From the NCBI GenBank assembly GCA_905235375.1, contig CAJOLH010000006.1:1-64000 (forward strand): a stretch of 64,000 nt of DNA, read 5' to 3'. A program made the position numbers and the translations under genes. A model generated the notes under the pieces. The model saw only the letters and a program-made list of their open reading frames with translations. It searched no databases and was not told where the DNA came from. Below are positions 1 through 64,000 of the stretch, piece by piece. Within the stretch, counting starts at the first letter, position 1. Every line of letters begins with the position of its first letter. The stretch is from an uncultured Bacteroidales bacterium (GTDB lineage Bacteria > Bacteroidota > Bacteroidia > Bacteroidales > UBA3663).

Positions 1-362
1 TCCTCTACGGATTTCTCGGATTGAACGGATTTATTTTTGACCGAGCCGCTAATCTGATAAATCTGTGAAATCTGTAGAGATGTAAGGACACAGACTTTTG
101 CTTGCGCACCTCCGTCATAGTCCATGAAGTCCATGAAGTCCGTAGAGATTTAGGGTCACACAGATCGCACAGATTCACACAGATTTTTGCTTGCGCACTC
201 CAGAGATTGTCCTTTCCTCTACGGATTTCTCGGATTGAACGGATTTATTTTTGACCGAGCCGCTAATCTGATAAATCTGGGAAATCTGTAGAGATGTAAG
301 GACACAGACTTTTGCTTGCGCACCTCCGTCATAGTCCATGAAGTCCATGAAGTCCGTAGAGA
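1..362. repeat. 148-bp direct duplication made of 9-bp words
   Basis: Positions 1-148 and 215-362 are the same 148-bp sequence with one difference that I can find (aatctgtgaa against aatctgggaa). Each copy is itself built from imperfect tandem 9-mers: CGGATT recurs every 9 bp, then AATCTG every 9 bp, then tccatgaag twice followed by tccgtagag. The copies are separated by 66 bp of related sequence. I see no convincing gene; the overlapping reverse ORFs of about 120 codons exist because the repeat lacks stops. The first copy may begin before the window. Confidence 0.9.
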
Positions 363-868
363 AATTAAAATAACACCGTAGAGAGATAAGAAAAGTCCGT
401 AGAGATAAGAGGATGGGCAAAGTCCGTGCTTTCCGCCCAGTGGTCGGCGAAGCAATGACCACTGGTCTCCCTTGGGACAACAGATAATCAGTGTGATTCG
501 TGTGTTCCGTGGTAGATAAAAATTGTTCAGTGGTAGATACCTCCAATGTTCTTTTTTATCGAACACGGAAGACACGGAGGACACTGAAAATTAGCGGTTC
601 CCAATGGAGGCCTGGGCGCGTTTCTGCGTCGCACTCAGGACGGAAGCCACTGAGGCTTGACGCGAAATAATTCCGTGAGATTCGTGTTATCTGTGATCGA
701 AAAAAAACAAGTGGTCGCAGAGCTCAAAATTATAGGAAAATTGTATATCATTGCCTAACTTAATAAAGTAAAAAATGGATTTTATTGAAATACAATTACT
801 GAACTATTGGCAAATTATTTATCATTGCCAATATTTATTGCGTTTTAAACAAAAAATATAGTATAGAA
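363..868. other. Gene-free stretch with degenerate short tandem words
   Basis: I find no gene here. Up to about 700 the DNA keeps the 9-bp word pattern: words around gtgtgattc/gtgtgttcc at 490-520, acacgga at 560-585 and attcgtg at 660-700. From about 730 it turns strongly AT-rich. A phrase reading aattgtatatcattgcc (739-755) recurs in altered form at 812-830 and again beyond the next gene at 1471-1487. Confidence 0.6.
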
Positions 869-900
869 TTTGTTTGTCTCAAATTAATTGTATATATTTG
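869..900 (+). promoter_or_regulatory. Sigma-ABfr type promoter for the 158-aa orphan gene
   Basis: A -33 TTTG at 869-872 and a -7 TATATTTG at 893-900 are separated by 20 bp, close to the Bacteroidetes consensus. Transcription would start near 907, about 30 bp before the ATG at 939. Confidence 0.65.
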
Positions 901-938
901 CAGCGAAAATGATATTTATTTTGAAAAATGTTTAATAT

Positions 939-1415
939 ATGGATAATATAGATAAGATAATAAAAGAGTCGATAGATAATATGCTTCTTGAAATGGCATA
1001 TCCAAGAAGTGAATTCATTTCTGAGACAAAGAATAAGACTAACGAAATAATACGGAACTACGCATTGATATATTATGCCAACAAACATAATCTACCAACA
1101 GTCAATCATTGGAGAGACGAATTAATTACACATATTACCGACATTCAAGATATGGACACTAAACCTAAGAGGGGAAATAGAAAAATGGTGTTAAAAGCCA
1201 TACAAGAAGTTTGGATAACTCAGATGGAATTAAATACGCATCCATTAACTATCATACATAAATATATTGCAAAATTTAAACAAGAAGGTATAATACTGTC
1301 TGACGAAGAACATATGGAAATTGCACAATCATTCATTAATCATTTGGACGCTTTAGCAAATGAAATGGCTTATGGGAATTATAATTCTGCTTTAACTTTC
1401 GTAAATTCATTTTAA
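939..1415 (+). CDS. Hypothetical AT-rich orphan protein, 158 aa
   Basis: I do not recognise the family. The product is soluble-looking and mostly alpha-helical in character, with no signal peptide or membrane segment. It has an acidic amphipathic N-terminus, a central HWRDEL stretch, and a long charged C-terminal half that includes IHKYIAKFKQEG. Base composition is far more AT-rich than any neighbour and codons favour A/T endings. A good Bacteroidetes promoter lies just upstream and sets the start at 939. Similar 17-bp sequences flank the gene at 739-755 and 1471-1487, which could mark a recently acquired cassette. A DNA-binding, toxin-antitoxin or defence role is possible but nothing seen here shows it. 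Confidence 0.7.
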   Translation: MDNIDKIIKESIDNMLLEMAYPRSEFISETKNKTNEIIRNYALIYYANKHNLPTVNHWRDELITHITDIQDMDTKPKRGNRKMVLKAIQEVWITQMELNTHPLTIIHKYIAKFKQEGIILSDEEHMEIAQSFINHLDALANEMAYGNYNSALTFVNSF

Positions 1416-1545
1416 TGCTACATTAAATGAGTAGTCGTTGGTTTGGTTACTTTTTAATCCACTGGTGCCAAATTGTATATCATAGCCGAAAATTATTATA
1501 AAAAATGTCAAAAAGGGATTCTTAAAATTTTTTGATTCAATTTTC

Positions 1546-1725
1546 TTATAATTTTGAGCGAAGCGACCCCTTGGACGCGGGGTCATGATGCACCTTGCAG
1601 TGGCTATCGGAACAGCCACCGCAGCAGCCGTCGCACCGACGACCGCCCGTGCGACGCAGCGTTGCGATGGACCAATAGGCACCAACGCCTACAAGGAGAA
1701 GAACTATGATAGTGGCAAGGTTCAT
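1546..1725 (-). CDS. FeoB-associated Cys-rich membrane protein, 59 aa
   Basis: This short protein begins with one hydrophobic helix (residues 3-20, NLATIIVLLLVGVGAYW) followed by a Cys-rich tail, CDGCCGGCSDSHC. That layout is the known FeoB-associated Cys-rich family, thought to help FeoB move Fe(II), perhaps as a small gate or metal chaperone. Its ATG lies 10 bp after the feoAB stop, so the two are almost certainly co-transcribed. The open frame extends 17 codons further upstream inside feoB, but the inner Met gives a normal N-terminus directly before the membrane segment. The gene ends just where the DNA changes from GC-rich to AT-rich. Confidence 0.8.
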   Translation of the reverse strand: MNLATIIVLLLVGVGAYWSIATLRRTGGRRCDGCCGGCSDSHCKVHHDPASKGSLRSKL

Positions 1726-1735
1726 TTTCCGGTGA

Positions 1736-4144
1736 TTAAAATGCGAAAAGCAGGAGGTGTGCGAGGAAGGCGACAAGCCAAGCGACGAGACACTGCAGAA
1801 TTACAACATTCAGCGCCCATTTGCCTCCCAGTTCGCGCCGCACAGAAGCGATGGCAGCGACACAGGGCGTATAGAGCAAACTGAAGACGAGGAAGACGAA
1901 GGCAAGGGAGGGTGTCATGATCTCGTAGAGTCCGGCATCGCCAGGGAAGAGGACACCGATGGTGCCTACGACACTTTCCTTGGCCATGAAGCCCGAGACG
2001 AGGGCAGTCACCCAACGCCAGTCGCCCAAACCGAGGGGCGCAAAGACGGGTGCAATGGCACCGGCAATGTCGGCCAACATGCTTTCGGTCTCATCGACCA
2101 TCGACAGATGCCAGTTAAAGTTGCGCAGGAACCAGATGACGAGCGCAGCCAGGAAGATGACGGTGAAGGCTCGCTGGATGAAGTCCTTGGCCTTCTCCCA
2201 CATCAGATGCAGCGTGTTGCGGGCACCGGGCAGACGGTAGTTGGGCAATTCCATCACGAAGGGCACAGGTTCGCCTTTGAAGACAAAACGCCCCAAGATG
2301 GCAGCCACGAGGATGCCAGTGAGGATGCCCAGAACGTAGAGCGAGATGACTATCCAACTGCCATTCGAAGGGAAAAACTTCATGCAGAACCATCCGTAGA
2401 TGGCATATTTGGCCGTACACGACATGAAAGGCGTGAGCATGATGGTGAGCTTGCGGTCGCGCGCCGAAGGAAGGGTGCGGGTGGACATGATGGCAGGCAC
2501 CGAACAGCCGAAGCCCACGAGCATCGGCACAATGCTTCGACCCGAAAGACCTAACTTGCGCAGCAGCTTGTCGGACACGAAGGCCACTCGGGCCATATAG
2601 CCCGAATCTTCGAGCATGGAGAGCCAGAAGAACAGGATAACGATGACGGGCATGAAACTGAGCACCGTCGAGACACCGGCATAGACACCATCAACCACCA
2701 TCGAGCGAACGATGTGGTTCACTTCGAGCCGAGTGAGCAGCTCCGACAGTCCCGCGCCGCACCAGTCGAGCAGTGTGGCGAACTCCTCCTGTATCCATCC
2801 ACCGAACGAGAAGAAGGTGAAGTAGAAGATGAAGCCGATGATGAGGAAGAAGGCGGGCAAGGCCGTCCATCGTCCTGTAAGCACACGGTCGATGGCATTG
2901 GTGCGGACCTGTTCGCGACTACGGTGGGGCTTGACGACCGTCTTGTCGCACAGATCCTTGATGAATGCGAAGCGCATATCGGCGATGGCAGCTGCACGGT
3001 CGAGACCGCGTGCCTGCTCCATCTCCTTGATAAGATGCTCGATGGCATGGGTTTCGCCTTCGGAAAGCTGCAAGGCCTCGATGGTCATGGGGTCGCCTTC
3101 GATGAGCTTGGTGGCAGCAAAGCGCACGGGGATGCCAGCGTGTTCGGCATGATGCTCGATGAGGTGCATCACGGCATGGAGGCAGCGATGCACAGCACCA
3201 TCGTGGTCCTCGGGCGTACAGAAGTCCTGGCGATAGGGCGTCTCGTGATGCCGTGCCACATGGACGGCATGGGAGATGAGCTCGTCAATACCTTCGTTCT
3301 TTGCAGCCGAAATGGGAATGACCGGGATGCCCAAGGCAGCCTCCATCTCATTGACGCGGATGGAGCCTCCGTTGCCTCGCATCTCGTCCATCATGTTGAT
3401 GGCAAGAACCATGGGCGTATTAAGCTCCAGCAGCTGCATGGTGAGATAAAGGTTTCGCTCGATATTGGTGGCATCGACAATGTTGAAGATTGCCGAAGGC
3501 TGTTGTTCGAGGATGAACTGACGCGAAACAATCTCCTCGGCAGTGTAGGGCGACAGGGAATAAATGCCGGGCAGATCGGTGATCTCGGTATTGGAATAGC
3601 CACGAATGGCACCCGTCTTGCGATCGACAGTGACCCCGGGGAAGTTGCCGACGTGCTGATTGGAGCCTGTGAGCTGGTTGAAGAGCGTGGTCTTTCCGCA
3701 GTTCTGATTACCGGCAAGGGCGAAGGTGAGATGATTGCCCTGCGAGGCACTATTTCCACTGCCCTGGTCGGTGTGATGAGCGCCCCCATGCTTGTCTGCC
3801 TCCTTGACACGTATCGCATGACGGCGACGTTGGTCTTCCTCATGATAACGTCCGGGCTCGCCGAGGCCGGGGTGCGGAATCTCTTCGCCACGCAGCTGGG
3901 GTTTAGGTGGCTCGACGGGGATGTCGGTGGTGATTTCGATTTGAGCGGCATCGGCAAGGCGAAGCGTGAGCAGGTATCCGCGCAGCAGGATCTGCATCGG
4001 GTCGCCCATGGGGGCATACTTCATCAGCGTGACTTCGATGCCCGGGACAATACCCATGTCGAGGAAATGCTGACGCAATGCTCCCTCACCGCCCACGACG
4101 GTAACAATAGCTCGATGTCCTATCTTGAGGTCCTTTAGGGTCAT
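1736..4144 (-). CDS. feoB: Fused FeoA-FeoB ferrous iron transporter
   Basis: This 802-aa protein imports Fe(II) across the inner membrane. Residues 1-71 are a FeoA SH3-like domain. Residues 72-137 are a polar, His-rich linker. The FeoB G domain starts near 138, with G1 GNQNCGKTT (145-153), G3 DLPG (190-193) and the FeoB-type G4 NMMD (250-253). The C-terminal half carries the gate-type membrane segments, including a VGFGCSVPAI motif. FeoA is a separate protein in enterobacteria; the fusion is common in Bacteroidetes. The usual Pro of the FeoB P-loop (GNPNCGKT) is Gln here. The gene is followed at 10 bp by its Cys-rich partner and preceded by a possible promoter -7 box at 4201-4208. I see no Fur box I would defend. 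Confidence 0.95.
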   Translation of the reverse strand: MTLKDLKIGHRAIVTVVGGEGALRQHFLDMGIVPGIEVTLMKYAPMGDPMQILLRGYLLTLRLADAAQIEITTDIPVEPPKPQLRGEEIPHPGLGEPGRYHEEDQRRRHAIRVKEADKHGGAHHTDQGSGNSASQGNHLTFALAGNQNCGKTTLFNQLTGSNQHVGNFPGVTVDRKTGAIRGYSNTEITDLPGIYSLSPYTAEEIVSRQFILEQQPSAIFNIVDATNIERNLYLTMQLLELNTPMVLAINMMDEMRGNGGSIRVNEMEAALGIPVIPISAAKNEGIDELISHAVHVARHHETPYRQDFCTPEDHDGAVHRCLHAVMHLIEHHAEHAGIPVRFAATKLIEGDPMTIEALQLSEGETHAIEHLIKEMEQARGLDRAAAIADMRFAFIKDLCDKTVVKPHRSREQVRTNAIDRVLTGRWTALPAFFLIIGFIFYFTFFSFGGWIQEEFATLLDWCGAGLSELLTRLEVNHIVRSMVVDGVYAGVSTVLSFMPVIVILFFWLSMLEDSGYMARVAFVSDKLLRKLGLSGRSIVPMLVGFGCSVPAIMSTRTLPSARDRKLTIMLTPFMSCTAKYAIYGWFCMKFFPSNGSWIVISLYVLGILTGILVAAILGRFVFKGEPVPFVMELPNYRLPGARNTLHLMWEKAKDFIQRAFTVIFLAALVIWFLRNFNWHLSMVDETESMLADIAGAIAPVFAPLGLGDWRWVTALVSGFMAKESVVGTIGVLFPGDAGLYEIMTPSLAFVFLVFSLLYTPCVAAIASVRRELGGKWALNVVILQCLVAWLVAFLAHLLLFAF

Positions 4145-4200
4145 ATATCAATTAACAATTAATTATTTCGTCGGTTTTCGATTTCTCGAAATGGACGCTG

Positions 4201-4208
4201 CAAAGATA
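4201..4208 (-). promoter_or_regulatory. Candidate -7 box for feoAB
   Basis: On the minus strand the sequence reads TATCTTTG, a perfect TAnnTTTG box, 57 bp before the feoAB ATG. No clear TTTG lies at the -33 distance, so this is a partial match. A minus-strand leader of AATTGTTAATTG words lies between box and gene. Confidence 0.45.
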
Positions 4209-4261
4209 AGTAATATTTTGATAACTTGGTGTTATTTTTCGGAAAAATACCTATTTTTGGG

Positions 4262-4294
4262 TATAAAATATGTCCGTGCCATTAAGCGCGGACA
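4262..4294 (-). terminator. Candidate terminator of the lipid-headgroup gene set
   Basis: On the minus strand TGTCCG and CGGACA (4271-4276 and 4289-4294) can pair around a 12-nt loop, followed by TATTTTAT. It sits 25 bp after the HAD gene and before feoAB. The stem is only 6 bp, so the call is moderate. Confidence 0.45.
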
Positions 4295-4319
4295 CATTTG
4301 TCTTTAACCAGAAACGGAA

Positions 4320-5093
4320 TCAGGCATTCTTCTGAAGCATATCGAAGAGCTGGAGCAAGGAAGTGACAGTGGGTTCATACTGTATGACACTGTCGGAGTT
4401 GTCCCAACTGGAGCCCTTGAGCCAGATGGCATTGCAGCCCAGGGAACGCGCAGGTTCGATGTCCTTCTTGTAGCTGTCGCCAATGATTGTGATGTCCTTC
4501 GGGTCGAGGTGAAGCCTGTCGATGGCAAGCTGGAAGATGGCAGGGTCAGGCTTGCGAACATCCACCACCGCTGAATCGATGACAACGCGGAAGCAGCGAC
4601 TCAGGCCGAAGTCCTGGATGACCGACTTCAGATTGCCGTAGAAGTTGGACACCAGCGCAATCTCGTAACAGTCGGACAGCTTCTCAAGCAGAGGGATATT
4701 GTCGAGCGTGCAACGCCGCGCATAGTCGTAGCAATAGCCCGCAATGATATCAACGAAGTGCTGGGCAAGCTCGTGCATATCGTCGATGATAGGCACTTCG
4801 CCTTCGCTGAAAATCTTAAGCGTCGCCTGGAGGACATCCTCGTTGAGCAGCCCTTGACCAATCAGATAATCAATCTGAATGCCAATGCGAGCCTGCATCA
4901 GTTCGAAGAAGTTATAGCATGGCTGAATGACGGGAGAAAACTGGACATATCGCTCGGCATAAATGTAAGCCTCGCGGAAATGTTCCTTGGTGACAGGAAG
5001 ATACACCTGACAGTAACCCTCCCAAATGACCTCAGACCAGTGCCGGCCTCCGCTGTCGATGGTGGCACCATAATCAAAGATTAAACCCTTCAT
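4320..5093 (-). CDS. HAD-superfamily protein with altered motif I
   Basis: The 257-aa protein has the HAD layout: motif I DYGATID (D7), an inserted helical cap (about 20-130), motif II Ser in VSNFYG (S149), motif III Lys in RKPDP (K181) and motif IV GDSYKKD (D206, D211). In ordinary HAD phosphatases motif I is DxDxT; here the second Asp, the general acid, is Gly9. That suggests weak or altered phosphatase activity, or a substrate-assisted one, rather than loss of function, because the other residues are intact. It is the last gene of the minus-strand set that includes a CDP-alcohol phosphatidyltransferase, 15 bp after the flippase-like gene. A dephosphorylation step on a lipid headgroup precursor is a reasonable inference. 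Confidence 0.8.
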   Translation of the reverse strand: MKGLIFDYGATIDSGGRHWSEVIWEGYCQVYLPVTKEHFREAYIYAERYVQFSPVIQPCYNFFELMQARIGIQIDYLIGQGLLNEDVLQATLKIFSEGEVPIIDDMHELAQHFVDIIAGYCYDYARRCTLDNIPLLEKLSDCYEIALVSNFYGNLKSVIQDFGLSRCFRVVIDSAVVDVRKPDPAIFQLAIDRLHLDPKDITIIGDSYKKDIEPARSLGCNAIWLKGSSWDNSDSVIQYEPTVTSLLQLFDMLQKNA

Positions 5094-5108
5094 ATAATTA
5101 TTGTTTTA

Positions 5109-6065
5109 TCATTTGCGTTTCATGAAAGCCAAACCGACTGCAATCCAGAAGAACTCACGGATTCGCGTGGCAAAACTGATGGTGAGTGCCACAGGCAGCA
5201 GATGACCAGTGTGCAGATATTGGAGAGCGAGGAGAATGCCTCCTTCGCGTGTTCCAAGCTGCATGGGTGAAAAGAACAGAATGTTGGCGAACAGTGAACT
5301 GAAGGCGACTACGAGCAGTGCCTCAGCGTATCCGAACGACGGGTAACCAAGAGCCTGCATCACAAGCCAGTATTCAATGACGTTGACAAGACGGCTCGAC
5401 AGTTCGAGCAGCAGGGCACGAACGAATCGGCCCGAGGGAAGGAGCGAAGGGTCAAGCAATGACCAGTTGACCCAACGGCTCATGAACTTAAGTGCAATAC
5501 CCCTGCGGTAGAGGCGCCAGAACAGGGACAAAAGCAGGGCGCAAACAACCATCAAACCTGCGACCCAAACCGTCTCGTTCCAACCTATAGGATCCTGACC
5601 TCGCGTGATGGTTGCAGTGGCCATTGCCACAAAAGCGGCCAAGATCCAAAAAAGGAAATGCGAGGCGATGTGCATCATCGAATAGAGCACCACACCTTGC
5701 GTGGCCTTTTCTATGCCCATCGTTCGCTTGAGCACCCATACTCTGTAAGGTTCTCCTCCGAGAAGCCCAAAGGGGGTGATGTAGTTGAGCGCATAACCCG
5801 AAATGGTGACACCGAGCGTCGCGAGATAGCTGAGACGGGCACCTGTACCGAGCAGGACATGACGGAATGCCGCCGCATTGAGCAGATAACCCACTGCCCA
5901 GACAAGGATACAGAGTGCAATGGTGCCCGGCATGGAGCAGAGCGTGTGCCACAGCTGCATAGGACCTGCCTTCCATACCATAAAGCCCAACAGAAGACAG
6001 CAACTGAGGAAGACGGCTGCCTTGAACAGACGTTTGGTACGAGCCTTCATCTCCAATGTGGTCAT
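5109..6065 (-). CDS. Flippase-like / LPG synthase transmembrane-domain protein
   Basis: This 318-aa polytopic membrane protein has about eight hydrophobic segments. It resembles the lysylphosphatidylglycerol synthase TM family (the flippase half of MprF), with the typical NYITPFGLLGGEPYR stretch at about residues 93-107 and a second PMQLGTREGG stretch near 268. Members move lipids, or are proposed to. It has no aminoacyl-transferase domain, so it is not an MprF enzyme. Its ATG overlaps the stop of the upstream phosphatidyltransferase gene by 4 bp (ATGA), which suggests translational coupling. In this context it may flip the lipid made by that enzyme across the inner membrane. Confidence 0.85.
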   Translation of the reverse strand: MTTLEMKARTKRLFKAAVFLSCCLLLGFMVWKAGPMQLWHTLCSMPGTIALCILVWAVGYLLNAAAFRHVLLGTGARLSYLATLGVTISGYALNYITPFGLLGGEPYRVWVLKRTMGIEKATQGVVLYSMMHIASHFLFWILAAFVAMATATITRGQDPIGWNETVWVAGLMVVCALLLSLFWRLYRRGIALKFMSRWVNWSLLDPSLLPSGRFVRALLLELSSRLVNVIEYWLVMQALGYPSFGYAEALLVVAFSSLFANILFFSPMQLGTREGGILLALQYLHTGHLLPVALTISFATRIREFFWIAVGLAFMKRK

Positions 6066-6991
6066 TTAAGCTGGTGCAACGCGTTCCGGCACATTGCCTC
6101 ATGCCTGCATACCATGTAGATACATAGGGCATTGAAGATGGTCAGTTCGACAACCCAATAGAACCAGGGCAACCCAAGCATCAGGGCAATGAACAGCGTG
6201 ATGGCACGGCAGTTGAACGTCAGCGCATTGGCAATGGGCATCAGCGGCAAGGATTGCTGCCTCAGACTTTGCCAGAACCCGTCAGGCACGTTCGAACCAC
6301 TCGAACCTTTCGAACCATTCAGAGCCTCCTCTCTCAACCTCTTCCTCAGCTTCTGGAATCGGGGAGTAAGCCTCTCCTGCCCAGTCGTGTAGTTGCGATA
6401 GAACCAAAGGAAGACCTTGAGGATGGGTTCATCGGTGAACTTCGTGGCGGCAAACTGACGCGCCACATCGCGAGCATCATCAAGTTCGGAGCCCTGCTTG
6501 CCATTGACACAAAGCAGATGGAACTGACGGTAATAGTCGGCCATAGCAGCCTGCTGGGCATGGCAAACACCGGTGACGATGGCCAGCAGCCAGCACCAGA
6601 TGCCCCATTCGGGCGTGAGACGCATGGCTATTGCGATGTAGATGGCAGCGAACCAGAAGTCGCCTGCTGCACCATCGAGGATACGTCCCAGCTGGCTGTA
6701 CTGACGGGTGATACGCGCCAGTTGCCCATCGGCAGAGTCGCCGATGTCGGCGAGGATGAGCAGAACGATTGCCAAAAGATTGAGCCACAGATTCTGCGGA
6801 TAGCAAAGGATGCCGCAACCGACACCCAAGAAGATGCTTGCGATGGTGATCTGATTGGGAGTCCATCCGAAACGGCGTCCGAGGAGCGCCACGCGGAAGC
6901 CCACAGGCCGGTAGAACCACAGGTCGATGGGTTCCTCGACATCGGGATGCTTGAGGCTGGCCCGATACTGTATCTTGTCCGCTTCGGTCAT
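6062..6991 (-). CDS. CDP-alcohol phosphatidyltransferase family protein
   Basis: This integral membrane enzyme family moves a phospho-group from a CDP-activated donor to an alcohol. The signature is clear: DSADGQLAR (D85, D88, G89, A92, R93), then G102, D106 and D111. D106 and D111 are separated by four residues, where the classical motif has three. I chose Met at 6991, 1 nt after the upstream stop; an in-frame Met at 7021 would overlap the upstream gene by 29 bp and add 10 residues. Codons near 6292-6320 contain three tandem 9-bp units encoding a GS-rich loop. The substrate is not readable from sequence, but the neighbours (nucleotidyltransferase with ATP-grasp, flippase, HAD) suggest an inositol- or other polyol-phosphate lipid. 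Confidence 0.85.
   Translation of the reverse strand: MTEADKIQYRASLKHPDVEEPIDLWFYRPVGFRVALLGRRFGWTPNQITIASIFLGVGCGILCYPQNLWLNLLAIVLLILADIGDSADGQLARITRQYSQLGRILDGAAGDFWFAAIYIAIAMRLTPEWGIWCWLLAIVTGVCHAQQAAMADYYRQFHLLCVNGKQGSELDDARDVARQFAATKFTDEPILKVFLWFYRNYTTGQERLTPRFQKLRKRLREEALNGSKGSSGSNVPDGFWQSLRQQSLPLMPIANALTFNCRAITLFIALMLGLPWFYWVVELTIFNALCIYMVCRHEAMCRNALHQLK
6292..6318. repeat. Three 9-bp tandem units inside a gene
   Basis: TCGAAC recurs at 6292, 6301 and 6310, an exact 9-bp period. In the minus-strand phosphatidyltransferase gene the units encode successive GS-x triplets (NGS KGS SGS), so the reading frame is kept. Confidence 0.8.
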
Positions 6992-6992
6992 C

Positions 6993-8618
6993 TTACTGGG
7001 TTTTAGACAAAGAATTGACAATCAGTGCAGCAATGGCTGTAGCCCCTTTCTGACGATAGGCCGAGAAACTGGGCCAATCGTTGACATCAATCACCACGAT
7101 ATGCCCATCGGGCTCGATGACAACATCAAATCCGAAGATTTCGATGCCAAAGGTGCGGGCAATGCCCCAAGCGATGGCATGAAGCTCCTCCTCACTATAT
7201 CTGATATGTGCCAATGCCGTGTTGTGCTGCTCGGCAATGCCGAACTTGGTGTAGTTCATCTCCTGCGGATAGAACGCATAGACGAAATCGGGCATCACGG
7301 CATAAACCTTGAGCAGGTCGCCCTTCACGTGACGAGTCACAACAATGTCGGGCACATGCTGGGCGGCAAGCTCCATCACGCGCACATCGGCCTCAAGAGG
7401 CGTCTCGACCCACGTCACATCGTCGTGACATATACCGCCTTCGCGCATCACCTTCACCCATCCAGGGAGGAGCTGCTGAAGCTGGGGCTCGCACTGGAAC
7501 ATCTCGTCGGCAGAAGGCTCGTAAGCCCACCACTGAGGCACGGCAATGCCTGCCTGCTGGAGCAATTCGAGCGTCATCTCGCGACTCTTGGCCACCGTAA
7601 GCACCGCCTGTGGTGCATTGACAGCCGGCAGGCCAAGGCGTTGCAGCTTGAGGAGTGACGACATACGTCGCATCATGTGGACAACGAGTTCATAGCGACG
7701 CAATTCGTCGTCGGTCATCCGCCCGAATGTATCTTCATCAACTTCATCGACACGGCAACCCTCCTCTTCGAGTTTGGCCGACACGAGCTGGAGGATCGCA
7801 GCATCGCTCACTGCCAGATTGGGTGAAAACTCGGGAGCACGGTGGACGGCAAGGATGGAGCGCGTCTTGCGCGACACGTCGAGCCACGCTTCAGCCTTCC
7901 TCAGGTCGTCGGCATGATCGATGTCCATCACCTTGCCAAAGACGTAGGCCGACAAGGGGACATCTGCATGCACGAGGGCACGCTGGAAATTGCGCATCCG
8001 ACTCTGACCCGCTGCAATGCATTGGTGCAGGACGGGCCATGCCGTAGCCGTATCAAGACCATAGATGCCGCCACTGACGAAATGCCACTCATCGTCGGGC
8101 ATTTGCGCCTCGTCATCATAGAATCCACGGATAACAGGGCAAACGTGTCCGCCAATCGTAGCCCCACCCTCCTTGGAACATGCCACCCAAAGGGGCCGCT
8201 CGTCATCGACAAAAGGCGTAACTGCAAAGAGGCCGCCCTGACACTGCTCGAAAGCATGAATGTAAGCGGCAAACTCCCGCTCCTGGAAGATGGTATCGAC
8301 GGTAGTCACACAGACCTTGCCCTCAGGAATGACAGCTGACAGTCGTGCAAGGCTGTGCATGGAACTCGGCGTACTTTCGACAACAAGATTAAACACCACA
8401 CCGGGATGACTGTCACGAAATGACATCAGATGCCCAGCCACCTCCTGCATCCGGGCATTGCATATCACCGAGATGCTTTCTGCTCCGCAATGCAGCATGA
8501 CATCCATCAGCCTATCCACCATAGCCGTTCCCGCAATAGGAACCAAAGGTTTAGGTGAAAGGACTCCTTCATCACGAAGGCGCGAGCCCTCTCCTGCAGC
8601 GATGATAGCGTAGTGCAT
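6993..8618 (-). CDS. Nucleotidyltransferase fused to an ITPK-like ATP-grasp domain
   Basis: The 541-aa protein joins two enzymes. Residues 1-245 are a sugar-phosphate/MobA-type nucleotidyltransferase with the loop AAGEGSRL and the SPKPLVPIAG stretch (7-30). Residues from about 255 on form an ATP-grasp kinase or ligase; the KVYAV (437-441), FGFDVVIE (496-503) and DVNDWPSF (511-518) segments resemble inositol 1,3,4-trisphosphate 5/6-kinase (ITPK), as I remember that family. RimK-like ligases share part of this motif, so the kinase reading is not certain. It is the first gene of the set with the phosphatidyltransferase, flippase-like protein and HAD protein. The likely role is making a CDP-activated headgroup, with ATP-dependent modification by the second domain. 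Confidence 0.8.
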   Translation of the reverse strand: MHYAIIAAGEGSRLRDEGVLSPKPLVPIAGTAMVDRLMDVMLHCGAESISVICNARMQEVAGHLMSFRDSHPGVVFNLVVESTPSSMHSLARLSAVIPEGKVCVTTVDTIFQEREFAAYIHAFEQCQGGLFAVTPFVDDERPLWVACSKEGGATIGGHVCPVIRGFYDDEAQMPDDEWHFVSGGIYGLDTATAWPVLHQCIAAGQSRMRNFQRALVHADVPLSAYVFGKVMDIDHADDLRKAEAWLDVSRKTRSILAVHRAPEFSPNLAVSDAAILQLVSAKLEEEGCRVDEVDEDTFGRMTDDELRRYELVVHMMRRMSSLLKLQRLGLPAVNAPQAVLTVAKSREMTLELLQQAGIAVPQWWAYEPSADEMFQCEPQLQQLLPGWVKVMREGGICHDDVTWVETPLEADVRVMELAAQHVPDIVVTRHVKGDLLKVYAVMPDFVYAFYPQEMNYTKFGIAEQHNTALAHIRYSEEELHAIAWGIARTFGIEIFGFDVVIEPDGHIVVIDVNDWPSFSAYRQKGATAIAALIVNSLSKTQ

Positions 8619-8646
8619 GCTATTGTCTTTTTAATAAATGCCGCGG

Positions 8647-8654
8647 CAAAGGTA
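8647..8654 (-). promoter_or_regulatory. Candidate -7 box for the headgroup-lipid gene set
   Basis: The minus strand reads TACCTTTG, matching TAnnTTTG, 29 bp before the nucleotidyltransferase ATG. No good -33 TTTG is present. Confidence 0.4.
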
Positions 8655-8756
8655 GTCTTTTTTTTGCTAAATTGTTTCATTTTGAACCTTAAAAAGTATA
8701 AAAAAAGCCTAAAACTATAAAAAATAGCAAGAAAACTGCACTTTTTTGGCGAAAAG

Positions 8757-8789
8757 TTTGTGACTTATCGAATATTCTTATTAAATTTG
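8757..8789 (+). promoter_or_regulatory. Sigma-ABfr type promoter of the histone H1-like gene
   Basis: TTTG at 8757-8760 and TAAATTTG at 8782-8789 are separated by 21 bp. The ATG follows at 8858, leaving a leader of about 60 nt. Confidence 0.65.
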
Positions 8790-8857
8790 CATCGTCAAAG
8801 ACTTGGTTTCCCAAACTCGAACGACGTAATATCAACCTAAATATTTTAATCATCACT

Positions 8858-9034
8858 ATGGAAGAACTGGTTCAGAAATTCAATGAACTCTCAGCTGCTT
8901 TCGCCGCTGACGCTTCTGCACAGGCCATCAAGGGCAACAAGGCTGCCGGTCTCCGTGCCCGCAAGAATGCCCTCGCACTTATTGATCTCCTCAAGGAGTT
9001 CCGTAAAGCCTCGGTGGAGAAGGCTAAGGCTTGA
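8858..9034 (+). CDS. Histone H1-like DNA-associated protein, 58 aa
   Basis: The short product starts MEELVQKFNEL and ends LLKEFRKASVEKAKA. It is Lys/Ala-rich and helical, with the KGNKAAGLRARK core found in the Bacteroidetes histone H1-like (Hc1-related) family. These small basic proteins are thought to bind nucleic acid and help organise the nucleoid, though direct evidence in this phylum is thin. It is a stand-alone gene with its own promoter (8757-8789), divergent from the lipid gene set and ending 90 bp before the DUF4105 gene. A GU-rich hairpin (about 9073-9109) could end it, but lacks a T-run. It is shorter than the usual 100-codon cut-off, so it is easily missed. Confidence 0.8.
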   Translation: MEELVQKFNELSAAFAADASAQAIKGNKAAGLRARKNALALIDLLKEFRKASVEKAKA

Positions 9035-9124
9035 TCCCTTTTACCTTTTAATCACCATTCCCCATTCAAAACGAGGCATCCATGGGCTGACACATACGCA
9101 CGTGGATGTCTTGTTATGTGGTCT

Positions 9125-10351
9125 ATGAAGCAACTTCTCATAGCAGCGTTATTGACGCTGACTTATTTTTTACCCGCGCGTGCGCAATTGGATTTCTCCG
9201 ACTCCCTGCGCATCAGTTTGCTGACCTGTTCCCCCGGTCCCGATGCGTACGAACGCTTTGGGCATACGGCTTTGCGCGTCCAGGATCAGCGCAATCCGCA
9301 GATGGACATCACCTTCCACTACGGAGTCTTTTCGTTTAATACACCTCATTTCAAATATCGTTTCGTCAAAGGCGAGACCGACTATCAGCTGGGTGCTCTC
9401 TATACACGCAACTTCATCGAAGAATACCGCCAGCGTGGTCTTGGCATGACCGAACAATGGCTGCGCCTCGACTCGGCACAGGCACAGGACGTGCTGCAAA
9501 GGCTCCTCATCAACTATCGGCCTGAGAACCGCACCTACCGCTACTCCTACTTCTTCGACAACTGCGCCACCCGTCCCTATCGACTCCTCTGTGCATCAGC
9601 AGGCGAGCAACTGCGCTACGATACGGCTTGGGTGAAGGACATCACCCTGCGTCAGATGGTGCAGGAGAAGACCCACCGCAACAACTGGCTCGACTTCGGC
9701 ATTGCACTGGCTGTGGCTGCCCGCTCCGACCAACGTGCCTGGTTCGAGGAACAGATGTTCCTGCCCGAATACCTAAGCCAGGCTGTGGGCAATGCCAAAA
9801 TCGAGAAGAATACAGCTTCCAACCGTTGGCATGCACCGTTTGTGACCGAGAGCGACACGCTGCTCACCATGCATCCCGACATCGCATCGAAGATAGCAGC
9901 CCCCGACCGCATTGCTCCAAGAACCGTCTTTGGCATCGTGCTGCTCGTTGCCCTTGTCCTCTCGGCTTGGGAGTGGCGCAAGCGAAGAGATGCCGAGCAG
10001 AAGAGACGGACTGCCAAAGTGCCGTTGTTGGTGAATGCCTTCGACTCGCTGCTCCTCTTGGCTACAGGACTGACAGGATGTGTGGTATGGTTTCTGAACT
10101 TTTTCTCTCTCCATCCGGCGGTTGACCACAACCTGAATTGCTTCTGGTTGCTGCCAACGCATGTCATTATGGCTGTTCTTATTTGGTTCAACAGCCTGAA
10201 GAGAGGGTGCAGCATTTACTTTGGCATAACATTTGCTCTGATTATTGCGTATGTAATCTTCGACTGGATTATCGGACAATATTGTCCGCCCGCCTTCCTC
10301 CTACTGTTGTCCACCCTGTTGCTCCGCAGCTACATGAGGCTTCGGATATGA
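9125..10351 (+). CDS. DUF4105 envelope protein with C-terminal membrane helices
   Basis: The 408-aa protein has a signal peptide (MKQLLIAALLTLTYFLPARA). A periplasmic DUF4105 (Lnb N-terminal type) domain follows, from about 22 to 240, with GHTALRV, FHYGVFSF and the conserved FFDNCATRPYR. Near residue 265 begins a bundle of four or five membrane helices. The Cys and His residues in the conserved motifs hint at a thiol-hydrolase-like fold, but no activity is established that I know of. I preferred the ATG at 9125 over the one at 9116 because it gives a cleaner signal peptide. It precedes the PafA-like gene in the same direction. Confidence 0.8.
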   Translation: MKQLLIAALLTLTYFLPARAQLDFSDSLRISLLTCSPGPDAYERFGHTALRVQDQRNPQMDITFHYGVFSFNTPHFKYRFVKGETDYQLGALYTRNFIEEYRQRGLGMTEQWLRLDSAQAQDVLQRLLINYRPENRTYRYSYFFDNCATRPYRLLCASAGEQLRYDTAWVKDITLRQMVQEKTHRNNWLDFGIALAVAARSDQRAWFEEQMFLPEYLSQAVGNAKIEKNTASNRWHAPFVTESDTLLTMHPDIASKIAAPDRIAPRTVFGIVLLVALVLSAWEWRKRRDAEQKRRTAKVPLLVNAFDSLLLLATGLTGCVVWFLNFFSLHPAVDHNLNCFWLLPTHVIMAVLIWFNSLKRGCSIYFGITFALIIAYVIFDWIIGQYCPPAFLLLLSTLLLRSYMRLRI

Positions 10352-10405
10352 AGTACCAGAGGTGATATGAGAGGTTCGAAAGATTAAGAGAAGTTAGAAA
10401 GATAC

Positions 10406-12052
10406 ATGATTTCCCACAAGACTGACATACTGACACTGACACAGCTGGCTCTGCTGCTGACGGCGCTCCATACGCTGCCAGCCTATGCTGTCACCCCAGA
10501 CCAGCGCTATCCTGCCGCCAGTGCAAGCAGCAGTGAAAATCAGGATATGCCGCGACTCATCATCGGCATCACCATTGACCAACTGCGCACCGATTATCTC
10601 GACATCCTGCAGAACCGCTTCGGACAAGGCGGTTTCCGTCGTCTGCTGCAAGAGGGGAAAGTCTATGACCAGGTAACCTTCGAACTTGACCATCCCGATG
10701 CCGCCACTGCCATTGCCGTACTGACCACAGGCAGCTATCCTTTCCAGAACGGCATCAGCGGGGAGTTTTCGTTCGACAAAGAGACACTGCGCCGGCGACC
10801 CATCTTCTTCGACATCAAATACATTGGCAACTCCACCGATGGATACTGGTCGCCCCGTGCCCTGCTGAGCAGCACGATAGCGGACGAACTGAAGCTGGCA
10901 TCGATGCAGACCAGCAGAATCTACAGCATCGCGCCCAATGCATACGAGGCACTTATCACTGCCGGACATTCGTCGGATGGGGCAATCTGGGTGGATGACA
11001 AGCGAGGCAACTGGTGTTCGACAACTTTTTACAAGGAATTTCCCCCGTATGTCACCAACCAGAACAACAATCACCCGCTCTTCTGCGATGCCGAGAGCAA
11101 AGGCTGGGATTCGCGACTGCTGACACAGAACGGTGTTTGCGCACTTTCTCCCTATCAGCCCTGCAACCCCTACTTCACCCATAAGTTCCAGGAAAGCAAG
11201 CAGGTGATGTACACTTGGATCAAGACCTCACCCATCATCAATGAGGCTGTGGGCAAGATGGCGCAAGTCTTCATCACCAACGGACGCATGGGAACTGCCG
11301 ACAAGCGCACCGATATGCTGCAGCTCACGTTCTATGCCGGCACCTATCAGCATACTGCCAAGGAGGTCTATCCCTGCGAACTTGAGGAGACTTATCTGCG
11401 CCTCGACCAGACACTGGAGGAACTGCTCAACTTCATCGACTGGCAAATTGGGCTCAAGAACACCCTCATCTACTTGATGGGGACGGGCGACACCCGCAAG
11501 GAAACAGATGAGATACTGGGCCTTTCGCTGGGCGAATTCAATGCCAACCGTTGCACAGCACTGCTCAACATTCAGCTCAATTCGCTCTATGGGCAGGGAC
11601 AGTGGATTGAAGGATTCGACGACAACCAGGTTTACCTCAACCACAAGCTCATCGAACAAAAGCAGCTGCAAATAGATGATGTAGCCCGTGAAGCCGCTAA
11701 ATTTGTAGCACTCTTCAGTGGTGTCGATGAGGTCTTCACTGCCCAGCAGCTCCTGCATGAAGACTACAGCTTGCGCATCGAACGCATCCGCAACAGCTAC
11801 CGCAAGAACGGAGGTGGCGACCTGGTCATCATCCTTCAACCCGGATGGAACCTCCGGCTCGATGACAACAGTCGTCCGCTGCCACAGAAACGCTTTGATG
11901 TCTATCCTGGCCCAGCCATCATTTTTGCACCCTCATTGGTGAAGGCAGAGCGTATTCATGCTCCCGTCGAGGCAACCGCCATCGCCCCGACCATCGCCAA
12001 GATCATTAGGATCAGAGCTCCAAGCGCTTGCCGCGCATTGCCACTCTTCTAA
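10406..12052 (+). CDS. PafA-like alkaline-phosphatase-superfamily protein, probably inactive
   Basis: The 548-aa protein has a signal peptide and follows the fold order of PafA-type phosphate monoesterases: IGITIDQLRTDYL (D58 kept), TTGSYPFQNGI (108-117), AGHSSDGAIWVDD (186-198), a GNW (201-203), and the EETYLRLDQTLEELLNFID helix. The catalytic residues seem lost. By recalled alignment, the nucleophile Thr falls on Ala near 99-100. The Lys/Arg pair of the LKDR motif is PNAY (177-180). The metal-binding D-x3-H becomes AGTYQ (311-315). ADHG becomes GTGD (359-362). It is likely a structural or binding pseudoenzyme in the envelope. It lies 104 bp before secA in the same direction, which may or may not be functional. 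Confidence 0.75.
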   Translation: MISHKTDILTLTQLALLLTALHTLPAYAVTPDQRYPAASASSSENQDMPRLIIGITIDQLRTDYLDILQNRFGQGGFRRLLQEGKVYDQVTFELDHPDAATAIAVLTTGSYPFQNGISGEFSFDKETLRRRPIFFDIKYIGNSTDGYWSPRALLSSTIADELKLASMQTSRIYSIAPNAYEALITAGHSSDGAIWVDDKRGNWCSTTFYKEFPPYVTNQNNNHPLFCDAESKGWDSRLLTQNGVCALSPYQPCNPYFTHKFQESKQVMYTWIKTSPIINEAVGKMAQVFITNGRMGTADKRTDMLQLTFYAGTYQHTAKEVYPCELEETYLRLDQTLEELLNFIDWQIGLKNTLIYLMGTGDTRKETDEILGLSLGEFNANRCTALLNIQLNSLYGQGQWIEGFDDNQVYLNHKLIEQKQLQIDDVAREAAKFVALFSGVDEVFTAQQLLHEDYSLRIERIRNSYRKNGGGDLVIILQPGWNLRLDDNSRPLPQKRFDVYPGPAIIFAPSLVKAERIHAPVEATAIAPTIAKIIRIRAPSACRALPLF

Positions 12053-12064
12053 TTTAATTTTTTT

Positions 12065-12114
12065 CTAGAGCATCTAGAATATCTAGAGTATCTAGAAAAT
12101 CTAGAATTCCTAGA
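12065..12114. repeat. Six CTAGA-type 9-bp tandem units before secA
   Basis: CTAGA begins at 12065, 12074, 12083, 12092, 12101 and 12110, an exact 9-bp period, with the four bases between units varying. The array occupies the gap between the PafA-like gene and secA. Confidence 0.9.
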
Positions 12115-12156
12115 CAATATAGCCCCGAATGAAATAAACAACAAAAAAATAAATAC

Positions 12157-15100
12157 ATGGGATTTAATGATTTCTTAAAGAAAATCTTCGGCGACAAGTC
12201 GAGCCGCGATATGAAGCTCATCCAGCCCTGGGTAGAGAAAATCAAGGCTGCTTACCCTGCCGTCGAAAAACTAAGCAACGACGAGCTGCGTGCCCGCACC
12301 AAGCAGATCATGCAAGACCTGGAGGCCAGCGTGAAGGCCGACAAAGATGAGATACAACACCTGCGCGATACCGTCGAGGACCTTGAAGTGGAGAAACGCG
12401 AGGCTGTGTGGGCAGAAGTAGATAAGCTCAAGAAAAAGGTTCGTGAGACACAAGAAGCAAAACTCACCGAATACCTTCCTGAGGTATATGCCATCGTCAA
12501 GAACACCGCCTACCGATTTGCCAACAACGAAACCGTGGAGGTGACTGCCACACAGATGGACCGTGACCTCGCTGCCACACGTGACTTTGTCACCATCGAC
12601 GGCGATAAGGCCATCTACAAGACCACGTGGATAGCAGGCGGCAACCCCACGCGTTGGGATATGGTTCACTACGACGTTCAGCTCTTCGGCGGCACCGTGC
12701 TCCACCAAGGCAAGATTGCCGAGATGGCAACAGGCGAAGGCAAGACGCTGGTGGCTACGCTCCCCGTCTTCCTGAACGCGATGACCCACAACGGCGTACA
12801 CGTAGTCACCGTCAACGACTACCTCGCCAAGCGTGACTGCGAATGGATGGGTCCACTCTACCAGTTCCATGGTCTGACCGTCGATTGCATCGACCGCTAC
12901 CAGCCCAATTCAGACGAACGTCGCAAGGCTTACAACTGCGACATAACCTTCGGCACCAACAATGAGTTCGGCTTCGACTATCTGCGCGACAACATGGCCA
13001 CCCATCCCGAAGACCTCGTGCAGCGCGAACACAACTTCGCCATCGTCGATGAGGTTGACTCCGTGCTGATTGACGATGCCCGTACGCCGCTCATCATCTC
13101 AGGTCCGACTCCACGCACTTCGGAATACTCCGATGAGGAACTTTACCAAACCTACCGCGACCGCGTTGAGAACGTAGTACGCATGCAGAAGACGTTGGCC
13201 AACCAGTTGCTCAACGAGGCCAAGAAGAAGGTGAACAACCCCGACAAGACCATCAAGGACGAAGGTGCTACCCAGCTCTATCGTGCCTTCCGTGCATGGC
13301 CAAAGAACTCTGCCCTCATCAAGTTCCTGTCGGAGCCAGGCGTCAAGCAGGAGATGCTGCGCGCCGAGGCCTACTTCCTGCAGGACAACCAGAAAGAGAT
13401 GCCTACAGCCTTAGAGCCACTTTACTTCGCTATCGAGGAGAAGAACAAGCAGGTCGATCTGACCGACAAGGGCATCGACGCACTGACTGGCAGCTCGGAA
13501 GACCCTAAGTTCTTCGTGCTCCCCGACGTAGGGTCAGAGTTGGCCGAGATTGAGCACGACGAGAGCCTTTCGAAGGAGGAGAAGCTCGAACGCAAGGACA
13601 AGATCATGACCGAATACACCACCAAGGCCGAACGCGTACATGCCGTGGATCAGTTGCTCAAGGCTTTCTGTATGTTCGACAGGGATGTCGATTACGTCAT
13701 CTCGGAGGACGGCAAGGTGAAGATCGTCGATGAGCAGACCGGACGTATCATGGAGGGCCGCCGCTGGAGCGATGGTTTGCACCAAGCCGTCGAAGCCAAG
13801 GAGCGCGTCAAGATCGAGGCCACCACACAGACCTTCGCCACCATCACCCTGCAGAACTACTTCCGTATGTACCACAAGCTGTCGGGCATGACCGGTACCG
13901 CCGAGACCGAAGCAGGCGAATTCTGGGACATCTACAAGCTCGACGTGGTGACCATCCCCACCAACCGCCCCGTGGCCCGTATCGACATGAACGATCGCGT
14001 CTATAAGACCAAGCGTGCCAAGTACAAGGCCGTCATTGCACAGATTGAGGAATATGTCAAGGCTGGCCGTCCTGTGCTGGTCGGTACCACCTCAGTCGAA
14101 ATCTCCGAGACCCTCTCGAAAGCCTTGCAGCTGCGTGGCATCAAGCACAATGTGCTCAACGCCAAGTTGCACCAGCGTGAAGCCGACATCGTGGCACAAG
14201 CCGGACAATCTTCGACCGTAACCATCGCTACCAACATGGCTGGTCGTGGTACCGACATCAAGCTGTCGCCCGAAGTAAAGGCGGCAGGCGGTCTGGCCAT
14301 CATCGGCACTGAGCGCCACGAGTCGCGACGTGTCGATCGTCAGTTGCGTGGACGTTCAGGTCGTCAAGGTGACCCTGGTTCGTCGGTATTCTTCGTTTCG
14401 CTCGAAGACAACCTGATGCGTATCTTCGGCTCGGACAAGATTTCGAAGATCATGGACTCGAAGATGTTCGGTATGGCCGAAGACGACGTCATCGAGCACT
14501 CGCTGCTCAACAAGTCGATCGAGACCGCACAGAAGAAGGTTGAGGAGAACAACTTCGGCATCCGCAAGCGTCTGCTCGAATACGACGACGTGCTCAACAA
14601 GCAGCGTGAAGTGGTCTATGCACAGCGTCGCCACGCCCTCATGGGCGAACGCATCTTCATCGACTTCATGAACATGGCCTACAGTGTGGCTGGCAACCTC
14701 ATCGAGCAATTCGGCATGAACAACGACTACGAAGCCCTGCAGCTCGACGTATTGCGTAATTTCGGCGTTGATGTACCATTCACCGAAGAGCAAGCCAAGC
14801 GACTCAAGCCCGAAGAAATGAGTGAGAAGATCTACAAGGCAGGTATGGAGAACTTCAATCGCCACAGCAAAGACCTGGCCGAGAAGGTCACTCCACGCAT
14901 TAAGGAAATCTGGGAACAGGTGAAGGATGGCGGACAGATCAAGAACATCATCATCCCCATCTCCGACGGAAAGCGCGTCTATCAGATACCCGTTCCGCTC
15001 CAGGAGGCTGCCGAGACCGATGGCAAGTCGATCAGCAAGACCTTCCTCAAGGTGATCATGCTTCACAACATCGACGAGGCTTGGAAGCAGAACCTGCGCG

Positions 15101-15600
15101 ACCTCGACGACCTGAAGCAGAACACACAGAATGCCAGCTACGAACAAAAGGATCCGCTCTTGATTTATAAGCTGGAGTCGTACCACATCTTCGAGCGCAT
15201 GGTGACCAAGATGAACTCGAAGGCCGTGTCGGTGCTGATGCGCGGACAACTCTATCTGCCCGAACCCACTCCCGAAGAGATTGCACAGCAGCAGGCTGCC
15301 GCAGCACAGCGACAGCAGATGCAGCAAGCTGCAGCCCAGCGTAAGATGGCAGCTATGGGGCAGATGAAGGGCGAAGCTCCTTCGCGTCCCGTTCCACCTC
15401 CTCCATTCCCACCGCAGTTCCGTACTGCCGGTGACCAGCGTCAGCGACCCGATTTCAGCCGTATGCAGGCTACACATGCTGGAGCCAACGGTCAGAACAC
15501 CGTGCAGCGAAAGCCCATGGGCACTACGCCTCACGTAGGACGTAACGACCCATGCCCCTGTGGTTCGGGCTTGAAGTACAAGAACTGCCACGGCAAGTAA
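12157..15600 (+). CDS. secA: Preprotein translocase ATPase SecA
   Basis: SecA drives secretory preproteins through SecYEG by ATP hydrolysis at the inner membrane. Visible motifs are Walker A MATGEGKT (about 190-197), the DEVD box (298-301) followed by [16 protein letters not shown], the second motor half with [15 protein letters not shown] and [13 protein letters not shown], and a C-terminal zinc site [13 protein letters not shown] (C1133, C1135, C1144, H1145). At 1147 aa it is longer than the roughly 900 aa of E. coli, as is usual in Bacteroidetes, with an N-terminal charged helical insertion (about 60-110) and a Gln/Ala/Met-rich linker (about 1045-1075) before a Pro-rich segment. A long hairpin ending in T6 follows at 15627-15726. 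Confidence 0.98.
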
Positions 15601-15626
15601 CAGTTGGTTCAAAAACCCTAAGAACA

Positions 15627-15726
15627 CACGAATTATCATCCCTGCTCATGAATTATCGAAATCCCAACTCCCAAATCCCCTTAACCCCCATCCCTCGTAA
15701 TTCATGGTCAAATGATAATTCGTGTT
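15627..15726 (+). terminator. Long hairpin after secA with a C-rich loop
   Basis: Two nested perfect inverted repeats pair: CACGAATTATCAT (15627-15639) with ATGATAATTCGTG (15712-15724), and inside it CATGAATTA with TAATTCATG. The outer arm runs into TTTTTT. The loop holds five C-tracts at 15663-15694, so the minus strand there has a G-quadruplex-compatible motif. This may be the secA terminator, or a small mobile-type inverted repeat that also ends transcription. Confidence 0.65.
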
Positions 15727-15857
15727 TTTTATCTTCGATTCAATTCACTACGTTTTGAGTCAATCCTCCCTGTCTTGTTTACACTTTTTTAATACCCTTT
15801 TAATACCTTTTAAATATATACATATTAAACTTACCTTGCGAAACACGTCTTATAGTT

Positions 15858-17084
15858 ATGAAACACTCACTGACACTCATCCTTTCCTTGTCGATGCTTG
15901 CAACCTCACTTTCAGCACAGCATCCTGACCTCAACCGTCCCTTCGGTTGGGCAAATTGTACGACCCTCACCTCGGGTGACGATTATCGCGTAACAGGTGG
16001 CAAAGCAGTAGCCAGTCCCAGTACCATCACGCTCACCAACACGGGCAGCGATATGCGCAGCACCCTCATCAAGGCCATCAACGAGAACGACATCATCATC
16101 CTCGATGGCAGCAAGGGTGACTTCATTGTTAGCAGCTCGATGCAACTGAAGGACCTGCAGAACAAGACCATCGTAGGCATCAACAACGCACGCGTCTGCA
16201 CCGAGTTCTACATGTCGCCCGAATTACATCAACTGATGAACGACAAGAAAGTGCTTGAACAGAATACCTCAAAATCCGATCAGGTACTTACCCTTTCGAA
16301 TGGCAGGCGTGTGGGCGAACCCCGTGAATACCTCATCCGCCAAATCCTCATCGACAAGATGCAGGATCCTGACGAGAAATTCCGCAATGCCGGACTCTTC
16401 AGTCTCTCCAATTGCCAGAATATCATCATTCGCAACCTGTCCTTGCAAGGGCCAGGTGCCATTGACGTAGGTGGCAACGACCTGCTCACCCTCAGTCGTG
16501 GTTCAAAGCACGTTTGGGTGGATCATGTGGATTTCTGCGACGGTATGGACGGCAACTTCGACATCAACAGTTTCTCGGACTTCATCACCGTATCGTGGTG
16601 CCGCTTCCATTACACCGAACGCACCTACATCCACGCCAACACCAACCTTGTGGGTTCGAGCGACCGTGCCGAACAGAATGGCGAGGACAACCTGAACGTC
16701 ACCTTTGCCTTCTGTGAGTGGGGCGAAGGCTGCGACCAGCGTATGCCGATGGTACGTTTCGGCACCATCCACCTGCTCAACGACTATTATACCTGCGCCG
16801 GCAATTCGGCAGCCGCCAATCCACGCTTCCAGTCCGAGTTCCGCATCGAGGGATGCTATTTTGCCGAAGGTGTCAAGAAGATCTTCTCGCAAAAGGATGC
16901 CAAGGCCTTCGTCTTCGTCAATAACCACTACACCGAGAAGTTCAAGCAGCCCGACAATCTTGGTGATGTCACCCTCCCCTATCGCTACGAGGCTATTCCC
17001 GTCGAGGAAGTTCCGAAGGTGGTAGGCGAACACGTGGGAGCCACCCTCTCCGACCCGCTGAACATAACTGATGAGCCGAAATAA
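15858..17084 (+). CDS. Secreted pectate lyase, PL1 family
   Basis: The 408-aa product has a signal peptide (about residues 1-20, ending LSAQ) and a right-handed beta-helix of the PL1 type. The key signatures are WVDHVDFCDGMDGNFDI (220-236) with the calcium-binding Asp residues, and RMPMVRFG (295-302) with the catalytic Arg. PL1 enzymes cut polygalacturonate by beta-elimination. The length fits a single-domain enzyme, with no carbohydrate-binding module. No SusC/SusD pair or sugar regulator is nearby, so it is not part of a classic PUL here. The next gene, encoding the alpha-2-macroglobulin, begins 69 bp later. Confidence 0.88.
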   Translation: MKHSLTLILSLSMLATSLSAQHPDLNRPFGWANCTTLTSGDDYRVTGGKAVASPSTITLTNTGSDMRSTLIKAINENDIIILDGSKGDFIVSSSMQLKDLQNKTIVGINNARVCTEFYMSPELHQLMNDKKVLEQNTSKSDQVLTLSNGRRVGEPREYLIRQILIDKMQDPDEKFRNAGLFSLSNCQNIIIRNLSLQGPGAIDVGGNDLLTLSRGSKHVWVDHVDFCDGMDGNFDINSFSDFITVSWCRFHYTERTYIHANTNLVGSSDRAEQNGEDNLNVTFAFCEWGEGCDQRMPMVRFGTIHLLNDYYTCAGNSAAANPRFQSEFRIEGCYFAEGVKKIFSQKDAKAFVFVNNHYTEKFKQPDNLGDVTLPYRYEAIPVEEVPKVVGEHVGATLSDPLNITDEPK

Positions 17085-17153
17085 GCAAGTCTGCCAAATA
17101 ATCGAGATGGAGCACCTTCCATCCCGATCTAATCCCTATATAATCCTTGCATC

Positions 17154-20100
17154 ATGAAACGGAATTATTTTATTGCCACTCTGACTATTCTCATGAACAT
17201 TGTAAACATTTTCAGCTCAGACGGCCAAAGTTATGATGAATTTTGGAAAAACGTCTCTGACCTACAGCAGAAGGACATGCCCCGCAAGGTGATTGACGAG
17301 GCACAGAAGATCTACGACAAAGCTCAGAAGGAGAAAAAGTTCCCTCATCTTGCCAAGGCGTGGATCACCATCGTCGAGACCAAGTGTGACCTCGATCCCG
17401 ACAGTTTCCGTATTGCCAACTTCCCACCTTTCCCGCACGAGGGGCTCGTTGAGGATGCCGTCTATAACGCCGTCATGGGTTCGGCCTATCTGGCCATGAC
17501 CGACAGCCACATCTCCGACTTCGACGAAGAAACGAAGAGCGAATACAATGCCAAGGCACGCGAACTCTTCACCCTTTCGCTAAAGGACAAGGCAGCATTG
17601 GCCAAGGCTTCGGCTTTGGGCTACGAACCACTGATTCAGGAAGGAGAAGACAGCCGTCTCTATCAGCACGATATGCTGTCACTGCTCACCCGCTTTGTGC
17701 TTCAGAATGCTCAGATGAAAGAGAGCGAAAAGGCTCAACTCCTGGGCGAAGTGGCAGCCTACTACAAGCAGAAAGGACCACGCGATGCCTACGCACTGAC
17801 CGAACTGGAGCACCTCACACTGCTGCGCAACCACGAGGACTACAACCTCCGTTTGTCATCCGACTCATTTCTGGAGGCACTCAAGACGCTCGTCGAAGAA
17901 ACCAAGGACATTGAGGCTGGAGCCGATGTAGCACAAGCATATTGCAATCAGATATACAACGATGACGAAAGGTTGACCTTTGCCCGCTGGGCACAGAAGC
18001 AATACAAGGGCTCGCATATCGCGCCCTACTTCTCCAACGTCGAAGGCGAGTTGATGAACCCTACTTGCACCCTCTATGTTCCATCAGGCATTCTCCCCAA
18101 CCGTCCTTTCGATATTGAACTACGCTTCAGGAACCAGACCCAGGCCACGGTCGAGGTACGCCTTTACAACGGCAAGGACAAGAACCGCCAGTTCAAGACC
18201 GACGGCAAACTCATCGACAAACGAGACTACATCTTAGGTGACGACAGCCTCAACGTGGCGCGTCGTGCTGAAAACATGCCTACCAGCGGCGAACGCAAAG
18301 ACCAGTTCTCGCTGCCCGCCGGTCATTACATCTTCATTGCACGTACTCCTCAGCGCGTATCCATCGAAGACATCGAGATCACCTCGCTCCGCCTCTTCCT
18401 CTTCGAACTGCCTTCGAAGGAGACACTGGCTTTCGTTGGTGACATCGAAACAGGACGTCCTGTGCCCAATGCTACCGTCGTGGTGGAGGACTATTCGGGC
18501 AATGACCAACAGTTCTTTGCATGCAACGGGAAAGGCGAGGTCATCATCCCACACTATGACCGAAACAAATATGTATGTGCCTGCATCAAGGGTTCTAACG
18601 ACCAGACAAACAGGGTCTATCTCTACTCCAGCGATGCCCATGAAAAGAACAACAATTTGCACAGTTCGCTCTTCACCGATCGTGCCATCTATCGTCCAGG
18701 TCAGACCGTCCATGTCTCTGCCATCGTCTATCAGCAGAATAGCGATAACACACAGGTGGCAACCGACCGCAAATTCACGCTCACGTTCACGGATGCAAAT
18801 GGTAAGGAAATTGACAAGCGCGAGGTGGTGACCAACCAATACGGCAGTTACGACTGCGACTTCGTGATTCCAACTGACCGACTGCCAGGCCGATTCACCG
18901 TGACGGATAACAACAGCGGCAGTACCAGTTTCCGTGTCGAGGAATACAAACGACCCACTTTCGACGTCAAGGCCAAGGCTACCGAAAGCCACGGTCGCAA
19001 GATCAGCATCGGCGACACCATCGAAGTAGAAGCCATAGCCAAGACATACGCCGATGTTCCCGTGCAGGATGCACAGGTCAAATACACCATCGAGACCGCC
19101 AAGTGCAGTTTCTGGTTCTGGGGTGGTTCAGGTTGGGAACAACTCTCTGAAGGCGAAGGTCGCACCGACGAGAAGGGTCGCATCGCCGTGCCCGTCTATC
19201 TCGACCCGAAGAAACTCGACGACGATGATGACGACCAGATGCTGCGCTATCGCGTCACCTTCGACATCACCGATATAGCAGGCGAAACACACAGTGCCAC
19301 CTACACCACCGCCGTTTCGCTTCAGCCGTTCAGCATCAGCTTCAGTGTACCCGATCCATACGACGCAAGCAGTTCCCAGCAAATCATCGTCAAGGCTCGC
19401 AACGCCAGCGGCGAGGAAGTCAACGTTTCAGGTATCTTCAACGTTCTGACTGAGAGCTACAGCTCGGAGTCCATCCATTCCGGTACCTTCCAGACCGGTG
19501 TACCCATCGAACTGCCTGCCTTGAGCCCAGGACAATATTACATCGAAGCATTTGCCACCGATGAAGCCGGCAACATGGTAGGAAAGCGCAGAATCGAATC
19601 ACTTAGGCTCTACGACTCGAAGGCCGCCATTGCGCTCAATCCCAAAAAGATGAGCCGCAATGAAGCACAAAAAGACCTCACACGCTTTACGGGCGACTTC
19701 TTCCACGTTGCCAAGAAAGAATTCTCGGAGCAAATGCCTGCCGAAGTGTTCTTCAGCCCTGGCTGCAAAGATGTCTATGTGGGCTACATGATTCTGGCAA
19801 ACGACCGTATCGTCGAGCGCGGAAACATCGAACTGGGACGAGAACTCTATCGACTTATCATACCCTACGACCGCAGTTATGGCGATGGTGTCCGACTCTT
19901 CATCTGGTACGCACGCGATGGCCAAGTATGCAACACATCCACCACGTTGACCTACGTGAAACCCGAGAAGCAACTCAAGCTTTCGTGGAGCACATTCCGC
20001 GACCGCCTCTATCCAGGGCAGGACGAAACGTGGACGCTCACCATCCAAGGCAAGGACGACAAGCCCGTCAGTGGGGCAGAACTCCTTGCCACGATGTACG

Positions 20101-22847
20101 ACGCATCGCTCGAACAGTTTGCCAGCCACTCCCTGCCGTTCTCTCTGTCGTTCCAGCGATTGATACGCTCGTTCTACAATAACGTGACGAACAGCAACTA
20201 CGGCACCACCATCCATGCGACACGTGCATATTCCCGCAAGTCAATCCGCAGCCGCGATTACGATCAACTCACCGAATATATTCACCAGCGCTGGCTCCGC
20301 CAAAACCGTGTCCTTATACGTGGTGTTATGGGTGCAGCTTCAAGGGCGAATATGGCAGTTTACGAGACTGCAATGGCCGATAGCAGCGAGGATTCCGAAG
20401 TCGTGACGGTCGGTTACGCCGTACAGATGAAGTCGAATTCCATGAATGATGCTGCCGAAATAATAGCGGAAGAAGAGATGAAAGAGCAAAGCGAGGATGG
20501 AGGCAGTTCTCCATCCCTGCAGCTTCGAAGCAACTTCGCCGAGACAGCCTTTTTCTATCCCCACCTTCTCTCCGATGCCAACGGCAACGTCAGCATCAGC
20601 TTTACCCTGCCCGAAAGCCTCACCGAATGGAAGTTCCTCGGTCTGGCTCACGACAAGGATGTCAACTATGGTAAGATCCTGGCCACGGCTGTCAGCCGCA
20701 AGGACTTCATGGTGCAGCCCAACCTGCCACGCTTCGTGCGCGAGGGAGACAAGGCCACCATTGCCTCACGTATCATCAATCAGGGCGACAAGCCCCTGAA
20801 AGGCACCGCACGCCTGCGTCTGCTCGATGCCGAGACCGAACAGGAAGTCTTTACAGCCACACAACCCTTCTCGGTCGATGTGGAACAGACCACGTCGGTC
20901 ACCTTCAGCATCGATATCGACGACCGCTATCCGATGCTCATCTGCGAAGTAAGCGCCGTGAGCGGTGACTTCTCTGACGGCGAGCGCAACTACCTGCCCG
21001 TACTCACTTCGAAGAAGTACGTCACCGAAGCCATCCCCTTCTACGTGACCAGCGACGAACAGGAGAAGCACATCGACATCAGCAGCCTCTTCAACGAGGG
21101 CAGTCAGACTGCCACCCACAAGCGTCTGCTCTTCGAATACACCGACCGCCCCGAATGGACTGTCATCTCGGCCCTCGACGGCATCAAGGTGCCCGATCGC
21201 GATTGCGCCACCGGCTATGCTGCCTCACTTTATGCCAACATCGTGGCTCAACGCATTGCAAAGAGCATCCCGGGCTTTGAGGATGCCCTGAATGCTGCCA
21301 AAAAGGCTGGCACCGACCAGCAGAGCCAGCTCGACCGCAACAACGATCTGCGCGACATCGTGCTCCAGGAATCCCCATGGGTTAACGATGCATTACGCGA
21401 AGCCGAACAGCGTGCACGCATGATTGACCTCTTCAACGACCGCCTCATGCAGGAACGCATCGACAAGGCTCGCACACGTCTCCAGAAACTGCAGCAGGGC
21501 GACGGCTCATGGAGCTGGTTTGAAGGCATGAGCGGCAGTTACTACATGACCCTCGCCATCTGCGAGAATCTCGCCATGCTTATCAATTCCGAAGGAAGTG
21601 ACGGACTCGATGTCGAGGCCAGAATGCTCGAAAAGGGATTGAGTTTCCTCGACAACAAGGAACGCGAGCACTATGAGTACTGCATCCGCAAGAAACTCCC
21701 CATCACGGCCAGCAACAATACGCTCAGTTATCTCTACGTCAGCTCACTCGCGCCCGACCACAAGGTGAGCAAGAAGGTCAGCACCATGCGCGAAGCCTAT
21801 CTGACTTACATTGAGAAGAACGTACGCGACCTCACCATCCACGGACGCACCGTGGCTGCCTGCGTGCTGCGCACCTTCGGTCATACCAAGAGTGCTGACG
21901 ACTTCCTGGAGTCAGCCGTCGAATACACCATCACGAAGCCCGGCATGGGTCGCTACTACGCTACTGACCAGGCATACTACTCGTGGCGCGACTATCGCAT
22001 CCCTACCCAATTGGCTGCCATGCGCGCCATCCGTCAGTCATCGCGCACCGACAAGGAACAGCTCCTCAACGAGATGCAGGTTTGGCTCCTGCGGCAGAAG
22101 CAGACACAGACTTGGGACAACGAGATGAATACTCTCGGTGCGCTCGACTTCCTCCTTGCAGGTTATCAGTCCAACGGAAAGCAAATCACCGCACGTCCAC
22201 ACGGCTTGCAGCGTTCGTTCAGCATCGACAACAGCATGCTCCCCACGCCCATCGACACCACACGCTTCCTGGCCGAACAACTCGGCTATGTGCGCACCAA
22301 TGTCGATGATGCCATCACCGCTTCACCCATCCGCAACCTCAGCATCAAGGCCAATGCACCAAGTGCAGAAATGCCTGTCATCTCTTGGGGTGCCCTCTAT
22401 GCACAGTACCTCGAAGAAATGGATCGTCTGAGCAACCAGACCACAGGCGAGCTCAAGGTGGCTATCAAGTTCATGAAGGACGGCAAGGATTTCGATCCTG
22501 AAACTGAGACGCTCAAGGTAGGCGACAAGGTGACACTTCGCGTCATCATCACTGCCGACCGCGATATGGACTTCGTGCAGATTCGTGCCCAGCGTCCTGC
22601 TTGCTTCGAACCCGTCACACAATACTCAGGCTACCGTTGGATGAATGGTCGTGGTGGTTACGTCAGCATGCACGATGCTTCGACCGATATCTTCTTCGAT
22701 ATGTTCACCAAGGGCACTACGACCTACGACATCGACTTCCGTGTCGATCGCAAGGGCCAGTACCTCTCGGGCATAACTACTGCCCAATGCGCTTATGCTA
22801 CTGAGTATGTGGCTCATACCAGAGCATATAGAATTACTGTCAAGTAA
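17154..22847 (+). CDS. Large bacterial alpha-2-macroglobulin-like protein without thioester
   Basis: The 1897-aa secreted protein has a signal peptide (1-26) and a helical N-terminal region (to about 300). Then come macroglobulin domains with FTDRAIYRPGQTV (about 506-518), an A2M domain with LTEWKFLGLAHDKD near 1155, and an alpha-alpha toroid with GDGSWSWFEG near 1455. In canonical members a CxEQ thioester traps proteases. Here the matching site reads DCATGYAAS (C1351) with no Gln at +3, so no thioester can form. It has no lipobox. Bacterial homologues usually neighbour pbpC; here the partner is a DUF4153 protein starting 7 bp after the stop. An envelope-protecting or peptidase-binding role is possible. 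Confidence 0.88.
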   Translation: MKRNYFIATLTILMNIVNIFSSDGQSYDEFWKNVSDLQQKDMPRKVIDEAQKIYDKAQKEKKFPHLAKAWITIVETKCDLDPDSFRIANFPPFPHEGLVEDAVYNAVMGSAYLAMTDSHISDFDEETKSEYNAKARELFTLSLKDKAALAKASALGYEPLIQEGEDSRLYQHDMLSLLTRFVLQNAQMKESEKAQLLGEVAAYYKQKGPRDAYALTELEHLTLLRNHEDYNLRLSSDSFLEALKTLVEETKDIEAGADVAQAYCNQIYNDDERLTFARWAQKQYKGSHIAPYFSNVEGELMNPTCTLYVPSGILPNRPFDIELRFRNQTQATVEVRLYNGKDKNRQFKTDGKLIDKRDYILGDDSLNVARRAENMPTSGERKDQFSLPAGHYIFIARTPQRVSIEDIEITSLRLFLFELPSKETLAFVGDIETGRPVPNATVVVEDYSGNDQQFFACNGKGEVIIPHYDRNKYVCACIKGSNDQTNRVYLYSSDAHEKNNNLHSSLFTDRAIYRPGQTVHVSAIVYQQNSDNTQVATDRKFTLTFTDANGKEIDKREVVTNQYGSYDCDFVIPTDRLPGRFTVTDNNSGSTSFRVEEYKRPTFDVKAKATESHGRKISIGDTIEVEAIAKTYADVPVQDAQVKYTIETAKCSFWFWGGSGWEQLSEGEGRTDEKGRIAVPVYLDPKKLDDDDDDQMLRYRVTFDITDIAGETHSATYTTAVSLQPFSISFSVPDPYDASSSQQIIVKARNASGEEVNVSGIFNVLTESYSSESIHSGTFQTGVPIELPALSPGQYYIEAFATDEAGNMVGKRRIESLRLYDSKAAIALNPKKMSRNEAQKDLTRFTGDFFHVAKKEFSEQMPAEVFFSPGCKDVYVGYMILANDRIVERGNIELGRELYRLIIPYDRSYGDGVRLFIWYARDGQVCNTSTTLTYVKPEKQLKLSWSTFRDRLYPGQDETWTLTIQGKDDKPVSGAELLATMYDASLEQFASHSLPFSLSFQRLIRSFYNNVTNSNYGTTIHATRAYSRKSIRSRDYDQLTEYIHQRWLRQNRVLIRGVMGAASRANMAVYETAMADSSEDSEVVTVGYAVQMKSNSMNDAAEIIAEEEMKEQSEDGGSSPSLQLRSNFAETAFFYPHLLSDANGNVSISFTLPESLTEWKFLGLAHDKDVNYGKILATAVSRKDFMVQPNLPRFVREGDKATIASRIINQGDKPLKGTARLRLLDAETEQEVFTATQPFSVDVEQTTSVTFSIDIDDRYPMLICEVSAVSGDFSDGERNYLPVLTSKKYVTEAIPFYVTSDEQEKHIDISSLFNEGSQTATHKRLLFEYTDRPEWTVISALDGIKVPDRDCATGYAASLYANIVAQRIAKSIPGFEDALNAAKKAGTDQQSQLDRNNDLRDIVLQESPWVNDALREAEQRARMIDLFNDRLMQERIDKARTRLQKLQQGDGSWSWFEGMSGSYYMTLAICENLAMLINSEGSDGLDVEARMLEKGLSFLDNKEREHYEYCIRKKLPITASNNTLSYLYVSSLAPDHKVSKKVSTMREAYLTYIEKNVRDLTIHGRTVAACVLRTFGHTKSADDFLESAVEYTITKPGMGRYYATDQAYYSWRDYRIPTQLAAMRAIRQSSRTDKEQLLNEMQVWLLRQKQTQTWDNEMNTLGALDFLLAGYQSNGKQITARPHGLQRSFSIDNSMLPTPIDTTRFLAEQLGYVRTNVDDAITASPIRNLSIKANAPSAEMPVISWGALYAQYLEEMDRLSNQTTGELKVAIKFMKDGKDFDPETETLKVGDKVTLRVIITADRDMDFVQIRAQRPACFEPVTQYSGYRWMNGRGGYVSMHDASTDIFFDMFTKGTTTYDIDFRVDRKGQYLSGITTAQCAYATEYVAHTRAYRITVK

Positions 22848-22854
22848 AAAAAGT

Positions 22855-24576
22855 ATGTCACTCATCCCTTCATTCTCTTCGTTGCGCGAATCGATGGTCA
22901 ACATGTCCCGTCGATTCCCTACGGCATGTTGTTTTGCCATAGCATTGTCCATCGCCCTCATCATCATGGTAATTGTTGAGGAATATCGTGGTGTGCCCAT
23001 CTATTATTGCACGGCAGCATTCCTGCTCTCGCTGATGCTTGCTCTTTGGAATGAGGAATACCAGAACAAACGAACGGTCTGGACAGTCACAGCCATTGCA
23101 CATGTCTTGTTGCTCATCGATGCCATCTACCTATGGAATCTTGACCTCTCACGCTTCAGTGCCGTACTTTACATAGCACGTGCTGCAGTCTATATAGCCT
23201 TTGCGTTGGGCATTCTTTTCCTTTCTTTCTACAAGGAAAAGAATGACATAAAGTCGTGGAATTTCACGTTCCGAATGATTGTTGCATTGGTCCTTTCGTT
23301 CATCATCGGAGGTGTGATGACAGGTGGCATCGAGGTACTCCTTTCGGGTGTTCAAAGCCTGTTCAACATCAAGATTGACTCCAAGGTATATCTCATCGTC
23401 TCCATCCTCTTCGGTCAACTTCTGCCCATGCTGCTGTTTCTCTCCCGTATTCCCCAAGGAGAAAGGAAGCATGACGATACGATTATTGTCTCCCGATTCC
23501 TGACAGGTGCGACACGATATCTGTTCATCCCCTTGGTGGGCTGCTACATGCTGGTGCTCTATGGTTATCTTGCTCGGATTCTGTTCTCTTGGGAATTGCC
23601 CAAGGGTACCATTTCGTGGCTCGTCACTGCTATGATGTTCGGCATCATTGCTGTCGAATTTCTCCTATATCCATCGATGCGCAGTCAGGAATCCAAGACG
23701 TTCGAACGTTGGGTGGTGCGATGGGGTCCCATTCTTGCCCTTCCACTGGTCATCTTGATGACCGTTGGCATCGTACGCAGGTTGGACGACTATGGCATCA
23801 CGGTCAATCGCTTGTATGTCCTCACGCTCAACCTTTGGTTCTATGCCGTCTGCATCGGGCTCTTCGTGTTGAAAGCTCGTCGCATCCATTGGATACCGCT
23901 CTCGTTCGGCGCCATCCTGCTGCTCACTTCGGCTCAGCCGATGAACTACTGCGAGATCGTCAAGCATCACTTCAAGCAGAAGATGACGGAGACCATCGCA
24001 CAATACAAGCCCGAACATCTGCCGATGAACCAGGATGAGTTCAACACTTGGGTTAATTCTCTACCCGAAGACGTATGCGATCAGGTGTATGACCAATTGA
24101 ATTATCTGAATGATTTCTACAAGGGACAAACGACCCAGTGGATTAACAGCGATGTATCCCTTTGGAGAAGTTACAGTAATAATAATGTCGAATCTTTTTA
24201 CTACAAAACGACTGCCGATCACATTACCATTCCCGAAGGCTACCATCGTCTCGTGACCAATAATGGATATGATGAATATGATATCGTTAATGCAACCGAT
24301 AGTCAAAATGACAGCATACAAATCGCTTCGTCAAAGACCAGTCTGAACGACAGTATTCTGCTTCTGCATACCACGGGTATAAACAATGAGGGCCTATCCT
24401 TCGAGGTCAATTTGGAGGAATTCCGCAGGAAGAAAGCTGAAGGCATCCGTCCCATCTACTACACAGAAAAGGAACGCGGCGACTCCATCCTGCTCTACTT
24501 CGAACGTCTCAGAATCTCCCACGATGATGAAGACACATTCTTTATCAGCTACGGTGTCAATGTTTTCTACAAATAA
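22855..24576 (+). CDS. DUF4153 polytopic membrane protein
   Basis: The 573-aa protein has about ten membrane helices in residues 20-385. These include the LYGYLARILFSWELPKG and RRLDDYGITVNRLYVL stretches typical of DUF4153. A soluble, mostly beta C-terminal region of about 190 residues follows. No function is established for the family. The ATG at 22855 lies 7 bp after the alpha-2-macroglobulin stop and gives a clean N-terminus; an in-frame Met at 22795 inside the upstream gene is less likely. The spacing suggests one transcript and possibly a joint envelope role. Confidence 0.82.
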   Translation: MSLIPSFSSLRESMVNMSRRFPTACCFAIALSIALIIMVIVEEYRGVPIYYCTAAFLLSLMLALWNEEYQNKRTVWTVTAIAHVLLLIDAIYLWNLDLSRFSAVLYIARAAVYIAFALGILFLSFYKEKNDIKSWNFTFRMIVALVLSFIIGGVMTGGIEVLLSGVQSLFNIKIDSKVYLIVSILFGQLLPMLLFLSRIPQGERKHDDTIIVSRFLTGATRYLFIPLVGCYMLVLYGYLARILFSWELPKGTISWLVTAMMFGIIAVEFLLYPSMRSQESKTFERWVVRWGPILALPLVILMTVGIVRRLDDYGITVNRLYVLTLNLWFYAVCIGLFVLKARRIHWIPLSFGAILLLTSAQPMNYCEIVKHHFKQKMTETIAQYKPEHLPMNQDEFNTWVNSLPEDVCDQVYDQLNYLNDFYKGQTTQWINSDVSLWRSYSNNNVESFYYKTTADHITIPEGYHRLVTNNGYDEYDIVNATDSQNDSIQIASSKTSLNDSILLLHTTGINNEGLSFEVNLEEFRRKKAEGIRPIYYTEKERGDSILLYFERLRISHDDEDTFFISYGVNVFYK

Positions 24577-24595
24577 GGGCAATCAATGGTATTGT

Positions 24596-24628
24596 CCCTT
24601 AGAACCCCTTCCTATCCCCTAATATCCC
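24596..24628. repeat. C-tract array between convergent genes
   Basis: CCC or CCCC tracts start at 24596, 24605, 24616 and 24626 with loops of 6, 7 and 6 nt, built from cccttagaa-like words. The minus strand fits the G-quadruplex rule G3+N1-7. It sits between the stops of two convergent genes and may also end transcription. Confidence 0.7.
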
Positions 24629-24637
24629 TTAGAATCC

Positions 24638-26941
24638 TTATAATTCATATATATAGTCAATGTAGATGCCTCGCATAAAGTTATCGTTCGAAGCTGCGCC
24701 CTTCCAATAGATTGCCTGGGGCGAGGTGAGCTTGAAGTCGGGGAACTTGATGAAAGTCCATCCGCTCTTGGGAACCACGTATTTCGACTTATCGCTTAAC
24801 ACGGGCTTATCTTTTCCAATATAGACATGCGACTTGGTCTGATTGGCCCAAGTAAAGACCTTATTGCCTTCTGCATCGGAAGGCAAGGCATCGTATATCT
24901 TCTGAGGCACATAGACGCGAGCTCCATATCGTTTGCCGGGCTTGGCCGTGAAGATCAGCGCCTGCGTCAGGTCGCCACGCTTCACGGTCATTCCGTAAGG
25001 CGTAGCTGCACCCGCCTTGATGTAAATCCATGTCTTGTTTTTGTCTGCCGATTTTATCAGATCAACTGCACTGACAGCTCCAGCCACAGCCAGTTCGGGT
25101 TTGGGACATTTGATAGGCGGAGCCCCTTCCAGATAGAAAGGATATTCGCCGGTGCCCCATGTCTGCTGCACACCGATGCTGTGATAGGCTCCACAGCCCT
25201 TGGCATAGACGACCCAAGGACCTATGGCCTTGCTCAAGCCACCCTGTCGCTGCAGATACACCGACCGAAGATTAATGACTGAAGACGTCTTGGGCAAAGG
25301 TGTGCCATCGTCACCCACGCCGACTATAGCATAGTAGCGATAGTAGTCGGTAATCTTCTGCCCATCGGCATCGAGCGCAAATATCTTACCATCTTCTTCT
25401 TTGTAACCGCTCGTGATGACATTCCCATCGATATCGACGATGTTTCCCTCACTGTTCTTCCGATAAGTGCGAAAGCGTTTCAGCCCGTTGCCGAAATTCG
25501 ACACCGTGACCGACTGCACGATGATGTCATGGAAGCCGATACTGCCAGCGAAGATGAACCACTTGTAGAGTTTGCCCTTGGGCGGGTTGTAGCCATCATC
25601 ACTGTCATACTTCATGCTCGAAGAAGCGCACTTGATGGGTTGCGTACCATTGCCACCTACACAGGAACCTTCGACTTGAATGTCGCCGAACTCACAATGC
25701 GTGAAGTTCATCTTGCCAGGCTTGCCATAGAAGAAGTTGCCCATGCATCCCTCGAAGTTGAAGTAGTAGAAATAGCAGGCAGAGACATCGCTCGGTCCCG
25801 GTGGATCGAAGAGGAAAAGCGGAGCAGCCCGTCCCACATTATCTATACGTCCGCAGTTGCGCACATTGGTGTAACCGAAATGACTTTCATAGCAGCGACG
25901 CAGCAGGACGCACGTTCCCTTGACATGCTGGAAGTAGAGTCCATCGAATTGTCCATACGGACAGCAGTCGAGCCACAAGGCAGCCTTCGTGACGTAACGA
26001 TAAGTACGATTAGTGATGGCCTCGCCATATTTGGGAATGAACCCCATATCAACCATCGACTCGGTGCCAGTCAGGAATGCAAGGTCGCACAGTTTGCACC
26101 CGCGCATGAACAGCGATTTCTTGCCTTCCAGATAGCCCAAACGGAAGATGTAAGGCTGCGATGTGCGGTAAGGCAAGATGCGGGCACCCGAAGCATTGGC
26201 CTGCATCTTAGGGCCTCTGATGCTGATGCCCAAAGCCGAGAAAGCATCTCCTTTGCGAAGGAGCAATGTGGGCGAAAAGGCGTAGGCTCCCTCGGGCAGA
26301 AAGAGGTCGTAGGTTGTGGCACGACGATCGAGGAAAGCCATCCATTTGACCATATAAGGCATATTGTCTTCGTGTGTGTCGGCTGTTTTTCTCCGAGCGC
26401 CCAATTGCAGGAAGTTCACCTCATTGCTGGCCGGCACTACCAAGTCGGCATAGAGTTCGGCCTCAGCATTGGCAAGCCTGATGAGCGTAGCCGTATCGAG
26501 ATAGGCCGTCGTGTGTTCGCCAGCCATCGCTTTCCAAGTCAGGTCGTAGGCATAGCCAACGACATTGTGCCGGCTGTCATAGACCAGCAACGATGCATCA
26601 TGATGCCCCTTGATGTAATAGGTGCTGCCTCCTCCATCGCCTGCGTCATAAAAACCCTTAGTGATGGCAACATCACCCTTCTTCAAGTTCGTACTTGCAG
26701 CAAGGTCGGCCACATTTTCATAGATATAGGCCTGAGTGTATCGAACTGTGTCAGCAGAAGCTGTCCCAATCCTACTACCATATATTCCCCGCTCTTCGGC
26801 AGGAACAGTCGGAGTATAGACAGCCGCTTTCTTCGGGTCAAGCGTCGGAACCTTAGCTTGGCTTTCGGCCTGTGCATACTGGTTCGAAACAAACACGAGC
26901 AATAGCGCCAAATGTCCGTTTAACAATCTTATATGTCTCAT
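24638..26941 (-). CDS. Secreted right-handed beta-helix protein, 767 aa
   Basis: The start at 26941 gives a signal peptide (about 1-25, ending YAQAE). The open frame runs 27 codons further upstream without one. Residues from about 60 resemble pectate-lyase-3/phage-tailspike entry domains (KKGDVAITKGFYDAGDGG), followed by repeated short beta strands with Asn/Gly/Phe turns as in a parallel beta-helix. The C-terminal 150 residues look like a separate beta-sandwich. I cannot name the substrate. With a pectate lyase and esterases nearby, a polysaccharide-binding or -cutting role fits, but no catalytic residues can be assigned. A -7 box lies at 26980-26987. Confidence 0.7.
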   Translation of the reverse strand: MRHIRLLNGHLALLLVFVSNQYAQAESQAKVPTLDPKKAAVYTPTVPAEERGIYGSRIGTASADTVRYTQAYIYENVADLAASTNLKKGDVAITKGFYDAGDGGGSTYYIKGHHDASLLVYDSRHNVVGYAYDLTWKAMAGEHTTAYLDTATLIRLANAEAELYADLVVPASNEVNFLQLGARRKTADTHEDNMPYMVKWMAFLDRRATTYDLFLPEGAYAFSPTLLLRKGDAFSALGISIRGPKMQANASGARILPYRTSQPYIFRLGYLEGKKSLFMRGCKLCDLAFLTGTESMVDMGFIPKYGEAITNRTYRYVTKAALWLDCCPYGQFDGLYFQHVKGTCVLLRRCYESHFGYTNVRNCGRIDNVGRAAPLFLFDPPGPSDVSACYFYYFNFEGCMGNFFYGKPGKMNFTHCEFGDIQVEGSCVGGNGTQPIKCASSSMKYDSDDGYNPPKGKLYKWFIFAGSIGFHDIIVQSVTVSNFGNGLKRFRTYRKNSEGNIVDIDGNVITSGYKEEDGKIFALDADGQKITDYYRYYAIVGVGDDGTPLPKTSSVINLRSVYLQRQGGLSKAIGPWVVYAKGCGAYHSIGVQQTWGTGEYPFYLEGAPPIKCPKPELAVAGAVSAVDLIKSADKNKTWIYIKAGAATPYGMTVKRGDLTQALIFTAKPGKRYGARVYVPQKIYDALPSDAEGNKVFTWANQTKSHVYIGKDKPVLSDKSKYVVPKSGWTFIKFPDFKLTSPQAIYWKGAASNDNFMRGIYIDYIYEL

Positions 26942-26979
26942 AGTCGAATATGCTTGATAACTGAATCTGATAAACGATG

Positions 26980-26987
26980 CAAAGATA
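26980..26987 (-). promoter_or_regulatory. Candidate -7 box for the beta-helix gene
   Basis: The minus strand reads TATCTTTG, 38 bp before the ATG at 26941. No matching -33 box is seen. Confidence 0.4.
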
Positions 26988-27057
26988 ACGTTTATTTTGA
27001 GAAAAGGAGCCGGAAATGCCAAAAAACTGCTTACAAATAATTATTTTTCACATTTGC

Positions 27058-27088
27058 TTGGAGTTTTCTTCAAAACTTCTTATCTTTG
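27058..27088 (+). promoter_or_regulatory. Candidate promoter of the two-domain esterase gene
   Basis: TTG at 27058-27060 and a perfect TATCTTTG at 27081-27088 are 20 bp apart. The leader to the chosen ATG at 27186 is about 90 nt. Confidence 0.5.
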
Positions 27089-27185
27089 CACCAAGACAAA
27101 TGCCATCAGTATCATCATGAAATTCTCCCCCCCTGCGTTTATACGGCAACCATCCTTGGTTGCTCAAGTTCAATATTCCACCCCT

Positions 27186-28760
27186 ATGAAAACTCTCCTC
27201 ACCCTTCTCCTCTCTGCCCTAAGCGCCGTCTTCTGCCTTCAGGCACAATCCTTTCAACCTGACCTCGTCATCAAACTCTGGCCCAATGGTGCACCCACCA
27301 GCAACGGCGATATGGAGCCAGAAAAAGACTTCGGCACACACTATGAACATACCCAGGATCCCGACATCTCGGTCTATTTGCCCGAGCATCCCTGCGGACT
27401 CGCTGTACTCGCCATCCCAGGTGGCGGTTACAGCAGCGTGTGGTACAACCACGAGGGACATCTGCCCGCAGCGTGGTACAACGAGCAGGGCATTGTCTAT
27501 GCCGTGTTAAAATATCGTTTGCCCAATGCTCATCCCGAAGTGCCACTCGGTGATGTGCAGCAGGCTATGCGCATTCTGCGTGAACATAGCAGCGAATGGA
27601 ATATCCAGAAGATTGGCGTGCAAGGCTGTTCGGCAGGTGGACATCTTGCCTCAACGGCTGCCACCCACTACACATCGTCCGACGTCCGTCCTGACTTCCA
27701 GATCCTCTTCTATCCCGTCATCTCGCTCGACTCTTCGTTTACCCACTATTGGTCGAGCCACTTCCTCCTGGGCGACAAGCCTTCGAAGAAACTCGTTCAG
27801 CAATACAGCAACGAACTGCAAGTGACACACGATACTCCACCCGCCTTCATTCTCGCAAGCAGTGATGACGGTCTCGTACCCGTTCGCAACAGTGTCGAGT
27901 ACTACAACGCCCTTGTAGCCCATGGTGTCTCTGCCACCATGCACCTTTATCCCGTGGGTGGACACGGCTGGTGCTGGCGCGACAACTTCCGCTACAAGCC
28001 ACAATATGTCAGCGAACTCGGGCAATGGCTTCGCACCCTGCTACCTCAGCGCCGTGTGCTCTGGATTGGTGATTCCATCACCGATGGCGGATGGGGACGT
28101 AGTGGAGGCGATATGCGTCCGTCGAGCGAACGCAATGAGTGGGACAAGAACCACGTCTATGGACATGGCTACGTCGAGCAGTGCGCATCTTACTTCGAGA
28201 GCCAGTATCCCGACGAGGAAATCAAGTGCTGGAACCGTGGCATCAGCGGCAATACACTCGAACAACTTGCTGCCCGCTGGCAGCAGGATGCCATCGACCT
28301 GCGCCCAAACGTAGTCAGCATCCTCATCGGCATCAACGACGCTTGCACCTTCTTCGATCGTCAGAAGCAGGACCCCTCGCTCACCTTCGACCTCAAGGCA
28401 TGGGAAGCTCAGTATCGCAAACTGCTTGATCAAACGCGCGATTCGCTGCCTGGTGTACAATTCGTGCTCTGCACTCCTTTCATTGCACGTGCCGGATGGG
28501 TGGCCGAAACCGAAAACTTCGACCAACGGCTACAGCTGATGAACGAAATGGCCTCCGCTGTACGTCGCCTCGCTCAGGACTATCATGCCACACTTGTGCC
28601 CTTCGATACGCTCTTCCGCGACCTGCGTGACCAACATCCCACTTCGAACAATTCCTATTGGATCTGGGATGGCATACACCCCACTCCTGCGGGCCATCGC
28701 AAAATGGCAGAACTATGGATTGAGAAAGCAGCAACCCTTGTGATGCCCCACCCATTTTGA
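27186..28760 (+). CDS. Secreted two-domain esterase (alpha/beta-hydrolase plus SGNH)
   Basis: The 524-aa protein starts with a signal peptide (1-20). Residues 25-285 are an alpha/beta-hydrolase of the acetyl-xylan-esterase/lipase type: oxyanion loop IPGGGYS (77-83), nucleophile in GCSAGG (S149), and a likely D228 and H260. Residues 288-524 are an SGNH/GDSL hydrolase: GDSITDGG (S297), GISGNT, GIND, and DGIHP (D495, H498). Both triads look intact. Two deacetylases in one chain suggest removal of acetyl groups at different positions on a plant glycan such as pectin or xylan. Met27186 was chosen over upstream in-frame Mets (26997, 27117) because it begins the signal peptide. Confidence 0.88.
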   Translation: MKTLLTLLLSALSAVFCLQAQSFQPDLVIKLWPNGAPTSNGDMEPEKDFGTHYEHTQDPDISVYLPEHPCGLAVLAIPGGGYSSVWYNHEGHLPAAWYNEQGIVYAVLKYRLPNAHPEVPLGDVQQAMRILREHSSEWNIQKIGVQGCSAGGHLASTAATHYTSSDVRPDFQILFYPVISLDSSFTHYWSSHFLLGDKPSKKLVQQYSNELQVTHDTPPAFILASSDDGLVPVRNSVEYYNALVAHGVSATMHLYPVGGHGWCWRDNFRYKPQYVSELGQWLRTLLPQRRVLWIGDSITDGGWGRSGGDMRPSSERNEWDKNHVYGHGYVEQCASYFESQYPDEEIKCWNRGISGNTLEQLAARWQQDAIDLRPNVVSILIGINDACTFFDRQKQDPSLTFDLKAWEAQYRKLLDQTRDSLPGVQFVLCTPFIARAGWVAETENFDQRLQLMNEMASAVRRLAQDYHATLVPFDTLFRDLRDQHPTSNNSYWIWDGIHPTPAGHRKMAELWIEKAATLVMPHPF

Positions 28761-28786
28761 CGATGGCCCGAGTGTAGCAGCAGTGG

Positions 28787-30544
28787 TTATTTGAGCAATC
28801 CTATCTGCAGGTAGCTCTGGTACTCACCGCCGCAGTGGATGATGTGGCGACCGTGGTTATCCTTCGAGACGTAGGCAGGAACACCGGGATGCACGTTGCC
28901 TGTAAGATTCTGGCTGCAAATCATGAAGCGGAGGGTTTCGCCAGGATAGAAGGTCATGCCGGTGGGTGCCAGCGGAACTTCAATCTCCACAATTTCACCT
29001 TTCGAAAGTTTCTCGTCGCGATCAAAACTCTGCACAGGGATGATGTCGGTGCTGAGCTGTTCGTCGAGGTGACGACGGCTCACACGCAGACGTCCGTAGG
29101 CGCCCGAGTACTTGGCCACACCGCCATGGTTCTCCAACAGGTCGTGAGTAGTTGGAGCGGTGGAAGGGATGGTGAACTGGCGCAGCACATTGTAATGCTT
29201 GTCGAGCTTTTGCACGATGAGGAAAAGATCCATTTCGTCACTTCCATCGGCTTCTACGAAGAGGTGTGCCTTGGGATAACCGATAAACGAAGTCTCCTCG
29301 GTGATGGGCAGATAGAACGAAGCCTTGGGTGCATTGCTCTCACAGATGTAGGCAGCAGGCACGTCAGCCTTTTGCGGCTCCTCACACAGTTGGCGGGTCA
29401 GACCATTGAGATAGAATTTCTTGTATTCCGTATTGGTTGGAGGGAATGTTGTAGCGGGTTGGTCAATCTTGTTGCCGCCTTCCATGTCGTGCAGACAATA
29501 ACGTACCACAGGAGTGTCCTTCCAGCCATTTTCGATCCCCTTCATATAAAAGTCAAAGAAACGCAGGCGTTCCTCCACGTACTTCGGCTCGTAGTAGTCC
29601 TGCCACTCCAGGTTGTCATGGATGCGCAGCCACTTCTCCTTCGAGCCAAGCTGGCGCCATGCACGGAAGGTGCCGTCGGTATGGAGCACATTCGAGTAGG
29701 ATGCCACCACAAGGATGGGCACCTCAATGCGGTCCACCCGTGCTGTCTTGTCGTCCCACAGCGGATGGTTGCGGAATGGATACTGACGGCTCTCCTCGGC
29801 TACATCCTCGCGTTGCTGGAAGCCCTCGTGATTTGCCTGGATGAGTTCGGTAAAGGCATAGTCGGGCATACCGCCCACAAGGCACATGTCACGATAGCCG
29901 TCGGTGAGTCCCTCCGTCACCTGCATACACGTCAGGTGCTCTGGACGTTCGGCAGCGGTGAACCACTGCGAGAATGAGAGATAGCTCGTGCCGCTCAGCG
30001 CCACCTTACCGTTGCACCAGGGCTGACGGGCCACCCACTCCACGAGGTCTGCTCCGTCCTGACCCTCCTGAGTGCCCAGCATGGTGCTGTTGCCCTCACT
30101 GCGTCCGATGCCACGGGGGTCGGGATGAACGATGGCATAGCCCTTGGGACACCAGAAGTCAGGATCTGGTCCCTCGAACTTCTGGAGTCCGCTCATGCGC
30201 TTCTGGTCGAGACCCAAAAGTCTGAACAGTGCCTTATAGCGGTCAGCATTGCCCGAGTTCTTGCCGTAAGGACTCCATGCAATAATGGCAGGCAGGGGTT
30301 CCTTCGTGTCGGAAGGCAAATAGACGTCTGTGAGAATCTTCACGCCATCGCGCAGCGTCACCTGTTCATCCTTGATGAAACGTATGTCATGCTCCAACGG
30401 ATGGAAAATCTCATCGACCACCGTACCCTTCTCCAGCAGATGCTCACCAGCTGCCCAGTCGTAGTACTTACCTTCATAGTTGCGCACATCGCGATACTTC
30501 AGCGACGGCTTGCGAATTGTCATTTCCTGAATGTTCTTTTCCAT
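28787..30544 (-). CDS. CocE/NonD-family (S15-like) hydrolase
   Basis: The 585-aa protein has the X-Pro dipeptidyl-peptidase/cocaine-esterase layout: an N-terminal alpha/beta-hydrolase with DPRGIGRSEG (142-151) and the nucleophile in GTSYLS (S187), a helical cap, and a C-terminal jelly-roll (about 355-585). The last position of the usual GxSYxG is Ser rather than Gly. It has no signal peptide, so it is probably cytoplasmic. Substrates of this family range from acyl esters to proline peptides and cannot be read here. A Met at residue 8 is an alternative start. A strong promoter lies at 30611-30641. It converges with the esterase gene, leaving 26 bp between the stops. Confidence 0.82.
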   Translation of the reverse strand: MEKNIQEMTIRKPSLKYRDVRNYEGKYYDWAAGEHLLEKGTVVDEIFHPLEHDIRFIKDEQVTLRDGVKILTDVYLPSDTKEPLPAIIAWSPYGKNSGNADRYKALFRLLGLDQKRMSGLQKFEGPDPDFWCPKGYAIVHPDPRGIGRSEGNSTMLGTQEGQDGADLVEWVARQPWCNGKVALSGTSYLSFSQWFTAAERPEHLTCMQVTEGLTDGYRDMCLVGGMPDYAFTELIQANHEGFQQREDVAEESRQYPFRNHPLWDDKTARVDRIEVPILVVASYSNVLHTDGTFRAWRQLGSKEKWLRIHDNLEWQDYYEPKYVEERLRFFDFYMKGIENGWKDTPVVRYCLHDMEGGNKIDQPATTFPPTNTEYKKFYLNGLTRQLCEEPQKADVPAAYICESNAPKASFYLPITEETSFIGYPKAHLFVEADGSDEMDLFLIVQKLDKHYNVLRQFTIPSTAPTTHDLLENHGGVAKYSGAYGRLRVSRRHLDEQLSTDIIPVQSFDRDEKLSKGEIVEIEVPLAPTGMTFYPGETLRFMICSQNLTGNVHPGVPAYVSKDNHGRHIIHCGGEYQSYLQIGLLK

Positions 30545-30610
30545 AATTGTTACGTATTAGATATTCTTGCGCTGTAAAAACAAAATAATAAAATCTTTAA
30601 CCGAATGTTG

Positions 30611-30641
30611 CAAAGATACATATAAAATCTGAAAAAACAAA
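30611..30641 (-). promoter_or_regulatory. Sigma-ABfr promoter of the CocE-type gene
   Basis: On the minus strand TTTG (30641-30638) and TATCTTTG (30618-30611) are separated by 19 bp, a near-ideal match. The ATG is 66 bp downstream. Confidence 0.7.
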
Positions 30642-30961
30642 CACCTAATGGTGGATTTTTTCACATTATGGACTGTTTTGGTCGAATTTTATGCAAAAAT
30701 ATCGGCTCTACCCTCCAATCTGCAAGCATTTTTGCTGGCTATCAGGCTACGCGGAGACCGCAGTCCGTGCCATTGAGTGACTGACAGAAGGATATTGCAT
30801 TTTGCCCAAATACCCCAGCTATTTTCGTGCGAATCCTCGTTTTTCCTTCAAAAGTCTTGGCAAAACCAAAATTTATCGCTATCTTCGCATCGTTTTTATG
30901 AGATAATGTTAAATAATATTCATTGTTCATTGTTAATTATTAATTGTTAATTGAAACAGTT
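30642..30961. other. Divergent intergenic region with leader repeats
   Basis: I see no gene in this region. It contains a candidate plus-strand promoter for the 46-aa gene: TTG at 30857-30859 and TATCTTCG at 30880-30887, 20 bp apart. Next comes a leader of five 7-bp units (30922-30956) of the form ATTGTTA that ends just before the ATG at 30962. A short reverse ORF (30742-30930) has no support. Confidence 0.5.
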
Positions 30962-31102
30962 ATGAAAGATAATTCCTGGCAGAACTTCTTGAACAAGGGA
31001 GCACAGAATGGCCCCAAGGGCAAGGGTGGCAAGCAGGCTGGTGCCGCTTCGACCAAGGGCAATAAGGCTGCTCCAAAGCAAATGAATCGTCGCTCGCAGT
31101 AA
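30962..31102 (+). CDS. Small basic Gly/Lys-rich protein, 46 aa
   Basis: The frame from ATG at 30962 to TAA at 31102 encodes a 46-aa strongly basic product with an MKDNSWQNFL start. A low-complexity Gly/Lys/Ala middle (PKGKGGKQAGAASTKG) and a QMNRRSQ end follow. Composition is GC-rich and codon use matches neighbouring genes, unlike the AT-rich DNA around it, which supports real coding. It has a candidate promoter and a leader of 7-bp repeats. I do not recognise the family; disordered, basic products of this size often bind nucleic acid. Its stop is 36 bp before the palindrome array at 31139-31632, which could form its 3' untranslated region. Confidence 0.6.
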   Translation: MKDNSWQNFLNKGAQNGPKGKGGKQAGAASTKGNKAAPKQMNRRSQ

Positions 31103-31138
31103 ATCCTGCGTTGCGTCCTTACAAAATCACCGAATAAT

Positions 31139-31632
31139 CGTAGCAAGCATTTTGTCGGCCGACAGGATGCTTGCTACGTTGTATAGAGTACTCTGTCGGC
31201 CGACAAAGTGCTATTTCCGTTCGCAGCATGACCTTTTTCGGCCAAGATTGGGTATGCTCCATTCGGAGAAAGCACTCTGTCGGCCGTCAGAGTGCTCCAT
31301 CCAATCGCGGCATGACCTTTTTCGGCCAGGATTGGGTATGCTCCATTCGGAGAAAGCACTCTGTCGGCCGTCAGAGTGCTTTATCCAATCGCAACATGAC
31401 CTTTTTCGGCCAAGATTGGGTATTCTTCATTCGGATAGAGCACTCTGTCGGCCGTCAGAGTGCTTTATTCAATCGCGGCATGACCTTTTTCGGCCAGGAT
31501 TGGGTATGCTCCGTTCGGAGGAAGCACTCTGTCGGCCGTCAGAGTGCTTTATTCAATCGCGACATGACCTTTTTCGGCCAAGATTGAGTATGCTTCGTTC
31601 GGAGGAAGCACTCTGTCGGCTGAAAGAGTGCT
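31139..31632 (+). repeat. Array of 84-bp units, each with a 26-bp palindrome
   Basis: Palindromic cores lie at 31187-31212, 31271-31296, 31355-31380, 31439-31464, 31523-31548 and 31607-31632, exactly 84 bp apart. The common core pairs AGCACTCTG with CAGAGTGCT around CGGCCG. A diverged 40-bp hairpin at 31139-31178 opens the array: its arms are CGTAGCAAGCAT/ATGCTTGCTACG, yet it keeps TGTCGGCCGACA in the centre. The 58-bp spacer is also conserved and can form a weaker CCAATC...GATTGG stem. This is a tandem repeat, not CRISPR, because the spacers are alike. It lies between the 46-aa gene and the subtilase terminator. Confidence 0.92.
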
Positions 31633-31678
31633 ATATCCGGCATATACACGAAATTATCAATTCAAAGTGGCTGATACC

Positions 31679-31726
31679 AAAAAAGGAGGGCGCACCTAAG
31701 TCGGGAAAGACTTTTGGCACGCCCTC
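31679..31726 (-). terminator. Rho-independent terminator of the subtilase gene
   Basis: On the minus strand GAGGGCG and CGCCCTC (arms at 31720-31726 and 31686-31692) pair, with an inner AAGTC/GACTT stem, followed by TTTTTT at 31684-31679. It begins 33 bp after the subtilase stop. Confidence 0.85.
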
Positions 31727-31758
31727 TATTCAATGAAAGTTACGGGAACCTATGCAGA

Positions 31759-34700
31759 TTATTTGATCATTACCTTCTTGCCATCGATGATGTACATGCC
31801 CTTGTCGAGCGACTGGATGTCAGAGCCCACATACTGGCCATTGATGGTGAAGATGCGAGTTTCGCTCTGCTCATCGGCATTCATCGTGCTGATGCCTACG
31901 GTGCCCATATCGCCATGGTTGGTGCTGTTAGACCAAGAAGACTGGGTGGTCTGGAAGGCAATCTCGTAGAAGTAAGAACGCTTGAAGCTAACTACAACCT
32001 TATAGATCTTGCTGGCATCAAGATTGTCGAGCGTAATGATGAAGCTCTTGTATGAGGTAGTGTACGAAGCGGAAGTCACGGCTGTAGAAGAAGCGCTGAC
32101 GGAACCGTTGGACGATACTGAGCATTCATATACGCTGACGGTGGTGTTGCTGCCTGAGCGTGGGTTGTAACCATAGACCTTGACAGCTGTGAGGTTGGTC
32201 ACGTAGTAGGTCTGGGTAGCTGTGCCATTTGAGCTTGAGGTGACGGCACGTGCCGAAGAACTTGAGCCGCCCCACCAGCTGGTGGTTGTTCCAAAGTATG
32301 CCGAACTGCCCTGGAAGACATCGTTTGCGCTCCATGTGGTGCTTGTCGAACTGTTGCTGCTGTAAGTGAGCCAGCCCTGGCGGCTGCTCGAATAGTAAGC
32401 GCCGTATGGTGCAACGGTGAGCCATGCCGAACCATCAGACTTCTCCGAATAGGTGTAGAGGTTCTTCACACCACTGAAGCCGGCTTCGTCGATGGTGCTG
32501 TACTTGTGGAGGTTGAGGTAAGCGTCGGAAGCTGTACCACCAGCAGGCTCTTCTTCAGGATCCTCGACTACAGGAGCTGCAGTTGCAGTACCTGAAAGTG
32601 CTACACTGGCTGAAGCGCTACCGCTGGTGAGTGTTACGCTGCCGCTATAACTGCCAGCTGCCTCAGGACTGAATGTGACGGTAACGGTGGCACCTGCCAT
32701 AGCTGAAGCAGCGGTAATGGTTGAAGGACTGACGGCATAGACACCATTGTAGTCGGTGAGACGTACGCTGACGTTCGAAGTGAGGTCGGTACCGCTGACG
32801 GTGAAGGTCTGGCTGACAGGAGTACCTTCCTCTGTGCTGAAGCTAAGAGTTGAACCAGAAACATTCAGTACGGGATCAGGAGTTATTACCACGGGGTCTT
32901 CACTTGACACTGTGATGGTGGTCTTCTCGAAGAAATAGACATTCGATGAAGTGGAAGTGATGGTCCAACCATTCGAGTAGGCAAGGTACTTGGTGCCTCC
33001 ACCTGAATAGTAAAGCGATGCAGCATTGCTACCGACAGTCCAATTGGCCTTGCTGGTCGAAGTGCTGAGTGACAGCTTAGAGCTATTATGATAGAGATAG
33101 TAGCTGCCATTCTTGAACGTCTTGCTCGAACCACTGGTACCACAGGTCCAGACAGCATACGAACTGGGTTCCTCGATATAGATGATGTCGTCGTCACCAC
33201 TCAAGATAGTGACAGTGCTGTTCGCAACGCTTTGGCCAGAGGCGGTGAGTGCATTGGCCGATCCCACAGCATTCTTGTTGACAATCATGTACTCATTTCC
33301 CGAAGTGACGCTGCTGACGAGCTTATAGACCTCCTTGGTAGTAGATGTCGGGTCTGGGTCGGGATCGACCTGCTGAGCCACCGAAGTGCCAAAAAGGGCA
33401 ACGGTTACGGTAGCAGCTGAAGCGCTAGTAAGAGTGAGAGTTCCTGTGTAAGAACCTGCAGTGGCAGGAGCGGTGAAGGTCACGTTGACGGCCTTGCCCG
33501 AAGCAGCCTGGGTGACGGAAATGCTGGTGGCATCCACCGAGAATGCAGAACCGCTGGCTGCCACAGTGATGGCTCCGCTGAGGTCACTGCCGCTCACAGT
33601 GATCGTCTTGGTCTCGGTTTCACCTGCATTGGCCGAGAACGTCAAGCTCGAAACACTTGCCGTGATGACAGGAACAGCAGCTGCTTCAGCCGCACCGCTC
33701 AGGCTGATGGTTACACTCTGTGCGTTACTGCTTGCAAGGGTGAGGGTAGCCGAGGTGTTGCCTGCTGCTGTTGGAGTGTAGGTAACAGTAACGGTGGCAC
33801 CTGAGGTGGCATTGGCCTTGGTGATAGAGCTTGGCGAAACTGTGTAACAGCTCGAACCACTGATGGTAGCCGAAACAGCACCCTCAAGATCGGTACCAGT
33901 AACTGTGAAGGTCTTGGTGTAGGTCTGTCCTACGGTTCCCGAGAAGGCGAGTGACGAAGCACTTGCCGTGATGACTGGAGTAGTTACCACAGTTCCGGGA
34001 GTAGAACCGAGAATCTGCTGGAGACCTGCAAGCGCATCAATCTTACCATTACCGAAATGCGACGCATTAGCACCGCTGGTGGTGTAACTGTCGGTGATAG
34101 CGGTCTGTTTCATGATGGTCTTGACATCGTCGTTGGTCAGTGTCTTACCAGCCTCGGTGGCAGCTTGGAGCCAAAGGGCAACGATACCGGCAGCCACAGG
34201 AGTAGCCATCGAGGTACCCTCCATCATGGCGTATGGATAGGACGAGCTATTGACCACAAGGTCGCTGCTAAAGTTGCTGCCATAATAGCTATAGTCATCG
34301 ACGCTGGCGGTATGATAGTGGTTCACACCGGCAGCCAGACGGGCACCAGGAGCCGTAATCCACGGGTACTGAATGCCTGTAGGGCTCTGGCTCGCGGTAG
34401 CGTAGCTGGAAAAATAGGCGATGTCGCCAACAGTATAAACGTCGCTCATGCTGTAGGAAGAGCCACTAGCGGCATTCCAAGTATTGGCGGTTACGTATGC
34501 GCCAATGGAAATGACATTGGGATCAGTTGCTTCGTCACTTACACACATATCATCCGAACCGGCGGTCCAGGTGTAGTCGCTGGTCGAAAGGTGGTTGGTG
34601 AAGTAACCGTAGCTGCCTCCCCATGCGTCGATGGTGCAGCTGCCGCTTGTAGGATAGAACTGCACAGCCAAAGTATATTTACTCTTGTAGTAGGTGCTGC

Positions 34701-36147
34701 CGTTCTTGGTGGTCGTGGTATAACTCCTAGAGGTGAGACCCGAGGTGTAGAGCATGATCTGGCTCTTGTTGGAGCTGACATAATCCTTATAGGCATACAG
34801 TGTTCCGCTGAAATAGCTTGACAATCCGCTCACAGAGGCACCACTGGTGCTTGGGGTGACGGTGACTGAAGTCTTGACAGCACCTGTGCTAGAGTCAAGG
34901 ACGAAAATCTTGCAAGCAAGGCTGCCGCTGCTCAACTTCGAACGAGACCATGCATTGGCGATTATACCATAATAGTAGTAACCGGCATCGGTGTTGCTGT
35001 AGGAAGCAGCACGCAGGATAGACCCAAGAGGGCTACTGCTCGATGCAGTACCACTGATGTGATAGCCACCACCCTCGCCGTCCTTCGACTTACCACCGTC
35101 GTTGGAAGCTGCGAAGAGACAAACATGGTTGGGATGGCTCGAGCCAAAATACTGTGCAGTGATGTCGGCAAAGTCACCTGTACCATCATGAGGGCCATAC
35201 TGCGATCCCCAGCTGTTGCTAATTACCACAGGCTTGCCCTGAGCATCGGCATAGTCGCAAATCTTCTGGAAGGCGTTGGCCATATAGGTGCTCGAAAGGC
35301 CATTGATGCCTGCAAGATAAAGGTCTGCTCCTGGTGCCATACCACCGTAGGTAGCGTTGGCATGGTCGTTGGTGACAGTGACGCTCGAGCCGCTGACGAT
35401 GACGCTCGATCCACCAGCAGTCGAACTGGTATGCGTACCGTGGTCTTCGCTCTTTGTGTCGGTGGTGGGACTGCTGCTGGAGATGGAAGTATATTCCTTG
35501 GCACTTGAACCATTATATACATACGCGCGCTTGATACGCGAGTTGCCGCTGGCATCCTTGAATGCAATGTGCTGGAAGTCGATACCTGTGTCAATCACAC
35601 CAAGAACGACACCTGTGCCATCGTACTGCTTGCTGAGACCGAGAGCAACGGCATCGGCCGACTTGGTGAGGGCATCATCGACATTGGTTGCTTGACGTGC
35701 CTTGTTGGTGAATGGATGCATCAGCATCGAAACATTGATGCGCTTCACGTTGGTGAGACCGGCAACTTCCTCAATTCTTTCTACAGGGATAAGGGCAGTG
35801 TGGAGTCCGTTATTAAAGCTGCTCTGAATCTGGACACCTTTGTTGACCAGATCCCTGACATCGGCATTGTTCTCCATGCGGATGAAGGCCGAAATGTAAA
35901 CGCGGCCATCGATAGTGTCGGGAGCGGCATAGATACGATCATCATTCTTTGTGGGGCGAAGACGCTTACCAACGAACTCAAGGCCGAGCTGCTTCTCGGC
36001 TACAGCATTACGTTTCATTTCGAGCGCTCCATCACGTTCGTCAATGAACATTTTTGTTGAAATAGACAACTTGTTGCTGATGTCACTCTGACCAAAAGAC
36101 AGCATACTCGATGCCATCACAATAGCAAATAGTAAACCTTTTCTCAT
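31759..36147 (-). CDS. Secreted subtilisin-family (S8) serine protease with Ig-like repeats
   Basis: The 1462-aa protein has a signal peptide (1-19), an inhibitor-like prodomain (about 75-145) and a peptidase S8 domain with VIDTGID (D186), DHGTHT (H236) and GTSMATP (S646). A large insert lies between His and Ser. Ig-like repeats of about 95 residues follow: two in tandem (about 720-930), and another after a lectin-like beta segment that begins VYKLVSSVTSG. The last stretch (FTINGQYV...KGMYIIDGKKVMIK) resembles a type IX secretion sorting domain, so export to the surface is likely. The start at 36147 replaces a longer frame lacking a signal peptide. A well-matched promoter lies at 36194-36223. 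Confidence 0.9.
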   Translation of the reverse strand: MRKGLLFAIVMASSMLSFGQSDISNKLSISTKMFIDERDGALEMKRNAVAEKQLGLEFVGKRLRPTKNDDRIYAAPDTIDGRVYISAFIRMENNADVRDLVNKGVQIQSSFNNGLHTALIPVERIEEVAGLTNVKRINVSMLMHPFTNKARQATNVDDALTKSADAVALGLSKQYDGTGVVLGVIDTGIDFQHIAFKDASGNSRIKRAYVYNGSSAKEYTSISSSSPTTDTKSEDHGTHTSSTAGGSSVIVSGSSVTVTNDHANATYGGMAPGADLYLAGINGLSSTYMANAFQKICDYADAQGKPVVISNSWGSQYGPHDGTGDFADITAQYFGSSHPNHVCLFAASNDGGKSKDGEGGGYHISGTASSSSPLGSILRAASYSNTDAGYYYYGIIANAWSRSKLSSGSLACKIFVLDSSTGAVKTSVTVTPSTSGASVSGLSSYFSGTLYAYKDYVSSNKSQIMLYTSGLTSRSYTTTTKNGSTYYKSKYTLAVQFYPTSGSCTIDAWGGSYGYFTNHLSTSDYTWTAGSDDMCVSDEATDPNVISIGAYVTANTWNAASGSSYSMSDVYTVGDIAYFSSYATASQSPTGIQYPWITAPGARLAAGVNHYHTASVDDYSYYGSNFSSDLVVNSSSYPYAMMEGTSMATPVAAGIVALWLQAATEAGKTLTNDDVKTIMKQTAITDSYTTSGANASHFGNGKIDALAGLQQILGSTPGTVVTTPVITASASSLAFSGTVGQTYTKTFTVTGTDLEGAVSATISGSSCYTVSPSSITKANATSGATVTVTYTPTAAGNTSATLTLASSNAQSVTISLSGAAEAAAVPVITASVSSLTFSANAGETETKTITVSGSDLSGAITVAASGSAFSVDATSISVTQAASGKAVNVTFTAPATAGSYTGTLTLTSASAATVTVALFGTSVAQQVDPDPDPTSTTKEVYKLVSSVTSGNEYMIVNKNAVGSANALTASGQSVANSTVTILSGDDDIIYIEEPSSYAVWTCGTSGSSKTFKNGSYYLYHNSSKLSLSTSTSKANWTVGSNAASLYYSGGGTKYLAYSNGWTITSTSSNVYFFEKTTITVSSEDPVVITPDPVLNVSGSTLSFSTEEGTPVSQTFTVSGTDLTSNVSVRLTDYNGVYAVSPSTITAASAMAGATVTVTFSPEAAGSYSGSVTLTSGSASASVALSGTATAAPVVEDPEEEPAGGTASDAYLNLHKYSTIDEAGFSGVKNLYTYSEKSDGSAWLTVAPYGAYYSSSRQGWLTYSSNSSTSTTWSANDVFQGSSAYFGTTTSWWGGSSSSARAVTSSSNGTATQTYYVTNLTAVKVYGYNPRSGSNTTVSVYECSVSSNGSVSASSTAVTSASYTTSYKSFIITLDNLDASKIYKVVVSFKRSYFYEIAFQTTQSSWSNSTNHGDMGTVGISTMNADEQSETRIFTINGQYVGSDIQSLDKGMYIIDGKKVMIK

Positions 36148-36193
36148 AATAGAAAAAATAGAAATTGTAATGTAATATGTATAAAAAGCGCTA

Positions 36194-36223
36194 CAAAGAT
36201 ATACATTATTTTCATTCGTCAAA
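36194..36223 (-). promoter_or_regulatory. Sigma-ABfr promoter of the subtilase gene
   Basis: On the minus strand TTTG (36223-36220) is followed after 18 bp by TATCTTTG (36201-36194). The ATG at 36147 is 46 bp downstream. Confidence 0.65.
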
Positions 36224-36345
36224 CAATTTTGTCAGATTATTTTCGAAAAAAGTACGATTTTTCTCGTTATTTGCATAATAATCCTATAAAAACACAACAA
36301 TTTCGCTCATTTGGCGACATTTTGAAGTGGAGACATCCTAAAACA

Positions 36346-36380
36346 AGAAAAGTGCGACAATCAATTTGTCGCACTTTTCT
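36346..36380 (-). terminator. Terminator after lpdA
   Basis: A perfect 15-bp stem AGAAAAGTGCGACAA/TTGTCGCACTTTTCT with a 5-nt loop ends the glycine cleavage genes. On the minus strand it runs into TTGTTTT. Confidence 0.88.
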
Positions 36381-36434
36381 CTTATAAAGGTATCATTTAG
36401 GCATAATCTTTGCCAAAAACAGGGCAAAAAGGCA

Positions 36435-37808
36435 TCAAGCCTCGACTGCAGCCAAAAGAATCTCGCTCAGTGAGGGATGGGCGTGAACAGTGTGGGCGAT
36501 GTCACCGACAGTGCCGCCTTTGCGCATCACAACGGCAACTTCGTGGATGAGGTCGCTGGCATGGGCACCGAGAATATGAGCACCGAGAATCGTTCCATCA
36601 GGCGCAGCGAGAATCTTGACGAGACCATCGTCGGCATCCATCGAGAGCGCCTTGCCATTGGCGCGATAGAATGACTTGAGCGCTTTATATTCTATTCCTG
36701 CCTCGGTGAGTTGCTCTTCGGGCTGGCCCACCATCGCCACTTCAGGCGTGGTGAAGACAGCGGCGGGAATGACCGTCAGGGCAGCGTGATAGGGGTTCTC
36801 GCAGCCAAAGATAGCTGCGTCAGGAACAGAAGACGACAGGATGTGATGAAGCGCGCAATAGCCTTGGAATGTGGCAGCATGGGCAAGCTGGCAGAGGCCA
36901 TTGACATCACCAATGGCATAGACACCAGGAACGTTGGTCTGCATATCCTGATCTACAGAAATGCCTCGACGAGTATAGGCCACACCGATATCGTCGAGAT
37001 TGATGGCTTCGAGGTTTGCACCACGACCCACAGCCATGAGCACAAGGTCACATTCGAGAGACTGAAGTTTTCCCTTTTCTTCGTATTCCACGCGCATCGG
37101 TTCGCCCTCATAAATAGCTTTGGCAGCAGCACCCACATGGAAACCGATGCCACGCTTCTTGAGCGAGGTGCGCAGGCGCTTGGCAATGTCGCGGTCGAAA
37201 GCGGGAAGAATCTCCTTCATGAACTCCACCACCTCAACCTCCACGCCGAAGCTGCGGAAAATGCTGGCGAACTCCATGCCGATAACGCCACCGCCGATGA
37301 TGCAGAGTCGTTTGGGCAGAGATGTCAGGTTGAGGGCTTCGGTGGAAGTAATCACGCCTTTGGCATGAGCTCCGGGAATGGGCAGGAACTTGGTCACGCT
37401 GCCTGTAGCAATAATGACGTTAGGAGCCGTGAACTGTTCCTCATCCCCATCGGCTTTGCGAACAGCTATGGTGTGGGCATCGACGAATCGTGCCTCGCCT
37501 TCGACCAGTTTTATGCCAGGCGTCTTCATGAGCATGGCGACACCCTGACGCAACTTTTCGACCACGCTGTCCTTGCGCGCCACAAGGGCTGCGATATCGA
37601 CTGCAACATCGGCATAACCAGCGGCAACCACTTCGTCATGAACTTCGGCGGAATAACAGAGGCACTTTGTAGGGATGCAGCCTGCATTGAGACAGGTGCC
37701 ACCCAGCGAAGCCTTTTCGATGATGATGGTCTGCAGACCCGCCTTAGCAGCCTTGACGGCAGTCTCATAGCCTCCAGGACCCGCTCCGATGATGATCAGA
37801 TCAATCAT
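36435..37808 (-). CDS. lpdA: Dihydrolipoyl dehydrogenase (L-protein)
   Basis: The 457-aa FAD enzyme reoxidises dihydrolipoyl groups with NAD+. It shows the FAD-binding GAGPGGYE (8-15), the redox pair in GGTCLNAGC (C39, C44), an NAD-binding GGGVIGMEFA near 180, and the catalytic HAHPSLSE (H444, E449). It begins 3 bp after the gcvPB stop as the last gene of a glycine cleavage set, so it most likely serves as the L-protein there. It may also serve other 2-oxo-acid complexes. A strong terminator follows at 36346-36380. Confidence 0.95.
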   Translation of the reverse strand: MIDLIIIGAGPGGYETAVKAAKAGLQTIIIEKASLGGTCLNAGCIPTKCLCYSAEVHDEVVAAGYADVAVDIAALVARKDSVVEKLRQGVAMLMKTPGIKLVEGEARFVDAHTIAVRKADGDEEQFTAPNVIIATGSVTKFLPIPGAHAKGVITSTEALNLTSLPKRLCIIGGGVIGMEFASIFRSFGVEVEVVEFMKEILPAFDRDIAKRLRTSLKKRGIGFHVGAAAKAIYEGEPMRVEYEEKGKLQSLECDLVLMAVGRGANLEAINLDDIGVAYTRRGISVDQDMQTNVPGVYAIGDVNGLCQLAHAATFQGYCALHHILSSSVPDAAIFGCENPYHAALTVIPAAVFTTPEVAMVGQPEEQLTEAGIEYKALKSFYRANGKALSMDADDGLVKILAAPDGTILGAHILGAHASDLIHEVAVVMRKGGTVGDIAHTVHAHPSLSEILLAAVEA

Positions 37809-37811
37809 GGC

Positions 37812-39290
37812 TCAAAGGTTCTTGAAAGTGAACTTGGGCTCCTTGACAGCCTTCACATCGTCGAGACGACGGATGGGCGTGTTGTGGGGAGCTGTCCGAA
37901 CCATCTCGCTATTGTCGCGTGCCTCCTCTGCGATACGCTTCATCACGGCAATGAAGTCGTCGAGTGTATCCTTGCTCTCGGTCTCGGTAGGTTCGATCAT
38001 CAATGCCTCGTGGAAGAGCAATGGGAAATAGATCGTAGGCGCATGGAAACCGTAGTCGAGCAGGCGCTTGGCCACATCGAGTGTGGTGACATGAGCAGGG
38101 TCGTGATGATCGCCACCGTATTCGGGACGCAGACCGTCGAAGACAAACTCGTGCTTGCAAAGGCCCTCGATAGGCAGCTCGAAATGGCTCTTGAGGCACT
38201 CCTTGATGTAGTTGGCATTGAGCACCGAGAGCTTGCCCGCCATCGGGATGTTCTCCTTGCCCATGCTGAGCAGATAGGCGTAGGCACGGATGATGACGGT
38301 GAAGTTGCTGAGGAAACTGGAGATGCAGCCGAGCGACTGCGCATCGCAATGCAGGTCGTAAGTGCCATCGGCCTTCTTCTCGACCTGTGGGTTGGGCAGC
38401 AGGTGCTCCAAACCCTTGCGAACACCCACAGGGCCACTGCCAGGACCGCCACCACCGTGAGGCGTGGAGAAGGTCTTGTGCAGGTTAATGTGCATCACGT
38501 CGAAGCCCATGTCGCCGGGACGGCAAACGCCGAGCATCGGGTTGAGGTTGGCTCCATCGTAGTACATCAGACCACCGCAATCGTGGACAAGACGTGCAAT
38601 CACGGGAATGTTCCTTTCGAAGATACCGAGGGTGTTCGGGTTGGTCATCATCATGCCAGCCACATCGGGACCGAGCAGTGGCTTGAGATCCTCCACATCG
38701 ACGGTGCCGTCGGGCAGACTCTTCACCTCGACCACCTTGAAGCCAGCCACGGCAGCCGAAGCGGGATTGGTGCCATGAGCCGAATTGGGCACAATGATCT
38801 TGGTGCGTGCCACGTCGCCACGCTGCAGATGATATGCCTTGATGACCATCAAGCCAGTCAGCTCACCATGGGCACCGGCGTAGGGATTGAGCGTGAAGCG
38901 CGAGAGGCCGGAAATCTCAGCCAGGGTACGCTGCACCTCATCATAAACCTTCAGACTGCCCTGCACATACTCCACGGGGGTGGAAGGATGGCGATTGAAG
39001 CCGGGGAGGGCGCAAAGCTCCTCGTTGAGCTTCGGGTTGTATTTCATCGTACAGGAGCCAAGGGGATAGAAGCCCGTATCGACACCGAAGTTATTGTTCG
39101 ACATATTGGTGTAATGGCGAACCACGGTGAGTTCGTCACACTCCGGAAGGATGGTCTTGCTCTGGCGCTTCAAGCCCTCAGGCAACTCGCTGATGCAATA
39201 TCCACTGATCTCGGACTTGGGCAGTGAATAGCCTACACGTCCTGGCTTTGACAACTCGAAAACGAGTCGGCCATAATATACATTGTTCAT
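37812..39290 (-). CDS. gcvPB: Glycine dehydrogenase (decarboxylating) subunit 2
   Basis: This is the C-terminal half of the split P-protein, 492 aa. It carries the PLP-binding lysine in NLHKTFSTPHGGGGPG (K272). With GcvPA it decarboxylates glycine and passes the aminomethyl group to the H-protein lipoyl arm. Split P-proteins are usual in many Gram-positive bacteria and archaea and occur in part of the Bacteroidetes. It lies 144 bp after gcvPA, a gap holding G-tract repeats, and 3 bp before lpdA. Confidence 0.95.
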   Translation of the reverse strand: MNNVYYGRLVFELSKPGRVGYSLPKSEISGYCISELPEGLKRQSKTILPECDELTVVRHYTNMSNNNFGVDTGFYPLGSCTMKYNPKLNEELCALPGFNRHPSTPVEYVQGSLKVYDEVQRTLAEISGLSRFTLNPYAGAHGELTGLMVIKAYHLQRGDVARTKIIVPNSAHGTNPASAAVAGFKVVEVKSLPDGTVDVEDLKPLLGPDVAGMMMTNPNTLGIFERNIPVIARLVHDCGGLMYYDGANLNPMLGVCRPGDMGFDVMHINLHKTFSTPHGGGGPGSGPVGVRKGLEHLLPNPQVEKKADGTYDLHCDAQSLGCISSFLSNFTVIIRAYAYLLSMGKENIPMAGKLSVLNANYIKECLKSHFELPIEGLCKHEFVFDGLRPEYGGDHHDPAHVTTLDVAKRLLDYGFHAPTIYFPLLFHEALMIEPTETESKDTLDDFIAVMKRIAEEARDNSEMVRTAPHNTPIRRLDDVKAVKEPKFTFKNL

Positions 39291-39302
39291 AGTTTTATCT
39301 TA

Positions 39303-39422
39303 GGGATGATAAGGGATATTTGGGGATAAGAAGGGATATTAAAGGACGTCACTATTACTTGATGTCTATGGAACCCAAGAAACTATCGTCCCTTAGATTC
39401 CCTAAAAATCCCTTAGATTCCC
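39303..39422. repeat. Opposed G-tract and C-tract arrays between gcvPA and gcvPB
   Basis: GGG tracts start at 39303, 39313, 39322 and 39333 on the plus strand, and CCC tracts at 39390, 39400, 39410 and 39420, the latter with an exact 10-bp period (cccttagatt words). Both halves fit the G-quadruplex rule, on opposite strands, and can also pair with each other as a long imperfect stem. Confidence 0.8.
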
Positions 39423-39434
39423 TTAGAATCCTTT

Positions 39435-40763
39435 TTAAATATTAGAGATTAGTGAATCGATTTCCTGTTTAGAACGCATTTCGGTGACGGCGATGGTGAG
39501 GCAGCCAGGCATACCCTCGGTCTCGACGCCCAGGAGGAAGCCCTTTTCGGCCAATGCCTTGCGAAGCTCAGCAGCATCGCCCTTGACACGCACGGTGAAC
39601 TCACAAAGGAAGGGCTTGGGGCCAAAGGCATCCTCAAACCTGCCCGTCTTGAGTAGTGCCTCATGCAGATAGTGGGCACCAGCATAACTCTGCTCGTTGA
39701 CTTCGCGCAATCCCTTTTCGCCCATCAGGCTGAGATAAGAGGCAACGAAAAGGCACATGAATCCTTGCGCCGTGCAGATGTTGCTGGTGGCTTTCTCGCG
39801 GCGGATGTGCTGCTCGCGAGCCTGCATGGTGAGGACGAAGGCACGACGACCCTCGGCATCGGTGGTGGCACCGACAAGACGACCCGGCATCTTGCGCACC
39901 AGTTCGTTCTTGGTACAAAGATAACCGATGTAGGGACCTCCGTAGTTCATCGGAATACCCAAGCTCTGGGCATCACCGCACGCAATGTCGGCACCCCATT
40001 CTCCAGGAGTGCGGAGCACACCAAGAGCGCTGGCAACGCTATTGACTGCGAAGAGCGCCTTGTGGGCGTGGCAAAGGTCGGCAAGACCAGAGAAGTCCTC
40101 GATGATGCCGTAGTAATTGGGCTGGCTGACGATAAGGCCAGCAACGTCATCGTTTTCGATGAGTGCCTTGGCCTCAGCCTTGTCCATCACGCCATCGGCA
40201 GCAGGCACCTTGACGAGTTCCACGTTGTGATACTTAGCATAGGTCTCAACCACGCGCAGCACTTGCGGATTGGACGTGGCGGAGATAAGCACCTTGTTGC
40301 GCTTCTTGGCATTCGCCACGCACATCAGCATAGCCTCGGCAGTGGCCGTGGAGCCATCATACATCGAAGCATTCGACAGGTCCATACCTGTGAGGTCGGC
40401 CATCATGGTCTGATACTCGAAGATATATTGCAGCGTACCCTGCGAAATCTCGGCCTGATAGGGAGTATAACTGGTGGAAAACTCGCTGCGGCTGGCGAGG
40501 AAAGGAACTACGCTGGGGGTATAGTGGTCGTAGGAACCACTGCCGGCAAAGCAGAGAAGCGGTTTGTTCTGTGCAGCCAGGTCGCCGATGATGCGGCGCA
40601 CCTCCACCTCCGACTTCTCAGACGGGATGTCGAGCTCGCGCTTCAACTTCAGTTCCTCGGGAATCTCGGCATAAAGTTCGTCGAGAGACTGAACACCGAT
40701 GACACCCAGCATCTGCTGAATGTCATCGGACGTATGGGGAAAATATTTGTACATATTTTTCAA
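39435..40763 (-). CDS. gcvPA: Glycine dehydrogenase (decarboxylating) subunit 1
   Basis: This is the N-terminal half of the P-protein, 442 aa, with a PLP-transferase fold but no PLP lysine, as expected for subunit 1. Typical stretches are PHTSDDIQQML at the N-terminus, TPYQAEISQGTLQ near 108 and MNYGGPYIGYL near 272. It works as a heterodimer with GcvPB. The leader between gcvH and this gene holds five tandem 7-bp CAATTAA units (40761-40795). Confidence 0.95.
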   Translation of the reverse strand: MKNMYKYFPHTSDDIQQMLGVIGVQSLDELYAEIPEELKLKRELDIPSEKSEVEVRRIIGDLAAQNKPLLCFAGSGSYDHYTPSVVPFLASRSEFSTSYTPYQAEISQGTLQYIFEYQTMMADLTGMDLSNASMYDGSTATAEAMLMCVANAKKRNKVLISATSNPQVLRVVETYAKYHNVELVKVPAADGVMDKAEAKALIENDDVAGLIVSQPNYYGIIEDFSGLADLCHAHKALFAVNSVASALGVLRTPGEWGADIACGDAQSLGIPMNYGGPYIGYLCTKNELVRKMPGRLVGATTDAEGRRAFVLTMQAREQHIRREKATSNICTAQGFMCLFVASYLSLMGEKGLREVNEQSYAGAHYLHEALLKTGRFEDAFGPKPFLCEFTVRVKGDAAELRKALAEKGFLLGVETEGMPGCLTIAVTEMRSKQEIDSLISNI

Positions 40764-40795
40764 TTAACAATTAACAGTTAACAATTAACAATTAA
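40761..40795. repeat. Five 7-bp leader units before gcvPA
   Basis: CAATTAA-type words start at 40761, 40768, 40775, 40782 and 40789. On the minus strand they read TTAATTG/TTAACTG and end next to the gcvPA start codon. The same kind of word precedes feoAB (4147-4165) and the 46-aa gene (30922-30956). Confidence 0.85.
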
Positions 40796-40810
40796 TTGAT
40801 TGACGAATTA

Positions 40811-41188
40811 TTATTCGCAGATTGCCTCATAAGCCTTTGCATCGAGCAGATTGTCAAGTTCAGAGGGGTCAGACAGTTTCACCTTTATGATCCAGTTCTC
40901 GAAAGCATCGGCATTGATCAGCTCAGGCTGCTCTTCGAGAGCCTCGTTGATTTCGACAACAGTGCCGGAAACGGGAGAGAAAAGGTCACTGGCAGCTTTC
41001 ACCGATTCGACAGCGCCAAACTCTTCACCTGCCGTTACCTCGTCGTCAACCTCAGGCATATCGACATATACCACGTTACCCAGCTGAGACTGTGCATAAT
41101 CGGTGATGCCGATGTAGCCATACTCGCCTTCCACTCTTACATACTCGTGGCTCTCTGCATAGAAGAGGCCTTCAATAACTTTTGCCAT
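40811..41188 (-). CDS. gcvH: Glycine cleavage system H protein
   Basis: The 125-aa lipoyl carrier has the usual length and fold. The lipoylated lysine sits in GAVESVKAASDL (K64), with SHEYVRVEG and GYIGITDYAQ before it. It carries the aminomethyl group from P- to T-protein and electrons to the L-protein. It lies 18 bp after gcvT, and a lipoate-ligase gene in the same set can provide its cofactor. Confidence 0.96.
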   Translation of the reverse strand: MAKVIEGLFYAESHEYVRVEGEYGYIGITDYAQSQLGNVVYVDMPEVDDEVTAGEEFGAVESVKAASDLFSPVSGTVVEINEALEEQPELINADAFENWIIKVKLSDPSELDNLLDAKAYEAICE

Positions 41189-41206
41189 AATTTGTTTGTT
41201 TGATAA

Positions 41207-42298
41207 TTATTTCTTATAGGATTTCTCGTAAAATTTCTTCTTCACAACGACACCCGGCTGGAGTTTGCGATGAATGCGAATCTGCACGGGGGTGCCCAGC
41301 TTGGCATACTCAATCTTGACAAGGGCCATGCAGACACTCTTGCCTGTCGAGATGGAGTTGTAGCCTGTGGTAACGGTTCCTACCACTTCGTCGGCGACCA
41401 CCACCTCATAGCCATGACGAGGAATGGCACGACCTTCGAGCTCTATGCCGACCAGCTTGCGAGTGACGCCTTCAGCCTTCTGCTTGGCACAAGCCTCCTT
41501 GCCAATAAACTCCGCCTTGTCAAGCTTCACAAATATACCGAGACCAGCCTCGATGGGACTTATTTCATCGCTCAGTTCGTCGCCATAGAGCGGCAGACCC
41601 ACTTCGAAGCGCAGGGTGTCGCGGCAACCCAATCCGCAGGGCTTCACGCGTCCGCTCTCGATGAGCTTGTCCCATTGGGCCACGATAAACTTGTGAGAGC
41701 CATAGATCTCGAAGCCATCCTCACCAGTGTAGCCGGTGCGGCTGATGATGACAGTCTCACCAGCGACTTCCAGTTTCTTGAAGGTGTAGAAGACGAGCTC
41801 GGCACAGGGCAGCCCCAGTACCTCCTCGACCACGCGCTCTGACTGAGGACCTTGAACAGCAAGCTGTCCGTAGTATTCGCTCTGATTTTCGGTTATTACA
41901 TTGAAGCCCTTCGACTGCTCAACAATCCAAGCATAGTCCTTGTCGATGTTGGCAGCATTGATAACGAGGAAGAAGCGATCGTCGGCCTCCTTATAGACCA
42001 GAAGGTCATCAACGGTGCCACCTTTCTCGTGAAGCATCATGCCGTAGTAGATCTTGCCAACGGGAGCCTCGGCGATGTCGTTGGTGAAAATATGTTGCAC
42101 GAAGCGTTCTGCCTCGGGACCAGTGACCAGTACTTCGCCCATGTGGCTAACGTCGAAAACGCCACAAGTCGTGCGCACAGCAATGTGCTCGTCGGCAATA
42201 TCGCTATACTGCAGTGGCATCACGAAGCCACCGAAAGGAACCATTTTTGCATTCAAACTGATGTGTCTGTCGTAAAGACAAGTTTTCTTATCTTCCAT
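41207..42298 (-). CDS. gcvT: Aminomethyltransferase (T-protein)
   Basis: The 363-aa enzyme releases ammonia and makes 5,10-methylene-THF from the H-protein-bound aminomethyl group. Typical stretches are [13 protein letters not shown] near residue 15, [10 protein letters not shown] near 47, [14 protein letters not shown] near 190 and [11 protein letters not shown] near 223. It starts 60 bp after the lipoate-ligase gene and is followed by gcvH. Confidence 0.96.
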
Positions 42299-42358
42299 AA
42301 ATTATAGTTGTTGGATTATTATTGTGTGAATGAGTCATTGATACTTTGAGCAAGCCTG

Positions 42359-43399
42359 TCAATAGTTCCATAAGCCGATCAGCTGCTCCTGCGAGAGATT
42401 ACGGACAGACCGCTCGGGATGATGCTTGGTGATGGCCTCACAAAAGCTTTCTCGGGTGAAAGCCACGCCCTCGAAAGCTTCAGCAAAAGCCTTTTGGGCA
42501 TCCGAAAGCTCGAAGAAGTCGCCCGTGAGATGCACTTTCCGCACGAGGCTTCCTTTCAACGAGAAATGAATCTCGATGGTGCCACAACCCTCAATACGTG
42601 CCTGCAGCACCTCCTCGTCGTGCGCCGAGCTGCCCAGCAGGAATTCGTCGGTATAATAACCCCGTTCGATTTGCTCTATTTCGCTTACAGCCGAAGCATC
42701 GAGTACGATAGAGCGATCGGTAAGCTTCTGACGCAATTGACTTCGCAGCCACGCTATCTCCTCGGCTTCCGTAAGACCTTGTGGAGCATTGAGGTCGCCT
42801 TTCAGCACACCCACTCTTGCTCTGATGCTCTTGACGCCCTTGCCTTGAAGCTTTTCAAGGTCGGAATGCAAAGCGCCCTGCATCAGCTCGGGATCGGTAT
42901 CGTAGAGCATCGTTCCATGCACGATATTGCGGTCGGCAAAATGATAGAAAGCATTACCGCAAACCTTGCCCTTGCCCATAAGAATGACGTCATTGCGTCC
43001 GTGAACCTCGGTATGGGCACCTAATTCATTCAGACTACGCGAAACGGCAGTGGCATACTCCATGAAGATGGGTTCTACACTGCCCTGTGTCGTGACGAAG
43101 CTGATCATAATGTTTCCCTCGTCAGCAAAGATGGCACCGCCTCCACTCTTTCGACGAATGACGTCGATGTGATGCTCTCGGCAGAAGTCAAGGTTGACTT
43201 CCTGATGAGCCACCTGGTTGCGCCCCATCACCACAGTGCGTCCCAGCTGCCATGTGAAAAGATAGCTGGAGGCAGGCAAATGACTAGCAATCCATTCCTC
43301 AGCAGCAAGATAGAATGGAGCACGTCGCCGAAAAGCAGACTGCGGCTCGGATGCAGCAGCGAGGTCTGGAATCTCTACAAAACAAGCTGGAAAATACAT
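42359..43399 (-). CDS. lplA: Lipoate-protein ligase A family protein
   Basis: The 346-aa protein has the LplA catalytic motif RRKSGGGAIFADEGN (82-96) and the GNAFYHF segment near 154. A C-terminal accessory domain follows (about 265-346), the layout of a complete LplA that both adenylates lipoate and transfers it. It is the first gene of the glycine cleavage set, so GcvH K64 is the natural target. A near-match to a -7 box, TTAATTTG, lies on the minus strand at about 43438-43445. I see no glycine riboswitch. Confidence 0.9.
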   Translation of the reverse strand: MYFPACFVEIPDLAAASEPQSAFRRRAPFYLAAEEWIASHLPASSYLFTWQLGRTVVMGRNQVAHQEVNLDFCREHHIDVIRRKSGGGAIFADEGNIMISFVTTQGSVEPIFMEYATAVSRSLNELGAHTEVHGRNDVILMGKGKVCGNAFYHFADRNIVHGTMLYDTDPELMQGALHSDLEKLQGKGVKSIRARVGVLKGDLNAPQGLTEAEEIAWLRSQLRQKLTDRSIVLDASAVSEIEQIERGYYTDEFLLGSSAHDEEVLQARIEGCGTIEIHFSLKGSLVRKVHLTGDFFELSDAQKAFAEAFEGVAFTRESFCEAITKHHPERSVRNLSQEQLIGLWNY

Positions 43400-43580
43400 T
43401 TTGTCCCTTGGTTTAAGAAATTACATTTAGGTTTCATGTGCAAATTAAATGGAATTCCCCGAAATAACAAAATAATTCAGGCTAAAAATGGCAAAAAGTC
43501 AAGAATTGTCCCTCTGGGAAGGTCTTTCGAAACACAATCATTACAAAATGACAAGCTTCGGGCTGCTGTGAAGAGCGTCC

Positions 43581-44303
43581 CTAATTGTTCACTTCGTTGG
43601 TCAGTGTCACCGATGCCACGTTGCCCGTCTTTTGGACGTCGTTGAAGAGAGCCACGTAGTCGGGTTTGTCGTAAGAAACGACTACGAAATTGATGATGGT
43701 CTGTTGGTCGGAGAAGTTATAGCGAAGGAACTCGTCCGAAATGTGGATGTTGTATTGCTGGATCAGATTACGCAGAGCTGTGATATCTTCCAGAATACCA
43801 TTTACCTTCACACGGATGATCCTGCTTTCGCCTGCACGAATGAATCGGGTCAGATAACGGTCGGCTGACGAGAGCACAAAGATAATGAGCAACGTAGCAG
43901 CGGTGGAGATAATGTACATACCTGCTCCGATGGCCAAACCGATGGAGGCGGTCATCCAGATGCCGGCAGCCGTGGTGAGACCCTTTACCGAACCCTTCAT
44001 CTGAATGATGGCACCAGCGCCCAGAAAACCTACACCCGATACCACCTGCGCAGCAATGCGTCCAGGATCACCATTCTTCAAGCCCAAATATTCCTGCGGG
44101 ATATAGATTGACACAAGCATCGCCATCGTAGCACCCATGCAAATCAGCGAGAAGGTGCGCATACCTGCGAACTGGCCCTTGTGATGACGCTCCAATCCTA
44201 TCACGCCACCCAAAACAAAACTAAGCAACAGCTTGTAGATAGCGCCCACCAAATTGATGTTAGGGCTGACTATCAGCGAATAAAACTCATTGAACGCTTC
44301 CAT
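43581..44303 (-). CDS. MgtC/SapB family membrane protein
   Basis: The 240-aa protein has about five membrane helices (residues 15-145) with the conserved GGVIGLERHHKGQFAGMRT (32-50) and GVGFLGAGAII signatures. A soluble ACT-like domain follows (about 155-238). MgtC proteins in pathogens modulate the F1Fo-ATPase and Mg2+ or acid survival; many homologues in other bacteria are uncharacterised. It follows the tail-anchored protein gene at 9 bp, so the two are probably co-transcribed. Confidence 0.88.
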   Translation of the reverse strand: MEAFNEFYSLIVSPNINLVGAIYKLLLSFVLGGVIGLERHHKGQFAGMRTFSLICMGATMAMLVSIYIPQEYLGLKNGDPGRIAAQVVSGVGFLGAGAIIQMKGSVKGLTTAAGIWMTASIGLAIGAGMYIISTAATLLIIFVLSSADRYLTRFIRAGESRIIRVKVNGILEDITALRNLIQQYNIHISDEFLRYNFSDQQTIINFVVVSYDKPDYVALFNDVQKTGNVASVTLTNEVNN

Positions 44304-44312
44304 ATCGAATAA

Positions 44313-44777
44313 TCACTTCGAATTAAAGTAAAGAATCAGCAGCACAACAACGGCAATCAGGAAGAGCACGATGTAGAGCATCTTCTTGCTTTTTCCCTTT
44401 TTGGCTGGCACTTGGGCTTTGGGCTTTTGAGTCGTGATGCTGGTTGTTCCCTGCTTGACAACGACAGGGTCAGGCTTCTTCACCAGCGACCGAAGTGGAT
44501 CGACCACAGCATTCACCGTATCGCTGGTCAAAAAGATATGCTGGGCAAGGGTTCGAAGTTCCATAAATGCAGCATCGACCTCAGTCTTACCACTCTTTGC
44601 CGATTTTACAGCATCGACAAATTCCTCGATTTGACCATAGATGTCTCCATTCTCCGGGAAAAAACGGCCTATCTCGCTGCGGAAGCTCGACAACGACTTG
44701 CCCTTGAGACACACGTCCTTGACCAAGTCGTTAACGAACTTGACGCTGGAGGCACCAATGTGACTTCTTTCTTCCAT
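44313..44777 (-). CDS. Tail-anchored membrane protein of unknown function, 154 aa
   Basis: I do not recognise the family. The N-terminal 90 residues look helical and soluble, with hydrophobic heptad-like spacing. A Pro/Lys/Gln-rich linker (about 100-129) follows. The end is a single hydrophobic helix (about 130-151) with only three residues after it, so the bulk should face the cytoplasm, anchored at the C-terminus. It lies 9 bp before the MgtC-like gene and may act with it. Confidence 0.75.
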   Translation of the reverse strand: MEERSHIGASSVKFVNDLVKDVCLKGKSLSSFRSEIGRFFPENGDIYGQIEEFVDAVKSAKSGKTEVDAAFMELRTLAQHIFLTSDTVNAVVDPLRSLVKKPDPVVVKQGTTSITTQKPKAQVPAKKGKSKKMLYIVLFLIAVVVLLILYFNSK

Positions 44778-44854
44778 TCTGTTTCGACGTATTTTTATGC
44801 GGAATTGATTTATTACTTCTGATCCAAAATAATCGCAAATTCGGGATATCGTAA

Positions 44855-45316
44855 TTAAAGCCCCTTGACCACATTGACCATCTCAATGGCAGAAATCATA
44901 GCATCAGCGCCTTTATTACCTGCCTTGGTCCCTGCACGTTCGATGGCCTGCTCAATGCTGTCGGTGGTGAGAATGCCATTGGTGACAGGCACACCGCTGC
45001 GGAGACTGGCTGTGGCTATGCCCTTGGCACTCTCGTTGGCTACCATGTCGAAATGGGGTGTAGCGCCGCGAATCACGGCTCCGAGGCAAACCACTGCATC
45101 AAACTTGCCCGACTCGGCCATTTTCAGGGCTACCAGCGGAATCTCGAATGCTCCAGGCACGAATGTCAAAGTGAGGTCATCGCTGTTGCCGCCATGACGC
45201 ACAAAGCAGTCTTCGGCTCCACCGATGAGTCGATCGACGATAAAGTCGTTGAAACGCGAAGCCACGATGCCTATCTTCTGGCCAGCGGCTGAGAGGTTAC
45301 CTTCAATTCTTTTCAT
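44855..45316 (-). CDS. ribH: 6,7-dimethyl-8-ribityllumazine synthase
   Basis: The 153-aa enzyme condenses 5-amino-6-ribitylaminouracil with 3,4-dihydroxy-2-butanone 4-phosphate. Conserved stretches are [14 protein letters not shown] (about 17-30), [22 protein letters not shown] and [13 protein letters not shown]. The Met at 45316 is used; a longer frame upstream runs into ribBA. It starts 7 bp after the ribBA stop, so the two are probably co-transcribed. Confidence 0.97.
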
Positions 45317-45323
45317 AATCTTT

Positions 45324-46559
45324 CTATTGTTTGATATCTTTATATTTTTTGCGCAAATCCTTGACGTGCAGCAAGTGTCCCATCTTGGCATACTTGGTGT
45401 ACATATAGAACTCGTCCTTCTCGTTGCACGTCATTTCGATAGGCTCACGGCCAACGACCTTGAGTCCGAAGCCATCGAGGCCTTCTATCTTGGCGGGATT
45501 ATTGGTCATAAGAATGAGTTCGTGGATGCCAAGATCGGCAAGAATCGATGCTCCAGTGCCATATTCCCGCAAATCGGCAGCATAACCCAGTGCCAGATTG
45601 GCCTCCACAGTATCCATGCCCTGATCCTGTAGGCGATAAGCCTTGAGTTTATTGATCAAACCAATGCCACGGCCTTCTTGACGCAGGTAGAGCAAGACAC
45701 CACGTCCACGCTGTTCGATACGACGCATGGCTTCGGCCAACTGTTCGCCACAATCACAGCGCAAGCTGCCGAAGGCATCACCCGTGAGGCATTCCGAATG
45801 GACACGGCAGAGCACAGGCTCGTCGGTAGTGACATCTCCCTTGACGAGAGCCACATGATGCTCGCCAGTCACACGGTTGACATATCCGTAAGCCTTGAAG
45901 GTGCCAAAGCGGGTGGGAAGTTCGGCATCGGTAACCTGGTCAACGAGTTTCTCGGTGCGACGACGATATTTCACGAGGTCGGCAATAGTGATGGCCACCA
46001 GATCGTGCTTCTTTGCAAACTCCAGAAGTTCGGTGGTGCGCATCATTGTGCCATCTTCGCGCATGATTTCACAGCAAAGACCGCATTCCTTCAATCCAGC
46101 AAGACGACAGAGATCGACAGTGGCTTCAGTGTGGCCAGTTCGCACCAACACACCTCCATCGCGTGCCTGAAGCGGGAACATGTGGCCCGGCCTACGGAAG
46201 TCCATGGGTTTGGCATTATCGTCAACCGTAGCACGGGCAGTAATACCACGCTCCACAGCCGAGATGCCCGTCGAAGTGGAACAATGATCGATACTAACCG
46301 TGAAGGCAGTAAGGTGATTATCGCCATTGTTGGCGCACATCTGGGGCAAAGCGAGTTTTTCGCAGATCACGCGGCTCATGGGCATACAAATCAAGCCCTT
46401 GGCCTCAGATGCCATGAAGTTGACGTTCTCGGTGGTGGCAAATTCTGCAGCACAGATGAGGTCGCCCTCATTCTCACGATTGGGGTCATCCAATGCTACT
46501 ATGCATTTGCCCGCCTTGAGAGCTGCGATGGCCTCATCTATAGTGTTGAATTGATTCAT
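45324..46559 (-). CDS. ribBA: Bifunctional DHBP synthase / GTP cyclohydrolase II
   Basis: The 411-aa protein supplies both riboflavin precursors. Residues 1-205 are DHBP synthase ([16 protein letters not shown], 24-39, and [14 protein letters not shown]). Residues from about 210 are GTP cyclohydrolase II, with the zinc ligands in [17 protein letters not shown] and RQEGRGIGL. Both halves look intact. The gap to ribE holds a 9-bp tandem array. Confidence 0.97.
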
Positions 46560-46569
46560 TATTTTTTTT

Positions 46570-46628
46570 CTATAAAAGACTATGGTAGCTATAGCGGCTA
46601 TAGTAGCTATAATGGCTATAATAGTTAT
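46570..46628. repeat. Tandem CTATA-type 9-bp units between ribE and ribBA
   Basis: CTAT words start at 46570, 46580, 46589, 46598, 46607 and 46616, then a weaker TTAT at 46625. The period is 9 bp after the first step, and the four bases after each word vary (agcgg, agtag, aatgg, aatag). Confidence 0.88.
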
Positions 46629-46673
46629 TAAAATCTATACCGACTATAAAATCATAGCGACAAAATAAAAACT

Positions 46674-47309
46674 CTACAGGAATCCGTTACTCCTAAGCTT
46701 GTCCATGAAAGTGTCATCGGGAGTCTTTCCAAGAAGTTTTTCGACATATTTGGCAACGATGTCGTTCTCAATATTAACGAGGTCGCCAACACGGACACCG
46801 TGAAGCGTAGTGGCACCTTGTGTGTGAGGAATCAGCGAAACCGAAAAACTGCGCTCATCAACACGAGCTACGGTCAACGAGACACCCTGGACTGTGACAC
46901 TCCCCTTCTCGACAACGTATCGGAGCAATTTGCTGTCGCACTCCACAGTGAGCCATAATGCCGTGTCGTCAAGGCGACACGCAGCGATTCGTCCTGTCCC
47001 GTCGATGTGGCCCGACACGATGTGTCCTCCCAGTCGGGTTTGCAACGACAACGCCCTTTCCAAATTTACTGGACTTCCTGGCTTCAACTGTCCTAATGCC
47101 GTGCGTTCCACCGTTTCGGGCATCACGTCGGCAGTAAAGCCATGATCAGTTAGGCTGGTCACAGTAAGGCATACGCCATCGGTGGCGATGCTGTCACCCA
47201 CCTGGGCATCCTGCACCACCATGTCGGCTTCCACCTCAAGGGTGAAACTCCTGGCTCCTCTATGCAGGGCCTTCACTCGACCCACCTCTTCGATAATTCC
47301 TGTGAACAA
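46674..47309 (-). CDS. ribE: Riboflavin synthase alpha chain
   Basis: The 211-aa enzyme dismutates two lumazine molecules to riboflavin. It starts with the signature MFTGIIEEVGRV and has two similar lumazine-binding barrels, each with a xGHIDGTG/GVSLTV-type core (GHIVSGHIDGTG near 95 and VTVQGVSLTVARV near 138). The C-terminal helix for trimer assembly is present. Confidence 0.95.
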   Translation of the reverse strand: MFTGIIEEVGRVKALHRGARSFTLEVEADMVVQDAQVGDSIATDGVCLTVTSLTDHGFTADVMPETVERTALGQLKPGSPVNLERALSLQTRLGGHIVSGHIDGTGRIAACRLDDTALWLTVECDSKLLRYVVEKGSVTVQGVSLTVARVDERSFSVSLIPHTQGATTLHGVRVGDLVNIENDIVAKYVEKLLGKTPDDTFMDKLRSNGFL

Positions 47310-47334
47310 TGATTTATATGATTTTTCGTAATAA

Positions 47335-47358
47335 CGGAATTCCGGAATTTCGGAACAT
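47335..47358. repeat. Three 8-bp CGGAA units between ribD and ribE
   Basis: CGGAA recurs at 47335, 47343 and 47351 with an 8-bp period in the 60-bp gap between the two genes. The middle also forms a short palindrome (ggaattcc). Confidence 0.75.
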
Positions 47359-47369
47359 TGATTTAACTC

Positions 47370-48476
47370 TTACCCTTTCTGTACCAATCCCCTAACGAGC
47401 AGATCCTCGCCAAATCTTTCGACCTTGACATCCCGCAGTTTCAATGCCTGTGCCATCTTCGACAGTCCAAGACCTTCGACGGGAGTCTTAGCATCGACAC
47501 CGCCAACAATCTTGGGAGCGATGAATGCAAAGACTTCATCGACGAGTCCTTCTCGCATAAAGGCTTCGTTCAGCGTGCCTCCACCTTCAAGCAAGATGCC
47601 ATCAATCTTCTCCTTCCCTGCGCGAACAAGGAGATCCTGCGGAGAGTTGCAGCACCATGTCTTGACTCCGGCACAATTGAGCTGCGCCAACCGATGCAAG
47701 TCGGCACCCTCTGCATAGGCTACAATAGTGGGGATTTCTCTTGCTGTACGCACCAAGTTGCTTACAAGGGGCAGACGGGCATGACGATCAGCAATAATGC
47801 GGATGGGATTACGAGCCGCTGGATATTTTGCGATACGGGTTGTCAGTGTCGGGTTATCCATCAAAACTGTACCTATGCCACAAAGGATGCCAGTCAGCTC
47901 ACGACGCAGGTAATGCACACGCTGTCTTGCCTCTTCGCCCGACACCCACTTGCTGTCACCCCTGCGGGTACAGATCTTTCCATCGAGCGTCATGGCATAT
48001 TTCATCACGACCCATGGCATTCCCGTGGTGATATACTTCAGGAAGACACGATTCTGATAGCGCAACTCACCATCAAGACCATCGACCATCTCCACTTCGA
48101 TACCGGCTGCACGCAGTTTTTCGATGCCTTTGCCAGCGACAAGGGGATTGGGGTCACGCAAACCGATGACCACTCGACCAATCCGATGCTCAATGATGAC
48201 ATCGGTGCAAGGAGGTTGATGTCCGTGATGGCAACAGGGCTCAAGAGTCACATACATCGTAGCTCCCGCACAATCCACACCGCAACGGTCGGCATCCACA
48301 AAAGCATTTCGCTCGGCGTGGAGTTCGCCATAACGCTCGTGGAAGCCCTCGGCAATGATCGCTCCATCGCGCACAATAAGCGCACCCACAAGCGGATTGG
48401 GATTCACTGCACCCTCACCCTTTTGGGCCAACGCCATGGCTTTACGCATCAGCTCGATATCGTCGGCAGTTATCAT
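47370..48476 (-). CDS. ribD: Bifunctional pyrimidine deaminase / reductase
   Basis: The 368-aa protein carries out the deamination and reduction steps of riboflavin synthesis. The N-terminal deaminase has zinc ligands H53 and E55 in HAERNAF and the PCCHHGHQPPC segment (80-90). The reductase half starts near 150 with VVMKYAMTLDGKI. Met48476 fits the family N-terminus better than the Met 11 codons upstream. A -7 box lies at 48507-48514. I see no FMN riboswitch before it. Confidence 0.95.
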   Translation of the reverse strand: MITADDIELMRKAMALAQKGEGAVNPNPLVGALIVRDGAIIAEGFHERYGELHAERNAFVDADRCGVDCAGATMYVTLEPCCHHGHQPPCTDVIIEHRIGRVVIGLRDPNPLVAGKGIEKLRAAGIEVEMVDGLDGELRYQNRVFLKYITTGMPWVVMKYAMTLDGKICTRRGDSKWVSGEEARQRVHYLRRELTGILCGIGTVLMDNPTLTTRIAKYPAARNPIRIIADRHARLPLVSNLVRTAREIPTIVAYAEGADLHRLAQLNCAGVKTWCCNSPQDLLVRAGKEKIDGILLEGGGTLNEAFMREGLVDEVFAFIAPKIVGGVDAKTPVEGLGLSKMAQALKLRDVKVERFGEDLLVRGLVQKG

Positions 48477-48506
48477 ATTTTCGTCGCTAACAGATGAAAT
48501 ACGGTG

Positions 48507-48538
48507 CAAAGATAATGCATTTTCAGCGAATTCCCAAG
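48507..48538 (-). promoter_or_regulatory. Candidate promoter of ribD
   Basis: The minus strand reads TATCTTTG (48514-48507) with a CTTG at -33 (48538-48535), 20 bp apart. The ATG is 30 bp downstream. Confidence 0.5.
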
Positions 48539-48575
48539 AAAAAAATGACTTTTAGTGAATTTTCGCCAACAAAAC

Positions 48576-48606
48576 TTTGAGAATATCAGAAATTTCTGTA
48601 TATTTG
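48576..48606 (+). promoter_or_regulatory. Sigma-ABfr promoter of the porin gene
   Basis: TTTG at 48576-48579 and TATATTTG at 48599-48606 are separated by exactly 19 bp, an ideal match. The ATG follows at 48676. Confidence 0.75.
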
Positions 48607-48675
48607 CAAAGCAAATCAAGTGTTTCCGTTTTCGAAAGACATCATGTCACTTATCACCTTTTATACTGCCACGAA

Positions 48676-49869
48676 ATGAAAAAATCATTGACCTTCACCA
48701 TTGCCTCTCTGCTTGCTTTTACCTGCTATGCAGAAACAATCAACGAAAACGTCACCGAGAACAATTCCATCCGACCAGAGTTTCCCACTGAAGAAATCCA
48801 CGAACCCGGATTCCTCGGCACTCCCATCAATCAGGCCATCGAACGCGGAATGCAGCGAGCCAATCGGGAAATGGAATACAAATATGGACGTACGGTGACC
48901 GACTTTGCCACTGCTCCGAAAGTGGGTGGTTATTATATGTCGGGCTATTATTACAGCAGCCAGGAAGGCGCGCACAACGGCGACGGCTTCAAACAGAAGA
49001 ACGTGCGTTTCTACGTGAGCGGTTCTGTCTTCAAGCACTTCAACTACCTTGTTCAGGTACAACTCGCCAATGCTGCCTTCCACATGAAAGACTTCTGGAT
49101 GGAATGGAATAAATATCCCGAATTCAGCGTCAAAGTCGGCCAGTTCATTCGCGTGTTCGGTTTTGAAAATCCCTACAATCCCTTCGAATATCGCGATGGT
49201 GCCTACGCCTTGATTACACAGAAACTTGCTGCCCAAGCCGACTATATCGGCACCGACAATGGCGGTGGTCGTGACCAAGGCTTCCAGGTACAAGGCGACC
49301 TCTTCCCCATGGGCAAGGACCAGCATCGGCTCATCCACTACCAACTTATGCTGTCGAATGGTCAAACCATCAACACCAGCGACGCTAACGGCAAGAAGGA
49401 CATCTCCGGCACCTTCCAATTGCAGCCCATCAAGGGATTTTATCTCGCAATCTACGGCTGGACAGGCAATCACAAGGCCAATAATGTCACCGTCACTCGA
49501 AACCGTTACATGATCTCGGCATTCTACGATGTCAACGAATGGACGGCACGCGCAGAATACGCCCACTCCACTGGACATAAAATCAGCGACTACAATGCCG
49601 TAACAGGTGAATGGTCGGGAGCTGGGGAGGCACAAGGTTGGTATGCAACACTCGGCATTCCTTTCAACGATTGGCTCAAACTTTGGCTCAAATATGATGC
49701 TTATCAAGACGATGCCTGCTGGGGAAGTACCCGGTCCATCTATTCCATCAGCCCCAACATACAGATCCACAAGAACCTTTGGTTCCAACCTCGCGTAGCC
49801 TATGTCCACGACCGCACTCTCGACACAAATTGGACAGAGGCGTCCGTCGAATTGGGCGTACGTTTCTGA
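48676..49869 (+). CDS. OprO/OprP-like outer-membrane porin
   Basis: The 397-aa protein has a signal peptide (MKKSLTFTIASLLAFTCYA) and a beta-barrel of alternating aromatic/polar strands that starts near residue 75 and ends with SVELGVRF, whose terminal Phe is the usual outer-membrane assembly signal. The pattern (GYYMSGYYYSS, KNVRFYVSG, FSVKVGQFIRVFG) fits the phosphate-selective porin O/P family. Substrate choice cannot be judged from sequence, and no pho genes are near. A hairpin terminator follows at 49889-49925. Confidence 0.85.
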   Translation: MKKSLTFTIASLLAFTCYAETINENVTENNSIRPEFPTEEIHEPGFLGTPINQAIERGMQRANREMEYKYGRTVTDFATAPKVGGYYMSGYYYSSQEGAHNGDGFKQKNVRFYVSGSVFKHFNYLVQVQLANAAFHMKDFWMEWNKYPEFSVKVGQFIRVFGFENPYNPFEYRDGAYALITQKLAAQADYIGTDNGGGRDQGFQVQGDLFPMGKDQHRLIHYQLMLSNGQTINTSDANGKKDISGTFQLQPIKGFYLAIYGWTGNHKANNVTVTRNRYMISAFYDVNEWTARAEYAHSTGHKISDYNAVTGEWSGAGEAQGWYATLGIPFNDWLKLWLKYDAYQDDACWGSTRSIYSISPNIQIHKNLWFQPRVAYVHDRTLDTNWTEASVELGVRF

Positions 49870-49888
49870 TTTTTCATTCACATAAGAT

Positions 49889-49925
49889 AACGCAGGCTAT
49901 CACAAACGATGGCCTGCGTTTTAAG
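49889..49925 (+). terminator. Terminator after the porin gene
   Basis: AACGCAGGC (49889-49897) pairs with GCCTGCGTT (49912-49920), followed by a T-rich tract. Confidence 0.82.
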
Positions 49926-49980
49926 TTTTCAACACTTTGGCAACAAGATTATCAAAAAAATGAAAAAAAGTGAGCAAAAA

Positions 49981-50012
49981 TTTGCATCTTTCATCAAAAC
50001 ACCATATATTTG
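49981..50012 (+). promoter_or_regulatory. Sigma-ABfr promoter of the 275-aa gene
   Basis: TTTG at 49981-49984 and TATATTTG at 50005-50012 are 20 bp apart. The ATG follows at 50108 after a leader of about 90 nt. Confidence 0.72.
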
Positions 50013-50107
50013 CAGCGCAAACCAATGGTGAGAGATTTCAAAGCAATTATTCACCTTCGATACTCCGGTTCAGTCAGTCCAGGAGAATCGATTAACACGT
50101 AGAAACT

Positions 50108-50935
50108 ATGAAGTCGATCAAAGAAATTAACCGAACGTATCTTGAGAAGAACCTCGAAAAGACGCCTCATGACGTCGAGTTGCTTGATGCCTTCAAAAAG
50201 AATCCCAGTGCCATGCCTGTGCATGAGAGTACCGAGGATTTGGCCGATGGTACTCCCGTGTTAACCAATTATGGACTGATGAGCATGAGTTTGGATGAAG
50301 ACTTCATGCAAGGATTCTACGTACCGAAATGCAAGGAACTGCTCAAAAGCGACCAGCGTCTTGATCCGCTCATCGTCCGCACTCTTCGCGCCAGCCTCAT
50401 CGAGTTTGCCATGCTCGGCTGCATCGAGGCGCAACAAGTCATCGAAAAGTTCCTCATTGATTACGGCAAGAGCGACAACTACATGCTCGCCAATATCGTC
50501 TTGAGCCGTTGGCCCGACCGTCACAACATCCAGCGTTTCCTGGCCATCCAGCAAGGAGGAAATGACCCGAATGTCGATCACACCTCGTTCCATCGTGCAA
50601 TGACCGAAATACGATCGGGCAGCAAACGAACACGTTGGGTCAACTACTTCTTCCCACAGATGAAGACCGACCGCGACCTGCCGACATTCTTCTACAGTCT
50701 GCGCGACGAAACCGAGGCACTCATCTACATCAACCATCCGATGCTCCGAAAACGTCTGCTCAAGATGTGCGAGTCCATACTGATGAACGAACATTCCATC
50801 TTCGACATTTTCTCGCGTTTCGACATCAAGATGATTCGTTCCTGCATCGACCTCTTCTCACGCATCTCTACCATCAAGATCTTCGAGCAGATGCGTCAGG
50901 AATATGGCTGGAAGTATTACACCGACAAGTTTTAG
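50108..50935 (+). CDS. Hypothetical cytoplasmic protein, 275 aa
   Basis: I do not recognise the family. The product has no signal peptide or membrane helix, is rich in charged helices, and looks like a stacked alpha-helical protein (repeated patterns such as LIEFAMLGCIEAQQVIEKFL and LLKMCESIL). The N-terminal 60 residues are acidic with a possible flexible segment. The gene has its own promoter (49981-50012) and a strong terminator (50953-51004), so it is a single-gene transcript and clearly expressed by design. A HEAT/TPR-like scaffold is one reading. Confidence 0.75.
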   Translation: MKSIKEINRTYLEKNLEKTPHDVELLDAFKKNPSAMPVHESTEDLADGTPVLTNYGLMSMSLDEDFMQGFYVPKCKELLKSDQRLDPLIVRTLRASLIEFAMLGCIEAQQVIEKFLIDYGKSDNYMLANIVLSRWPDRHNIQRFLAIQQGGNDPNVDHTSFHRAMTEIRSGSKRTRWVNYFFPQMKTDRDLPTFFYSLRDETEALIYINHPMLRKRLLKMCESILMNEHSIFDIFSRFDIKMIRSCIDLFSRISTIKIFEQMRQEYGWKYYTDKF

Positions 50936-50952
50936 ACCCTTCATATCAAATC

Positions 50953-51007
50953 GGAAGCCCCCTCAGTCCCTCTGTCTGTCAGAAGGAGATTAGAGGGGGC
51001 TTCCCTT
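50953..51007 (+). terminator. Terminator after the 275-aa gene
   Basis: GGAAGCCCCCTC (50953-50964) pairs with GAGGGGGCTTCC (50993-51004), a 12-bp perfect stem, followed by CTTT. It lies between convergent genes and may also serve the patatin gene. Confidence 0.85.
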
Positions 51008-51051
51008 TCAGCCTCAATCGTAGTATAGTCTTTATACTCCGTTATTACTTC

Positions 51052-53289
51052 TTAGAAAGAGTAACCTAAGTTGATGAACAGCATGATGTCTTTCGTGCGA
51101 TTACTCCATCCCAAATCGGCACTAATCGGGCCTAACAGGGTCTGATAAGCAGCTCCGACTTCTGCACCCCATATCGTATGCGTTGACATGATGTCTTTCA
51201 GCTTGTCATCCTGCTGGGCTGCGGCGACCTTAGCCACCACATAAGCCCTTTTGAAGAACTGGAACTGCCCCTTCAGCTGAGCAACGGCAAAAGCGTTCTC
51301 GACCAATTCGGCATGGCCTACTCCCGGGAATGGCATCTGTTGCTGCAAGTAATGCCCAAAGAAATTGCCACCAATGACGTTACCCTGCACACGATGAATG
51401 TCGGTGCCAAACAACACACGGCCATAGAGACTGGGTTGCAGGGCAAGACGACTGCCAAAAGGTATGTTGGTGCGGAACATGGCATCGGCAGCCGAGAAGC
51501 CTATATGATCTTTGTAGGTAGCAAAGTTATCGGTGTAGAAGCTATAACCTGCCTTGAAGCTGGAGCCGCGTGTCGGGAAGTACCAGTCGTTCTCTGTGTT
51601 GAAGCGAGCTTTGACATAATAGCTGTAATTACGCTCATCTTTCACTGACGTCAGGTTCCTGATCTCATCATAACTGATGTTGGCAAGCATGTCTCTGGCA
51701 TGATAATATTCCCACTTGACACCTATCCTGAAGTCGAACTTGTGGAAATGGAACTCCAAAGGTGAATAATCGACGGCATGATAATTGAATGTGCCGCTTC
51801 CCAACTTATCTCCCTTATAATACATGCTGATGTCGTTGTAGCCATACTCATAGGACAAACGTCCTTTGGTGGAACTGAACGTCTGGTGAATCAGTTCTGC
51901 CTTGGCCTTCACACGCCGTCCCAGACGCAATGAGAATGACGAAAAGAAAGGAACCTTGGTGCGCAAAGGCATATCCATCCTGATATTGATTGCAGCCATC
52001 TCTTCATTATCGAAACGTCCACCCACATGGAAACGTGCCGTCTGACGTGCTCCTGCCGAGAAAAGCGCCACCTGCTGTCCTTCGTAATTAAGCTGGTATT
52101 CGATGTCATCGTAGAGGAAATCGGCGCGAAGCGAACTGGCTATCTGTTCTGCCGTGTTGATGTCGATGCTGGTTGCATCCTTGAGTCGGAATTTCCATCG
52201 AATAAAGCGTTCATCATACTTGCTGATTCCCTCGAAGCGGAATTCCTTCACGGGGGTGGCATCATCCATCGCCTCCATCTCCTGATGAACCAAGGGCTGC
52301 ACCTTATAGTCAGCCAGCAGACCCAGCTTGCTTTTCAGTTCCATGAGTTCATCCCAATGCGCCATGGCTGCCTCCTCACCACGGCGTATCAGCGTATCGA
52401 CAGCCTCTGGTGTGAAGCTGATGGTGCCGTAGGGACGCGGATCGACCATCATCATCAGATCGGTCATGGCCATGTTCTCTTCTATCTTATTGCCAGTGCT
52501 CATGCCAATATAGAGGCCCACCATATCGAGAGTGGTCGAAACTTTGTCCGGATCGGGCTCATCGCCGATGAAACGCACACCGATGATATAATCGGCACCC
52601 ATCTCCTTCGCGAGGTCGGCAGGATAATTGTTTTTCATGCCACCGTCAGCCAGAATCATATTCCCTATTCGCACAGGAGCAAAGGCCGCTGGTATGGCCA
52701 TCGTGGCACGCATAGCCTGGGCAAGATACCCGCTATGGAAATCATATTCCGTATCGGTGATGACGTCTGTGGCCGCACAGGCAAAAGGTCGCGGCAAAGA
52801 GTTGAAGTCGATGCTGTCACGATATCCATTGGTCAGGCGATAGAAGAGCGTAGCCAGGTTCTTTCCGCGCAGCACACCTGCCTTTGCTGCTTTCTCTTTC
52901 GAATTGACCGTTACGCCTCGGGTGTAGAAATAGGTGTTCTGCATCTCACGGTCATCAAGGGTCTGTCGTTCCGAATATTCCCTGTCGGAGAGAAGGAACG
53001 ACCAATCCTGCGCCCTCACAATCGAGTCAATCTGCATCGGAGTGTAGCCCATACTGTAGAGACCGCCGATAAGGCCACCCATCGATGTGCCCGTGACAAT
53101 ATCCACCGGGATGCCGGCACGTTCGAGGGTCTTCAAGACACCGATGTGGATCATGCCCTTGGCTCCTCCTCCTGACAGACTAAGTCCCACTTTCGGACGA
53201 TCGACCTCCGACTTGTTCTGCGCCTTCACCTGCTGAACTGTCCCACTTAGCAGCGTAAGGGAAATCAAACACGCTAATACTTTGTTCAT
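51052..53289 (-). CDS. Patatin-like phospholipase with C-terminal outer-membrane barrel
   Basis: The 745-aa protein has a signal peptide (about 1-23), a patatin domain with oxyanion loop GGGAKG (40-45), nucleophile in GTSMGG (S69) and Asp in ADGG (D215). A POTRA-like segment follows (about 325-400), then a BamA-like 16-strand barrel ending NLGYSF. This is the PlpD-type autotransporter layout (type Vd), where the barrel displays the lipase. Both catalytic residues are present, so lipid hydrolase activity is likely. The leader contains a perfect 17-bp tandem duplication (53294-53327). Confidence 0.88.
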   Translation of the reverse strand: MNKVLACLISLTLLSGTVQQVKAQNKSEVDRPKVGLSLSGGGAKGMIHIGVLKTLERAGIPVDIVTGTSMGGLIGGLYSMGYTPMQIDSIVRAQDWSFLLSDREYSERQTLDDREMQNTYFYTRGVTVNSKEKAAKAGVLRGKNLATLFYRLTNGYRDSIDFNSLPRPFACAATDVITDTEYDFHSGYLAQAMRATMAIPAAFAPVRIGNMILADGGMKNNYPADLAKEMGADYIIGVRFIGDEPDPDKVSTTLDMVGLYIGMSTGNKIEENMAMTDLMMMVDPRPYGTISFTPEAVDTLIRRGEEAAMAHWDELMELKSKLGLLADYKVQPLVHQEMEAMDDATPVKEFRFEGISKYDERFIRWKFRLKDATSIDINTAEQIASSLRADFLYDDIEYQLNYEGQQVALFSAGARQTARFHVGGRFDNEEMAAINIRMDMPLRTKVPFFSSFSLRLGRRVKAKAELIHQTFSSTKGRLSYEYGYNDISMYYKGDKLGSGTFNYHAVDYSPLEFHFHKFDFRIGVKWEYYHARDMLANISYDEIRNLTSVKDERNYSYYVKARFNTENDWYFPTRGSSFKAGYSFYTDNFATYKDHIGFSAADAMFRTNIPFGSRLALQPSLYGRVLFGTDIHRVQGNVIGGNFFGHYLQQQMPFPGVGHAELVENAFAVAQLKGQFQFFKRAYVVAKVAAAQQDDKLKDIMSTHTIWGAEVGAAYQTLLGPISADLGWSNRTKDIMLFINLGYSF

Positions 53290-53293
53290 GGCA

Positions 53294-53327
53294 AATGTTA
53301 TTAAGTTATAAATGTTATTAAGTTATA
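53294..53327. repeat. Perfect 17-bp tandem duplication before the patatin gene
   Basis: AATGTTATTAAGTTATA occurs at 53294-53310 and again at 53311-53327, directly before the start codon of the minus-strand patatin gene. Confidence 0.9.
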
Positions 53328-53357
53328 ATTGAATATCATAGTGAATAAATTGTTCCA

Positions 53358-55112
53358 TCACCTTTTGACCTTATCCATCATTTCGTAGAAGGCTTTCGGG
53401 TCTTTGAGCGAACCGCCTTCTGCAAAGCGGTCTATCTTGTACTTGGCTGCCACCTTCTTGATAAGATCATAGTTGCCGTCCTTCACTGCGGCCTTCGTCA
53501 TGACACGGCATTGCATATAAGCTGGCACAATCTTCTGAAGCTGCACCCGATCACGTATGGCTTCCGATTCTGCATCCTTCTCGGCTTTGGAAAGGATGGC
53601 AAGTGCCTTGATGATGAAGTCATCGGTATAGGTGGCTCTTCCGTGATAGATGGTTGTCTGACAATTGAGGTGCGTCTCCTTCCCGACCAGCCCATTCACG
53701 AGCTCCAAATACTCCTTCATCCTTGGAGCCGCCTTGCCATAATACGCATGGATGAACTCGTCGATTATCGCCTCGGCATCCGCATCCGGATTCCACATCA
53801 GCTTGGCAAGCAGATAAGCCTTCAATTCGGCAAAGTCGCCTCCCGGGACATCGTACGAACCCTCTTCCATCACACCGATGGCCTTATTGTCGCGAAATGT
53901 CTGCAGATTGCGCTGCAGCACCGGAATGTTGGGGAAAGGCAGGAGATACTGCTGGAAAGTGGATACATAATCCCAGACGTAGAGATGGCGTGCTATCCGG
54001 CTCCATGCTTTCAAGTCTTCGAGGAACGCTACATTCTGCCGACAGTCGCTGATGGTGTGCGTGAAGCAACATTCGATGCTGCAAAGGCGTATCACCACAT
54101 TCTGTCGCGGCTGAATACCCTGAGGTGCCTTGCGGGTATATTGGTAGGCAAAAGTGCCGATGTACTTGTCGGGGAAATCTTTCTCGACAGCAGCTGCCAC
54201 CTGATTGACAAACCAAAGCATTGCACCCGATTCTCCGCCATACTTTTTCACCAGCTGCCTGCAATTCTTGCACTGACAAGGATTCTGGTTATCGTTCTGC
54301 GTCACCGAGTAGATGAGGAAGTAAGGGTATTTGGTCATCACCTCACGAATGCTTTTGATGCAAATCTGCAGCACATCCTTGTTCGACAGGCAGAGTTGGT
54401 CGGTTGTGCGTTTATTGCCGCGCAAGCTGAAGTATTCGGGATGTCTCTTGAAATAAATATCCGGCTTGCAAAGTTTGTTGAAGGTGTGCACCGACCAGAA
54501 TGCCTCGCTGGGAACCTGAATCGTGCCGTAATCCGTCTTCAGTGTATTCTTGCGGCCATGGGTCTTGTTGCGCAAAGTCCATTGGGCATCGAACGAGTCA
54601 TGATAATACAAATCGCGCGAAAGGAATGCAGGCTGCTCCTTATCGTAAAGTTTGTCAAACTCATATCTCTTCCTGCGAGGGACGTAAGAGAAACTCTTGG
54701 TGTACCAACGGCACCCCATCTCGTTCTCAAGGAAGGTGTAAACGCCGTAAAGGGTGCCTATATCCTTGCCTCCGTAGATATAGATGTCACCTCCCACACT
54801 GCCATAGACGAAACCCTGCTCATCAGCCTTCGGGCGTTCTGCCTTGACAAGCCGCTTCACCTCGTTGCCATAGCCGATCAGGATGCGCTTGCCTTGCGTT
54901 CCTTTCCGCTCATCGACTATCGGGAGTTTCACTCCACCGACCTGCTGCAGCCAGTATTGCAGTTCTTCAGCCGCATAGTGTTCCGTGGTCGATGCTTCGG
55001 CAGAGACCACGATGCGATGAGCGGAACGACCCGATTCAAACAGTACATGGGCACTGGTCGGCGAAAGGCCAAGATACAGGAAAAGCGAGACGAACGCAAG
55101 AATCCTTTTCAT
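53358..55112 (-). CDS. Secreted DUF4838 protein, likely glycan-active
   Basis: The 584-aa product has a signal peptide (1-21). Residues about 28-135 look like the alpha-glucuronidase-type N-terminal domain (TEHYAAEELQYWL...). DUF4838 follows with SFSYVPRRKRYEF, TQNDNQNPCQCKNCRQL (about 264-280) and CSIECCFTH. Members are seen in carbohydrate-active loci, and their substrate is mostly unknown. The small membrane protein gene ends 6 bp before it, so it looks like the last gene of the tamB-tamA transcript, an unexpected pairing. Confidence 0.82.
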   Translation of the reverse strand: MKRILAFVSLFLYLGLSPTSAHVLFESGRSAHRIVVSAEASTTEHYAAEELQYWLQQVGGVKLPIVDERKGTQGKRILIGYGNEVKRLVKAERPKADEQGFVYGSVGGDIYIYGGKDIGTLYGVYTFLENEMGCRWYTKSFSYVPRRKRYEFDKLYDKEQPAFLSRDLYYHDSFDAQWTLRNKTHGRKNTLKTDYGTIQVPSEAFWSVHTFNKLCKPDIYFKRHPEYFSLRGNKRTTDQLCLSNKDVLQICIKSIREVMTKYPYFLIYSVTQNDNQNPCQCKNCRQLVKKYGGESGAMLWFVNQVAAAVEKDFPDKYIGTFAYQYTRKAPQGIQPRQNVVIRLCSIECCFTHTISDCRQNVAFLEDLKAWSRIARHLYVWDYVSTFQQYLLPFPNIPVLQRNLQTFRDNKAIGVMEEGSYDVPGGDFAELKAYLLAKLMWNPDADAEAIIDEFIHAYYGKAAPRMKEYLELVNGLVGKETHLNCQTTIYHGRATYTDDFIIKALAILSKAEKDAESEAIRDRVQLQKIVPAYMQCRVMTKAAVKDGNYDLIKKVAAKYKIDRFAEGGSLKDPKAFYEMMDKVKR

Positions 55113-55118
55113 ACGAAA

Positions 55119-55334
55119 TTATCTGAAGCGCGAATGTTTCTTCTTTTTGGTATTCTGTTTCACAAACGCACGGGTCACGAAGAGCATGAGCGAAAAGAGT
55201 ACGGCCATGAAGACACAGCCCACAGCACCTGACATCGAACCTATGCCAAAGAAACAATAGCCTGCGCCCAACAACGCAAAAAGGATGAGCAACGAAACTA
55301 CAATCGTGTAGATACGAACGAATTTCTGTAACAT
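55119..55334 (-). CDS. Small two-helix membrane protein, 71 aa
   Basis: The product has two hydrophobic helices (about 9-30 and 34-56) and a strongly basic tail (KQNTKKKKHSRFR). I do not recognise a named family. It lies 15 bp after the BamA/TamA-like gene and 6 bp before the DUF4838 gene, so it is very likely translated as part of that transcript. The positive tail should stay in the cytoplasm. Confidence 0.72.
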   Translation of the reverse strand: MLQKFVRIYTIVVSLLILFALLGAGYCFFGIGSMSGAVGCVFMAVLFSLMLFVTRAFVKQNTKKKKHSRFR

Positions 55335-55349
55335 AATATATAAAATGTG

Positions 55350-57872
55350 TTAGAATGGATACCCAACAGCCAGATTCCAGCCAAGGTGCTGGAGCATGGC
55401 ATGACGACAGTTGAAGTAACTGCCATCCGTTTCATTCGGATCATGGATGGGGACACCGATGTCCAGACGGATGATGAACATATCGAGGTTCAGACGGAAA
55501 CCCAGTCCCACATCGAATGCAAGCTGTTCGCCGATGTTGCGACCTATCTGTTCACCGTCACAATAGGCTCTCATGAAGTCGCAAAATTCCTGATAATCGG
55601 ACGGGGACAGTTTGGTCTTAATGAGGTCATATTCGTCTGGTGGCAAATCGGAGGAACGCAGTCTCCACACATTGCCCGCATCGGCAAACAATGCTCCATG
55701 AAGGGCACCGGCTATCGGGAAACGCAGTTCGACGTTGGCTTCCAACTTGATGTCGCCCACACGCTGCAGGTACGAATACTCATCACTACCAAACTTCGAG
55801 ATCCATTTGGTGCTGCCGGGGCCAACACCACGCACCGAGAATCCTCGCAGGGAGTTGGGGCCTCCGATGTAGAACTGTTCGCTGTAGGGCAAGTTATCCG
55901 AATTACCATAGGCATAGCCAATGCCTCCCTGAATGCGACTGGCAATCTTGATGTCGCCATCGATGGTGTGCGTATAGCGCAACTCTGCCGTAGCCTTCAG
56001 GAACTGCGAGAACTTCCGGAAGAACAACTGACGTTCGCCCTGTGTGCGGTGCGAACCGACCTGCCCCATCACCACGTCGGTGATGCCTCCAGCTTCTGCA
56101 AGAGTCACCTTTGCATATTCCCTGTGAGGGCGCGATGACTTCGATGCGGCATTGTCGAAAGTCCAGCTCACCTGTATCTGTGGGATAAACTGGTTTTCGA
56201 ACGCATGCTCCAGGCTCTGGTATCTTGCAATCATATCCGTAAAGGCATCAGTCTGGTTGAATGCCGAGACGTAGGACAGTTTCAAGGGTGTGAAGGTCAT
56301 GGAATTATACTTGTCAAGCCCAAACCCGTATTCCACCGAGCCGCTGGCCTTCACCATGTCAAGCCACCCTGCACGGCGCATCCAGTCGATCGACACGCTA
56401 TAGGTCGATGAGACGGGTTTCTCACGCACCGGCCGGAAGAAATGAGGAATCTGCAGACGAGGCACCGAAAGCGAAACCTTGCCCCCCAGGTCGTAACTGT
56501 TCAGCTTATTGCCGCTGCTCGCATTCTTTCCTGTGCTCCACTCGTAGGTTCCGTCGAGTTGGAAGACCAGTTTCTCGCCACCACCAAACAGATTGCGTCG
56601 CATGGCCTTGAAAGTGGCTCCCGGTCCCGTCTGGTCATTGTCCTTGAAGACAGCACCTATTTCGGTGGTTCCCGTCCAGGGATAATCATACGTGGCGTTG
56701 ATGACGAGCCGGACACTGGTGGTGTCCTGGCCCAGATCCAGAAGCTGTCCTTCCTCCAGCTGCACGCTACTTAACGTAGGTGTGAGCGAGTCGCCCGCCA
56801 GATGTATGATCTCGGTTTCTATCGGATAATACTTGAAGGTGTTGAGACGCGAAATCAAGTCCTTGGTCATCGATACTCGTGCAGGTGTGAACAGTGCATG
56901 ACGACGGAATCCCAGCGAACGTCGCAGGTGTGTGGTCTTCATTTGTTGCCTCGGCCCATTCCACCCCACTGTCATGAAGCGCAATGTATCGAAATGCTGC
57001 GACCGCAAGTCTGCACCCATATCGAGCTTGAAGTGCACCGAGTCGATGGTGCATGGAGCCAATGCCTTTCGGTCGGCACCCGCCCCTACCATCACACGCA
57101 GGTTCACCGTATTGCCATGCTGCGTGCTATCGGCCAGATATTTGATGAATTTTGGCTCGAAGAAGTAATATCCCGAATCCTTCAGTATCTCTGTGATGCG
57201 CGTCCGCTCTGCATCCAGATTGGAATACGAGAACCGGTCACCGCTGTGGAGCAGGCTCTTGTCGACCGTATGGCTCACGATGCTATCGATGCGCGGGAAT
57301 GGGCTGCGCATATAGGTGATGGTGCCGAGGCGCGACTTGTGTGCATAGTTCACCGTGTAGGCAATCTTCGCCTTGAGCGAATCCTTCTTGTCAAACACGG
57401 TGTCGAAAGCTACATAGGCATCGAAGTAGCCCTCGTCCTTCAGAGCAGCCTCAGCAGCATGGGCACGCAATTCGGGATTGACCTGGCTGATGAGCGTAGG
57501 GTCGCTTTTGAAGTGCTTCCAGAACCAGTACTGGAACCCGTGTTCCTCCTTCGGATAAAGCCCGTTGTAGATCCATAGCCCCAAAGGGAACGGAGAGATG
57601 TGATAAGCCGACCCGAGGAAGGAGCTGTTGGGCGCCACTTCCAGTTTGGTTGCCAAAGCCTCCTTGACAACATCATCGACAGTATCGACCTTGTTGTGAT
57701 GGATCTTCGACACACCCGTATAGAGCACCTCTCCAGCAGGAAGTCGGCTGGTGATGCTGCAAGCCGTGAGGCCAAGGGCAAATAGCGCCATGGCCAAAGG
57801 GAATGTCAAGCCATTGCAACGACGAGGCCACAATGACCACAAGAGACTATTCTGACTTCTGCTCTGTTTCAT
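55350..57872 (-). CDS. tamA: BamA/TamA-family outer-membrane lipoprotein
   Basis: The 840-aa protein is the likely TamA/TamL partner of TamB. It has a lipoprotein signal with lipobox LTAC (C38), POTRA-like domains (about 60-420) and a 16-strand BamA-type barrel ending ending in WNLAVGYPF. Bacteroidetes lipidated TamA homologues are known as TamL. The barrel has the conserved GGPNSLRGFSVRGVG (strand/loop 6 motif). I chose Met57872: it starts a plausible signal and overlaps the tamB 3' end by 26 bp. The open frame extends 80 codons further, but that part is the antisense-like Pro/Thr-rich reading of the tamB tail. The symbol is by family and context. Confidence 0.88.
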   Translation of the reverse strand: MKQSRSQNSLLWSLWPRRCNGLTFPLAMALFALGLTACSITSRLPAGEVLYTGVSKIHHNKVDTVDDVVKEALATKLEVAPNSSFLGSAYHISPFPLGLWIYNGLYPKEEHGFQYWFWKHFKSDPTLISQVNPELRAHAAEAALKDEGYFDAYVAFDTVFDKKDSLKAKIAYTVNYAHKSRLGTITYMRSPFPRIDSIVSHTVDKSLLHSGDRFSYSNLDAERTRITEILKDSGYYFFEPKFIKYLADSTQHGNTVNLRVMVGAGADRKALAPCTIDSVHFKLDMGADLRSQHFDTLRFMTVGWNGPRQQMKTTHLRRSLGFRRHALFTPARVSMTKDLISRLNTFKYYPIETEIIHLAGDSLTPTLSSVQLEEGQLLDLGQDTTSVRLVINATYDYPWTGTTEIGAVFKDNDQTGPGATFKAMRRNLFGGGEKLVFQLDGTYEWSTGKNASSGNKLNSYDLGGKVSLSVPRLQIPHFFRPVREKPVSSTYSVSIDWMRRAGWLDMVKASGSVEYGFGLDKYNSMTFTPLKLSYVSAFNQTDAFTDMIARYQSLEHAFENQFIPQIQVSWTFDNAASKSSRPHREYAKVTLAEAGGITDVVMGQVGSHRTQGERQLFFRKFSQFLKATAELRYTHTIDGDIKIASRIQGGIGYAYGNSDNLPYSEQFYIGGPNSLRGFSVRGVGPGSTKWISKFGSDEYSYLQRVGDIKLEANVELRFPIAGALHGALFADAGNVWRLRSSDLPPDEYDLIKTKLSPSDYQEFCDFMRAYCDGEQIGRNIGEQLAFDVGLGFRLNLDMFIIRLDIGVPIHDPNETDGSYFNCRHAMLQHLGWNLAVGYPF

Positions 57873-60800
57873 TGTTTTCGTTTGTGATGGTTGGGGTCTC
57901 GTTGGTCTTGGCTGGGGTCTCGTTGGTGTCGGTTCGGTTTCCGGTGTTCTCCTCCTCTTCTTCCTGCTGTCGGAGTTGACGGATGTGCTCTTCCATGCGG
58001 GCCTGACGCTTGCGGGAGGAAGGAAGCAGAAGTTGCTTGAAGCGATAGCCTGAACGTTCCTGGATGTAGCTGGCACCAGCTTCCACGACCTCGCCTTCGA
58101 GCACCGATTCATAATTCGTGCGGCGATACACCTTGATGTAGTGCGAACCGTCCTTTCTGATCAGGTATTCGAGCGACATGTCGCCGAGTTGTGCGCCATT
58201 GCCCTGATCGATATCTCCTCCACTGCTCATTTGTCCTCCGATAGTGGCACGCACACGTTCGTTGAAGAGTGTCTTGGTTACCTTCAGCGAATAATCGGTT
58301 CGTGCGCTGCCCGTCTCCGTGCTGTAGGTATCTACGCCGATGTCGATGGTCGTTCCCTTCATGTTGCCGATGAGCGACTCCAACTGTCGGTTGATCATCG
58401 ATGACAGCGCGGCATTGGCCACGCCAAGACCTGCCGAGCTGCTGCTGCCCGGACCCGTATAGGTCTGCGAGATCAGCAGGATGAGGGCGACCTTCGATCG
58501 CTCGTCATCGTCGAGCGATGCCAAGCCTGAATTGATGGTACTGTTGTTGGCTGCACTGCAGTCAAAGGTGATATGAAGTACCTCCAGTGTACCTGTGATG
58601 GAGATGGTGACGATGAAGTTGACCAGACTCGTCTTGTTGTCCGCATTGACGGTAGCCTTCACTTCCTCCGTGGCTACGATGTTGATCTCCGGGTCACCTG
58701 GTTCGCTGCCCGTCCAATTGACGTAGCTGGAGTTGTTGATGTCGAACGTCTTGACCATCGGCAGAATAGGCAACTTGTAATCGACCTTGCCACTGACGAT
58801 GTCGTAGGTACCGTTCATGATGAACTCTCCCTGATTGTCGGTCTGCAGATTGAGGCTGCCGCCGCCCACGATGTCGACCTTGTTGTTCTCTTTGTCCAGA
58901 TATGCCGTAACCTTCGCGTCCTTGTCAATCTCTATGCCAAGACGCACTTTCAAGCCTTCGTCGGCATGATCCTGCAGCGGCGGACGGCGGCGCATACCTG
59001 CCATTGCCATCTCTCGGTCCTGCTGGCGGAAATTGACAAATTCGACGATGTCGTCAATCTTGCTGTTTTCCGACAATGGGTCGTCCGACATATAGTAGCT
59101 CAGGTTGGTGCCCGAGTGCACACGAAGGGAACCGCTGACGTCGAGTCGATTGAGGGTGCCGCGAATACGTATATTCGGTGTAAAGGGAAGCCTGCCAGTG
59201 ATGTATTGGTCGTTCAGGCGCAGCTTGTTGTTGTCGATTAGCCGCACCCTGTCACCCGTCACATTGATGTTAATGCCCGGATTGCTCATCTGCTTGCTGA
59301 AGTCAATCTCTCCGCGTATGTTGATGGGATTGGCATTGGCGCCGAAGATTGTGTAGTTGTAGAACGCCAGACGATTGTTGATGAGACGCAGCGTGTCTTC
59401 ACAGAACTTCAACTGGGCATCCATGTCGTGATAGGCCAGACCAGCCTCATGCATCGCAACATGGGCATTCACCTTTGCATGGTCAAAATCCTTGCCAAGC
59501 ATAGTCAGTCGCCCGGTGGTGCTGCCCCACAAGTCGATATTGCCAGGCAGGAAGGTATTGACCAAAGGCAAGGGGAACTCATCGATTCGGGCCACGACAT
59601 TGACGCTATCAGCCATCCGGGCATCGACCTTCAGCTTCACGATGCTGTCCACCATGAGTATGCCATCGGCATCGCGGCGACCCTTTGCCATCGTAAAATT
59701 GCCGTCGAACGACAGCGTGTCAGCCCGATAGTTGCCCAACTGGAACGTCTTTATGCCCGAACGCAAGCGGGCGTCCAGACTGTCAGGATAGAGATCTACA
59801 GCCGCCGTGAGCGAGAAGGTGCCATGGGCATCTCCCCCCTCCCATTGCATCAGTTGAGCTGTGTTGGAAATGTCGAGGTCGCGCACGACGAACAGCAGCT
59901 GGTTGCCATCGGCATTACGGATGTTCTGACGGGTATAGAGGCGCATATTCAGTCCCTGCGGCCCATCGAGGATGATGCGAGCCTTAGTATTGGGCTTGCG
60001 CTCCTCCATGTTCTTGTAGTGCATCACGCTCAGGTAGTTGTCCTTGTTCACCATGAACGACTGCTCGAAGAGGGTGGGATCCTTCTCCAGATGCAAGGTC
60101 ACACTGTCGTCGGCAATGGCCAGCGAGGCTTCGGCATCGTAAACCGTCAGGTAATTGCCATTGATATAGGTGATACCTGCCGTAATGCTGTCAGGCAGGA
60201 ACTTGCCACGGAGATGAATATCATAGGTCTTCGAAGCCCTGGGGTCGATGTGCATGGCATGGACGGCATATTCGTAGGCTTCTCTCTCTTCAGCGGCTCT
60301 GCATGGTTGAACGGCAATGGCGATGGTATCAAAATCGATGCTGCCCGTCTGATCGAGAAGGTTCACAATCGTGCCATCGAGCGAGAAACGATAGGCATTG
60401 AGCGCCATGATGTCGATACTGCTGAACTCATAGCCTGTGTGATAGACGATAGGCTCGTAGAACGGATTCTGCCGCGCAAGATGCAGATCGACCGAAAGTT
60501 GGGGTACCTTCGTGGCAAGGGCATTGAAGTCGAACTCATAACGTGCCCTCTGTCGATTCACCTCGGCCATCAGCGTATCGACAATGGCGGGCAGGTCATC
60601 GATGCTTCGGTCCGAACATATCATCACGTTGGCATCTCCTCCCGACAGGCTGATATCCATCATGCCCGGGCTCGACTCAAGGCCGATGACAATGTCCTCG
60701 AAGTGGTCCGACCGGACGGCATCCGCATAGTTCAACGAGTCGATTTTCAGTTGCAGATGCATATTCTCGCCCCAGTCGTAATATCCTTCGATGGTACTGT

Positions 60801-62604
60801 TCAGCCCTATCTTGCCCAAATCGGGTTGAGCCAGGCCGAATGGAAGGTTTGCCAAATCGATGCCGGGCAGATTGATATATCCCTTGGTCGAAATGGTGTC
60901 CTTGAGGAAGATGCCCTCCAGATGCGAATCGAGCGACAACAGGCGTTGTGTCGAGTGGATATCTGCCACGTAGCTGCCATCCAGCATCGATGCTTCGGCC
61001 GACAGTCCTGTGATGCTGTCGCGCCGACCCGCATTGTCCACAATGCAGAGCGTATCAATCTGCACCTTTGCTTCGAGGCGGGTGCGCTTGCCGGGGAAGT
61101 CGAAGCGGCGACCATCGGCCAGCACGGTGGCAGTCATGCGGTCGGCGATGACTCCGGGCACGAACTCACTGACGTTGAGCCCCCATGTCTTGGCATCAAG
61201 GTGATAAGCCCGTGTACCCGAATCATATCGGCCATCAGCCCTTACGATGTCATTTCCGCGATGCTGCACATCGGCACGCGCTGCAAACCGCTGCCCGCGT
61301 TGCGATCCTTCGAGGTCAAGCCCCAGCTCGGAAGGAAGACGATACGAGCGGTTCTGAGGTTCGTCGACAAAGGCCGAAACGAGGAAGTCGGCATCGTTGA
61401 GCGAACCCTTGATAGTGGCGGCGGCCTGTCGTTCCTGATTGTCGAAAATGCTTGTTCCTACGGCATCGGCTGTCACGTTGATGTGCTGGGGAATCTGGAG
61501 GGTAAGCTGATGCAGGTCGAGCGAGTCGGGCGTGGCACGTCCTTTCACGATAAGCGTGGTGCGCTCATCCACCCAATGCCGCTGCAATCCCGGCAGATAC
61601 GGCGCAGCCAGGCGGCAAAGGTTGGCCGAATCGATGCGTGCCACAAGGTCGGCATAGACGTAACCGGTCTGCAACGAGTCTAACATTCCCAGATGCAACT
61701 CGGCATCTCCCTGCAGGCAATCATCATCCCCCAGTCCCAGATCGACTTCATGCAGTGCAATGAGGTCATCTTCCATGTTGAAGACGGCAGCCAGTCGGGT
61801 CACCTCCAGACCGCAGTTCTCTTCGCGCGCCCTGAGGTACTTTACATTGGCGTATATGGCTTCGGGCGAATAGGAGATATTCTCGGCGGCGAGGTCAATG
61901 CCGCTGACCAGCAGATGATTGTAGTCGAGATATGGCGATGAACTGACGCCCGCCAAGGCTTTCGAAAGGCTCTCTTCACTCATGTCCAGGCCCACGCGCC
62001 CGTTCTTTACAACCACCTTGCCAACCGTGACGTGCCAACCGTCGCTCTCCTCGTCGATGCTGTCGGGTTGCGACGGCCCCAGATACAATCGCACGTCGGG
62101 ACTGTCCAGTGTTCCCTCCTTCAGCCTTATCTGGTTGCTGGCAAGGTCCAGTTCCAGACGCTCGGCATCGAGGCTCTTCAGCGAACCTGTCATGCCAAAC
62201 GATTCGGTGAGCGAATCCATCCCGAGCACGACATCCCCGATGTGTACTTTGCCCAGCACGAAGAAGGGCTGGCTGATCGGGATGTCATCCAGGCCCGTCG
62301 AGAGTTCGCCTACATGAATCAGCGTCGTGCCGTCCTTGCGCTTCAGCACGTCCACATCCTTCACCTTCAACCTAAGCGGGAAGCCGATGCGCACCTTCCC
62401 TATCTTGTATTCCAGCTCTTCGCTCGACGTGTTCAGATACGACACCACTGCACGGCAAATCACCTCCTGCACAGGCGGGATGTAGAGTGCGAGAGGCAAA
62501 CCGACAAGAAGCAGCAGCAGGGCAACAACCGCGACGCGTACCACGCGCCCCGTCCCTGGCTTCTTTTCCTCAGGTTGTGTTATCTGTTCCTTTTGTTCTT
62601 CCAT
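57847..62604 (-). CDS. tamB: Translocation and assembly module protein TamB
   Basis: The 1585-aa inner-membrane-anchored, beta-helical protein spans the periplasm and likely moves phospholipids or helps outer-membrane protein assembly. It has one N-terminal helix (about 24-45), long beta-repeat stretches, and the C-terminal TamB/DUF490 domain (about 1200-1500) with DFSKQMSNPGININVTG and the TYDIVSGKVDYKLP stretch. The last 60 residues are polar and repeat-rich (NETPAKTNETP, from 21-bp repeats at 57893-57927). The stop overlaps the TamA-like start. A well-matched promoter lies at 62625-62656. Confidence 0.92.
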   Translation of the reverse strand: MEEQKEQITQPEEKKPGTGRVVRVAVVALLLLLVGLPLALYIPPVQEVICRAVVSYLNTSSEELEYKIGKVRIGFPLRLKVKDVDVLKRKDGTTLIHVGELSTGLDDIPISQPFFVLGKVHIGDVVLGMDSLTESFGMTGSLKSLDAERLELDLASNQIRLKEGTLDSPDVRLYLGPSQPDSIDEESDGWHVTVGKVVVKNGRVGLDMSEESLSKALAGVSSSPYLDYNHLLVSGIDLAAENISYSPEAIYANVKYLRAREENCGLEVTRLAAVFNMEDDLIALHEVDLGLGDDDCLQGDAELHLGMLDSLQTGYVYADLVARIDSANLCRLAAPYLPGLQRHWVDERTTLIVKGRATPDSLDLHQLTLQIPQHINVTADAVGTSIFDNQERQAAATIKGSLNDADFLVSAFVDEPQNRSYRLPSELGLDLEGSQRGQRFAARADVQHRGNDIVRADGRYDSGTRAYHLDAKTWGLNVSEFVPGVIADRMTATVLADGRRFDFPGKRTRLEAKVQIDTLCIVDNAGRRDSITGLSAEASMLDGSYVADIHSTQRLLSLDSHLEGIFLKDTISTKGYINLPGIDLANLPFGLAQPDLGKIGLNSTIEGYYDWGENMHLQLKIDSLNYADAVRSDHFEDIVIGLESSPGMMDISLSGGDANVMICSDRSIDDLPAIVDTLMAEVNRQRARYEFDFNALATKVPQLSVDLHLARQNPFYEPIVYHTGYEFSSIDIMALNAYRFSLDGTIVNLLDQTGSIDFDTIAIAVQPCRAAEEREAYEYAVHAMHIDPRASKTYDIHLRGKFLPDSITAGITYINGNYLTVYDAEASLAIADDSVTLHLEKDPTLFEQSFMVNKDNYLSVMHYKNMEERKPNTKARIILDGPQGLNMRLYTRQNIRNADGNQLLFVVRDLDISNTAQLMQWEGGDAHGTFSLTAAVDLYPDSLDARLRSGIKTFQLGNYRADTLSFDGNFTMAKGRRDADGILMVDSIVKLKVDARMADSVNVVARIDEFPLPLVNTFLPGNIDLWGSTTGRLTMLGKDFDHAKVNAHVAMHEAGLAYHDMDAQLKFCEDTLRLINNRLAFYNYTIFGANANPINIRGEIDFSKQMSNPGININVTGDRVRLIDNNKLRLNDQYITGRLPFTPNIRIRGTLNRLDVSGSLRVHSGTNLSYYMSDDPLSENSKIDDIVEFVNFRQQDREMAMAGMRRRPPLQDHADEGLKVRLGIEIDKDAKVTAYLDKENNKVDIVGGGSLNLQTDNQGEFIMNGTYDIVSGKVDYKLPILPMVKTFDINNSSYVNWTGSEPGDPEINIVATEEVKATVNADNKTSLVNFIVTISITGTLEVLHITFDCSAANNSTINSGLASLDDDERSKVALILLISQTYTGPGSSSSAGLGVANAALSSMINRQLESLIGNMKGTTIDIGVDTYSTETGSARTDYSLKVTKTLFNERVRATIGGQMSSGGDIDQGNGAQLGDMSLEYLIRKDGSHYIKVYRRTNYESVLEGEVVEAGASYIQERSGYRFKQLLLPSSRKRQARMEEHIRQLRQQEEEEENTGNRTDTNETPAKTNETPTITNENNETEQKSE

Positions 62605-62624
62605 GGAAGGGAAGTTTCATCGTG

Positions 62625-62656
62625 CAAAGATAATCATTTTTTCGCTTTCTGCCAAA
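62625..62656 (-). promoter_or_regulatory. Sigma-ABfr promoter of tamB
   Basis: On the minus strand TTTG (62656-62653) and TATCTTTG (62632-62625) are separated by 20 bp. The ATG at 62604 is only 20 bp downstream of the box, giving a short leader. It would drive tamB, tamA, the small membrane gene and the DUF4838 gene. Confidence 0.65.
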
Positions 62657-62706
62657 TGTTTTTTGTTAAATCTGCTGTTTGGCACCATGTTTCGCATATT
62701 TCCTTG

Positions 62707-64000
62707 TCAATTGTCACTCGAAAACTCTCCAGCAACATATCTCTCCGCGCTCACTTCTGTCCAGCAGTCATGTTCCTTGGCATAACGCACCAGTTGGTCG
62801 AAGACGGAATCTTGGCAGATGACCTCCGGATTGCCGAACATCAGCAGATGCTGCCTGGCGCGTGTCATCGCCACGTTGAGCTTGCGGTCGATTAGCTGCC
62901 CATCTTCCTCAAAGGTGTTGTTCGAAAGAAAATTGAGCTGATAGGTGCGCTGCACGGTAAATCCGTAGAGTATGTAGTCGCGCTGGCTGCCCTGGAAACG
63001 CTCCACGGTGTCGATGGTAATGTCATGCAGCTCAGGGTGACCGGTAGCATCTATCGCATTGCGCACTGCCGCTATCTGATTGCGATAGGGCACGATGACA
63101 CCCACCGTCCGCTGAACATCGAAATCTTCGCGATGATGCAGATAGATACGTTCCACCGTTGCAGCGATCATGCGAGCCTCGATGGGATTCACCTTCTCCG
63201 AAACGATGGGTTCGGGCGTTGGTGCAGCCACGAAGCAAAGGCGACGGGTGAGCAACAGGTTGTCAATGCCGTTCTTCGAATTACCCCGCTTCGGCAAGAC
63301 CTCGACCTGGTGCTCCAAAGGCACGACGTGAAGCCGTCCACCGTAGAATGTCTGGTTCGGGAAGTCGGCAATCTCCTGATGCATACGTCCCTGATGGGTC
63401 AGCATATAGACCAGCTGCCCGTCGTCACGATATCGCTTCAGCAGACGTTCGAAGAGCGAAAGTCGGCAGTCCTCAAGGCCGATGCCTATCAGCAGCGGGT
63501 CATCGACGCGCGAAACGCTGGGATGCTGCTGCACCACGGCTGGCAGCTGCCTGTGGTCGCCTATCATCACGAATTTGGAGATGGCCGACTGTCCGTCTGG
63601 AGTCCTGGCGGCAAGCAGGGGCATGAGATGCGGCTCCAGTATCTGCGATGCCTCGTCGATGATGGCAAGGTCGAACGTCTTCAGCCGGAAGAGCTGGGTG
63701 CTGCTCGAAAGCGATGCAGTGGTGCCGACCATCACGCGTGTCCTTGCCACCAACGTACGCATCTCCGACAGGTCGGTGTACTCTTTCAGCCGATTGTCAA
63801 GCAGATAGCGACGATATTCGGGCGAACAGCTGTGGCGACCGCCAATGCGCACAAAGTCGATGCCTTCCTCTACCAGTTTGCTGCAGATCTCATCCACGGC
63901 ACGGTTGGTGAACGACATGATCAGCACATTGCTCCCCTCCTCAAGCAGCTGCTCCTTCAGCGTGTAGAGCATACCGTAGGAGGTCTTTCCAGTGCCTGGA
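62707..64000 (-). CDS. Superfamily 1 DNA/RNA helicase (AAA_11/AAA_12, Dna2/Upf1-like), 5' end missing
   Basis: The gene runs off the window. The visible 3' part starts with the Walker A PGTGKTSYG at 64000-63974. It continues with MSFTNRAVDEI (motif Ia), the Walker B IIDEASQI, GDHRQLPAV (motif III), VERFQGSQRDY (motif V) and NVAMTRARQHLLMFG (motif VI). This order matches the AAA_11/AAA_12 family, which unwinds 5'-3'. About 430 residues are visible, and an N-terminal region is expected beyond 64000. The ATG at 63972 is internal and not the true start. tamB begins 102 bp after its stop. Confidence 0.9.
   Translation of the reverse strand, partial: PGTGKTSYGMLYTLKEQLLEEGSNVLIMSFTNRAVDEICSKLVEEGIDFVRIGGRHSCSPEYRRYLLDNRLKEYTDLSEMRTLVARTRVMVGTTASLSSSTQLFRLKTFDLAIIDEASQILEPHLMPLLAARTPDGQSAISKFVMIGDHRQLPAVVQQHPSVSRVDDPLLIGIGLEDCRLSLFERLLKRYRDDGQLVYMLTHQGRMHQEIADFPNQTFYGGRLHVVPLEHQVEVLPKRGNSKNGIDNLLLTRRLCFVAAPTPEPIVSEKVNPIEARMIAATVERIYLHHREDFDVQRTVGVIVPYRNQIAAVRNAIDATGHPELHDITIDTVERFQGSQRDYILYGFTVQRTYQLNFLSNNTFEEDGQLIDRKLNVAMTRARQHLLMFGNPEVICQDSVFDQLVRYAKEHDCWTEVSAERYVAGEFSSDN

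Follow-up and report, generated by a model that had tools for sequence, protein, structure and literature searches.

BrickBuilt of Porphyromonas gingivalis, which is the closest in kind to the arrays considered here among known systems, consists of 23-nt direct repeats in 1-22.8 copies, with a leader and a tail that have terminal inverted repeats (PMC4596501). The REP/BIME elements are intergenic palindromes with tags and RAYT transposases (PMC3733652). Intergenic repeats of bacteria are commonly taken for selfish elements or for loose clusters. Centromere-like iteron arrays, such as parS clusters and plasmid parC, are made of phased dyad or direct sites bound by dimers, and CRISPR arrays have a constant period, a partly palindromic repeat and a less conserved end repeat.

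Here we analyse an array of palindromes in the window, i.e. the whole stretch of 64,000 nucleotides from an uncultured Bacteroidales bacterium, together with similar arrays in the same genome and in its relatives. A description of such arrays was not found in the open-access literature, and according to our analysis they match no catalogued repeat among those testable.

Results

The array at 31138-31640 consists of 12 units in the order A A B A B A B A B A B A (Table 1), in which two unrelated palindromes, A of 26 bp (consensus AGCACTCTGWCGSSCGWCAGAGTGCT) and B of 32 bp (consensus roughly GCATRACCWWTYTTGGCCAARAWWGGTYATGC), alternate on a 42-bp lattice. The first-pass annotation of this DNA described six cores with an exact 84-bp spacing, and they are indeed present, the A cores between 31187 and 31632 being centred at about 31200, 31284, 31368, 31452, 31536 and 31620, and TRF returning a period of 84 (5.3 copies, 89% matches). 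Half of the repeat had, however, been overlooked: B palindromes (for example GCATGACCTTTTTCGGCCAAGATTGGGTATGC), centred at about 31242, 31326, 31410, 31494 and 31578, sit exactly halfway between the A cores, so the 84-bp unit is a dimer and the real period is 42 bp. The step is 41 bp once, after unit 1, and 42 bp everywhere else. The leading 40-nt hairpin at 31139-31178, which had also been pointed out, is confirmed with arms that are 90% complementary, and is merely the best-paired end unit of the array. The 42-bp-periodic palindrome score is 0.72 at the array versus a maximum of 0.45 in the shuffled window sequence, and the array is therefore not a matter of chance.

Table 1. Units of the array and its neighbours, in positions of the window
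Feature	Position	Strand	Remark
46-aa basic protein gene	30962..31102	+	upstream neighbour; without Pfam family
Unit 1	31138..31178		end unit, A-like core; near-perfect 40-nt palindrome CGTAGCAAGCAT..ATGCTTGCTACG
Unit 2, A core	31179..31220		
Unit 3, B core	31221..31262		
Unit 4, A core (AGCACTCTGTCGGCCGTCAGAGTGCT)	31263..31304		
Unit 5, B core	31305..31346		
Unit 6, A core	31347..31388		
Unit 7, B core	31389..31430		
Unit 8, A core	31431..31472		
Unit 9, B core	31473..31514		
Unit 10, A core	31515..31556		
Unit 11, B core	31557..31598		
Unit 12, A core with changed centre	31599..31640		opposite end unit
Inverted repeat GAGGGCG..CGCCCTC	31686..31726	-	just past the stop codon of the subtilase gene
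Subtilase-family (Peptidase_S8) gene	31759..36222	-	convergent neighbour

The small basic protein encoded upstream had been proposed for a test of binding to the core. Its gene is intact in two relatives that have a single hairpin alone at that place (L132 and L134), and the neighbours of other arrays are unrelated to it, so it is not part of the array system; since the gene is kept without the array, its product is also an unlikely binder. On the other side, the inverted repeat is probably the terminator of the subtilase gene and is conserved in L131-L134, whether the array is present or not. This conserved repeat is outside the array, which is therefore unlikely to belong to the subtilase mRNA.

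Neighbours of the arrays in general are ordinary and mutually unrelated genes (peptidases, glycoside hydrolases, MutS, dehydrogenases and others), with no par genes among those inspected. The arrays are intergenic and lie mostly downstream of genes. By a simple ORF survey, 60 genes faced them with their 3' end versus 19 with their 5' end, and an initial survey had shown one divergent pair. Insertion beside intrinsic terminators looked striking at first glance and was dropped after strict detection, which found them at 9 of the 60 facing 3' ends. Unit polarity agrees weakly with GC skew (28 of 41 and 33 of 48, p 0.03 and 0.01), and its relation to the coding strand was not significant.

Other repeats were noticed in the window. 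AT-rich heptamer repeats (ATTGTTA, CAATTAA) occur at 30922-30953, before the 46-aa gene, and at 40761-40795, beside the start of a 442-aa gene (39435-40763); a TCTAGA-rich tandem 9/18-bp repeat lies at 12064-12122, and the segment 39303-39431, between two genes, holds a 20-bp repeat GGGATAAGAAGGGATATTTG near a 10-bp repeat TCCCTTAGAA.

In the assembly to which the window belongs (3.87 Mb, 125 contigs) a search found 217 matches, and at least about 35 clusters with 372 A and B units; of 335 steps in these clusters, 289 measure 42 bp and 41 measure 41 bp. Further arrays were found by the linker dyad TNCRAYNGNAG alone at 42-bp steps, with counts at 2 mismatches of 28+20 in this genome versus 0 for the reversed control. 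Arrays number at least 45 in this genome and are A-only, B-only, mixed or built of other cores, namely C (ATGTCC..GGACAT), D (AATGGA..TCCATT), E (GTCCAATT..AATTGGAC) and, in relatives, F (GCATACAG..CTGTATGC); the linker is common to all of them, and units stand in either orientation, also within one array. Pooled over about 880 steps, the distance was 42 bp in 798, 41 bp in 74 and 43 bp in 6.

Complete arrays of this genome (n=43) have 10-13 units, with a mean of 11.44 and SD of 0.79, and those of relatives (n=45) have a mean of 10.18 and SD of 1.20, these lengths being read from short-read drafts with many contigs ending in or near arrays, which may carry an assembly bias. Every core family of this genome has complete arrays of about 11 units. 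Among the matches listed, where isolated single units are possibly under-sampled, the run sizes are bimodal: 1 (4 runs), 2 (1), 4 (1) and 10-13 (43). The 4-unit run sits close to the end of a contig, and two single hits are pieces of the same array, L048, which is diverged and truncated.

Where an A array or unit stands beside a C array, the centre-to-centre gap is 125, 124, 125, 125 and 125 bp (L021, L024, L048, L176 and L195; 5 of 5 cases, at different loci of two species). This gap of 124-125 bp corresponds to three steps minus one base, and the helical register is thus carried across it.

Some arrays also resemble each other outside their cores. A and C arrays lie side by side at L021:3584-4167, L048, L176 and L195; the spacer is recognisably alike in the last three (TTTAGAACCNGTG..GTCGGAAAGACGGTAATC), and pieces of this spacer are found again next to arrays L042, L043 and L177. 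The D arrays L171-L174, at several loci, have inner units that are nearly identical, end on the right in a distinct unit that is similar among them (e.g. GAGCATCTACGGACGCAGACGTGCTATATACGA) and share the flank motif TGAGATNG, which suggests a recent spread with defined ends.

It had been suggested that paired changes on both arms keep the folded form, and that copies changing one arm without the other would speak against it. The latter is what we see, and the suggestion fails. Orthologous arrays have 51 paired positions with a one-arm change that makes or breaks a Watson-Crick pair versus 2 compensated double changes that keep the pairing, and already in the window the observation was only partly right, since the first core carries changes on one arm without a partner on the other (AGTACTCTG / CAAAGTGCT). 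When all paired positions are counted, G.T mismatches are as frequent as A.C ones (351 vs 356), which disfavours selection on an RNA stem; when units were oriented by their own asymmetry, the ratio was 176 to 110 for A and 50 to 43 for B, less than 2 to 1. A kissing-loop reading of the A..A-flanked CGGCCG core was dropped, as no wobble bias was seen, and a search of Rfam gave 0 matches at gathering score.

In scripted pairing tests the right arms were shuffled among units of the same array, and this did not lower the pairing (overall z in this genome -0.1 for A, -4.6 for B, -5.6 for C and -0.9 for D; in relatives -2.2 for A and -1.4 for B), so the two arms of the units in one array change independently of each other, or even in the sense opposed to pairing. 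A positive association was found for the central A pair and, in relatives, for a few inner B pairs, with none that was clear in the outer arms. The anti-pairing bias of B and C means that the units are not perfect dyads. Perfect palindromes are unstable in bacteria, and this slight bias may reflect their removal.

Particular positions of the cores are under tight constraint. The B positions +-12/13 (AT) and A position +-9 are 99-100% fixed and the adjacent ones vary by transitions, and the symmetry runs on through the core centre, where a hairpin would have an unpaired loop. Fixed positions and symmetry through the centre together point to a protein of two-fold symmetry that reads duplex DNA sequence-specifically, and it is well supported that the arrays are read as double-stranded DNA.

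The A core occurs in six ruminant Bacteroidales MAGs, RUG465 (G003), RGIG7607 (G007), RGIG7573 (G004), RGIG8089 (G006), Tb.RUG.418 (G011) and RGIG9735. Arrays of A and B are present in 6 of the 15 genomes of the genus, and the remaining 84 genomes searched for them gave one weak match only. The search of related genomes, which the first-pass annotation had proposed, thus found palindrome arrays in five sister species, many of them at orthologous sites, and a tandem expansion specific to this strain can be set aside. The linker-lattice pattern, searched in 393 genomes of the order, had matches in 8 genomes outside the genus, several of which resembled other or coding repeats on inspection. A phage, plasmid or viral origin was also considered and rejected, INPHARED, PLSDB and IMG/VR having given no match.

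Several more distant 42-bp repeats deserve a mention. At L186:1400-1690 (G001, from a clade without A/B arrays) five units of a different palindrome, GAAGGCTCTATGTAATTTTACAAACAGGCTTC, follow each other at 42-bp steps. A genome of another family (G293) has 42-bp tandem arrays at L210:1437-1815, with six units of a CTTCCGTA..TACGGAAG palindrome, and at L206:1270-1668, which are possibly an independent analogue. The 42-bp repeat at L204:1430-1641 (G168) resembles code for 14-residue YadA-head-type repeats and probably matches the linker pattern through its codons alone.

By comparison of their flanks, many arrays are orthologous in position. That of the window corresponds to L091 of RUG465 (12 vs 10 units, flanks 86-90% identical), and further orthologous sets are L047/L093/L125, L034/L100/L107/L117, L031/L092/L104/L124 and L090/L098/L106/L127. 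Between species the end units tend to stay and the inner units are replaced together; at one site nearly all units are B here versus alternating A and B in RUG465, with the step unchanged. The inner units are homogenised within arrays: their likeness within an array is 0.816 for A and 0.833 for C, that of end to inner units 0.717 and 0.665, and that between arrays 0.664 and 0.731.

Relatives also show that arrays are gained and lost. A single A-like palindrome with a T-run behind it is all that G007 and G004 have at the window site, G006 is without a palindrome there, and the L047 site is empty in G004 and G007. The lone palindrome may be a seed or a remnant; L176, where a single A unit lies at the same distance of 125 bp from a C array, agrees with the latter.

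Discussion

We propose that the array is a lattice of duplex DNA-binding sites, the geometry of which is held by selection and the role of which is likely architectural, and we would give this proposal an even chance. Among the four guesses offered by the first-pass annotation, a DNA-binding array fits best, and a recombination site and the two RNA readings, a 3' UTR and a small-RNA array, fare worse. Dyad sites in a fixed helical phase, as a protein-binding lattice should have, were found both in the 42/41-bp steps and across the 124-125-bp composite gap; the fact that some close relatives are without an array at a given site counts against it, as does the anti-pairing bias of B and C.

Each 42-bp unit would offer a dyad-symmetric core to a dimeric protein, and adjacent cores would be joined by the common dyad linker, roughly YTNCRA/YNGNAG. 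As the step equals four helical turns at 10.5 bp per turn, all cores, even those of arrays joined via the 124-125-bp gap, would lie on one helix face. Bound proteins may then touch each other and form a regular nucleoprotein filament of about 11 dimers; it is from phase and number that we infer cooperative binding. Each of the core families A-F may have its own reader among proteins that are probably paralogs, or a single lax protein may read them all, with selection holding the lattice, that is spacing and number, and not the core sequence. Inheritance of the arrays would be vertical; unequal exchange or slippage would homogenise their interior, and between intergenic sites arrays would be copied or lost. 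Their likely architectural role could be to anchor, to separate transcription units as a boundary or insulator, or to start nucleation in the manner of a centromere; taking in mind the position of the arrays, our guess is a part in chromosome architecture or at gene boundaries. Array size and spread could also stem from a copying mechanism without host function.

If spacing and number are held while sequence is replaced, selection acts on geometry and not on sequence. We may even suggest, as a doubtful extension, a quantised chromosome-wide nucleoprotein system of about 11 dimers placed exactly four turns apart, with fixed geometry and a common linker but swappable cores, so that several orthogonal array 'alphabets', read by paralogs, coexist in one genome. 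If this is true, the arrays would serve chromosome scaffolding, or be sponges for rapidly changing DNA-binding proteins. A held spacing and number would also make the arrays of rumen Bacteroidales a set of phased binding sites ready for tests, in which orthologous sites without an array serve as natural controls.

The chief alternative to the lattice is a selfish non-autonomous mobile repeat, a MITE-like minisatellite such as BrickBuilt, with no host function, where a putative transposase or recombinase would recognise the dyads, copy whole arrays, impose their geometry and fix their size and ends. It is rather unlikely in our view, and both explanations could hold together. The same core families at dozens of loci, presence or absence at orthologous sites, end units and flanks common to some loci (D arrays L171-L173, the A-C spacer), the intergenic position, the limitation to one group and the precedent of BrickBuilt in the same order (PMC4596501) all agree with mobility; yet BrickBuilt has 1 to 22.8 repeats (PMC4596501) versus 10-13 here, and the empty sites that were read showed neither a target-site duplication nor a terminal inverted repeat. 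Nor does a Y1/RAYT transposase (PF01797) track with the arrays as a partner: it is absent from the carriers G000, G003, G004 and G006, drafts that are 78-90% complete, and present in the carriers G007 and G011, as well as in genomes, including a clade, without A/B arrays.

That the hairpins are transcribed as a structured 3' UTR or small-RNA array seems improbable to us. The predicted fold is very stable (z -17.45) and many arrays stand 3' of genes, but a good fold is expected of any tandem palindrome, compensatory change is nearly absent (51 vs 2), no wobble excess was seen, the symmetric cores run through the would-be loops, and nothing reaches the Rfam gathering scores. We would give as little credit to sites for site-specific recombination, with arms round a slightly asymmetric 8-bp centre as for tyrosine recombinases. 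In the A core, arms of 9 bp do flank a centre of 8 bp whose asymmetry is conserved (A..A or T..T at +-3), and units occur in both orientations; however, the other core families are without the same arm and centre plan, inverted or shuffled flanking segments were not noticed in an unsystematic inspection, and we know of no counterpart to eleven abutting recombination sites without cargo. A repeat coding for 14-aa units, or a decayed one, is hardly credible. It has in its favour that 42 is a multiple of three and that some frames are open for >100 aa, against 41-bp steps that break the frame in many arrays, both unit orientations within one array, frequent TAA/TGA stops (in GCATRACC) on inspection in the frame otherwise open in other families, and no conserved start or flanking domain seen.

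Comparison with known systems

CRISPR arrays are set apart by their identical repeats and unique spacers, unlike the segments between linkers here, which are palindromes that all recur within an array and between loci. From centromere-like iterons the arrays differ by their presence in tens per chromosome and by several core sequences.

With REP/BIME they share short intergenic palindromes, often clustered, beside convergent or co-directional genes and mostly downstream of coding regions, and A of 26 bp and B of 32 bp in hundreds of units agree with the size of 20-40 bp and high copy number of that class. The second letter of a possible GTAG tag, at position 17 left of the A centre, is T in 14 of 242 units, and no CGTC tag stands at a fixed place in the units displayed. 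The absence of these tags and, in the main carriers, of RAYT sets the arrays apart from REP/BIME, and arrays of about 11 units, a fixed 42-bp step and exchangeable unrelated cores are further differences.

The likeness to BrickBuilt lies in intergenic tandem repeats of Bacteroidales with many dispersed imperfect copies, a narrow host range and presence or absence between strains. As for a leader and tail of the BrickBuilt type, a common pair of terminal inverted repeats was not found, and some flank motifs and end units recur. The repeat number, which varies freely in BrickBuilt, is 10-13 in 43 arrays. Unlike BrickBuilt, the arrays described here are built of 42-bp dyad units, in 10-13 copies and with several core families.
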